From positions 1-39,700 of the forward strand of contig DASRDP010000122.1 in the NCBI GenBank assembly GCA_035652535.1: a DNA stretch of 39,700 nt. The letters are read 5' to 3'. How positions within the stretch are numbered: the stretch's first letter is position 1; each line of letters begins with the position of its first letter. A program made the position numbers and the translations under genes. Source of the DNA: Chloroflexota bacterium (GTDB lineage: Bacteria > Chloroflexota > UBA6077 > SHYK01). Of this stretch, positions 1 to 39,700 are shown one piece after another. The notes beneath the pieces are model-generated. The model saw only the letters and a list, made by a program, of their open reading frames with translations, was not told the origin of the DNA and did no database searches.

Positions 1-1155
1 CCCCTCTATCTCGTGCACACGGGGCGCCCGGTGGGGCTCGTTGGTCTGCTCGCCGGTCTGGCCGCCATGGCTGCGCTCCTCTCCCGAATTCCGCTCCCTG
101 CCCTCTATCGCCCCGGCCGCTCGCGACAGATCCTGCTGGCCTCGTCCGCTGGCGGCATGGTCTCGTCGGCGGCCATGCCCCTCATGCCCGACATCATCTC
201 CTTCACGGCCGTCCTCATGGTCAATCGCGTTGCGAGCGGGATTGCGACGGCGGTGTACATGGCGCGCTATCTGGATCTCATCGGGGAGGGCGTTGATCGA
301 CGTCGGGTGATGGGCTACTACGGTGGGACCCAGGCGGCTGGCTACGCGGCCTCGAGCCTCTTCACGGGGCTCATCGCGGATTTCGCCGGGTTCACGGCGG
401 CGTTCCTCTTCTCCGCCGCGACGTCCGGCCTCGCTGCTGCACTGCTCCTCGGCCTTCCGAACCCGACCGCCGGTCAGCGCGAGGCCGCACCTCGTCCAGC
501 CACCAGGCACGCCGGTCGCCTGCGCGGCTGGCTCGCCGGCGTAGACGATCCGGGCCTGTGGGGGGTTCTCAACATCAATACCTGGAATAACTTCTTTCAC
601 GTCATCAACGTCAGCTTCTTCCCGGTTCTGGCCACGGCGATCGGAATGCCTCCGGCGCAGGTGGGCATCATCCGAGCGATCTACTCGTCGGTTAACGCCG
701 TGAGTCGACCCATCGCCGGTGTCGTCATGGGCCGGCTGGCCCTGCGCCAGATCGCCTACGTCGGCATTGGTCTCCAGGCGTCCCTTCTTTTTGTTGGGCC
801 GGTAATTCGCGATATGGCCGTCTTCGTGCCCTGGACTCTGGCGTATGGATTCGGCCGAGCGATCGTCGTTGTCGCCACGAGCGCCGGACTCGCCGAAGAG
901 GTGGACGATACGCGCGTGAGTCGAGGAACGTCGACCGCGACGTATAGCACCTCGTCGGACCTCTCGAACGTTGGCGCGCCGCTGGTCGGAGGGCTGATTG
1001 CGAGCATCTTCGGCGTCGTGGGCATGTTTCCCCTGACCGCGATGGGCTTCCTGGCCTGCTTCCTCGCGGGGGACGTTACCGTCGCTCGCTGGCGCGCGCG
1101 TCGGAAGCTGCCCGCCGCCGATGCTGGCGAGCCCGTCTCCGTCGCGCCCGCGTGA
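1..1155 (+). CDS. MFS transporter, 5'-partial
   Basis: The frame is open from base 1, so the gene begins before the window. The 384 visible residues are a chain of hydrophobic helices with short loops, typical of a major facilitator superfamily permease (usually about 400 residues), so probably only the first helix or part of it is missing. A charged loop GEGVDRRRVMGYYGGTQ near residue 97 resembles the conserved MFS loop with the following glycine-rich helix. A longer basic cytoplasmic loop near residues 155-180 separates the two halves. The substrate cannot be told from sequence. A GTG at 13 could be read as a start, but the codons before it continue the same hydrophobic helix, which argues against it. 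It ends 74 bases before the convergent DoxX gene. Confidence 0.85.
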   Translation, partial: PLYLVHTGRPVGLVGLLAGLAAMAALLSRIPLPALYRPGRSRQILLASSAGGMVSSAAMPLMPDIISFTAVLMVNRVASGIATAVYMARYLDLIGEGVDRRRVMGYYGGTQAAGYAASSLFTGLIADFAGFTAAFLFSAATSGLAAALLLGLPNPTAGQREAAPRPATRHAGRLRGWLAGVDDPGLWGVLNINTWNNFFHVINVSFFPVLATAIGMPPAQVGIIRAIYSSVNAVSRPIAGVVMGRLALRQIAYVGIGLQASLLFVGPVIRDMAVFVPWTLAYGFGRAIVVVATSAGLAEEVDDTRVSRGTSTATYSTSSDLSNVGAPLVGGLIASIFGVVGMFPLTAMGFLACFLAGDVTVARWRARRKLPAADAGEPVSVAPA

Positions 1156-1229
1156 TACGCTGCCTGCGGCGGCGGCGCTGGCGAGGCCCGTCGCGGCCGG
1201 CTCGACGCTGTGGTGGACGGCTGGAGCGG

Positions 1230-1772
1230 TCACGCGGCCCGCGATTCGCGGCCGCGCCTCCCTCGGATTTCGAATGGAGACGGCCGCGCCTTTCGCGGCG
1301 AGTGGCCAGCGAGCCACCGTGCCAGCGGGTTGTCGAAATGGTGGGAGCTGAGCGCGCGATCGGCGCTCCAGGCGAGATCGGCGGCGACCGCGGCGACGAC
1401 GAGGGCGCTCAGCATGTATATGCGGTCAGCAGATGCATCGGTCGTCAGCGGACCCTTGCTGAGCAGATAGTTTCCATTCAACCAGAATGCGCTGATCGCC
1501 CCCAGCCGGGTGAACAGCCCCAGTGCGAGCGATACGCCTGCGACCCACTCACCCAGGACGACTAACTGGGCGAAGAGGCCGGCGTTGGGCAGCACGATCT
1601 CTTGGAGGAACGCGCCGTAGGGAGCTACGGCGGCGGCCTGCTGGCGTTGCACGAACGAGACCAGGTGGTCGGGAGTCAGGAGCCACCCGGACAGCGTTTT
1701 CTGAACGGCCGACATGAGAAACGTCAGGCCGATGCCCGTCCGAATGAGAGAAAGTCCGTCCCTTGGATACAT
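1230..1772 (-). CDS. DoxX family membrane protein
   Basis: A protein of about 180 residues with four predicted membrane helices. It has the DoxX pattern: an N-terminal GLSLIRTGIGLTFL helix, a helix near residues 65-90 with GEWVAGVSLALGLFTRLG, and a third with AFWLNGNYLL. DoxX proteins are small inner-membrane proteins linked to thiol or quinone chemistry, but their activity is often unknown. I chose the ATG at 1772 because GGAGGT lies about ten bases upstream; the frame is open a further 26 codons without DoxX-like sequence. The C-terminal 30 residues are basic and poorly conserved in appearance. It is divergent from the hydrolase gene at 1916. Confidence 0.8.
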   Translation of the reverse strand: MYPRDGLSLIRTGIGLTFLMSAVQKTLSGWLLTPDHLVSFVQRQQAAAVAPYGAFLQEIVLPNAGLFAQLVVLGEWVAGVSLALGLFTRLGAISAFWLNGNYLLSKGPLTTDASADRIYMLSALVVAAVAADLAWSADRALSSHHFDNPLARWLAGHSPRKARPSPFEIRGRRGRESRAA

Positions 1773-1915
1773 CAGTGAAATGACCTCCGTCGACTGCTTG
1801 TCGCAGGGGCGCGCGCTGTCCGGTTGGTTTGATCTGATCGCGCCCCTCATGAGGCCGGACGAGGGAAATGCGGATATGGATCAGTGGGGGCGAAAGGACC
1901 TCGGGCTCTGGCAAG

Positions 1916-3061
1916 ATGCTCCGTGTGAAGCTGCTCCGAAGCCTCGTCGCGCTCATGGTTCTATGCGTTCTGGCCGTTTGGCTCGTCCCTCAGGTCCGCG
2001 TCGGCTTGCTCACGGTTCTCCTCGCTCCGCACTTCTTCCCGGGCGCGCTTCCACGGCCACTGGTGTGGGCCACGCCTCGACCGGAGGTCGGTACCGCCGT
2101 CATCCCCGGAACCGAGGGACATGTGGTCGCCGACGTCTATCGCCCAGCCGGATGTGACCGCTGTCCAGCCATGATCTTGTTTCTCGGAGTGAATCCGCTC
2201 CCACGAAGCGATCCGCAAGTCACGACGTTGGCCGAGGGCATCGCCCGCACCGGTATCGTGACAGTTGTCGCCGAGGCCCGACCCCTTCTCGAGGGAAATA
2301 TCCATCCGGACGCGGTGGGCGATCTCGTTACCGTGTTTCAATGGGTGGAGCAAGACGGCGATGTCGATCCGAACCACATCGGGTTCGCCGGCTTCTGCAT
2401 CGGCGCCGTGCTGGAGATCCTAGCGGCCGAGGACGAGCGCATCGCCGATCACGTTGCGTATGTGAATGCCTTCAGCGTCTACGCGGACGCTATGGATCTG
2501 TTGCGAGCGATCCTGACGGAAAGTCAGCCGGGCCCGAACGGGGCGGAGCCTTGGATGCCGAGCGACCTGACGAAGATGGTGTTCTTCCGCCACATGATTG
2601 GGCTGCTCCAGTCCGAATCCGACCGACTCGTGTTATCGCAGGCGTTATTGGAGCAACGGGCCGCCCCGCTCGATCCGGCCGCGCTCAGTCCGCAGGGCGG
2701 GCGGATGTTGGCCCTGCTTCGATCGAGCAGTCCGGACGAAGTGAACCGATTCCTCGCCACCCTCCCGCCTAACGACCTCGCCGCGCTCAATTCCCTCTCG
2801 CCCGCACGACGAGCCGATCGTCTTCGTGCTCACGTTTTCTTGATGCATGACGTGGATGACACCTACTTGCCGGTGGCCGGCGCGCGCCAGTTGGCTGCTA
2901 GCCTCCCGCCCGCAGCCCGCGTCCGGTTCACCGAGTTCGAATTGTTTAGCCATGTGGTACCTGGGCGCGTCGAACATCCGGTGAAATTCATGGGCGAGAT
3001 GGTGAAGCTCCTGTCTCACATATACGGCGTGATGCTCGTCGCGCACGGCCTGGCCGATTGA
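1916..3061 (+). CDS. Membrane-anchored dienelactone-hydrolase-like protein
   Basis: 381 residues. An N-terminal hydrophobic segment (about residues 6-38) should anchor it in or export it through the membrane. The rest is an alpha/beta hydrolase with GFCIGA around Cys161, the G-x-C-x-G nucleophile elbow of dienelactone hydrolase (Cys in place of Ser). An acid candidate lies in HDVDDTYLP and the histidine in FSHVVPG near the C-terminus, so the triad appears complete. An insertion of about 100 residues between strand and lid (rich in Leu, Arg and Pro) makes it longer than classical dienelactone hydrolases (about 235). Start ATG 1916 is preferred because it directly precedes the hydrophobic segment; an in-frame ATG at 1868 is possible. 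The substrate is unknown. Confidence 0.75.
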   Translation: MLRVKLLRSLVALMVLCVLAVWLVPQVRVGLLTVLLAPHFFPGALPRPLVWATPRPEVGTAVIPGTEGHVVADVYRPAGCDRCPAMILFLGVNPLPRSDPQVTTLAEGIARTGIVTVVAEARPLLEGNIHPDAVGDLVTVFQWVEQDGDVDPNHIGFAGFCIGAVLEILAAEDERIADHVAYVNAFSVYADAMDLLRAILTESQPGPNGAEPWMPSDLTKMVFFRHMIGLLQSESDRLVLSQALLEQRAAPLDPAALSPQGGRMLALLRSSSPDEVNRFLATLPPNDLAALNSLSPARRADRLRAHVFLMHDVDDTYLPVAGARQLAASLPPAARVRFTEFELFSHVVPGRVEHPVKFMGEMVKLLSHIYGVMLVAHGLAD

Positions 3062-3483
3062 TCGGGTGATCGATACCGCTCGTGGCTCTCGTGCAGATGG
3101 CCTTCGCCCGCCCACCAGGTGCGATGGTCAGCACGTGCATGCAGAGCCCGCGCGCACGACAACGCACGTTGAGCCAGCCAAACTGGACATAACCTCACCC
3201 CCTTGGCAGATCCGGCGTGGCCCGGATGATCAATCACGCCATTCTCATGGGCGCTGACCGCGGCGTACCCGGTTGTGCATGCTGGACGAGTTGACATCCA
3301 GCGGATGCCACCAGCGACCTGCTCGCCACTGTGGGCGTGCCCTTGCCGTGGCGGCGAGGTCGGCAGCGATCTACCATAGAAGCCCAGCAAGGGGCTCAGC
3401 AGCTTGCCTCGAGCAATTTCGGTTTCCGAGGTCCAGCCCGGGCGGATGGGCGCCGGCCATCTGGGGCGGCAGGGGGGAGGACA
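3062..3483. other. Gene-free stretch upstream of pobA
   Basis: No frame on either strand gives recognisable protein sequence. A long open frame on the minus strand here is the shadow of pobA extended into the gap. It probably carries the pobA promoter, but no clear -35/-10 pair can be named. Confidence 0.4.
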
Positions 3484-4659
3484 ATGCGCACGCAAGTCGC
3501 CATCGTCGGCGCCGGCCCGGCGGGGTTGGTGCTGTCCCACCTGCTCGGATTGCAGGGCATCGAGAGCGTTATCGTGGAGCACCGCGATCGGGCATACATC
3601 GAGAGCCGCGTCCGCGCCGGGCTCCTGGAGCAGGCGACTGTTGACCTGCTCTGCTCGACCGGGGTGGGCGAGCAATTGCAGCGGAAGAGCATGACGCATC
3701 ATGGTCTCAACATTCAGTTCGAGGGTGAGCGACATCGGATTCCGCTCACCGAGCTGACCGGCGGCAAGCACGTGACGATCTATGGGCAGCAGGAGGTCGT
3801 CAAGGATCTCGTGGCGGCCCGCCTCGCCGCCGGTACGCTGATTCACTTCGAGGCCGCGGCTGTAGCACTGGAGGCTCTCGACACTCCGTCTCCCATCGTC
3901 CGCTACCAGCAGAACGGAGAGCTGCGCGAGCTGCAGGCCGATTTCATCGCTGGCTGCGACGGGTTCCACGGCGTATGCCGGGGCGCCGTCCCCCGCACCC
4001 ATGCTCGGGTGTTCGAGAAGATCTACCCCTTTGCCTGGCTCGGGATCTTGGCGCAGGTCCCCCCGTCGTGCGACGAGCTCATCTACGTCCGCCACGATCG
4101 GGGCTTTGCTCTTCACACCATGCGCACGCCGCAGCTCACGCGCCTGTACCTGCAGTGTCCGCCTGGCGACCGAATCGAGGATTGGCCCGACGACCGCATC
4201 TGGGGCGAGCTCAAGGCCCGCATGGCGCTGCCGGGTTGGGAGTTGGAGGACGGTCCCATCGTGGACCGAGGCATCACCGAGATGCGCAGCTTCGTGATTG
4301 AGCCGATGCAGTACGGCCGGCTCTTCCTGGCCGGAGATGCAGCGCACATCGTGCCGCCCACCGGCGCCAAGGGGATGAACCTGGCAGTCGCGGATGCGCG
4401 AGTGCTGGCCGAGGCGCTGATCGCCTACTTTCAGACCGGCCGCACGGATGCGCTGGACGCCTATTCCGCGAGCTGCTTACCCCGCGTGTGGCGCGCCCAG
4501 CATTTCTCCTGGTGGTGGACGTCGTTGTTCCACCGCTTCGACGACGCGGACGCAGATTTCCAATCGCGGCTCCAGGTCTCGCAGCTTCGCTACCTGCTGC
4601 GGTCGCGGTCCGCGATGACCAGCATGGCCGAAAACTACGTCGGCCTCGACGAGGTCTAG
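3484..4659 (+). CDS. pobA: 4-hydroxybenzoate 3-monooxygenase
   Basis: FAD-dependent class A flavoprotein hydroxylase (391 residues; the Pseudomonas enzyme has 394) that converts 4-hydroxybenzoate to protocatechuate with NAD(P)H and O2. The alignment to Pseudomonas PobA is almost gapless. GAGPAG (residues 9-14) binds ADP, GCDGFHG (158-163) and GDAAHIVPPTGAKG (284-297) are the flavin motifs, and Tyr201, Arg214, Tyr222 and Tyr385 of the substrate site are all present. Position 212, Ser in Pseudomonas, is Thr. In the NAD(P)H-selectivity helix Arg33 and Gln34 are replaced by His33 and Arg34 while Tyr38, Arg42 and Arg44 are kept, so cofactor preference may differ. Start ATG 3484 follows GGGAGGACA. 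It is convergent with the Rieske gene; no adjacent PobR-type regulator is seen. Confidence 0.94.
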   Translation: MRTQVAIVGAGPAGLVLSHLLGLQGIESVIVEHRDRAYIESRVRAGLLEQATVDLLCSTGVGEQLQRKSMTHHGLNIQFEGERHRIPLTELTGGKHVTIYGQQEVVKDLVAARLAAGTLIHFEAAAVALEALDTPSPIVRYQQNGELRELQADFIAGCDGFHGVCRGAVPRTHARVFEKIYPFAWLGILAQVPPSCDELIYVRHDRGFALHTMRTPQLTRLYLQCPPGDRIEDWPDDRIWGELKARMALPGWELEDGPIVDRGITEMRSFVIEPMQYGRLFLAGDAAHIVPPTGAKGMNLAVADARVLAEALIAYFQTGRTDALDAYSASCLPRVWRAQHFSWWWTSLFHRFDDADADFQSRLQVSQLRYLLRSRSAMTSMAENYVGLDEV

Positions 4660-4660
4660 A

Positions 4661-4723
4661 GACTGGGCCGCGAACGCATTCTCACGCCGAGCGATGGAAC
4701 GGACTTTTTTCGCGGGCCCGGTC
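4661..4723. terminator. Possible bidirectional terminator between convergent genes
   Basis: The 62-base gap between convergent pobA and the Rieske gene holds an imperfect inverted repeat. Arm GACTGGGCCGCGA starts at 4661 and its partner TCGCGGGCCCGGTC ends at 4723, with a T6 run at 4705-4710 beside the right arm. The loop is long (about 35 bases), so this is a weak call. Confidence 0.25.
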
Positions 4724-5849
4724 AGGACAGAGCGCCGATCTCGGCCATGCTGGCGTCGAAGCGAATGATGACGTTCTGCGCCGGATCGCGCACGACGCCC
4801 ACCGGGTCGATGCCCTCGCGGACGTTGTCGATGCCCTCGCGGATCATCTGGCGCAGGAGCAGAATGCCCTGATCCGAGGAGGCAAGCCGCTCGGCGGTGC
4901 GATCGGCGATGGTGCCCTGTTGCTCGGCCGCCATCTTGTCCTCCTCGACGATGCCCCACCAGCCATTGTCCACCGGCGTGTACGCGCCGGGCTGTCCGCG
5001 CTTCATGCCCTTGGTGGCCAGTCCCGTCTTCTGCCCGGTCTTCGGGTCGCCGCCGGGATAAAAGGTCACGGCGTAGGTGTGCGTCTCTCCGTCGTCGATT
5101 GGGACGCGGAAGTTCATATGGTGGGCGGGCCTACCGTAAACGCGCGCGCCCGTGAAGCGGTTGTTGGACGGAAAGAGCCAGAGCGACACCTTTCGCGTGT
5201 CGATGCCCGGGAAGCTCGTCGTGACGCGGACGCCGTACCAGGTGCGCTCCCAGTTGATGTCGGGCCGCTTCATTGCGAAGCTCGGGTAGCCGCTGGCGTG
5301 GAGGACCGGCAGGTGGCTCTGGTCCACGGAGTTCTCGGCGCGCTGGAGCCAGTTGCAGTAGTCCACGTTCGCCTCGACGGTGCGGAAGCCGTCTTCGAGT
5401 ACCAGCAGGTCGTATCGCGGCAGAAGTGGCGCGGGCTCGGGTCCCAGATACCCGAAAATCAAGCCGCCCAGGTCCTGGGCGCGATAGGCGAGGTGGTGGA
5501 CGCGATCCTTGAACGCGCTGTCTGGAGGCTCCATCGGCTGCTCGACGCACTGGCCGCTCACGTCGTACATCCAGCCGTGATAGCTGCAGCGGATGCCCGC
5601 GGATTCGGCGCGCCCATAGTCGAGCGCGGTGCCCCGATGGGAGCAATGCAGCCCGAGCAGCCCCAGCCTGCCATGGCCGTCGCGGAAGAGCACGAGGTCC
5701 TCGCCGAGCAGGCGGACGCGGCGGGGCTTACCCTCGGCCACGATCTCCTCGGTAAAGCCGACCGGCCACCAGTAGCGCCGCAGCAGATCGCCGGCCGGCG
5801 TCCCCGGACCGACGCGGGTCATCAGCTCGTTCTCTTCCTTGGTCAGCAT
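4722..5849 (-). CDS. Rieske non-heme iron oxygenase, alpha subunit
   Basis: 375 residues. The N-terminal Rieske [2Fe-2S] domain has C69-S-H71 and C88-S-Y-H91. The C-terminal catalytic domain has the mononuclear iron site D176-x2-H179-x4-H184 in NSVDQSHLPVLH. N-terminal VGPGTPAGDLLRRYWWPVG is typical of the phthalate 4,5-dioxygenase/vanillate demethylase branch of one-component-type alpha subunits. The reaction would be ring hydroxylation or O-/N-demethylation; the substrate cannot be read. Start ATG 5849 has GGAGGCGAG just upstream; the open frame continues 28 codons more without homology. It lies 31 bases after the SBP gene on the same strand, so the two are probably cotranscribed. No reductase or ferredoxin gene is nearby, so electrons must come from a partner encoded elsewhere. 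Confidence 0.93.
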   Translation of the reverse strand: MLTKEENELMTRVGPGTPAGDLLRRYWWPVGFTEEIVAEGKPRRVRLLGEDLVLFRDGHGRLGLLGLHCSHRGTALDYGRAESAGIRCSYHGWMYDVSGQCVEQPMEPPDSAFKDRVHHLAYRAQDLGGLIFGYLGPEPAPLLPRYDLLVLEDGFRTVEANVDYCNWLQRAENSVDQSHLPVLHASGYPSFAMKRPDINWERTWYGVRVTTSFPGIDTRKVSLWLFPSNNRFTGARVYGRPAHHMNFRVPIDDGETHTYAVTFYPGGDPKTGQKTGLATKGMKRGQPGAYTPVDNGWWGIVEEDKMAAEQQGTIADRTAERLASSDQGILLLRQMIREGIDNVREGIDPVGVVRDPAQNVIIRFDASMAEIGALS

Positions 5850-5880
5850 CTCGCCTCCGTTCCCGGCCCGCCGGCCGTGT

Positions 5881-7599
5881 CTACGATTTCGCCCACTCGT
5901 GAATGTTCCACGTGTGCGCGTTGATGATGTCAAAGCCCGTCTTGATCATATTTCCGGTCACGCCCTTGCGCTGGAAGTCCTTGCGCACTGCGTAAATCGT
6001 CGTGATGATCGGCAGTTCTTCGGTCACGATCCGGAGGATCGCCCGCTCACGGTTCACCCGGTCGCTGCGCCGAATGGTCGCGAAGAAGCCGTCGATCTCG
6101 GCGTCGAGCGCCGGGTTCATGTACGCTCCGCGGTTGCTTCCGAGGTAGCGGCGCTCGGGCGTCATCGCATTGTTGCTATGCAAGTGCTGGATGGTGATCC
6201 GGCCCATGCCGCGGTAGCTCTCCTCCACACAAGGGAAGTTCGCGCGGTACTCCAGACTGCGCTCCGCTGCCGCTGGCCGGGTCTCGATCTGCGCCGCGAC
6301 GCCGACGGCACGCCACGAATCGACGGTGAGGTCGCCCGAGCGCTTGCCCAACTGTGCGCGAACAGCGCAGGTGAAGAGTTCCCCGTCTCGATTTCGCAGC
6401 GGTCCGTCGGGGCCCTTGATCAGTCCCGCTTCCTCGAACAGCGCCAGCGCGGCTCGCGGATCGAACGGGTATGTTCGAATCGCCGATTCCACGTCCGGGT
6501 AACGCGGATCGTTGGTCGGGACCCACGAGTTGGCGACCGCGCTCTCGCCGTCTTCGTCCACCTGGTTGATCGCTTGTCGATCCAGGGCGTGGGCGAGGGC
6601 GCGCCTCAACCGGACGTCGTGCGCCAGCTCCGCTGGCACCGCTACGTCCTTGAACTGGAACGCCAGGTGGTTGGTCCCCTCGGTCCCCATCTGGAAGTCC
6701 CCGATCCCTCGTGAACGGACCAGATCCATGCTCTCCCGGTCCCAGTCCACGCCCCAGGCGGCATCCACGTCCCCGGCCAGCACCCTGGCCTGGGCGGTGG
6801 TGTTGTCCTGGACGATGTCAACCAAGATCCTGTCCAGCTTGGGCTGGCCGAGATAGTAGCGGTCGAAGGCGTCGAACTGCATCTGCGCCCCCCGCTCCCA
6901 GCGCGTCAGCCGAAATGGTCCGGTGCCGATGAAGGCGCTCTCGTCCGCCCAGTAGGGAAGCCTGTTGAACTCGGCGCGATCTCGCTCGTACACCGCCTGC
7001 ATGAGATGCGCCGGGAGCGGCGCGAAGTCCCACACGCTCATCGCGTCCGCGAAGGCGTACGGCTTGCTCCAGTACATCACGACGGTGTGGTCGTCGGCCG
7101 CGACCGCGTGGTCAAGCCCCTTCGCCAGCCCCTGGTGGACGGGATAGACGTCCACCGCAGGGTCGATCTGCGCCTCGGCGCTGAATACGACGTCCGCGGC
7201 GGTAACGGGGGTTCCGTCGTGCCACACGGCGTTCCGCCGCAGGTGGAACGTGATCTCCATGGTGCCGTCCGGGTTTAGCTTCCACGAGCCGTCGTCCACA
7301 TGCGGCACGGACGCGGCGAGCCGGGGGACGGGCTCAGACTTATCGTCCAGGGCGACGAGGCCGTTGCTGAGCATCTCGTGGATGTTGATCACGCCGCCGG
7401 TCGTGCTCTCCTGCCAGATGCTCAGGACGCGCGGCTCGCCGACGAGGACGACGTTCAGGGTCTTCGGTGATCCGGAGCCGACGCTCGCCTGCTGCGCTGC
7501 CGGTGCCCGAGGGGACGCTGCGGGAGCGGAGCAGGCGAGCAGTGCCGTCGCGATGAGCGTCACCGCTGCGAGGGTCCTGGCCACGATTTTTTGGGGCAT
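5881..7599 (-). CDS. ABC transporter substrate-binding lipoprotein, family 5
   Basis: 572 residues. A signal peptide ends in the lipobox ALLAC, so it should be exported and lipid-anchored. The mature part is an SBP_bac_5 (DppA/OppA/NikA-type) protein: the N-terminal LNPDGTMEITFHLRRNAVWHDGTPVTAADV stretch (residues 91-120), the FIGTGPFRLTRWERG motif and a C-terminal WNIHEW ending are family marks. These proteins bind peptides, nickel, opines, sugars or organic acids; the ligand is unknown. It is upstream of and 31 bases from the Rieske gene, suggesting the oxygenase substrate or a related compound may be the ligand. No permease or ATPase is adjacent. No clear ribosome binding site precedes ATG 7599. 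Confidence 0.92.
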   Translation of the reverse strand: MPQKIVARTLAAVTLIATALLACSAPAASPRAPAAQQASVGSGSPKTLNVVLVGEPRVLSIWQESTTGGVINIHEMLSNGLVALDDKSEPVPRLAASVPHVDDGSWKLNPDGTMEITFHLRRNAVWHDGTPVTAADVVFSAEAQIDPAVDVYPVHQGLAKGLDHAVAADDHTVVMYWSKPYAFADAMSVWDFAPLPAHLMQAVYERDRAEFNRLPYWADESAFIGTGPFRLTRWERGAQMQFDAFDRYYLGQPKLDRILVDIVQDNTTAQARVLAGDVDAAWGVDWDRESMDLVRSRGIGDFQMGTEGTNHLAFQFKDVAVPAELAHDVRLRRALAHALDRQAINQVDEDGESAVANSWVPTNDPRYPDVESAIRTYPFDPRAALALFEEAGLIKGPDGPLRNRDGELFTCAVRAQLGKRSGDLTVDSWRAVGVAAQIETRPAAAERSLEYRANFPCVEESYRGMGRITIQHLHSNNAMTPERRYLGSNRGAYMNPALDAEIDGFFATIRRSDRVNRERAILRIVTEELPIITTIYAVRKDFQRKGVTGNMIKTGFDIINAHTWNIHEWAKS

Positions 7600-7903
7600 C
7601 GGCGGTGTGCGGATAGCGGCGCTCCTCGGCCTCGCAACCGTTGGGAGGAGGAAAACTCCAAAGCCATTCGTCCCTCTCCTGTTGGCAGGAGTGGCAGGCG
7701 CGTGGCCGGTCGCGGATCGCGATGGTCCTGCGAGGTGGCGCGAGTGTACACCGAGCCGCCCGCGGTGTCGACAGCCGTGGCGCGCCTGATTGGACCGACG
7801 TGGGCGGAGGCACTATGATGAGCGCCTGATGGTGCTCAGACTCTGCGGTGGTCTTCGAGCTGCCTGAGGGTCGTTTCCAGAAGCCGCGCATGGGGAGGAA
7901 GCC
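7600..7903. other. Divergent intergenic region
   Basis: About 300 bases between the divergent SBP and M24 genes. No coding frame is convincing. It should hold both promoters; one candidate is listed separately at 7790-7819. Confidence 0.4.
7790..7819 (+). promoter_or_regulatory. Candidate sigma-70 promoter for the M24 gene
   Basis: TTGGAC at 7790-7795 and TATGAT at 7814-7819 are separated by 18 bases. The -10 matches the consensus at five of six positions; the -35 at only three. Transcription would start near 7826 and leave a leader of about 78 bases. Confidence 0.3.
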
Positions 7904-9115
7904 ATGGAACCGGACGCAGCCGAGCGGGCCCTACCCGCGTTCTCTCTGGCGGAACGAGACCGGCGGTGGGGCCAGGTGCGCGAGCTCATGGCGCGGGATG
8001 GCATCGACGCACTGGTCGCGCCACCCAACACCGGCGGCAACGAGCGTAATCAGGCCGACGCACGCTACCTGACCCAGTATGGCATGAACGGCGAGCAGAT
8101 CGGCTGCGTGTTCCCCTTGAACGGCTCCGTCATTGGCTTCGGCGGTCCATCCTCTCGATTGGTGACCGGCTGGATCGACGACGTGCGGAACCCCCGCCGC
8201 ACCTTCAACGAAGCCATCGTCGACGCTCTCAAGGAGCTGGGCGTCGAACACGGCGTGATCGGCGTCTGCGGGTTACAGCCAAGCAAGTACAACCTGATGC
8301 GTGTACCGGACGGGGTCGTGGGCGCAAATCTGTTGGATCTGATGCGCCAGACCTTCCCCGCGGCGCGGATCGTCAGCGCCACGAATGTCACCGGCGAGGC
8401 GCGCATGACCAAGAGCGCGGAAGAAATTGCCTTCCTCGAACGGAGCACAGCAATTGCCGAGGCCGGGCTCGACGCGTTGCTCGAGACAGCGCGGCCGGGC
8501 GTTCGGGAAAATAGCTGCTACGCGGCGATGATCAAGGCGGAGATCGAGCAGGGCGCCTCACTGCCCTTCAAGCTGTCCTGGGAGTCCGGCCCCGCGGGCC
8601 ACCTCTACGAGCGCCTCACCCATGCAACCCGCCGGGTGCTGCGCGATGGGGATCTGATCATCAACGAGATCGAAGGGAACTGGGGTGGGTACATGGCCCA
8701 GATCGACACGTCGATCTATCTCGGCCACACGCCCGCTGACTGCCAGGACGCCTGGAAGGTGGCGACGGACTCATTCGAGCGCACGGTCGCGACGATGCGC
8801 CCCGGCCTGACCTTCGGGGAGCTGTTAGAGACGTGCGCAGCCACCCCGGTGGTTGGGGGATGGGGGGCCCGCCTCATACTGCACGGCCGCGGTTTGGGCG
8901 ACGAGGGGCCGCTCATCACCTTCCCTCCATACGATCCCGAAGTGACCGCGCGGCCTCTCCAGGAAGGAAACACGTTCATCATTAAGCCTCAGGTGAGACG
9001 CGAGCGCGAGGGGAGCATGGCCATCTTCGGCGACACGGTCACGGTGACCGCGACCGGCGCGCGACGATTGGGGAAGCGCCCGACCGACTTCGCAACGTAC
9101 CACATCGTGGCCTAA
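7904..9115 (+). CDS. M24 (Xaa-Pro peptidase/creatinase-fold) protein with lost metal ligands
   Basis: 403 residues with the two-domain creatinase/prolidase layout: an N-terminal creatinase-N-like domain (about 15-160) and a C-terminal pitta-bread domain (about 175-395). The five metal ligands of M24 peptidases (Asp, Asp, His, Glu, Glu) appear as Glu255, Gln266 (or a shifted Asp268), His327, Lys361 and Gly376. Only the histidine, in LHGRGLG, is clearly kept; the second active-site histidine of the HE-x-P motif is Asp333. This points to a metal-independent enzyme of creatinase type or a non-catalytic relative rather than an aminopeptidase. Start ATG 7904 has GGGGAGGAAG just upstream. It is convergent with the binding-protein gene at 9177. 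Confidence 0.88.
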   Translation: MEPDAAERALPAFSLAERDRRWGQVRELMARDGIDALVAPPNTGGNERNQADARYLTQYGMNGEQIGCVFPLNGSVIGFGGPSSRLVTGWIDDVRNPRRTFNEAIVDALKELGVEHGVIGVCGLQPSKYNLMRVPDGVVGANLLDLMRQTFPAARIVSATNVTGEARMTKSAEEIAFLERSTAIAEAGLDALLETARPGVRENSCYAAMIKAEIEQGASLPFKLSWESGPAGHLYERLTHATRRVLRDGDLIINEIEGNWGGYMAQIDTSIYLGHTPADCQDAWKVATDSFERTVATMRPGLTFGELLETCAATPVVGGWGARLILHGRGLGDEGPLITFPPYDPEVTARPLQEGNTFIIKPQVRREREGSMAIFGDTVTVTATGARRLGKRPTDFATYHIVA

Positions 9116-9176
9116 CCGCGCCGTAGCGTCAGCCATCGTGCTGCGGCGTCGTCGTTCGCGTGCATCCCGTCCGCGC

Positions 9177-10316
9177 TTAACCGCCGATGCCAGCGGTGGC
9201 CACGAGGCGTTCCTTTGGCTCTATTGCGCCGAGACTCTCGACGATTTCAAAGTGGCCACTGTGAGCCTGGGCGATGTACATGTTCATGCGCACGTGGTGC
9301 TGGCCGGGCACCATCGCCGCCGGCCCACCCGGACCCTGGGGAATCTGGGCGTGATCCAGCGCTGCGATGACATCCGCCTGCGTGAACGAAGCCGCCTCAG
9401 TCACCGCGGACGCCCATAGTCGGAGACCACGGTACAGGCCGGAACAGGCACTACCGCCGGTGAACTTCACGCTACCGGGATAGAGCGCTTCATACTGCGC
9501 GAGCAGCTTCTGACTGAAGGGATCCCTGACGGTTTGATAGTAGTCGAGGCAACTGTACAGCCCCTCCACGTGGGCCGCGGGCACCATATTCAGGAAGTTC
9601 TCATCGAAGTAGGTGCAGACCAGATGTCCACCGCCTCCGGTGAAGCCTGCGTTGTGGAGCTGCTCGAAGAACGGAGTGACGCCAGGCGGTACGATCGTGT
9701 TGAAGACCACGTCCGCCTGGCTCGAGATGATCTTCTCGACGGTCGCGCGGTAATCCGTGTGATCGAGGGGAAAGTACTCCTCCCCGACAACCGAGCCGCC
9801 GTGGGCGGCCACCACCTCTCGGATCCTGCTGTTCATCACGTGGGGCCAGATGTAGTCGGCCGACGGTAGGTAAAAGCGCTTCGCCCCGGTTCGTTGCATC
9901 AGCCAGGGAATGAAGGGATCCACTTGCTGTGCGGGCACCGGGCCCGTACAGAAGATGAGTGGGTCGGATTCCTGCCCTTCGTACTGTTCCGGGTAGATAT
10001 AGAGCGTCCGGCCTTTGACCACGGTCGGTCCCTTGATGGCCTGCCTAGTGGAGCTGTAGATGCCGCCGAAGATGACGTCGACGTGATCCTGCTCCACCAG
10101 CTTTTTCGCTTTGGCCGCGGCGACGGAATCGTTCGTCTCACTGTCCTCGACGTACAGCTCCAGATTCCGCCCTCGCAGACCGCCTTTGCCATTCAAGTCG
10201 CCGACGACCATCCTCGCCACGTTGGCGTTGGCGAGCCCCACGAACGAGAGGGGCCCGGTCAGGTCCGCGATGAGTCCCACCTTAACTGAAAGATCGTTTG
10301 ACGGTCTTGTCGCCAT
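9177..10316 (-). CDS. AmiC/UrtA-like ligand-binding protein without signal peptide
   Basis: 379 residues, type 1 periplasmic-binding fold (Leu/Ile/Val-, amide- or urea-binding group). Marks are VGLIADLTGPLSFVG near the N-terminus, VIFGGIYSSTRQA, IYPEQYEGQ (compare the YP-x-QYEG of amide- and urea-binding proteins), and EYFPLDHTDYRATVEKI. ATG 10316 follows GGGAGAGC; neither this start nor the longer frame to 10439 carries a hydrophobic leader or lipobox. The protein should therefore be cytoplasmic, as AmiC of the Pseudomonas amidase operon is, and may act as a ligand sensor. The divergent neighbour is an HD-GYP/LuxR regulator, which fits a sensor role. A missing leader through misassembly is less likely, because upstream sequence in frame is not hydrophobic. 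Confidence 0.88.
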   Translation of the reverse strand: MATRPSNDLSVKVGLIADLTGPLSFVGLANANVARMVVGDLNGKGGLRGRNLELYVEDSETNDSVAAAKAKKLVEQDHVDVIFGGIYSSTRQAIKGPTVVKGRTLYIYPEQYEGQESDPLIFCTGPVPAQQVDPFIPWLMQRTGAKRFYLPSADYIWPHVMNSRIREVVAAHGGSVVGEEYFPLDHTDYRATVEKIISSQADVVFNTIVPPGVTPFFEQLHNAGFTGGGGHLVCTYFDENFLNMVPAAHVEGLYSCLDYYQTVRDPFSQKLLAQYEALYPGSVKFTGGSACSGLYRGLRLWASAVTEAASFTQADVIAALDHAQIPQGPGGPAAMVPGQHHVRMNMYIAQAHSGHFEIVESLGAIEPKERLVATAGIGG

Positions 10317-10432
10317 GAGTCTGCTCTCCCACAACACGTTTGTTGCTGGCGCGGGCCAGCGTTTACGATGGTCCGTGTCGTACGCATGATGCGGCCCGCA
10401 AAAGGCCCCGTACATCGGGAGAACTCCCCATT

Positions 10433-11986
10433 TTGACAACCCCGCTTCGCCTCGGTGAGCTGATCGCCACGCTAGCGCTGGCGCAGGACAATGCGTTTGG
10501 CCAGCCGCTTGAGTCGCAGCTGCGCTCGTGTCTGCTCGCGACGTGGATGTGCGCTGCCGCGGGATTCGACAAACAGGTGAGCGAGACCGCCTACTGGGTA
10601 GCCCTGCTCCGATATGTCGGCTGCACCGGTCACGCGCACGAGGTGGCCACCGTGTTCGGTGACGAGATCGCCATTCGTGGCCAGACGCTAATCCACGACG
10701 CGGCGAATCCCGCGGAAGTCATGCGCGATGTCGTAGCCTTCGCAACGGCCGGTCGTGCCCAGGAAGAGCGCGACGGAATCATTCAGATGCTCCAGCACAC
10801 GGCCCACGAGTGGGCCGTGTACAACTTCTCGTCCGGGTGCGAGGTCGCTGACATGCTCGTGCAGCGGCTCGATTTCGGCGCCGGCGTTCGCGAGGCGCTG
10901 GGTTTCACGTTCGAGCGCTGGAACGGCAACGGTTTTCCCGCCCATGCGCACGGCGATGCGATCCCGCTGGCGATGCGGGTCGTTCACCTCAGCCACGACA
11001 TGGAGGCGATCGGCCGCCTCTTCTCGCCCGACCATGCGATTGAGGCAGCTCGTGATCGGCGCGACCGGACCTACGACCCCGCGCTCGTCGATCTCTTCGT
11101 TGCGAACGGACATGGCTGGTTCGATCAGCTCAGCGCGAGCGAACCGTGGGATGCCGTGCTGGCCCTCGAGCCCGCGCCACGACGCTTCCTCGATGGCGAA
11201 GCGCTCGATAATGCCCTGCTGGTCGCGGCGGACTTCATCGATCTGAAGTCGCCGTACATGGGCGGGCACAGCCGCGGTTGCGCGCGGCTCGCAGCCGATG
11301 CCGCTCGCGTCCTCGGCTTCGACGAGGACGCCATCGCCATGGTCCGACGGGCCGCGCTCGTGCACGACTTCGGCATCACCGCAGTGCCGAACTCGATCTG
11401 GGACAAGCCAGGCGCGCTCACGCGTACAGAGTTCGATCGCGTCGAGCTTCACCCGATGCTAACCGAGCAGATGCTGCGCCGCTCCCCTGCTCTGGACGCG
11501 CTGAACCCCATCGCTTCCGCCCACCATGAGAAATGCGATGGCTCGGGCTACCACAAGCGCGTACATGCGGACGCCGGCGATCCCAGCGCGTGCGTGCTTG
11601 CCGCGGCGGACGTCTACATTGGGCTCACCTCGGAGCGAGCGGACCGCCCGGCCTTTTCGCCGTCGCGGGCCGCGAGCGAGCTGCGTCGCCTCGGCACTCG
11701 CGGCGTGCTCGAGTCGCGCGCTTGTGACGCAGTGCTGGTCGCGGCCGGGCACAGTGAGCCGGCGACCACCGGCAAGCGCCCGCGGCTACCGGGTGGGCTG
11801 TCCCGACGCGAAGTCGACGTGCTGAGTCTCGCCGCGCGCGGACTGACGACGCGACAGATCGCCGACCGGCTCGTCATCTCGACCAAGACAGCGGATCACC
11901 ACATCCAGCACATCTACGGCAAGATCGGGGTATCGACGCGCGCCGCGGCCGCGCTCTGGGCCATGGAGCAGGCCGTCGTCCGCTGA
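10433..11986 (+). CDS. HD-GYP domain protein with LuxR-type DNA-binding C-terminus
   Basis: About 517 residues. Two HD-GYP-like modules are followed by a LuxR/NarL helix-turn-helix. The first module (about 50-195) is degenerate: ERWNGNGFP stands where HHE-xx-DGxGYP is expected. The second (about 275-430) keeps H279, the HD pair 311-312, H340, HHE 364-366 and DGSGY 369-373, so it may still hydrolyse c-di-GMP or a related nucleotide. The C-terminal LSRREVDVLSLAARGLTTRQIA and ISTKTADHHIQHIYGKIGV are the LuxR HTH. No ATG or GTG is usable: TTG 10433 has GGGAGA 12 bases before it, while a TTG at 10340 would overlap the divergent promoter region. It probably regulates nearby genes in response to a nucleotide or ligand. 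Confidence 0.85.
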   Translation: MTTPLRLGELIATLALAQDNAFGQPLESQLRSCLLATWMCAAAGFDKQVSETAYWVALLRYVGCTGHAHEVATVFGDEIAIRGQTLIHDAANPAEVMRDVVAFATAGRAQEERDGIIQMLQHTAHEWAVYNFSSGCEVADMLVQRLDFGAGVREALGFTFERWNGNGFPAHAHGDAIPLAMRVVHLSHDMEAIGRLFSPDHAIEAARDRRDRTYDPALVDLFVANGHGWFDQLSASEPWDAVLALEPAPRRFLDGEALDNALLVAADFIDLKSPYMGGHSRGCARLAADAARVLGFDEDAIAMVRRAALVHDFGITAVPNSIWDKPGALTRTEFDRVELHPMLTEQMLRRSPALDALNPIASAHHEKCDGSGYHKRVHADAGDPSACVLAAADVYIGLTSERADRPAFSPSRAASELRRLGTRGVLESRACDAVLVAAGHSEPATTGKRPRLPGGLSRREVDVLSLAARGLTTRQIADRLVISTKTADHHIQHIYGKIGVSTRAAAALWAMEQAVVR

Positions 11987-12202
11987 CGCGGCGGCTGGTG
12001 GAAGAACGTTCGGTGTCGCGTGCGGCGCCCGTCCGATGGCGACCGACAGGATCCTTCGCTGCGCTCTCCGGATGGCAGTCAACGGTCGGCCGCGCCACTA
12101 GTCTAAGGCTTCCCAGCCCTATCAAGACCATCACGACGGCGATCTTGAACGTCACCGCGTGCCGCTTAGCGAGACAAATCACGTGAGCGCTTCGTTCCCT
12201 CA

Positions 12203-13007
12203 TCAGGGTGAGGGATGGGAGTCGCCAGCGGCCCAGACCGCGCGCACCTCGTCGGCCATCGACGATCCCTCGCTGTTACCTGCTTCGGCTGAGGGACGGA
12301 CGCGGCTGACGTCAAAGCCATTTGGCCCTCGCGCAGCTTGTGACGCCGCGTCGACGGTGATGACAAAGACTTGGCTCCCGGACGCTTTCACCGCGTCGAT
12401 CTCCTGACCAGAGGACGGGCGGACGGAAGGGTCGATGACGACGGCCGCATCATATTCACCGCGTCGATGTCCTGACCAGAGGACGGGCGGACGGAAGGGT
12501 CGATGAAGACGACCGCATCATAGCCGGCAGCGGGCTCGACGTTGACGCCGCGCACGACGCCGTCCATGTACCGTCCGTCTCCAATTGTGATGGGCACGTA
12601 GGAGCCGGAAAGCGCCTGACTCGCGGCGATGGCGCGTTCGATCGGCACGCCAAGCGTTCGATCAAAGAAGTGGACCGAACCGTCGAAGACGTTGACCGCA
12701 ACCACCTGAAACGGTCGGTCTGGCCAATCAGTGATGTCGCGATCAGGTCGTCGATGTCCTGCCCGGTCGCGATCATCAAACCCTGCTCCGCGCCCGTAGA
12801 CGTGCCAACGATGAGGTCAGCATCCCTCAGGTCGACACCCTCATCCCGGAGCCCCCTGATCACGCCGATCTCCCATGCGCCCCCGGTCGGTCCGCCCGCG
12901 CCAAGCACGAGCGCTCGGTGGGTCGGCGGATTCGCCGCCTCCTCGATCTGAGCTGATGCCGTTGCCGGCGCGGGGAGTGCTTCTGCTGCTATTGGAGCAG
13001 GCAGCAC
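12203..13007 (-). pseudogene. Patatin-like phospholipase pseudogene
   Basis: Three consecutive minus-strand frames together give a patatin-family protein. Frame 1 (13007 down to about 12725) has RALVLGAGGPTGGAWEIG, the glycine-rich oxyanion loop, and GTSTGAEQG, the GxSxG nucleophile. It then passes into frame 2 at DWPDRPFQVVAVN (about 12720), skipping roughly 90 residues that patatins normally have between these elements. Frame 2 carries the DG of the Ser-Asp dyad in RYMDGVVRG. Frame 3 (12391 down to 12203) holds the C-terminus ASGSQVFVITVDAASQAARG. The second shift is explained exactly by a 68-bp tandem duplication. The gene follows the VOC gene by 18 bases on the same strand, so it was probably once in an operon with it. 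Confidence 0.85.
12387..12522. repeat. 68-bp tandem duplication inside the patatin pseudogene
   Basis: Bases 12387-12454 and 12455-12522 are near-identical, differing at a few positions (for example CGATCTCC against CGATGTCC). Because 68 is not a multiple of three, the duplication shifts the frame. Removing one copy joins ...SGQDIDAV directly to KASGSQVFVIT in one frame. Confidence 0.95.
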
Positions 13008-13025
13008 CGACGAAGAGGCGGCCCG

Positions 13026-13397
13026 CTAGCTTTGGTACGTCTGCGTGATGACTTCCCAACTGTGGCCGCACGGGTCCGGGAAATAGAGACCCCGGCCGCC
13101 GGCACGAACGTTGGTCTTGCCGTTGTACGTTCCGTCGTGCTCGGATCCGTACGGGACGCCCTCCGCCCGCAGCCGTGCGACCACCTGATCGAATTCTTCC
13201 TCACTCACTTTGAATGCGTAATGGAGACGCGGCACGGGATCTCGCGTCGAGAAATCCAAGATCGTCTCTCCGACGTGGACGGAGGCGAACGAACCTTTCG
13301 GACCTTGATAGGGAAGACCGAGGATGCGTGCGAGGAAACTTGCTGACTCGTCCTTGTCGCGAACCGGAATGATGTGGTGATCGAGCACGACAGCCAT
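13026..13397 (-). CDS. VOC family (glyoxalase/bleomycin-resistance fold) protein
   Basis: 123 residues forming one vicinal-oxygen-chelate domain of two beta-alpha-beta-beta-beta modules. LDHHIIPV at the N-terminus, RLHYAFKV at about residue 63 and PDPCGHSWEVITQ near the C-terminus supply the expected His and Glu metal ligands. Possible roles include glyoxalase, fosfomycin- or bleomycin-type resistance, or extradiol dioxygenase; the sequence does not decide. Start ATG 13397 has AAGGAGAAG just upstream; the frame is open far beyond this but without homology. The patatin pseudogene follows on the same strand. Confidence 0.85.
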   Translation of the reverse strand: MAVVLDHHIIPVRDKDESASFLARILGLPYQGPKGSFASVHVGETILDFSTRDPVPRLHYAFKVSEEEFDQVVARLRAEGVPYGSEHDGTYNGKTNVRAGGRGLYFPDPCGHSWEVITQTYQS

Positions 13398-13573
13398 GGG
13401 ATCTTCTCCTTCTCGGCGCAGTGTTGAGACCGCGGCCTGGTGGCAGCATTGTATGCCAGCGCGCAACGAGCCCTTGGGGCGGTGCGCGCCCGTGGGAGAA
13501 TCAATTCCGAAGCTGTGATGGCGACATCGGAGCGTGACCGCCGCTACAATCGCCAACTGTTGGAGAAACGCGC

Positions 13574-14746
13574 GTGGGCTATCGATGTATCTCCGCCGAC
13601 AACCATCTTGATCTCCTCTGGATGCCGCGCGACACGTGGCAGGCGCGTCTGCCTTCCGAGCTGCGCGAGAGCGGGCCGAAGGTCGTCGAGACTGACCGCG
13701 GCAGCTTCTGGGAGTACGAGGGGGAGCTGCACGGCGCCGCGGCGGACGGATCGAGCAACGGGGCGCTGCTGCGGATCCTAACCGACCGTGGATTCGAGGC
13801 CCCACCGGGCTCCCTGCCACCTTCGGACCCGAGCCTGCTTCTCGAATACATGGATCAGAGCGGGGTGTACGCGGCCGTGACCTTTGGGGGGCTCGCCTGG
13901 AAGGGAGCGAAGAACCCGATCCTGAGACGGGCGATCTACGCTGCCTACAACGAGTTCGCTCTCGAGGTCCGCGCCGCGGCGCCCCAGCGTCTCGTCATGC
14001 TCCCGAATGTGACGAGCTGCTTTCCCGAGGAATGTTCCCAGCAGATCACGCAGCTCGCAAAACTCGGGGTGAAAGCCGTCGAGTTTCCCTATTGGGATGC
14101 TGGTGTTCCGCTCAACGATGAGTTGTGGGAGCCAACCTGGGCCGTGGCTGAAGAGGCGGGTGTCCGCGTGTGCGGGCATCTCGGCCTTCCCGGGGGGGCC
14201 GGCGCCATTCCCGGACGAAGACGCGGGGCGAACCTCGCCTGGGCGTCAACGGTTCCCATGACCGTGGCGCTCCCGATCGCGCAGCTCATCTTTTCCGGGG
14301 TCTTCGAGCGGCACCCCACGCTTCGCTTTTGCTTCGCCGAGACCCGAATCGGTTGGGCCCCATTCTTTCTTGACTGGATGGATCGCCAAGTGCGGATCGG
14401 TCGGGAGCGCGACCCGCGGTTTTTGGGTGAGGCGGGTCGGGAGGACGAGATCAAGCTCTCAATGCTCCCCAGCGAGTACTTCAAGCGCAATGTCGTGCTG
14501 ACCTTCGAGGACGACACGATCGGCACACAATTGCTCAAGATTCCAGCGGCGGGGCTCGCCGAGACGGCGCTGTGGGGGGGTGACTTTCCGCATCCGCAGG
14601 GCGTCTGGGGCCGCGACATTGGCGGCGACCTCGACGGGATTCTCGACGGGGTGAGCGAGCCGATCAAACAGCGGATCCTCTTCGCGCATGCAGCGGAGTT
14701 CTTCGGGATCGCATACCACGACATCGACGTGTCCCCGCACGCTTGA
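13574..14746 (+). CDS. Amidohydrolase-2 family metal-dependent hydrolase
   Basis: 390 residues, TIM-barrel amidohydrolase of the ACMSD-like group (2-amino-3-carboxymuconate-semialdehyde decarboxylase and relatives). Marks are SADNHLD at the N-terminus in place of D-x-H-x-H/E, CGHLGLPG at about 200 (metal His), FAETRIGWAPFFLDWMD at about 253, and WGGDFPHPQG at about 335 (the conserved Asp). Members decarboxylate or hydrate aromatic ring-cleavage products, which fits the pobA and Rieske neighbourhood, but the substrate is unknown. Start GTG 13574 follows TTGGAGAAACGC with suitable spacing. It is followed 66 bases later by the NMT1-type binding-protein gene on the same strand. Confidence 0.88.
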   Translation: MGYRCISADNHLDLLWMPRDTWQARLPSELRESGPKVVETDRGSFWEYEGELHGAAADGSSNGALLRILTDRGFEAPPGSLPPSDPSLLLEYMDQSGVYAAVTFGGLAWKGAKNPILRRAIYAAYNEFALEVRAAAPQRLVMLPNVTSCFPEECSQQITQLAKLGVKAVEFPYWDAGVPLNDELWEPTWAVAEEAGVRVCGHLGLPGGAGAIPGRRRGANLAWASTVPMTVALPIAQLIFSGVFERHPTLRFCFAETRIGWAPFFLDWMDRQVRIGRERDPRFLGEAGREDEIKLSMLPSEYFKRNVVLTFEDDTIGTQLLKIPAAGLAETALWGGDFPHPQGVWGRDIGGDLDGILDGVSEPIKQRILFAHAAEFFGIAYHDIDVSPHA

Positions 14747-14812
14747 TCCTGGACTTCCGCCGCCAAATACGATCAAATGGCCGATAACCCAGGCCGATCG
14801 GGAGGAGCACTC

Positions 14813-15862
14813 ATGCACCTGAGGATGGATCTTAGGCAGGAAGTATTCGGTCTCATCGTGGTCGCCCTTGCCCTTTCCGCGTGCAGTAAACCGTCCGCCA
14901 CCCAGGGCGCAGCACCAAGGCCGGTTGCACCGATGGTCAAGATGACCGTCGCGTATAGCGAGATCACCTTCATTAACCTTCCGCTCTGGACGGCAAAGGC
15001 CGATGGGATCTTTGAGAAGCACGGGCTGGACGTCGACCTTCAGAACATCGACAGCTCGACTTCCATCGCCGCGCTCGTCTCCGGACAGGTGCAGGCAGCG
15101 GCGGCAGGGGGCTCGGAAGCGCTGAGCGCGGCGGTGGAGGGTGCGGACCTTCAGACCGTGGCCGTTCTCGGTGGGCAGTACCCGTATGTGCTCATGGCGC
15201 CGGCGAGCATCCAGACCCCGGACGATCTGCGAGGGAAGAAGGTCGGGGTTAGCCGTGCTGGATCTTCGTCCGATATCGCGACCCGCGTGGTGCTCAAGCG
15301 GCTGGGACTCGACCCGGACAACGATGTGACGATTATCGCGGTCGGGTCACTGGCAAATAGGACCGCGGCGCTTCTCAGTGGATCGATCGACGCGGGGCTC
15401 GACAGCCCTCCCGGGAGCTTGAAAGAAGAGGCCCAGGGACTCCACGTTCTCGTCGACATCGCCTCGTTGAAGATCCCAGCAGCGAATAACGTGGTGACGC
15501 TCCAGAAGTCTTTTGTCGACCAGAACAAAGACGTGGTTCAGCGATTCGTGGACTCTTTGATGGAAGGGTCCGCCCGCGCGCGCAGCGACCGCGCGGGCAG
15601 CATCAAGCTCCTCAAGGACTACTACAAGAGCGACGATGACGCGATGATGGGGAAGACGTTCGATTTCTTCCTGGAGGCAACCGCGGGAAGCATGGCGCCG
15701 CAAGACGATGAGTTCGGCGACGTGATCGTTCAATTGTCGGCCAAGAACCCGTCGGTGAAGGACTACGATCTATCGAAGATACTGGTCACGAGCTTCGTGT
15801 CCGACGCGACGGCGCGCAAGGTCGGTGAGACGACTTCAATGCCTGTCGGCACCGGCGGGTGA
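14813..15862 (+). CDS. NMT1/THI5-like (SsuA/TauA-type) substrate-binding lipoprotein
   Basis: 349 residues. A signal peptide ends in the lipobox LSAC. The mature protein has the NMT1/THI5 pattern: VAYSEITFINLPLWTAK near residue 45, GIFEKHGLDVDL, a VSGQVQAAAAG stretch, and TPDDLRGKKVGVSRAGSSSD at about 135, the usual second-strand motif. Such proteins deliver sulfonates, nitrate, pyrimidine precursors or aromatic acids to ABC permeases; none is encoded here. Start ATG 14813 has GGGAGGAGCAC immediately upstream. The amidohydrolase gene ends 66 bases before, so the two may be cotranscribed. Confidence 0.9.
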   Translation: MHLRMDLRQEVFGLIVVALALSACSKPSATQGAAPRPVAPMVKMTVAYSEITFINLPLWTAKADGIFEKHGLDVDLQNIDSSTSIAALVSGQVQAAAAGGSEALSAAVEGADLQTVAVLGGQYPYVLMAPASIQTPDDLRGKKVGVSRAGSSSDIATRVVLKRLGLDPDNDVTIIAVGSLANRTAALLSGSIDAGLDSPPGSLKEEAQGLHVLVDIASLKIPAANNVVTLQKSFVDQNKDVVQRFVDSLMEGSARARSDRAGSIKLLKDYYKSDDDAMMGKTFDFFLEATAGSMAPQDDEFGDVIVQLSAKNPSVKDYDLSKILVTSFVSDATARKVGETTSMPVGTGG

Positions 15863-15907
15863 CGCCGGACGCCAAAGGCCCAAATTCGCAGCATCCGGGC
15901 ATCGCGC

Positions 15908-15949
15908 CGTAGCGCGTGAGCCGTAGCGCGTGACCCGTAGCGCGTGAGC
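15908..15949. repeat. Three tandem copies of a 14-bp unit
   Basis: CGTAGCGCGTGAGC at 15908-15921 and 15936-15949, with CGTAGCGCGTGACC between them. It lies in the non-coding stretch between the binding protein and the aldolase remnant. Confidence 0.9.
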
Positions 15950-16021
15950 CGCCAGGATTGCGGGCGCGTTGCGGCCCGGCTCGCCTTCCTGGTGGCGTCC
16001 GTGACGCGCTCCGATGAGGAT

Positions 16022-16041
16022 CCACGGCCGCGGGGCCGTGG
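16022..16041. repeat. Perfect hairpin, 8-bp arms and 4-base loop
   Basis: CCACGGCC, loop GCGG, GGCCGTGG. The stem is all GC apart from one pair. There is no following T tract, so a rho-independent terminator is not supported, though it lies 160 bases downstream of a gene. Confidence 0.7.
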
Positions 16042-16075
16042 GGAAGCCGTATCGAGAGCGAGCAGGGGAGAGTCG

Positions 16076-16454
16076 ATGGGGTTCTACCAAGAGCGGCAAA
16101 TCGCCGAAGAGCTAACGCAGGCATGATGCGTGCTCGGAGCCTATGACATGACACACGCGGCGCTCGGCCATGGGAGCTATCGCATCGCGGGCACGGACAC
16201 GATGCTCATCAAAGGAAACGGGCGGAACGAGGTTGGCCTGCGCTATACCCGCCCGCGCGACATCGTGAAGGTAGCTCATTGGCACGCCCAAGCCGCCTGA
16301 AGGGGCGCTGGGCCCTGTGGGCGTCCCGCCGCTCGCAGGTGGGCGCAAGCGAGGGTCAGCCGTCGGGACGGAGGGCATGGTGGCCCACTGGCGCTACTAC
16401 GTCACGCGCGCAGAAGAGATGCTCGGACGCAGAATCGAAGAGGAAGACGACTGA
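16076..16454 (+). pseudogene. Class II aldolase/adducin-family remnant
   Basis: Starting at ATG 16076 the frame reads through a TGA at 16124 into CVLGAYDMTHAALGHGSYR, then GTDTMLIKG, NEVGLRYTRPRDIVKV, and stops at 16298. This is the N-terminal third of a class II aldolase (the GHGSYR segment and the Y/F-T-x-P-x-D-I element). A second piece in another frame, ATG 16377 to TGA 16454, reads VAHWRYYVTRAEEMLGRR and looks like the family's C-terminal helix. About 150 central residues, including the metal-binding histidines, are missing. GGGGAG precedes the start at normal spacing, so the first piece may still be translated as 16 residues. It directly precedes the intact amidohydrolase, suggesting a former two-gene unit. 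Confidence 0.7.
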
Positions 16455-16470
16455 AAGGTCGAGGTTCGAC

Positions 16471-17637
16471 ATGGCAGCGGTAGCTCGAACGAGACGGATC
16501 GACGGCGACAGCCATTTCTCCCACACGATTGACTATGAGGAGCTGAAATCGCTCCTCCCGCGCGGCCAGCTGCGCCAAATCGACGACATGCGCTGGCGCG
16601 ACGCCCAGCGTTTCGTGGATCCGACGGCCTTTCGCGTGGCGGCCGGCCGCGAGCGGGCGAGGGCTCGATCGGAGGACCCAGACCCACAGCGGGATCCCGA
16701 GGCCCGCATCGGCGAGATGGACCGCCTCGGCTTCGATACACAAGTGCTGATCACCCAGCACGCTTTGCCCTCCCCGCTACGGCCGCAGGCCGAGAAGCCG
16801 CTCTGGCTGCGCGCCGCGTTGGCGCAGCTCTATAACAACGCCGGCGCTGCGCTGCAGCGGAAGTACCCCGACCGATTCATCTGCATGGCGACGATCCCAT
16901 GGGACGATATCCCTGCCTCGATCAAGGAGTTGGAGCGAGCCAGGAGCCTCGGCCTCCGCGCGGTGTGCATCGCCGGCAGCTACCTGGATAGGAACCTCGA
17001 CGATTACGCGCTGTACCCATTCTGGGAGGCCGTAAACGACCTGGGGCTCGTCTGCATCGTCCACAACTCCACACAGGGCTGCACGATCCCGAACACGACG
17101 ATCATCGACCACTCAACGCCGTATCCGATGGTCGGGACCGAGCGCTACCATCGATTGCACATCGGCACCTATCTGGGTTTTGGCATCGATTACGCCGTCG
17201 CCTGCGCTGCGCTGACGCTCGGAGGCGTGCTCGACGAGTTCCCGAACCTCCGCTTCCTTTTCTATGAGGCAGGCGCCGGGTGGATGACCTACGCCATGCT
17301 GGGCTGCGACCGCTCGTTCTTCATCGAGCGTGCCTGCGCTCGCACCAGTACGCAGCCGAGTGAGCTGATCAAGCGGCACTGCTTCACTGCGATCGAGAGC
17401 CTGGAGCCCATCGAGCAGATGGTCGAGGCGTACGGCAGCGAAAACTTCTTCATTGGCACGGACTTCCCGCACCCGGAGTTCCAGTTCCTGCCGAACTACA
17501 CGACCTCGATCCTCGATCGCGAGCGTCTGACGGACGCAGACAAATCCAAGATCCTCGGTGGGAACCTTGCCCGTGTGCTGGGCGTGTCACCCGTCGTGGA
17601 GGAGGCCGCTGTCGCGACGCCCGCCAGCGTTTCGTGA
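16471..17637 (+). CDS. Amidohydrolase-2 family metal-dependent hydrolase
   Basis: 388 residues, TIM-barrel amidohydrolase. IDGDSHFS at residues 8-15 is the D-x-H-x segment, CIVHNSTQG at about 197 supplies the metal His, RFLFYEAGAGWM at about 262, and FIGTDFPHPEF at about 329 has the conserved Asp. It is related to the ACMSD-like group but clearly different from the protein encoded at 13574. Start ATG 16471 is preferred because GAGG lies about eight bases before it and homology begins there; the open frame extends 64 codons further over the aldolase remnant. It is convergent with the threonine-synthase-like gene. Confidence 0.88.
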   Translation: MAAVARTRRIDGDSHFSHTIDYEELKSLLPRGQLRQIDDMRWRDAQRFVDPTAFRVAAGRERARARSEDPDPQRDPEARIGEMDRLGFDTQVLITQHALPSPLRPQAEKPLWLRAALAQLYNNAGAALQRKYPDRFICMATIPWDDIPASIKELERARSLGLRAVCIAGSYLDRNLDDYALYPFWEAVNDLGLVCIVHNSTQGCTIPNTTIIDHSTPYPMVGTERYHRLHIGTYLGFGIDYAVACAALTLGGVLDEFPNLRFLFYEAGAGWMTYAMLGCDRSFFIERACARTSTQPSELIKRHCFTAIESLEPIEQMVEAYGSENFFIGTDFPHPEFQFLPNYTTSILDRERLTDADKSKILGGNLARVLGVSPVVEEAAVATPASVS

Positions 17638-17754
17638 GGCCATTTACGGCCTCGGCGTCGGATGCTCCTCCAACGTCGGGGCGAGCCACCGGCTGGCTGT
17701 GGGCAAGAGATCAGCTCGCTCCGCCGCTCCTCGCGGCCGAGCATAGGCCGCGAT

Positions 17755-18948
17755 TCAGCTCGGCGGGTCGTACTTGAGCCCCATTCCCGTACTGAACAGG
17801 ATCACCCGTTCGTCGCCCCGGAGCTGCCCCGATCGACGAAGCGCCTGCGCCGCCGCCCACGTGGCAGCCCCCTCGGGCGCGCTGTAGATGCCTGTCAGTC
17901 GAGCCATCTCGCGCTGAGCGTCGCGGATCGCCTGGTCTGTGACGGCGATGGCCGCGCCATTGCTCTCCCGCACGGCGCTGAGCACCAGGTAGTCACCGAT
18001 CGCAGCGGGAACGCGGATGCCGGCCGCAATCGTGTCGGCGTCTTTCCAGGGCTCCGCGTGGGCTGCACCCTGCTCGAAGGCGCGGACCAGGGGCGCGCAG
18101 CCAGCCGACTGGACGACGACCACCTTGGGGCGGCGGTGCCCGATCCACCCCAGCGCTTGCAGCTCGTCAAACGCTTTCCACATCCCCACGACGCCGGTCC
18201 CACCGCCCGTCGGGAAGATGACGACATCCGGGAGACAATCCTCGCCCCAGCCGCCCTGCTCCGCCAGCTCGATCCCGAGCGTCTTCTTGCCTTCTTGACG
18301 GTAGGGCTCCCGCAACGTGGAGACGTCGAACCATCCGGCCGCGTTCGCTCGCTCGCGCACGATGGCGCCGGCGTGGTCGATGAGCCCGTCCACGAGCATG
18401 ACGTCTGCTCCACAGACGGCGGCTTCGACCTGGTTCGCCAGCGGGACATCCCGCGGCATGGCGATATGGGCTTCTAGACCGGCCGCCGCCGCGTAGGCCG
18501 CCGCGGCGCCGCCGGCGTTGCCGGCGCTGGGCAGTGCGATGGCGGTGCACCCCAGCTCCCGAGCGCGAGAGATCGCCGCTGACAGGCCGCGGGCCTTGAA
18601 GCTGCCCGTCGGATTGCGCCCTTCTTCCTTCACCAGAAGCGCGCCGGATTCAAGACCCAGCGCAGCGGCAGCGGCGCGCCGCACAGGCAAGAGCGGAGTC
18701 AGCCCCTCACCGAGTGAGACGACGTTGCTCGGGGATCGCACCGGGAGGAGCTCCCAGTACCGCCACATGTCGCATCGACGCTCGGCGAATTCCGCCGGGG
18801 TGACGGCCCCGCGGACCGATGGAAGATCGTATCGCGCATACAAGACGCCACCGCAGTCACCGCAGATCCCCTGCGGGCGATCGGCGTCGAGCGTCGCTCC
18901 GCATGCAGTACATTCGAGATGGCTCAGGTAACTCCGCCATTCATGCAC
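17755..18948 (-). CDS. thrC: Threonine synthase-like PLP-dependent enzyme
   Basis: About 397 residues, fold type II PLP enzyme. An N-terminal zinc-ribbon-like element has C13-x2-C16 and C29-x2-C32. The PLP lysine is K118 in NPTGSFKARG, SAGNAGGAAAAYAA follows, and FPTGGGTGVVGMW is the phosphate-binding glycine loop. Threonine synthase makes threonine from O-phosphohomoserine. The architecture fits, but several catabolic gene clusters carry paralogues of unknown substrate, so the symbol is tentative. GTG 18948 has GGAGGG about ten bases upstream; a TTG at 18972 lacks a ribosome binding site. It is divergent from the truncated amidohydrolase at 19024, with only 75 bases between the starts. Confidence 0.82.
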   Translation of the reverse strand: MHEWRSYLSHLECTACGATLDADRPQGICGDCGGVLYARYDLPSVRGAVTPAEFAERRCDMWRYWELLPVRSPSNVVSLGEGLTPLLPVRRAAAAALGLESGALLVKEEGRNPTGSFKARGLSAAISRARELGCTAIALPSAGNAGGAAAAYAAAAGLEAHIAMPRDVPLANQVEAAVCGADVMLVDGLIDHAGAIVRERANAAGWFDVSTLREPYRQEGKKTLGIELAEQGGWGEDCLPDVVIFPTGGGTGVVGMWKAFDELQALGWIGHRRPKVVVVQSAGCAPLVRAFEQGAAHAEPWKDADTIAAGIRVPAAIGDYLVLSAVRESNGAAIAVTDQAIRDAQREMARLTGIYSAPEGAATWAAAQALRRSGQLRGDERVILFSTGMGLKYDPPS

Positions 18949-19023
18949 GATCCTCGACCCTCCATCGCTCAATCCGCGCGCGCGGCGTATATTGAGTCAA
19001 CTCCGTTCTTCAGGGGGGCCGCC

Positions 19024-19545
19024 ATGAACCAGCGCTTGCCCGCGCCGTTCATCGATGCCGATGGCCACATTCTGGAGCGTCAAAGCGGCATCCGAAAGTA
19101 CCTCGATCCTTCATGGAACGATCGGACCACGTCGCTCTGGCCAGGAGACCAGCGCTGGGGCCCTGACATGTTTGGCAAGCTGCCCGGCTATCCCGGGTAC
19201 CCGAAGGGCCAGGGTCCGGCGGAACAGGGGGAGTTTTGGCTCGCCGTGATGGACGAGTGCAACGTGGAGCACGCGGTCCTTTTCCCCACTGGCTCCGGGA
19301 ACATCAGCAAGCTCCGAGAGAAGGAGTACGCCGTCGCCGTGTGCCGCGCCGCCAACAATCATTTCGCCAAAGGAATACAATACGCGCTCGAACCCGTCCG
19401 GGCCGTAGGCGTGCTTCCATTGAAGTGTGAAGTGGCCGGAGGAGGCTTGTGGGAGCACAAGGACCTGTCCCGTGAAGCGAATGAGAAGATCCTGTACCAG
19501 AACGCCCGGACGTGCTTCCCGTTAGCTGAGCGAGTGCCGGCGTAG
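19024..19545 (+). pseudogene. Amidohydrolase-2 family gene with large internal deletion
   Basis: The 173-residue frame begins like a normal family member: FIDADGHILE with D-x-H, then MDECNVEHAVLFPTGSG and the strand RAVGVLPLK at about residue 133. It then jumps to WEHKDLSREANEKILYQNA, the segment that normally closes these 370-390-residue proteins. Roughly 200 residues of the barrel, with the remaining metal ligands, are absent, yet the frame is kept. ATG 19024 follows a run of G residues (AGGGGGGCC), so a product could be made, but not an active barrel. It lies 57 bases before the SBP gene on the same strand. Confidence 0.8.
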
Positions 19546-19602
19546 GCGATCTGCAGGGCGCGCACCGCGGGTGTTCGCCCGAGACGGCGAGGAGGACAAG
19601 CG

Positions 19603-21336
19603 GTGCGCTCGATGCGATCGATAGCGATCGGAGCACTTTTCGGACTCATTTGTGCGGCCTGCGCGGGAACCGCGAGCACCCCTCGGTCCTCCAGCCGGAC
19701 GGGCCAGGAGGCTGCGCCGAGTAAGACCCTCGTGGTCGCCACCCGGGCCGAGCCACCGAGCCTCAATCCCAAGCCGTTCCGTCCGCTCGGCCTCACTGCC
19801 GACTTGTCTGCACGGATCTTCAACGCGGGGCTCACCATTCCGAACGAAAATGGCGGCCCGGTGCCTTATCTGGCTCAAAGCGTTCCCCAGCTCAATTCAG
19901 ACTCCTGGCGCGTCTCGCCCGACGGTCGGATGCAGACGACCTATCATCTGAAGCCCGGCATCACCTGGCACGACGGGCAGCCTCTCACGGCGGATGATTT
20001 CGTCTTCTCGTTCGAAGTGTTCAGCACGCCTGCTCTGGGCGCGGGCGGCGGGCCACCGATCAGCCTCATGGATGGGGTAACCGCGCCGGACCCCGAAACG
20101 GTTGCGATCGAGTGGAAGCGAACGTTCCCGTATGCGAACGAGCTTCAAGCGGGCACTGGTGGCACGATTCCGGGGGCGTTCCCGCCGCTTCCCCGCCACC
20201 TCCTCGGCCAGGCCCTCCAGACGGAGGATGCGGAGGCCTTCATGGCGAACCCCTTCTGGGTGAGCGGGTACGTGGGCGCTGGGCCGTACAAGCTGGATCG
20301 CTGGGAGACGGGCGCCTTTTTCGAGGCCAGCGCGTTTGCCGGGCACATTCTGGGCAAGCCAAAGATCCCCCGGATCCGTGAGCTGTTCATCCCCGACCCC
20401 AACACGGTGGTGGCGAACATCCTGGCGGGTGAGGCCCAGCTCACCAGCGGTGATTCGATTCGGTTCAACGATGGAGAAACCCTCCGAGCCCAATGGGGCG
20501 ACCAGGGCAAGATTCTCAATTCGCCGAATCTCGTGCGCATCATCCAGTTCCAGCGTCGGCCCGAGTTCGCCAGCACGCTCGCATTTGGTGACTTGCGGGT
20601 GCGGCAGGCGCTGCACTACGGGGTCGACTTCGACTCTCTGAATGAGGCCGTTCAGGGTGGGCGCACCACCCCCGCGGTCGGGCCGATTCCCACGACCGCG
20701 TCGTACTACAAGCAGCTCGACCAGGCGGCGGCGCACTATCCCTACGACCCGAAAAAGACCGAGCAGCTCATGACCGAGGCGGGGTTCGCCAAGGGCGCCG
20801 ACGGCGTCTGGGTCAGCCCGGATCCACGGTTCGGACGGATGGGATTCGAGCTGAACGTCATCGCTTCGCCGGATAGCGATAACGAGATGCACATCAACGC
20901 GGCCACCTGGCGCACCTTGGGGTTCGACATCCGTGAAGTGGATTGGTCCCCGGCCCAGGCGGCGGACAACGAATGGCGGAACAGCTTCCCGGGGCTCTCG
21001 ACGCCCAGCGTTCCGGTGGGCGAGGGCTCGCTGACCGACTACCGCAGCGATCGCGTGCCCTCCGCGGACAATCGCTGGTTCGGGGGCAACCGCGGCGGCT
21101 GGTCCGGCACGCCAGCTTTCGACCGGCTCGTCGATGTGTGGGAGACCAGCCTCGATCGGGACGAGCGAACGCAAGCCGTAATTCAGATGGTCAAGATCCT
21201 GACCGACGACTGCGTCAACATCAATCTGTATTGGAAGCTCAATGCGCAGGCGGTCGCGAATGGCGTCACGGGGCCGCGAATCACCGACCCGAACGGCTCC
21301 GCCGACTGGAACATCCATGAATGGGAGTATCGATAA
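19603..21336 (+). CDS. ABC transporter substrate-binding lipoprotein, family 5
   Basis: 577 residues. A signal peptide ends in the lipobox ICAAC. The mature part has the SBP_bac_5 marks: SPDGRMQTTYHLKPGITWHDG at about 107-127, GAGPYKLDRWETG, PDPNTVVANILAGEAQL, and a WNIHEW ending. Start GTG 19603 has GAGGAGGACAAG just upstream. It differs in sequence from the SBPs at 5881, 27461 and 31609, so these are paralogues and not recent copies. The stop is followed within a few bases by remnants of another SBP of the same family. The ligand is unknown and no permease is nearby. Confidence 0.92.
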   Translation: MRSMRSIAIGALFGLICAACAGTASTPRSSSRTGQEAAPSKTLVVATRAEPPSLNPKPFRPLGLTADLSARIFNAGLTIPNENGGPVPYLAQSVPQLNSDSWRVSPDGRMQTTYHLKPGITWHDGQPLTADDFVFSFEVFSTPALGAGGGPPISLMDGVTAPDPETVAIEWKRTFPYANELQAGTGGTIPGAFPPLPRHLLGQALQTEDAEAFMANPFWVSGYVGAGPYKLDRWETGAFFEASAFAGHILGKPKIPRIRELFIPDPNTVVANILAGEAQLTSGDSIRFNDGETLRAQWGDQGKILNSPNLVRIIQFQRRPEFASTLAFGDLRVRQALHYGVDFDSLNEAVQGGRTTPAVGPIPTTASYYKQLDQAAAHYPYDPKKTEQLMTEAGFAKGADGVWVSPDPRFGRMGFELNVIASPDSDNEMHINAATWRTLGFDIREVDWSPAQAADNEWRNSFPGLSTPSVPVGEGSLTDYRSDRVPSADNRWFGGNRGGWSGTPAFDRLVDVWETSLDRDERTQAVIQMVKILTDDCVNINLYWKLNAQAVANGVTGPRITDPNGSADWNIHEWEYR

Positions 21337-21604
21337 GCGCCGACGTCGCCAACCTTCTGTCCGGCGCCACGGACGTCGCTCTGGACACGATCACGTTCGC
21401 CCAGATGCTCCAGTTGCAGCAGGAATGGGGCAGCTCTCACCAGGGCACGGCCAGGTTCACGGTCGCATCGTTCACGGCGGCTCACACGCAGCTGCGGCCG
21501 GACTACGCCAATCCAACGTGAAGAACGTGACGAACGCACCCACACCCCGGACAACGGGTCGGGTGACCTGCAACATCGAGCAGTGGGAGATCCGACAGGA
21601 CTGA
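21337..21604 (+). pseudogene. Remnants of a second family-5 substrate-binding protein
   Basis: Two pieces of an SBP_bac_5 protein lie between the intact SBP and the methyltransferase. Piece one (about 21339-21521) reads ADVANLLSGATDVAL, then QQEWGSSHQGTARF and LRPDYANP; it aligns residue by residue with VVANILAGEAQL to FQRRPEFA of the upstream protein. Piece two, in another frame (about 21515-21604), reads NVKNVTNAPTPRTTGRV and ends CNIEQWEIRQD, the usual C-terminal W-N-I-x-x-W signature. The N-terminal half and roughly 250 residues between the pieces are gone. Confidence 0.75.
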
Positions 21605-21657
21605 ACGCGCGGGGCGCTGAGCCGCGATAGGTCCCGCGCTTCGGAGAGGAGGTCGCT

Positions 21658-22551
21658 TTGTCCGCCACATTGCGCGACTCGGCCATCGAGCATTACGCTC
21701 GCCGCGTGGACGCGGTTCTGGCCCAGCGCACCCGACTGCGTGGTCCCCAGCCGCCGGGCGATCTCTTCGGCTCACTCCCGCCGACGCATCCGCTCATGTT
21801 GGTCGATCCCCGTGGCCCGCTGGACGAGAACCTTCAGGTTCTTGCCTCGTACGTCGGGCCGGAGGACGTGCTGATCGACGTCGGTGGCGGCGCCGGGCGG
21901 ATGTCGCTCCCGCTCGCCTCGCGATGCCGGGAGGTGATCAACATCGACCCATCGCCCGGGATGGGAGCAGCCTTCCGCGCCAATGCGGCGAAGGGTGGCG
22001 TGGAAAATGCGCGTTTCATCGAGAGCGTGTGGCCAGCGCGCGACCCGCCGGTGGGGACGGTGGCGCTCGTGAGCCACGTCACGTATTTCATTCGGGAGAT
22101 CTGGCCCTTTCTCGAACAAGTGGAGCGGGTCGGACCGGAGCGGGTACTGCTGATCGTTGGGAGTGATCCACCGCCACCCGGCTGGCATCGGGAGCTGTTT
22201 GCGCTGCTCTACGGCGAAGCGGAGGAGATCGTACCGTCGCTTCCCGAGATGGCGAACGTCCTTTGGGAGCAGGGGCGGCTCCCGGAGATCCGAGTGCTGC
22301 CGCGCGGCAGGAGAACGACCGATCTGGCGGGAGCCACCCGCGAGCAGGCGGTGACCGCGGCAATCGGACGGTTTGGCGTGGAACAGTGGGCCTCGTGGCC
22401 GCTGGGGCAGGAGCTGACCGATCGCCTGCGTCACTTGCTCGAGTCGCGGTTCGAGGACCTGTTTGCTGAGACCCCAGCCGGCATCGTCCCGCGCTGGCTA
22501 CCACCCAGCCGGGATGTGCTGATCACCTGGACGCCATCCGACTACCAATGA
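21658..22551 (+). CDS. Class I SAM-dependent methyltransferase
   Basis: 297 residues with a Rossmann methyltransferase core. Motif I is DVGGGAGR at residues 74-81, an acidic second strand INIDPSPGM follows, and VALVSHVTYFI at about 138 is at the motif IV position. The C-terminal 100 residues are outside the common core and may bind the substrate, which is unknown. The start is TTG 21658, supported by a strong AGAGGAGG seven bases upstream; no ATG or GTG alternative fits. It is convergent with the cupredoxin gene, with 25 bases between. Confidence 0.87.
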   Translation: MSATLRDSAIEHYARRVDAVLAQRTRLRGPQPPGDLFGSLPPTHPLMLVDPRGPLDENLQVLASYVGPEDVLIDVGGGAGRMSLPLASRCREVINIDPSPGMGAAFRANAAKGGVENARFIESVWPARDPPVGTVALVSHVTYFIREIWPFLEQVERVGPERVLLIVGSDPPPPGWHRELFALLYGEAEEIVPSLPEMANVLWEQGRLPEIRVLPRGRRTTDLAGATREQAVTAAIGRFGVEQWASWPLGQELTDRLRHLLESRFEDLFAETPAGIVPRWLPPSRDVLITWTPSDYQ

Positions 22552-22576
22552 TCGAGGAGCGGGGCAGATGACGGCG

Positions 22577-23638
22577 CTAGGATTGATGCCCCTTCGGGAT
22601 CACATTCACGGTGCCGACCATCCCGAGATCGTCGTGGAGCGCGCAGTAGTACCGGTACGTGCCTGCCTGCGTGAACGTGAGCTTGAAGCTCGAACCGTGC
22701 CAAATTGGCACGCTGTCCCCGAGAAATCCCGAGCTAATGGTTGGTCCAACGCCCAGTTGCGGATAGGGACTGCTCGGGGTGGCCGCGCCAGCAACGGGCG
22801 GGCTGGGTGTACCCACGACCGTCAAACCAACGGTCGCCTGCGGATTGCCCGGCTCAACGCCCAGTGTCACCGTGTGCGGGGTGTTGGCATCGTTCGCGGT
22901 GAACGTAACCGTATCCCCAACGTGCACCGTGGTGGTCGGCTGGAGAAACCGTGCGATCATCACACTTTGCAGCGTGCCGCTCGGATTCGACGTCGACGTA
23001 CTGGTGGCAAACCCGTCGCCGATGGTAACGGCATCGCCGCTGTGACCCGCAACGGTGGCCTGCCGCTCCTCGGCCGCAAGCTGGTTCGCTTCCTGAATGA
23101 GCTGACGGGCTTGCTGCTGGCCTTGCTGTGTGTAGAACTGCTGGTCGTGCGGGTACGACGTATTGGCGGCTTGCACGTGAACGGTACCGGTCATGCTTTT
23201 GTGGAACAGGCATTGGAAAACATAGTCGCCAGGACTAACCGCGGGGCCAAAGGTGACGGTGAACGTTCCGCCGTCCTGAATGCGGCCGGAGTTCACTCCG
23301 CTCGATCCGTCCCAGGTGCATGCGCCGGTATTGGAGTCTGTGCCGTTGCACTTTTCGTGTGTTAGGTTAGATGTTCCGAACGGATAGACGAGTGTCACGG
23401 TGTGGGGTTCACCGGTTGGAAAGGTCCAGGTGATGCTGTCGCCGTCGTGTATGACGAACTCGGTTGGAAGGTACGCGAGCGCCTCGATTCCTTCGTCGCC
23501 GCGCTCGGCCCCAGCGACGTCTTGCCAGGTCGTGGTTCCCGCCGCCGCCGGCGAGGGAAGAACGCCGTACCCAAAGGGCGTGGCCACGAGAAGCGCGAGT
23601 AGGACGGCTACAATTCGTCTAATCGACAAGACCTGCAC
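22577..23638 (-). CDS. Secreted two-domain cupredoxin (plastocyanin-like) protein
   Basis: About 353 residues with an N-terminal signal peptide (RRIVAVLLALLVATPFGYG). It has two cupredoxin domains, each with a full type 1 copper set. The first has His79 in GEPHTVTL and C143-x2-H146-x2-M149; the second has His255 in NTPHTVTL and C332-x2-H335-x4-M340. A Gln/Ala-rich, probably helical linker (about 160-200) joins them. Such proteins carry electrons or bind copper outside the membrane. I take GTG 23638 as the start because a perfect GGAGGTGA sits five bases before it; ATG 23653 would place that site inside the coding region. The upstream region carries 11-bp direct repeats. Confidence 0.88.
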   Translation of the reverse strand: MQVLSIRRIVAVLLALLVATPFGYGVLPSPAAAGTTTWQDVAGAERGDEGIEALAYLPTEFVIHDGDSITWTFPTGEPHTVTLVYPFGTSNLTHEKCNGTDSNTGACTWDGSSGVNSGRIQDGGTFTVTFGPAVSPGDYVFQCLFHKSMTGTVHVQAANTSYPHDQQFYTQQGQQQARQLIQEANQLAAEERQATVAGHSGDAVTIGDGFATSTSTSNPSGTLQSVMIARFLQPTTTVHVGDTVTFTANDANTPHTVTLGVEPGNPQATVGLTVVGTPSPPVAGAATPSSPYPQLGVGPTISSGFLGDSVPIWHGSSFKLTFTQAGTYRYYCALHDDLGMVGTVNVIPKGHQS

Positions 23639-23687
23639 CTGGGTCACCTCCATGTGTGCGCGTTTGCCGCTTGAGTTCCGCTAAATG

Positions 23688-23727
23688 GCGATTGTAACGC
23701 CCATGTAAGCACGATTCCCCATGTAAC
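23688..23727 (-). promoter_or_regulatory. Three 11-bp direct repeats upstream of the cupredoxin gene
   Basis: Read on the minus strand: GTTACATGGGG (23727-23717), a 7-base gap, CTTACATGGGC (23709-23699), then GTTACAATCGC (23698-23688). They lie 50-90 bases before the start at 23638 in a locally AT-richer region. Tandem 11-bp direct repeats are the usual binding pattern of OmpR/PhoB-type response regulators, so this is a candidate operator; the regulator is not in the window. Confidence 0.5.
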
Positions 23728-23899
23728 GTTCTGTTTACGCGCTTGGGAGAAGCTGCGATTGTCGATAAACGACTTTGTGATAGATGCGTCGTGCTCTCTG
23801 TGAAATGATCTCCGATTCCTGCAACGTTGTCCATAATGAACGGGCCAGAGAGCCGGCGCCCAGTCGGCTGAGAATCTTCTCGCGTGAGGAGGGCCTACC

Positions 23900-24835
23900 A
23901 TGCGCGCTGTGACCTTCGCCCGCTTCGGCGGCCCCGAGGTTCTCCAGGTGTCAGAGCTACCCGAGCGGGCACCCGGCCCGAATCAGGTCCGCGTGCGGGT
24001 TGCCGCGGCCACCGTGAATCCCACGGATCTCAGTTTCCGCTCCGGCCGACAGGCGGCGCAGGTGACTGGAATCGACCCGCCGTACATTCCTGGCATGGAG
24101 CTGGCTGGCGTCGTGGAGATGGTTGGGCCAGGCAGCACCTGGCAGCCGGGCGACCGGGTCTTGGCAATCGTCATCCCAAGACGCCCCGAAGGCGGGGCCA
24201 TGGCGGAGTCCGTTGTGGTGCCTTCCGCGTCTGTCGCTCGCGTGCCGGCGGATGTGACGTTGGAAAAGGCAGCAACCCTACCGATGAATGGCCTGACGGC
24301 GCGTTTGGCGCTCGACCTCCTGGCTCTGAAACCCGGGGATGTGCTCGCAGTCACCGGTGCCGCCGGGGCCGTTGGTGGCTACGCCGTGCAGCTCGGGGTG
24401 GCTGACGGGCTACGGGTGATCGCGGTCGCGGCGTCGAGCGATGAGCCGCTCGTCAAAAGCTTCGGAGCGGAAGCGGCCGTTCCTCGTGGGCCCGACTTGG
24501 CGGAGCGTATCCGAGCCATTCACCCGGAAGGAGTCGACGGAGTCGTGGACGCGGCGGTCATCGGGTCGCCGATCCTTCCCGCGATTCGAGATAGTGGAGG
24601 TCTGGCCGCGGTGAGGGCATTCGACGGCGGGACGGAGCGGGGGATCACGATCCATCGGGTGGCGGTAGCCGACTATGCGGAGAATCACGCAGCGCTCAGC
24701 CGTCTCGTCGATCTGGTGGAACAGGGGAGAATAACCCTGCGGGTGGCGGAGACGTTTCCACCAGACCGTGTCGCCGAGGCGCATAGGAAACTGGAGGCCG
24801 GCGGGGTGAGAGGACGCCTCGTCGTTGCTTTTTAA
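23900..24835 (+). CDS. Zinc-independent quinone oxidoreductase-like MDR enzyme
   Basis: 311 residues, medium-chain dehydrogenase/reductase family. A GroES-like N-terminal domain (about 1-125; FGGPEVLQV and NPTDLSFRSG) is followed by a Rossmann domain with VTGAAGAVGGYAVQLG at 151-166. The cysteines of the structural zinc and the catalytic zinc ligands are missing, as in NADPH:quinone oxidoreductases and enoyl reductases. The reaction is likely NAD(P)H-dependent reduction of a quinone or activated double bond. ATG 23900 has GAGGAGGG just upstream. It is divergent from the cupredoxin gene at 22577 and convergent with the next one. Confidence 0.9.
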   Translation: MRAVTFARFGGPEVLQVSELPERAPGPNQVRVRVAAATVNPTDLSFRSGRQAAQVTGIDPPYIPGMELAGVVEMVGPGSTWQPGDRVLAIVIPRRPEGGAMAESVVVPSASVARVPADVTLEKAATLPMNGLTARLALDLLALKPGDVLAVTGAAGAVGGYAVQLGVADGLRVIAVAASSDEPLVKSFGAEAAVPRGPDLAERIRAIHPEGVDGVVDAAVIGSPILPAIRDSGGLAAVRAFDGGTERGITIHRVAVADYAENHAALSRLVDLVEQGRITLRVAETFPPDRVAEAHRKLEAGGVRGRLVVAF

Positions 24836-24857
24836 AACAAGCGGGCAGGAATCCCGC
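24831..24857 (-). terminator. Rho-independent terminator for the cupredoxin operon
   Basis: On the minus strand, GCGGG, loop ATTCCTG, CCCGC, then TTGTTTT. It lies 37 bases after the stop of the cupredoxin/fibronectin gene. The stem is short (5 bp) but GC-only and followed by a T-rich tail. Confidence 0.5.
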
Positions 24858-24893
24858 GCGGAGCGCCCGGAGGAGCCGGTCCTCGAGCCGCGT

Positions 24894-26123
24894 TCAGCTC
24901 GTCACCGTTACTGACCCCCGCATTCCGGGGTGAACCGTGCAGTGATATCCAAAGATGCCCGCGGACGTGAAGGTGAACGACCCGGATTGTCCCGCGGGCA
25001 GCCGTCCGGTGTCCCACAAGCCTGCGTCGCTCGTTGCGGTGTGGACTGAAGGCCCGTTATTCGTCCAAACCATCGTGTCACCGACGTGCACGTCGGTGCT
25101 GGGCGGCCGAAACGCAAAATCCACAATGATCACGGCCGCTCGGGTAGGCGATGGCGCCCCGGTGACCGGCGTGGCCGGCCCCTGGGCGACTGGTGGCTGG
25201 GAGCCACTGGGCGTCTCAGCGCACACAGTGCCCGATCCATTCGAGGTCCCTGCGGCGTTCACGGCGGAAACCTTGAAGCAGTAGCCAACGCCGGGAGTGA
25301 GCCCGCCGAGGACGAGGGACGTCGCGTTTCGTGGGGATGTAACGACCGTGGGCGGGCCCGACAGGTCTCGCCTCGTGTAGGAGATCCGGAACCCATCCTC
25401 GTTATCGGAATTGTCGGTCCAGCTCAGGCCAATCGAGCCGCGGCCCTCCGGAACCGCGACCAGATCTGATGGCGCGAATGGCACGGCCGAAGCAGGCTCT
25501 CCCGCATGACTGTTGACCCAAAGATTGGCGACAACCGTGAGCGGCATGCCGGATGGAAACGCTTTCCCCGATACGATGAGAACGCTGGCCCCACTCTCGG
25601 TCGCGACGGGCTGCGTTCGTCCGGACACCGAGCAGACTTCATTCACCGGCAAGAGGGCATCGAGCAAGGGAAACGTGGCCGACGTCGAACGCGGATTGCC
25701 TGTGCCCGGTTGCGCGCTGGAGACCTGTACCAACGACCCGGGCTGAAATCCCTGCGCCGTCCACGTGAACTGCTGGTCCGTGGATACTGTCGTCTGGGAC
25801 GGCGTCAGCGTCGCCGAGGTGCACGACGCGGGCGTGGCGTCGTCGGCCCCGGGTATCGATGGCGTGGCGTTCAGATCGGGGCTTGCCTCAGTGGCCGTTG
25901 CGGCGGATGGAGCCCGAATCGTGGCGGCCGCGAGGAGGGTCACGCAGGCACCCATCCAGCATGCGCGGATGAGCGCCCGCGCGCAGCCCCGAAGGCGTCG
26001 AACGGGACACGCGCTGTCGCCGGTGCTCGACTGGACGATGGCACTCGTCCCAGCGATGGGGCTTCTCGGGGGAGCCCCGCCGCGGACGAATCGACTGTCC
26101 GGTCGCGGTTGCGCCACTTTCAT
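24894..26123 (-). CDS. Secreted fibronectin type III plus cupredoxin protein
   Basis: About 409 residues. After a long basic N-terminus comes a hydrophobic export segment (GACVTLLAAAT, about 57-70), then an unassigned beta-rich region with four cysteines. A fibronectin type III domain follows (about 225-315; GLSWTDNSDNEDGFRISY and LTPGVGYCFKVSAVNAAG), then a C-terminal cupredoxin domain with His in SVHTATSD and the C-x2-H-x2-M set in YHCTVHPGMRG. ATG 26123 overlaps the TGA of the upstream cupredoxin gene as ATGA, which argues for translational coupling; an internal Met just before the hydrophobic segment is a possible alternative start. It is probably an extracellular copper or electron-transfer protein, with the FN3 domain for attachment. 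Confidence 0.82.
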   Translation of the reverse strand: MKVAQPRPDSRFVRGGAPPRSPIAGTSAIVQSSTGDSACPVRRLRGCARALIRACWMGACVTLLAAATIRAPSAATATEASPDLNATPSIPGADDATPASCTSATLTPSQTTVSTDQQFTWTAQGFQPGSLVQVSSAQPGTGNPRSTSATFPLLDALLPVNEVCSVSGRTQPVATESGASVLIVSGKAFPSGMPLTVVANLWVNSHAGEPASAVPFAPSDLVAVPEGRGSIGLSWTDNSDNEDGFRISYTRRDLSGPPTVVTSPRNATSLVLGGLTPGVGYCFKVSAVNAAGTSNGSGTVCAETPSGSQPPVAQGPATPVTGAPSPTRAAVIIVDFAFRPPSTDVHVGDTMVWTNNGPSVHTATSDAGLWDTGRLPAGQSGSFTFTSAGIFGYHCTVHPGMRGSVTVTS

Positions 26124-27088
26124 GCGCCGAGGTTTGAGAACCCCGGGACCCCGCAAAGTATCGGTGGATTCGCCGAGGCCCCGGCGGCGCTGAGGCTCAC
26201 GAGCACATAGCACGTAGGCACGCCCAACGTGCTATCCGTCGTGGTCGTCTGGAACGATGAGAGCGATATCGTTCGAACCGGCGCGCCGTTGAGCGGGATT
26301 GCTGCCAGGAAGAATTGGGCCGCGTTGCTGGGTGGCACCCAGCGAAGGGTCGCCGTGCTCGACTGATTGAGCTGGATGCTGAAATTGGTCGCCGCACCGG
26401 CGCCGGCGGCGGTGTTCGGCAGGACGCACAGCAGGTCTGACTGTCCGAGGAGCCCGCTGGCGCCGAGTGGGAGCACGGCGTAGCAGTATGCGGGATCGGT
26501 CAACGGCGATGTATCGCTGAACGACACGGCCGACGCAGGAAGGGGGCCCGACGACGGGAGGATGGTCAGCCCGCTGGTGAGGGAAAGCTTGCCCACGATG
26601 TACCCAGCCTGTAGGGTTCCACCGATCCAGCTCATGTCGATAGACCCAAGCCCCAACGTGAACCCGCGCCCGCCGACCGATCCGGACGGTCCTGCGGTTG
26701 GTGTTGGCGTGGACGGCACGGAGGTCGTAGGGGTTGCCGCTTCCAGGACCGTGATTGTGCCCACCATGCCGAAGCCGCTATGGAAGGTGCAGTGGTAAGA
26801 GAACACGCCCGGGTTCATGAACGTGAACGAGAAGACTCCGCCCGGGTTCAGGACGGGCGAGGACCACACGCCCGTGTCGCTCGTGCTCGTGTGTTGAATT
26901 CCTGTGGGGTTCGTCCAGGTTACGGTGTCACCCACGTTGACGGTCAGCGACGACGGGCTGAAGAAGTAGTTATCGGTGCTGACGGACGTTGTGGCCGCGT
27001 TCGCAACGTTCGCGCGCCAAGCGAGCCCCACGCCGATCACTCCGGCTGCCACCATGCTTCCGAGTCCGGCGATCATCCAACGCGACAC
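26120..27088 (-). CDS. Secreted cupredoxin-domain protein
   Basis: 322 residues. An N-terminal hydrophobic segment (MIAGLGSMVAAGVIGVGLAW) serves as signal peptide or anchor. A cupredoxin domain follows (about 35-120) with His in GIQHTSTSD and the C-x2-H-x4-M set in YHCTFHSGFGMVG, so type 1 copper binding is likely. A Pro/Thr/Ser-rich linker leads to a C-terminal beta-rich region of about 180 residues that I do not recognise; its CYVLVSLSAAGASANPP ending resembles a fibronectin-like strand pair. Start GTG 27088 has GAGGAGGG just upstream. It overlaps the next gene by four bases (ATGA), so the two form an operon. Confidence 0.82.
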   Translation of the reverse strand: MSRWMIAGLGSMVAAGVIGVGLAWRANVANAATTSVSTDNYFFSPSSLTVNVGDTVTWTNPTGIQHTSTSDTGVWSSPVLNPGGVFSFTFMNPGVFSYHCTFHSGFGMVGTITVLEAATPTTSVPSTPTPTAGPSGSVGGRGFTLGLGSIDMSWIGGTLQAGYIVGKLSLTSGLTILPSSGPLPASAVSFSDTSPLTDPAYCYAVLPLGASGLLGQSDLLCVLPNTAAGAGAATNFSIQLNQSSTATLRWVPPSNAAQFFLAAIPLNGAPVRTISLSSFQTTTTDSTLGVPTCYVLVSLSAAGASANPPILCGVPGFSNLGA

Positions 27089-27460
27089 AGTTCCCTCCTC
27101 GGCCGTTGTTGCACAACCCCGCTGGCTCGATACGGGTGACCCCATCTAGGCACGCGATGTGTTGCACCCGACTGGCCATCGCTGCGCATCCAGGATCCGT
27201 GCGCGAAGGGGGCCCGCTCGCAGCGCCCGAACGCGGGGTGCTACGCCTCGTTACCGAACAAGACGTTGGCCCCGCCTTTCCGGATCACCCGCCGCTGCGC
27301 GTCCTACACAGCGCCGGTGGCCGAGAGCATTACCGACGCCCACAAATGTAATCGTGGAACCCGGGGCGTCGGGCGACCCGCGAGCCCTTTAGGGCGAACG
27401 GGGGCGCGTAATGGCGGGACATGAGGACGCGACACGCTGTCGGTGGAGAACGCCGTTACC
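27089..27460. other. Gene-free stretch between SBP and cupredoxin operon
   Basis: About 370 bases without a convincing frame. It must hold the promoter of the cupredoxin operon on the minus strand. GCCCT-TT-AGGGC at 27384-27395 is a small palindrome downstream of the SBP gene; it has no T tract. Confidence 0.35.
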
Positions 27461-29212
27461 CTACTCGGCCGCTCGCGTCCACTCCGCGAAGCGATAGCCG
27501 CTCCTCACCCCGACCACGTCCGCGTTGACGCCCTTGAGCAGGAAGATCGGGGCGAACTCCCAGTACAGTGGCATGAGCGCGACGTCCCCCATCTGCTCGC
27601 GGAGGAGCTGGCGATGCAGGGCGATCCGCTCGCTCGGATCGATCGCGGCCTGCAGCCCTTCCAGGATCGCATCGACTTTCGGGTTGCTGTACCCGCTCTT
27701 GTTCCCGCCGGTCCACCGATTTGCGTCCGATGCGATGATCTTGGAATACGTCCGCTCGGTGTACCACCGCTCGGGGGTCAGGTTCCCGGTCAGCGACAGG
27801 CCCGGCACCGTGGCCTCGTACTGGCGGTCGCCGATGCGCGCCGAGGGGATGGTGTCGATCTGGACGCGCACCCCGATCTCCTGCCAGTTGTCCCGGATGA
27901 TGTTCGCCTCGCGTTCCTTGCCCGCGCTGGCCCCCTGGGCGAGGGCCAGGCGCAGGACGAGGTCGAATGGCTCACCCGTCTGGCTATGGACGAGCACCCC
28001 ATCCGGGCCTGGTACCCAGCCCACTTCCTCCAGAAGCTGCCGGGCTCGAGCCGGATCGTATGGGAACTGGGGGATGGCGGACTCAACATCCTTCCGAAGC
28101 GCGTGATCCGGTGGGATCCAGCTATCCGCGATCGGCGCAATGCCTTGCGTCAACACCTCGGCGATCGTTTTCCGGTCCACTGCCGTGTACAGGGCCTGGC
28201 GGACTGTGCTGTTCGTCGTGCCGAAGAGGTGCGGCCTGGCGTACTCCGTGCGGTGCTGCGGGTCCATCAGACGAAACCGCCCGGTCGGGTCCGCGCGGGC
28301 CACGTTTCCGCTGCCCTGCCAGCGCCGCTGGATCTCGAATAGGGTGTCAATGTCCACGCTGGGCGGCAGCACCACGTCCACCTCGCCCGATAGGATATTC
28401 GCCAGCATGGTGTTGGGATCTGGGATGAACTTCAGGATCACGCGGTCGAGGGGCGGCCGACCGGCGAAATAGTCCGTGAACCGCGCGAACTCCATCGACG
28501 ATCCGGAATCCCACCGCGTCAACCGGTAGGGGCCGAGCCCGACGAACTCGGTGGTGAAGTACCGGCTGTTGACGAACGCCTCTTTATCGCCGTGGTAGGC
28601 GTCCTCCAGGAGATGCTGTGGCATCGGCAGGACTTCATCGCCGGTATTGGCGCTCGCATACGTTTGCGCCCAATGCACGACGAAGGTGCGTGGGTCCGGA
28701 GCGGTGGCGGACTCCATGAGCGGGACGCCGAGCCCTCGCTTGTTCACGATCTCTGGATCCTTGTAGACCCCGAACGAGAACAGCAGATCCGCGCTGGTGA
28801 AGGCGGCGCCATCCTGCCATCGGATGTCGGGGTGGATGGTCCACGTGACGTCCATCGACCCATCAGGATTCACGCGCCATCGCCGGTTGTCGACCGACGG
28901 CAGCTCGGTCGCGAGCCGCGGCAGGATCGCGTCGTGCTCGTCGACCACCGTGAGCGCGTTGTGGGCGATCATGAGCGCGTTTCCCGCCCCGCGGATCCCG
29001 CTGGTGGGCGTGAAGGAACCGAAATCGGTCGGCTCATCCCGGACCGCGATGGTCAGGGTGCGCGATCCACCTGGCGCCGGCTGGTCCCCGCCCGGCGCGG
29101 GCGCGCTGCCCGCCGAGGATGGCGAGGCGGGACGACATGCCCCTGCCAGGATGGTGAGAGCGGCGAGCACGCAGAGGGGGACTGACCGCGCGGCGGCGGA
29201 TCGCGTCGTCAT
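27461..29212 (-). CDS. ABC transporter substrate-binding lipoprotein, family 5
   Basis: 583 residues. A signal peptide ends in the lipobox LAGAC. SBP_bac_5 marks are NPDGSMDVTWTIHPDIRWQDG, FVGLGPYRLTRWDSG and PDPNTMLANILSGEVDV; the C-terminus ends FAEWTRAAE. Start ATG 29212 follows GGGGGTGA. It lies 23 bases after the Rieske gene on the same strand, so the two are very probably cotranscribed. This is the mirror of the pair at 4722-7599, where the SBP comes first. The bound substrate is unknown; by association it may be the oxygenase substrate. Confidence 0.92.
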   Translation of the reverse strand: MTTRSAAARSVPLCVLAALTILAGACRPASPSSAGSAPAPGGDQPAPGGSRTLTIAVRDEPTDFGSFTPTSGIRGAGNALMIAHNALTVVDEHDAILPRLATELPSVDNRRWRVNPDGSMDVTWTIHPDIRWQDGAAFTSADLLFSFGVYKDPEIVNKRGLGVPLMESATAPDPRTFVVHWAQTYASANTGDEVLPMPQHLLEDAYHGDKEAFVNSRYFTTEFVGLGPYRLTRWDSGSSMEFARFTDYFAGRPPLDRVILKFIPDPNTMLANILSGEVDVVLPPSVDIDTLFEIQRRWQGSGNVARADPTGRFRLMDPQHRTEYARPHLFGTTNSTVRQALYTAVDRKTIAEVLTQGIAPIADSWIPPDHALRKDVESAIPQFPYDPARARQLLEEVGWVPGPDGVLVHSQTGEPFDLVLRLALAQGASAGKEREANIIRDNWQEIGVRVQIDTIPSARIGDRQYEATVPGLSLTGNLTPERWYTERTYSKIIASDANRWTGGNKSGYSNPKVDAILEGLQAAIDPSERIALHRQLLREQMGDVALMPLYWEFAPIFLLKGVNADVVGVRSGYRFAEWTRAAE

Positions 29213-29235
29213 CGGGTCACCCCCACCGTCCCCGA

Positions 29236-30564
29236 TCAGACCCGCCCGGCCACGGCGCCGGCGCCGACCATGGCCATGCGCTCCTCTACTGAGAGGTTGA
29301 AGAGGCGCATCCCCTCCTCCCAGGTCAGCCCGTGCTTGTCGTCCGAAGTGATCCGGATAAGCTCATCGGTCTCCTGGCCGCGGGTCACCCCGATGGGGTC
29401 CAGGCCCTGGCGCACGCGCTCGACCTGCTCACGCCAGACCTCGCGGTTCAGGAGGAGCCCCCGGTCGCTGGTAGCCAGTCGCCATTTCTCCCAGTCGGGG
29501 AGGAAGTGCCGCTCCTCCGGACCCTGGGTCTGCTGGGCGACCTCGTCTTCCCAGAGGTTGCCCTGCCGCCACGGATGGCCGAGGTTCCACCACGCGCCGA
29601 CCTGCTGGGCCCAGTCGAGGGGAAGATTCTCGACGTGACCGATATTGAACCGCTGGTTCTGCGCCGCCAACGCCTCGGGCGGCGGGTTGCCGTTCGGGTC
29701 CAGAGGGAAGAAGTCGACCGTGAACCAACGCGTGCGGTAGTCGTCCACCGGCACGGCCCACTTCATGGAGCGGGCGTCGGTGAAATTGCAGCGCTGGGTG
29801 GGCCAGACCGTATGCGTCTCGTGGTACCAGTACCGGCCGGGCGTCTTGGTGCTCTTTACCATGACCATACGGGTCCCCCAGGGAGTGCGCTCGAACTTGA
29901 GGGGCGTCGCGGGCTCCCCGTCGCGGCCGTGATGCATCGTCACGGGCCGTGGGCCGCCACGGTACCAACCGTGCGCGATCTCGCCATGCCAGGGATCGAG
30001 GTTGTTGTCGTGCATGGCCTGGAAAACATTGCACTGCTCGATGTAGCCGCCATTGCCCACGACCCGCACCCCATGTTCCGCGAAGAGCTGATGGTAGCGC
30101 GGGAAATTGGGCTGCTTATCCGGTGGGCCCATGTACGCGAAGATGAGCCCCGCCACCTCGACACACGGGTAGGCGGTCTGACGGACGGTGAGCTTGAAAC
30201 TGCTATCCGGTGGCTCGGCCGGGGTCTCCAGGCAGTGGCCCTCGGTATCGTAGAGCCAACCGTGGTACAGGCAGCGGATGCCCTCGGCCTCGACGCACCC
30301 GTAGGACAGGGACGTGCCCCGGTGCGAGCAGTGCTCGGCCAGTAACCCCGGCTTGCCGTGCCCATCGCGAAAGAGGACCAGGTGCTCGCCCAGCACCGTG
30401 AGCTTCAATGGGTTGTTGGCGCCCCGGTAGACGTTGCCGCCGCCTCCGCCGCCGAGGTTTGCGGAGCATTCGACGGGCAGCCAGTACCGGCGGAAGACTT
30501 CGCCGGACGGGGTGCCCGGTCCGACGCGGACCAGATCCTCTTCGTCGCGGTTGTTGAACGGCAT
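29236..30564 (-). CDS. Rieske non-heme iron oxygenase, alpha subunit
   Basis: 442 residues. The Rieske cluster ligands are C79-S-H81 and C98-L-Y-H101. The mononuclear iron site is D190-x2-H193-x4-H198 in NNLDPWHGEIAH. The N-terminus VGPGTPSGEVFRRYWLPVE places it in the same phthalate/vanillate-type branch as the enzyme at 4722. It is longer, with a run of six glycines at 38-43 in the first strand region and an extended C-terminal part. Start ATG 30564 has GAGGAGG just upstream. It is divergent from the two-domain VOC gene at 30694 and followed by an SBP gene. No electron-transfer partner is encoded nearby. Confidence 0.92.
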   Translation of the reverse strand: MPFNNRDEEDLVRVGPGTPSGEVFRRYWLPVECSANLGGGGGGNVYRGANNPLKLTVLGEHLVLFRDGHGKPGLLAEHCSHRGTSLSYGCVEAEGIRCLYHGWLYDTEGHCLETPAEPPDSSFKLTVRQTAYPCVEVAGLIFAYMGPPDKQPNFPRYHQLFAEHGVRVVGNGGYIEQCNVFQAMHDNNLDPWHGEIAHGWYRGGPRPVTMHHGRDGEPATPLKFERTPWGTRMVMVKSTKTPGRYWYHETHTVWPTQRCNFTDARSMKWAVPVDDYRTRWFTVDFFPLDPNGNPPPEALAAQNQRFNIGHVENLPLDWAQQVGAWWNLGHPWRQGNLWEDEVAQQTQGPEERHFLPDWEKWRLATSDRGLLLNREVWREQVERVRQGLDPIGVTRGQETDELIRITSDDKHGLTWEEGMRLFNLSVEERMAMVGAGAVAGRV

Positions 30565-30693
30565 GCGATCCTCCTCGGGGCAGTGAGCGGTGTGGGTGAT
30601 GCCGGTATCATGCGCAGCGGCACGTCCGGTGATCCCGGACGGGGAGTTGCGTGATTATATTGACTTCGATGGCTTGATGATGGAGGGGAAGCG

Positions 30694-31533
30694 ATGCCTG
30701 CACGGATCAAGCACGTGGCGATTGTGAGCAGCGAGGTGAGCCGGCTCGGCGAGTTCTACGCGGCGCTGTTCGGGATGACCTATCACAACCAAGGCGGCGC
30801 GGCGCACCTGTCCGACGGCTACATCGGGATGAACGTGAATGGCCGATCGCCGGGGCGCCAGGCCGGGTTCGACCACTTCGGAATCGAGGTGGACGACATC
30901 GAGGAGATTCGTGCGAAAGTGCGGGACGATTACCCGGACATCGAGCTGCTCCAGCGGCCGAGCAGCCGCAGCTTCGCTGGGGTCAGCATGCACGACCCGG
31001 CCGGAAACGTGTTTGACCTGTCACCGGTCAGCAAGGAGAACCGCAAGGGCGTCTACCTGGATTTGGCGGACGACCGTCGGAACCCACGCCACATCTCACA
31101 TCTGTTCCTCCGAACGATCAATGCGCCGGTCGTTGCCCGGTTCTACCAGGACGTGTTCGGGTTCCGCGTGGGGGCGAAGGACGCCGGCGATCCCAATGTG
31201 TACCTCACCGACGGTACGGTGACGCTGGTGATCGCCCCGTGGCGGATCAGCAGCTACGCGGGCACCGGCATCGAACGGCCGGCCCTCGACCATCTGGGAT
31301 TCGAGGTCGAGAGCGTCGAAGCCTTCGAGTCAGACACCCGACGCTTGACGGAAATGAATCCGGCAATTGCGCCCAGACCGACGAAGGCGGGCGCCGAGGG
31401 CGAGGCGCGGATGAAGCTGTTGGCGACCTGCCGCTTCGGCGAGTCCCGCCTGTCCGACCCGGACGGGGTGCTGCTGGACATCAGCGCCGCCCGCCAAGTG
31501 GCTGCTCCGACGAGCTCCCCTTCGGCGCCGTGA
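30694..31533 (+). CDS. Two-domain VOC (extradiol dioxygenase-like) protein
   Basis: 279 residues with two vicinal-oxygen-chelate domains. The first (about 3-115) has IKHVAIV, GFDHFGIEV and DPAGNVFDLS; the second (about 130-265) has ISHLFLR, ALDHLGFEV and DPDGVLLDIS. In each the His-His pair is in place, while the third ligand position shows Asp where Glu is usual. Two-domain VOC proteins of this size include extradiol ring-cleaving dioxygenases and 4-hydroxyphenylpyruvate dioxygenase relatives. Divergent placement from a Rieske oxygenase fits ring cleavage after hydroxylation, but this is inference. Start ATG 30694 follows GGAGGGGAAG. Confidence 0.87.
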   Translation: MPARIKHVAIVSSEVSRLGEFYAALFGMTYHNQGGAAHLSDGYIGMNVNGRSPGRQAGFDHFGIEVDDIEEIRAKVRDDYPDIELLQRPSSRSFAGVSMHDPAGNVFDLSPVSKENRKGVYLDLADDRRNPRHISHLFLRTINAPVVARFYQDVFGFRVGAKDAGDPNVYLTDGTVTLVIAPWRISSYAGTGIERPALDHLGFEVESVEAFESDTRRLTEMNPAIAPRPTKAGAEGEARMKLLATCRFGESRLSDPDGVLLDISAARQVAAPTSSPSAP

Positions 31534-31608
31534 GCGACAGCGGAGGATCCCGGCCAGCGGCTTAGCGTCGGGACAGCCTACGCAGCTCTCCGCGGGCTGG
31601 CGATCCAT

Positions 31609-33348
31609 CTACGTGAGGTCCCATTCCTGGGCGTTCCAGCTCAGGGTACCGTCCCGCTGGGTGGGCGGGTGGTAATTCCGTAGCCGATTGCTGACTGCCG
31701 CTGGCTCGGCGACGAAGAAGATGCCGATGGTGACGAGCTGATCGGTCTGGATATGCACCATCTCGCCCAGGATGTTCAGCCGCTCTTGCTTGGGGATGGT
31801 GACGAAGTACTTGGCGATCAACGTGTCCAGGTCTGGATTGCTGTAGCGCGAGCGGTTGTTGCCCCTGAACCCGTTCTTGGGAAGGGGAATCGACGAGCTC
31901 TCGAATCGGGTCGGCACGCTGGGTGACACGGTGAAGTCGAAGCCCGAGAACGTGGCCCGCAGCTCCCGGTCCTTGGATGCCTGCCGCGGAACGATCACCG
32001 GGTCGACGCCGACGCCGACCTTCTGCCAGTAGTCGCGGATGGCCAGGACCAGCTTCTGGCGGAGATCGTCGATCGTGGTCTGAATCTCGACTGAGAGCTC
32101 CTGCTGGCTACCGTCGCGGACGGAGCCGTCGGAGCCTCTCGTGTAGCCGAGGGTGTCGAGGAGTTGAAGGGCGGAGCGCGGGTCGAAGCCATATCTGACG
32201 ATGCTCTGCTCCACCGCCCGGTACTCGGATGTGCCGGGCGGATAGGGGCTGTCCGCGACAGGGCCGCCGCCGCCGAACGTTTGGGAGAGCTGCCGCCGGT
32301 CCATGGCCATGGTCACCGCGCGACGGAAGCGTACGTCGGCGACCGCGGCCGGGACGGGATTGATGAATTGGGGGAATAGGGTAGGCAGGGCGGAAAATGA
32401 GCGCTCCACTCGGCCTTCTTGCCACTCGCTGGTGAGCTGCTGGCCCTGCTCGAACGAGAGACCGGCGCGGAGCGTGAGGTCCACCGCGCCGGCCAGGATA
32501 TTCGCCACGGTGACGCTGGCGTCGTCGATGAACTTCACGTCGATTTCGTCGATCTTCGGGCGGCCGAGGACGTAAAGGTCGTTCGCGATGAGGATGAGGT
32601 GGCTGTCCGGCACCCAGGCTGAGAGCTTGAACGGTCCCGCGCCCACGAAGTCCCGATTCCAGTAGGACAGGTCGAGAAACGTATCGTGGTCTCCGGCGTA
32701 GGCCTGGCCGAGGAGGTGCTGGGGCATCGGCATGATCGTTGTCGAGTCCGTGTTGGTGAACAATCGGTCCGCGTCGATGAACGGCTTGCTCCAGGTCACC
32801 ACCAGGGTCCGGGGATCCGGCGCGTCCAGCGCTTCGATCGCGTCGAAGGCGGGATCGGACACGATGGCGAGGCTCTTGTCCCGGGCGACGGCGGCGGTGA
32901 AGATCAAATCGGCGGCGGTCAGGGGAGATCCGTCTTGCCAGGCCGCGTTCTGCCGCAGGTTCCAGGTCGTCTCCATTCGGCCGTCCGGCAGCACCTTCCA
33001 GAGGCCGTTCTCCGTCGTAGGGACCGCTTCCGCCAGGCGTGGCTGGAGCTCGCCCGTGTTGTCCACGGCAGCCAGGCCGTTGTTGACGAGCTGCTCGATC
33101 TCGGAGAGGCCCTTGGTCTGGCCGGCGCCGGCGGAATCGATGGCTACGCTCAGCACCTTGGGCGTGCCGCGAATCACGGCGGTGACCTTCTTCGGCGTAG
33201 CGGCTGGCTGGGCCGCCGCCGGCGCGGTCGCGCGCGCCGGCGGGCCGCTCTGGCAGCCGGCCGCCACCAGGAAAAGCACGAGGAGCGGGCCGCATGCTCG
33301 AACGCGGCTGGGGACAAACGAGCAAAGCAAGCGCCAGCGAGGTGACAC
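31609..33348 (-). CDS. ABC transporter substrate-binding lipoprotein, family 5
   Basis: About 579 residues. A signal peptide ends in the lipobox VAAGC. SBP_bac_5 marks are LPDGRMETTWNLRQNAAWQDG, FVGAGPFKLSAWVPD, a VANILAGAVDLTL stretch, and a C-terminal WNAQEWDLT. I favour GTG 33348 because GGAGG lies eight bases before it; an ATG at 33363 in the same frame has no clear site, and the frame is open to 33405. It is convergent with the two-domain VOC gene. This is the fourth intact family-5 SBP in the window. Confidence 0.9.
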   Translation of the reverse strand: MSPRWRLLCSFVPSRVRACGPLLVLFLVAAGCQSGPPARATAPAAAQPAATPKKVTAVIRGTPKVLSVAIDSAGAGQTKGLSEIEQLVNNGLAAVDNTGELQPRLAEAVPTTENGLWKVLPDGRMETTWNLRQNAAWQDGSPLTAADLIFTAAVARDKSLAIVSDPAFDAIEALDAPDPRTLVVTWSKPFIDADRLFTNTDSTTIMPMPQHLLGQAYAGDHDTFLDLSYWNRDFVGAGPFKLSAWVPDSHLILIANDLYVLGRPKIDEIDVKFIDDASVTVANILAGAVDLTLRAGLSFEQGQQLTSEWQEGRVERSFSALPTLFPQFINPVPAAVADVRFRRAVTMAMDRRQLSQTFGGGGPVADSPYPPGTSEYRAVEQSIVRYGFDPRSALQLLDTLGYTRGSDGSVRDGSQQELSVEIQTTIDDLRQKLVLAIRDYWQKVGVGVDPVIVPRQASKDRELRATFSGFDFTVSPSVPTRFESSSIPLPKNGFRGNNRSRYSNPDLDTLIAKYFVTIPKQERLNILGEMVHIQTDQLVTIGIFFVAEPAAVSNRLRNYHPPTQRDGTLSWNAQEWDLT

Positions 33349-33554
33349 CCTTCGGCCCTCCATTCTGTCTCGTGCGAATGTGGGCCGAGTATGGTCCGAC
33401 GTCATCCAAGGGTCAAGATCGCGTGCCGTTCAGGCGGAACGGGGATCGACGACTACCGCTGGCTGCCCATAATCGGACCGGGGATGTCCATCTTGCGGAC
33501 GCATCTCGCTGTCGGGTGGCCTACGCACAGGGCGGCTGGCGGCGCGAAACCTCG

Positions 33555-34160
33555 TTAGCCCACGCGGCAGGCGACCCCGCGCACCTGTGGACGAACCGGA
33601 TATGGACCGAAGGCGTAGCGCTGGAGGCCCTCGACGACGAAGCCTGCGCGCTCGATTGCCGTTACCGTGTCCCGATTGGGGCAACAGCCGTCGTTCATGG
33701 CCCGCCAGACCGGCGTCACGAAATCTTGCACGTGGGCCCACCGGGGATCGGAACTGCGTACGTGCTCCATGAATCGCATCCGTCCACCCGGCTTGAGTAC
33801 GCGCCGTATCTCGGCGAGGCTCCTGGCCGGCGAGGGTACCGTGCAGAAGACGAGCGTGGCGACCGCTTCGTCGAAGGTCTCGTCGCGAAAGGGCAATGAC
33901 TCACCGGCGCCAACCAGGAGGTGCACGCGAGCTGGCGAGGCGTCGGCACGAGAGCGCGCGCGATCCAGCATGGCGATGTCCGGATCGATGGCGATGACGT
34001 GGGAGCCCGGCTGGTAAAACCGAAGGTTGAGACCCGTCCCGACGCCGAGTTCGAGTACCCGACCGGAGGCGATGGAAACGACTTCCCGGCGCATCAGGTC
34101 AAGCTTCGCGCCGGCCGGTCGCATAAGCAGATCGTACAGGGCTGCTTTGAGCTTCCCCAC
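33555..34160 (-). CDS. Class I SAM-dependent methyltransferase (UbiE-like)
   Basis: About 201 residues, a compact Methyltransf_11-type enzyme. VLELGVGTGLN at 35-45 is motif I, VIAIDPDIAMLDRA the second-strand acidic region, LPFRDETFDEAVATLVFCTV motif II, and LKPGGRM motif III. The closest look is to small phosphatidylethanolamine or UbiE/Coq5-like methyltransferases; the substrate is unknown. GTG 34160 is chosen because GGGGAG lies upstream and homology starts there; the frame is open 54 codons further with low-complexity Arg-rich sequence. Confidence 0.87.
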   Translation of the reverse strand: MGKLKAALYDLLMRPAGAKLDLMRREVVSIASGRVLELGVGTGLNLRFYQPGSHVIAIDPDIAMLDRARSRADASPARVHLLVGAGESLPFRDETFDEAVATLVFCTVPSPARSLAEIRRVLKPGGRMRFMEHVRSSDPRWAHVQDFVTPVWRAMNDGCCPNRDTVTAIERAGFVVEGLQRYAFGPYPVRPQVRGVACRVG

Positions 34161-34287
34161 GGTCGACGCTCCCCTCAGGCGGCGCTCTTCGGTACCAGGG
34201 CGTGGATCAGTTGGTCGCGGCCAACGTGCCCGACGACGATGTGCCCGACGACGACGGGTCTGCCGAAGATGAGCATGGTGATCAAGT

Positions 34288-34940
34288 CTAGGGCATCCGC
34301 GTCGTGGCCGGTAACAGCGCAATCCGCCTCCTCAGGGCACCGGGTACCGCTTGACCGTTTTCGCCGACTGTGATCTGAAGCCTCGACTCCCATTGACACC
34401 CAACCTCGTCAGCGTAGGTGACGACCAGTGCGAAGCATTCACCCGGCGATACTGGTGGCGGCACTATTTGTCGGACCACTCTACTGGTTCCATCAGACGC
34501 GGGAAAGTCGGTGGCGACCCGGACGGGCGCTGCGTTACCAGGTTCTACGCGCGCTTGAATGTCCACAGCGAAGCCGCCCGACAGACTCGGCATCCAAGTA
34601 ACAAAGGAGATCTCCCTCCGGTCGACCAGACTTCCGGTGAGAGCAACCATAATGACGGGGTCCGTTGGCTGAGGCGCTCTGAGCAGCATCGGGTCAGGGC
34701 TCTGGCGGTTGGACTTGCCAACTCGCCGATAGCCGCTTAAGTTCTGCATCGGCACCGCGACGCCGGGACGCATGGGCTGCGAGCTGAACAGATACATTCC
34801 AGCGACCGGCGGGCGATCGGGCCATACCGCCAGGCGAAGGACAGTTTTGCCACTTTCGTGTGTAAGCGTATCAACACACTCCTCCAGCCGAATAGGTCCA
34901 CTGGACCTTGGATAGTCGGACTGACTTGCTTGTCCGTCAA
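34288..34940 (-). pseudogene. Unrecognised beta-rich protein, start removed by IS5-family element
   Basis: The first Met in the frame is at 34797, but the frame stays open and protein-like well before it: SQSDYPRSSGPIRLEE, CVDTLTHESGKTVLRLAV and VWPDRPPVAGMYLFSS. No ATG, GTG or TTG occurs in frame between 34797 and the transposase end, so the true start appears lost. The C-terminal part includes SFVTWMPSLSGGFAVDIQARVEPG and CFALVVTYADEVGCQWESRLQITV, a likely beta-sandwich. I do not recognise the family. Bases used at third positions suggest real coding sequence. Confidence 0.5.
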
Positions 34941-35666
34941 ACGAGATAGCGACGAATCCGAGCGAGTGAACCTCCGAGACGCTCGCCGGCAGAACGGCGA
35001 GTAATGCGGACCAGGTTGTAGGCGGTTGCGACCAGACGGCCCAACAGCCCGGTTCGGTCCGAACCCCGGTAGCGGGTGCGACGGAACCCGCCGATGGTCT
35101 TCATCCAACCGAAGATCTCCTCGACCCGCTTGTGAATGCGCTGGCTGATCCGATAACCATCATGGCGAGTGGTCCTTCCGTCGATGGCGCTTCGCCGACC
35201 GCTGGTGTTCTGGGCCCCGTGGGGGGTGACCTTGCGCTTGCGCAGGTCTTTCACACAATCACGCGTGTTGTAGTCCTTGTCGGTGGCCAGGATCTTGGGG
35301 CGAAGCCGCCATTTCTTGGCGCGGTCCAGCAACTCCGGGACCGCATCCCGCTCCGCCGTGCCGGTGGCCTCCGAGACCAGGAGATCGACCAGGATCCCAT
35401 TGCGGTTCCCCATCAGGGCGTGAGCCATGAACACCAGCTTCGCTACTTTCCCCCGGCCCTTGCGCAGGAGGCGGGCTTCCGGATTCGTCGTGCTCCGGTG
35501 GGTGGCGGTCGAGCGCTTCTTGCCGTGGAAGTCCACCGATGGATTGCCTGGGTCATCATCGGTGCTCTTGGACGGCTTCCCATCGCGTGGCGTGAAGCTC
35601 TTCAGACTGGCCGCTGCCTCGATCAGCGTCCCGTCCACCGGGAAGTGCTCATCGGAGAGCAAACCC
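34937..35666 (-). mobile_element. IS5-family transposase, 5'-truncated
   Basis: About 240 residues of the C-terminal catalytic part of an IS5-family DDE transposase. LLSDEHFPVDGTLIEA holds the first Asp, ILATDKDYNTR the second, and HKRVEEIFGWMKT the Glu, so the triad is complete. Homology stops abruptly at GLLSDEHF (about base 35664). The N-terminal DUF772-type half, about 100 residues, is missing and replaced by the XRE-type gene on the other strand. The element is therefore dead, unless supplied in trans. Terminal inverted repeats could not be found by eye. Confidence 0.85.
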
Positions 35667-35667
35667 C

Positions 35668-35967
35668 GCCCAAGCTCAAGAGCTGCGGGCACAGCTGGCT
35701 GAGTATGAGGCGCTGCGGGCCGGTCGGGTGGCCGTGCTGGAGTTGAACTCCCTGAAGGATCTACCGGAAGCGCTGATCCGGGCGCGCACCGCGAGCGGCC
35801 TGTCGGAGAAGCAGCTGGCGGCTCGTCTCGGGATGAAGGACCAGCAGCTTCAGCGGTGGGAGTCTACTCGCTACGCAGGGATCAGCCTCGACCGGATTCA
35901 GGCGGTAGCGCTCGGCGTGACGATTCGCGAAGAAGTCATTCTCCCTGCGCGGCCCGCCGCCGGCTGA
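35668..35967 (+). pseudogene. XRE-type helix-turn-helix protein, 5'-truncated
   Basis: From about 35671 the frame reads QAQELRAQLAEYEALRAGR, a helical stretch, then LPEALIRARTASGLSEKQLAARLGMKDQQLQRWESTRYAG, a clear XRE/Cro HTH, and ends at 35967. Homology to this kind of protein (usually about 120-130 residues with an N-terminal coiled coil) starts in mid-helix right where the transposase homology ends. About 30-40 residues are lost. GTG 35728 could still start a shorter HTH protein of 79 residues. Such HTH proteins commonly act as antitoxin-like or autoregulatory DNA-binding proteins. Confidence 0.75.
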
Positions 35968-36019
35968 AGTCCGTTAGGACTGTGGTGGCGAGCGCACTGG
36001 GTGCGGAATCGATCCGTTC

Positions 36020-36936
36020 GTGGCGGATCGTGCCCGTCGGCTGTGGGAATTCATCGTTCAACCGCTTCTCGAGAGGGAGAACTTCGGAAGCGGTCAGGCG
36101 TGGTTTGGTTTCGTCGATATCGGCGGGGGCACCGGCGCCCTGGCCGGTTCGCTGTGCGCATCCGTCGCCGATTGGTCAGGCCAAGCCGGCTTCGATCCCC
36201 GATTCCGCCTCGCTCTGGTTGTTGACATCTGCCGGACGACCACCTCGCCGATCCTCTCCGAACCCGAGTTGGCACGGCGCATCGACGCAATTACGCACAT
36301 CGCGCTGGACTATCGGGCGTGGCTGGCAGGTAGCAGCAGGCAGACCGTTTTCCCGTCTCGGCGCGGCCTTCGCTTCGGACTCGCGTGCAAGGTCTTCGAC
36401 ATGGCCAGCCAGTTCGTCGTTCAGTCGTTCCGTCGAGGCGACCTGCCGGGCCTCCGGCGGCCACTGAGTGGTTCAGTCCCGAAGACCGTTCGCCTCTGGC
36501 CTGTCTGGCTCCGCGTGGTCGCGGACCTGAGGAGCTCATGGTCTCTCCGCTTCGCTTCCAGGTCGCGGACGGGCACGTGTTCGCCCAGCCGGCCCTGTCA
36601 GACTATTTCGCCGCGCTCGCGTCGACCTCAGAGGGTCAAGCGCCCGGCCTCGAAGGCTCTGTGTCGCTCCCAGTTCGGGTTTTTGATCCGGCCACGCTGG
36701 TTACGACCAGGGGAACGAGTGTGCTCGGCGAGATGATGCACCGCGTTGATTACCTGGTGATCGAGGATGCGGACCTCCGCCCGCGTGCGTTGCTGGCGCA
36801 CCTCCGACGCTTCGATGTCAGCGACATCGTAGTATTCGCCATGACGTCTACGATGCGGCTGACTGGAAACTATGCCTACGTTCCGCTGAGGCGAGGCGAC
36901 CTGCTGCCTCGACTGGAGGGTGATCGGCTTGCTTAA
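36020..36936 (+). pseudogene. Frameshifted gene with methyltransferase-like glycine motif
   Basis: Frame A (36020 to about 36450) reads RRLWEFIVQPLLE, then FGFVDIGGGTGALAGSL, which resembles SAM-methyltransferase motif I, and ALVVDICRTTT. Near 36450 it must pass into frame B, where ATEWFSPEDRSPLACLA and VDYLVIEDADLRPRALLAHL continue to the stop at 36936; the end of frame A and the early part of frame B both lose coding character beyond the junction. About 300 residues in total. I do not recognise the family. The only in-frame start is GTG 36020 without a ribosome binding site, so the 5' end may also be damaged. It overlaps the radical SAM gene. Confidence 0.6.
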
Positions 36937-37345
36937 CACCCTTGGCCGTCCTTCACGTCTATCATCGCCGAGGGTCCCCTCACCTAGGCTTGTCCGCAGC
37001 CGAAGCGTCCTTACACCGGCCAGTGGTTTCCTCTACGCCTTCACGCACACCCTCAACTCATACATGGGCTGTGCCTGGGGCGCCGGCGGGTGCGGGATCT
37101 ACTGCTACGTGGCGGAGTCGCCCATCGGCTTGTACGCTCGCCATCCATGGGGGCACTGGCTCAACGCCAAAGCGAATGCGGCTGAAGCGCTACGCACCGA
37201 TCTGGCTTCTATTAAGGATCGTGGCGCGGTACGGGTGTTCATGAGCTCAGCCACGGACCCGTATCAGCCGGCCGAGCGCAAGCTCCACATCAGCCGATCG
37301 ATTCTCGAGGTCTTCCGTGAGCTGCCGGTCGGCTTGCTTGTCAAG
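36929..37345 (+). pseudogene. Radical SAM protein (SPL-like), 3'-truncated
   Basis: Starts at TTG 36929, eight bases after GGAGG (GTG 36920 is an alternative), overlapping the previous gene. FTHTLNSYMGC leads into a C48-x6-C55-x3-C59 cluster motif as in the spore-photolyase-like group with GCxxGxxxCGxxCY. WGHWLNAKANAAEALR and VFMSSATDPYQPAERKL are further family marks. Homology ends at VGLLVK (about 37341), where the ISL3-family transposase sequence begins in a different frame. Roughly the last 150 residues are missing. Relatives are enzymes of unknown substrate, some acting on nucleic acids. Confidence 0.75.
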
Positions 37346-37670
37346 CGTCAACGAAGACCGTGTTCTCGCCGAAGATGCAGAGCTGGCACAGGGATGTGAG
37401 CTGCTGGAGCGGTTCCAGCAGCTTGTGCGCGAGCGGGACCGGGCGGGGCTGGACGGCTGGCTCGCGGCCGTCCAGGAGAGCGGATTGGCGCCATTCCAGT
37501 CCTTTGCGAACGGGCTGCAGCGAGACCGGGCGGCGGTGGACGCAGCCCTCACCCTGGAGTGGTCCAACGGTCTGGTGGAGGGCCATGTGCACCGGCTGAA
37601 GCTGATCAAGCGGCAGGGCTACGGCCGGGCCAAGATCGACCTGCTCCGCCGCCGCGTGGTCGCTGCCTAA
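37346..37670 (+). mobile_element. ISL3-family transposase, 5'-truncated
   Basis: The frame from about 37346 to the stop at 37670 gives the C-terminal 108 residues of an ISL3-family DDE transposase: AELAQGCELLERFQQLVRERD, then LEWSNGLVEGHVHRLKLIK and QGYGRAKIDLLRRRVV. The S-N-G-x-x-E-G segment carries the catalytic Glu. The zinc-finger N-terminus and both Asp residues are missing. The left edge is the junction with the radical SAM gene. Confidence 0.82.
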
Positions 37671-37732
37671 CCGATCGACGGGCCGAGCCGCTTGGGTGCC
37701 GACGACGATGCGTCACACATTCTGCGGTTACG

Positions 37733-38326
37733 ATGGCGCTGGACAACGTGCCCAACCCGGCTTTCGGCACCCGCGGGCTCTACGTCAGCATCGTCAGCGC
37801 CCTCGGCGCGATTCCGCGTGGCTTCCGGGCCGAGTTGATGGCTCAGGCCCAGGGCCTCCTTGCTGCTGAGGAGCAAGAACGCCGCCGCAGGGTGGTCCTC
37901 GTCGTGGACGAAGCCCACCTGCTCACTCCTGAACAGCTCGAAGAGCTTCGCCTCTTGACCAATGCCGAGATGGACTCGCAAAGCCCCCTGGCCCTGCTCC
38001 TGGTTGGCCAGCCAACCCTGAATCGCCAGCTCCGCCTGGGCGTCTTCGCCGCACTCGATCAGCGGATCGCCATGCGCTACCAGCTCACCGCCATGGACCT
38101 CGGCGAATCCGTCCAGTATCTCCGCCACCATCTGGCTCTCGTCGGCCGGGCCGACCCGCTCTTCGCCGACGATGCCATCGCCCGCCTGCATCAGGCAAGC
38201 CTCGGCCTGCCGCGCGCGCTCAATAACGCAGCCATCGCCGCCCTCATCGCCGCCGCCAGTGCCGGCAAGACCCTGGTGGACGACGAGTGCGCCAGGAAAG
38301 CCGTCGCCGAGATTACTCGCGACTGA
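37733..38326 (+). pseudogene. ExeA/TniB-like AAA ATPase, N-terminus missing
   Basis: 198 residues from ATG 37733. VVLVVDEAHLL is Walker B, ALLLVGQPTL the sensor region, FAALDQRIAMRYQLTAM has the arginine-finger segment, and GLPRALNNAAIAALIAA the C-terminal helix. Homologous ATPases are about 270 residues, and the first 75, with the Walker A P-loop, are absent: sequence similarity begins at NPAFGTRGLYVS. ATPases of this group are encoded with transposases, where they assist target choice. It is probably the rest of a further mobile element rather than a secretion ATPase. Confidence 0.8.
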
Positions 38327-38343
38327 CCCCTTCGCACTCTCGA

Positions 38344-38395
38344 TCAGCAGAGGGGCGGGGGGCCCCACCACACGGCACCCTCGCTCCTCTGCTCA
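38344..38395. repeat. Imperfect 14-bp inverted repeat after the ATPase
   Basis: TCAGCAGAGGGGCG at 38344-38357 and CGCTCCTCTGCTCA at 38382-38395 pair at 12 of 14 positions, with a 24-base loop. It lies 17 bases after the ATPase stop. It could be a terminator-like structure or an element end; no T tract follows. Confidence 0.4.
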
Positions 38396-38514
38396 ACTCC
38401 CCGGCGATTCGCCAGCTCATGCAGCCCTCACTCCCCGTTCGGCCTGGTCCTCTACCAATTTTGCCGATCCGTGATCACGCAATCCTGCCGCTCGCTGTGC
38501 AAATAGCGCCGCCG

Positions 38515-38649
38515 CTAACAAACGCGATCGATCTCTACGTCGATCAACTCGCCCGTCGGCATCGCCTGCTGCAGGCTCGCCAGCGCATCGACGAGTTTCT
38601 CACGGGACAGCAGCAGGATGCGTCTGTTGAAAATGGCATTTGTGCTCAT
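38515..38649 (-). CDS. Small hypothetical protein (44 aa)
   Basis: Begins MSTNAIFNRRILLLSREKL and ends VEIDRVC; probably mostly helical and amphipathic. ATG 38649 is preceded by a perfect GGAGGTGAG at good spacing, which is the main evidence that this is a gene. The frame is open upstream to 38838 but without such support. The leader is homologous to that of the next gene at 39171. No family is recognised. Confidence 0.55.
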   Translation of the reverse strand: MSTNAIFNRRILLLSREKLVDALASLQQAMPTGELIDVEIDRVC

Positions 38650-38686
38650 AGCTCTCACCTCCGTTTCTGCTGACGCTCGTTCCACC
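38650..38686 (-). promoter_or_regulatory. Leader element, copy 1
   Basis: On the minus strand, GGTGGAACGAGCGTCAGC then AGAAACGGAGGTGAGAGCT and the start codon. It aligns with 39207-39172 over its whole length with few mismatches, as far as the ribosome binding site. Confidence 0.5.
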
Positions 38687-38841
38687 ATGAGAAGTCGACG
38701 GAGCGTCCATAGCTGGGGATCCGACTGTAGGCTCGGTCCGACATTGGGCTGAGCGATCAGGGCCCCGGGGCGATCAGGGCGTTGAACGCGACCAAAATAA
38801 AGAGCCGAGCGCCCCGTTTCCGAAGCGCCCGGCTTCATCCC

Positions 38842-39171
38842 TCAGGCTGTTTTGGGCGGCCTGTAGGTGCAGAAGCTGCCGTCGTCCATCCGCTCATGGC
38901 ATGAGTAGAATGGGCCCTTGCGGCCGTTCATCAGCACCATGGGCACCTGGTGGACCTGGCAGATCGGGGCCTCCTCGGTGTTCGAAGATACCGGTTGCCC
39001 TCCGCTCAGCGGCTTGATGCCGTTCTTCAGTCCGTAGCGCTCCACGATTCCCTCGTAGGTTGCCTTGGCCCAGGCATTGGCTGCCTGCATCTCGCCCTGG
39101 TTGTCCCCAGTCACGATCACGGTGTGCTTGCCGTCGGTCGACAGGATGATCTGATACGTCATCTGTGCCAT
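38842..39171 (-). CDS. Hypothetical protein with Cys/His cluster (109 aa)
   Basis: Begins MAQMTYQIILSTDGKHTVIV, with GEMQAANAWAKATYEGIVER forming a helix, and ends in a probable metal-binding element: C-x2-H in ICQVHQVPM, then YSCHERMDDGSFC. ATG 39171 has GGGGGTGAGA just upstream; the frame is open to 39327 without support. The combination of a beta hairpin, helix and small Zn-ribbon-like end suggests a nucleic-acid-associated protein of mobile or plasmid-like DNA. I do not recognise a named family. Confidence 0.7.
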   Translation of the reverse strand: MAQMTYQIILSTDGKHTVIVTGDNQGEMQAANAWAKATYEGIVERYGLKNGIKPLSGGQPVSSNTEEAPICQVHQVPMVLMNGRKGPFYSCHERMDDGSFCTYRPPKTA

Positions 39172-39207
39172 CGATCTCACCCCCTTTCTGCGACGCTCCG
39201 TCGCACC
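39172..39207 (-). promoter_or_regulatory. Leader element, copy 2
   Basis: On the minus strand, GGTGCGACGGAGCGTCGC then AGAAAGGGGGTGAGATCG and the start codon. GCGAC-GGAGC-GTCGC within it can form a small hairpin just before the ribosome binding site. It is homologous to 38686-38650. Confidence 0.5.
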
Positions 39208-39409
39208 GACAAAGAAGCTCGCTCGTGCGGTGGCGCTGTCAAGAGAGGAACACGGACGAAGACCGTGGGAAATCTCTTGATGGCTCCGCTGAGCGAGCCA
39301 CAATGGGGGACCAGACAGGAGTGTCAATCGGTCGGAGACCGAGAAAGGGGCCGGGAACAGTTGGGGGCTGGAGCACTCGCGCGTTATTTCTGGGTGCGCT
39401 GGCTTCAGC

Positions 39410-39628
39410 TCAAGCGGCGCGCCAAATCAGGGTGCCGCGACGGTTCAGCTCCTGGTACAGCAGCCTCGTCGGGTGGCCATGGGAGCCGGGGAGGACGTAG
39501 CCGATGTCATGAAGCGCGGCGAGAATGGGCTGCATCGTGCGGGGATGGAACGCATTGCCACTCAGGTGGGCACTCAACAGATGCTCGTGGGAAAGGCGGC
39601 GGACGACACTCCACAGATAGGTCAGCAA
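39410..39628 (-). CDS. Possible small winged-helix-like protein (72 aa)
   Basis: Starts at TTG 39628 with AAGGAG upstream. It reads LLTYLWSVVRRLSHEHLLSA, then MQPILAALHDIGYVLPGSHG and a basic end. The helix-turn-helix-strand order with a final LYQELNRR resembles a small winged helix, but no family is recognised. A second minus-strand frame (39507-39698) overlaps it and cannot be fully excluded as the real gene. Confidence 0.4.
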   Translation of the reverse strand: MLTYLWSVVRRLSHEHLLSAHLSGNAFHPRTMQPILAALHDIGYVLPGSHGHPTRLLYQELNRRGTLIWRAA

Positions 39629-39700
39629 TACTCTTCTCCTTTGGGCTGTCAGACGCTACGTCGGGGATCTCCAGTCGCTCAGGCCATCGGGGATCCATAG

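Follow-up and report, generated by a model that had tools for sequence, protein, structure and literature searches.

Mom modifies adenine in DNA, and TcmP (TIGR04474) is the methyltransferase-like partner of DUF5131-type three-Cys proteins. The ssrA-specific islands of Dehalococcoides carry an integration module comprising the DsiB recombinase, ParB and Mom (PMC3146451); 15 of these islands occur without the module and were considered by the authors to be possible cis-mobilizable elements (PMC3146451). Here, we compare damaged genes in a 39,700-nucleotide stretch of Chloroflexota DNA (the window) with intact relatives, and find that a protein family lacking annotation, which we call mid, and a spore photoproduct lyase (SPL)-like radical SAM protein (rSAM) are encoded by a real recurring unit. 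Intact copies with two readable flanks are usually islets of 4–5 kb with low GC content that adjoin a tRNA or tmRNA gene and have direct repeats at their boundaries.

A sequence-only reading of the window had described three tightly packed genes on the same strand, for an XRE-type helix-turn-helix (HTH) protein, a protein with a GGGTG motif and an SPL-like radical SAM protein, all of them damaged and enclosed by an IS5-family and an ISL3-family remnant. Each part of this description holds (Table 1). The HTH gene is a fragment whose HTH_3 match falls within the open reading frame at 35728–35967, with in-frame sequence extending back to 35668. Homology to mid is spread over two frames (35990–36451 and, in the alignment to the intact 527-residue homologue, 36406–36894), which places a frameshift near 36.41–36.45 kb; residues 1–217 are gone, and what remains is the C-terminal 60% of a ~530-residue family. 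The frame-3 continuation upstream of 35990 is only apparent and was dismissed as coincidence, and no second mid copy was found in the source genome. The open reading frames of the second mid fragment and of rSAM overlap (36920 versus 36936), and rSAM, which aligns over 36986–37360 with an intact 301-residue homologue (E 1e-59), is truncated by the ISL3 fragment. The window copy has lost the mid N-terminus and acquired a frameshift, with IS remnants cutting both ends. Shortly past the ISL3 fragment, the remnant of an AAA ATPase (AAA_22; partial TIGR03015) at 37739–38326 represents more transposon-like debris.

Table 1. Features of the window locus and the matches by which they were recognized.
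Feature	Coordinates	Strand	Evidence
IS5-family transposase remnant, N-terminus missing	34937..35692	-	NF033581 E 2.6e-38, profile positions 109-285 of 285
XRE-type HTH gene fragment	35668..35967	+	PF01381 (HTH_3) E 1e-7; neighbour, outside recurring unit
mid fragment 1, methyltransferase-like motif region FVDIGGGTGALAG	35990..36451	+	P0008 residues 218-367, 45% identity, E 3e-35
mid fragment 2, different frame, conserved IEDADLRPR and GNYAYV motifs	36406..36936	+	P0008 residues 358-513, 55% identity, E 1.4e-47
SPL-like radical SAM gene, 5' part, atypical CX6CX3C CAWGAGGCGIYC	36920..37342	+	P0009 residues 8-132, 74% identity
ISL3-family transposase remnant, C-terminal 107 aa	37344..37670	+	NF033550 E 1.4e-30, positions 263-369 of 370

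What kind of protein is mid? Pfam, NCBIfam, PADLOC and PHROGs contain no entry for the family, and the fragment in the window matches nothing in them. As had been anticipated, intact homologues exist elsewhere: when 301 genomes of the phylum were surveyed, a single clear relative emerged (45% identity), located in G290, where an intact mid gene of 527 residues is followed by an intact rSAM gene of 301 residues. A profile search of 294 genomes added G399, G389 and G403, and in G452 a degraded copy. Scanning GTDB contigs returned nothing with a two-row alignment and seven loci with a five-row alignment, namely L027, L028, L029 and L032 together with copies of three of G399, G389, G403 and G452, all from Chloroflexota. 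Weak matches in G219 (within a long unrelated frame), in G062 and at a second place in G290 (both short) were rejected as chance, and no relative reached significant scores in phages, plasmids or viral contigs (viral-contig scans; tblastn against phages and plasmids).

Class I SAM methyltransferases are characterized by a Rossmann core and a motif I of the form D/ExGxGxG. The mid family conserves a D(I/L/V)GAG(S/T)G motif, which reads DIGGGTG in the window copy. In the AlphaFold model, which is weak overall (mean pLDDT 53; 73–94 in the best core blocks), the core contains this SAM motif and a methyltransferase-like strand order, its strands being well predicted. Fold matches were non-significant (best E 0.005, nothing in the PDB passing E 0.001) and mixed methyltransferases, phosphoribosyltransferases and others, many of the weak ones being class I methyltransferases; a PDB profile search gave a single, chance-like match to an RNA ligase. 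The earlier label ‘methyltransferase-like’ is weakly supported: the motif is conserved and the core strands are well predicted, but no fold or profile match is significant.

In all ten genomes in which mid was found (that of the window, G290, G452, G399/L026, G403/L031, G389/L030, L027, L028, L029 and L032), the gene after mid encodes an SPL-like rSAM. At intact loci of the type with rSAM_A, the rSAM start overlaps the mid stop by 7 bp, and six loci (L026–L030 and L032; in L030 and L032 the contig ends within mid) have a four-gene operon encoding mid, rSAM, a ~215-residue protein of the ParB_N type and a small 134-residue protein. The second form, mid with rSAM_B, is that of the window, G290 and G452, and ParB and the small protein are absent from the latter two. 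The small protein matches no known family, has no relative in viral contigs or, by tblastn, in phages and plasmids, and gave a structure model too poor for use (pLDDT 46); the profile used did not relate it to the protein of 149 aa found in ssrA modules. No plasmid relative of ParB was found by tblastn, which for this protein covered plasmids only.

The intact rSAM partners belong to the radical SAM superfamily, matching PF04055 (E 1e-8 to 2e-11) and carrying a three-cysteine cluster motif. This motif is CX3CX2C in rSAM_A and an atypical CX6CX3C in rSAM_B, the relatives of which have CX3CX2C. The two types of mid partner form separate, fully supported clades in a tree; rSAM_B groups with stand-alone plasmid rSAMs of Bacillota, whereas rSAM_A has a long branch that limits the exact placement of its own clade. 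A close rSAM_B relative in G566 stands alone, without mid. The pairing of a single mid family with rSAMs from two lineages speaks for a functional connection between the partners. At its C-terminus, rSAM_A (L026–L032) has a conserved extra CxC...C motif, as in CACKNPDLARGTCNIAG, with a weak match to DUF1848, and this is possibly a second metal site. Elsewhere in the superfamily, an rSAM gene of a Runella conjugative plasmid (L012, 4409–9251) belongs to a single run of genes with those for an HTH protein, the N and C parts of HipA and a UvrD helicase.

Where does the unit reside? ARAGORN, with confirmation by Rfam, placed a tRNA-Asn gene upstream of the L026 operon, a tRNA-Met gene directly downstream of that of L027 and a tmRNA gene upstream of that of L029. 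The other end of the L027 operon bears a 53-bp, 98% copy of the 3′ part of tRNA-Met, and after the operons of L029 and L026 come, respectively, 17 bp that exactly repeat the 3′ end of the tmRNA and 12 bp that repeat the 3′ end of tRNA-Asn. Random control 40-mers reached the observed repeat in 0 of 2000 cases each for L027 and L029 and in 22 of 2000 for L026, which makes the latter weak by itself. In G290 (L007, 8093–13306), mid–rSAM and an AbiEi–AbiEii pair lie within 126-bp, 88% direct repeats, with the 3′ half of a tRNA at one end. There are hence three strong islets (L027, L029 and L007), one weak (L026) and one negative locus (L028, with neither tRNA nor repeats nearby), while the contigs of L030, L031 and L032 end too soon for judgement. 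The GC content of the islets is 4–9 points below that of their flanks, and no recombinase gene was found inside these repeat-bounded intervals. Both 3′-end repeats on either side and compositional contrast, as expected of a tRNA/tmRNA-integrated island, are thus seen in intact relatives, whereas the window copy has IS remnants at its ends. Like the ParB and small-protein genes, this setting is visible only at intact loci, beyond the reach of the sequence-only reading.

Several of these loci have further features. Beside the G290 islet, a second pair of tRNA 3′-end repeats (L007, 7331–7360 and 8055–8084) surrounds a lone cupin-like gene, which suggests tandem insertions at one tRNA site. The AbiEii of G290 has an added WYL domain, and AbiEi–AbiEii are divergent from mid–rSAM. 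In L031, the rSAM gene is immediately followed by a CRISPR array with six or more repeats (CTTTCAGTACCCTAAGCGCGGGTCGATAGGCTGCAGG; 8795–9235), located where the contig ends, and the four-gene operon of L028 is followed at a distance of ~3 kb by genes for a macro-domain (DarG-like) protein and DarT (8964–10882).

Searching with a ParB profile gave full-length relatives in three genomes that are Dehalococcoides-like in size and gene content. There they adjoin serine recombinases and proteins of the Mom family (PF25680; E 8e-56 to 4e-68 for the three tested), two of the loci being next to smpB. In hhalign, the ParB of the operon and the Mom-linked ParB aligned end to end over 201 columns (99.6%, E 1.3e-24). 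These ParB–Mom–recombinase loci are the integration module of the Dehalococcoides ssrA islands (PMC3146451). Since mid–rSAM occupies Mom's place beside a homologous ParB, a DNA-modifying pair is suggested. As the rSAM_B subtype comes without ParB and the small protein, this argument reaches the window only via the homology of mid.

Our preferred reading, which we put forward tentatively, is that mid–rSAM, together with ParB and the small protein where present, may be a module for DNA modification that travels on hitch-hiking islets. A SAM-binding, methyltransferase-like mid and rSAM would modify DNA jointly, with ParB as their putative DNA-binding partner, and the modification might enable the islet, its helper or the host to resist restriction or phage. 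The islets themselves would be cis-mobilizable, relying on recombinases that act in trans, an explanation already proposed for those Dehalococcoides ssrA islands that lack an integrase. The stronger version, namely that mid and rSAM constitute an undescribed radical-chemistry pathway of DNA hypermodification which marks hitch-hiking tRNA/tmRNA islets, in the role that Mom has in related islands, is possible but doubtful. The sequence-only reading had proposed a nucleic-acid modification or defence/repair module; modification survives as the best-supported guess, whereas PADLOC gave no convincing match for mid, rSAM or the small protein, and the SPL match stays below its cut-off.

The main rival, which we consider unlikely, holds that mid–rSAM is anti-phage or abortive-infection effector cargo and not the source of a DNA mark. 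Defence genes do keep the unit company at three loci (AbiEi–AbiEii in the G290 islet, DarT and the macro-domain gene near L028, the CRISPR array beside the L031 rSAM). However, this company differs from locus to locus, three islets carry nothing more, no toxin-like domain was found, and PADLOC recognized no known anti-phage system, its output for ParB being only an overlap of the ParB domain with MTase_II models. Alternatively, the substrate of the pair could be the small protein or an RNA, such as a tRNA or a tmRNA, rather than DNA: many radical SAM enzymes and methyltransferases work on tRNA or peptides, and the small protein belongs to no known family. We regard this as improbable, given that DNA is the target indicated by ParB as the partner and by its relative next to Mom.

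The SPL family repairs thymine dimers, and a repair module, in which rSAM would reverse a base lesion with mid as an accessory, would fit the good match of rSAM_A to the PHROG profile ‘DNA repair photolyase’ and one plasmid rSAM relative that adjoins Ada, MGMT and a DNA glycosylase. Yet the Pfam SPL profile (PF20903) is matched weakly, at an E of only 0.04 and 13 bits versus a cut-off of 27, repair genes do not recur in mid loci, and tRNA-bounded islets are not the usual sole home of such genes, so that we grant this explanation a slim chance. That the HTH, mid and rSAM genes make up a single system, as their tight packing in the window invites one to think, is very improbable, for no such HTH occurs at the nine other mid loci and mid residues 1–217 are lost at the HTH junction. 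The functional unit of three genes suggested earlier, for which recurrence in other genomes was the proposed check, stands for the mid–rSAM adjacency, which extends to ten genomes within Chloroflexota, and falls for the HTH. The latter is a chance neighbour outside the unit, abutting mid because mid lost ~217 residues on that side, and the tight spacing is most simply a deletion product. The best relatives of this HTH on plasmids correspond to interior segments of XRE proteins of ~480 aa, neighboured by DUF4186 and hypothetical proteins.

With this, the unannotated mid family can be assigned a constant partner, an operon and a mobile setting. If DNA is indeed modified, a radical-SAM route would be added to DNA modification, and the islets would show how very small, integrase-less islands secure their own protection or that of the host. 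The ParB–Mom link renders the DNA-modification idea directly testable.

How does the unit relate to described systems? Like mid, TcmP is a methyltransferase-like protein beside an rSAM-like one, but mid is not TcmP, having no NCBIfam match to TIGR04474 and an hhalign probability of 0.2%. MidA/NDUFAF7-like methyltransferases (PF02636) gave a sub-threshold mid match (E 0.12), and MidA structures were among the weak fold matches, none of this being significant. For the radical SAM partner, the best matches were PA0069, Rv2578c and rSAM_mob_pairB (NF033668, NF038135 and TIGR04470), all far below curated cut-offs, and rSAM_B differs from them in its CX6CX3C versus CX3CX2C motif. The Dehalococcoides ssrA islands share with our islets the phylum, tmRNA 3′-end repeats, a homologous ParB and, in some, the absence of an integrase (PMC3146451), and the L029 repeat matches the published ssrA-repeat primer of these islands (PMC3146451). 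In contrast, the modification gene is Mom there and mid–rSAM here, and the mid–rSAM islets, of only four genes, are also found at tRNA-Met and tRNA-Asn.
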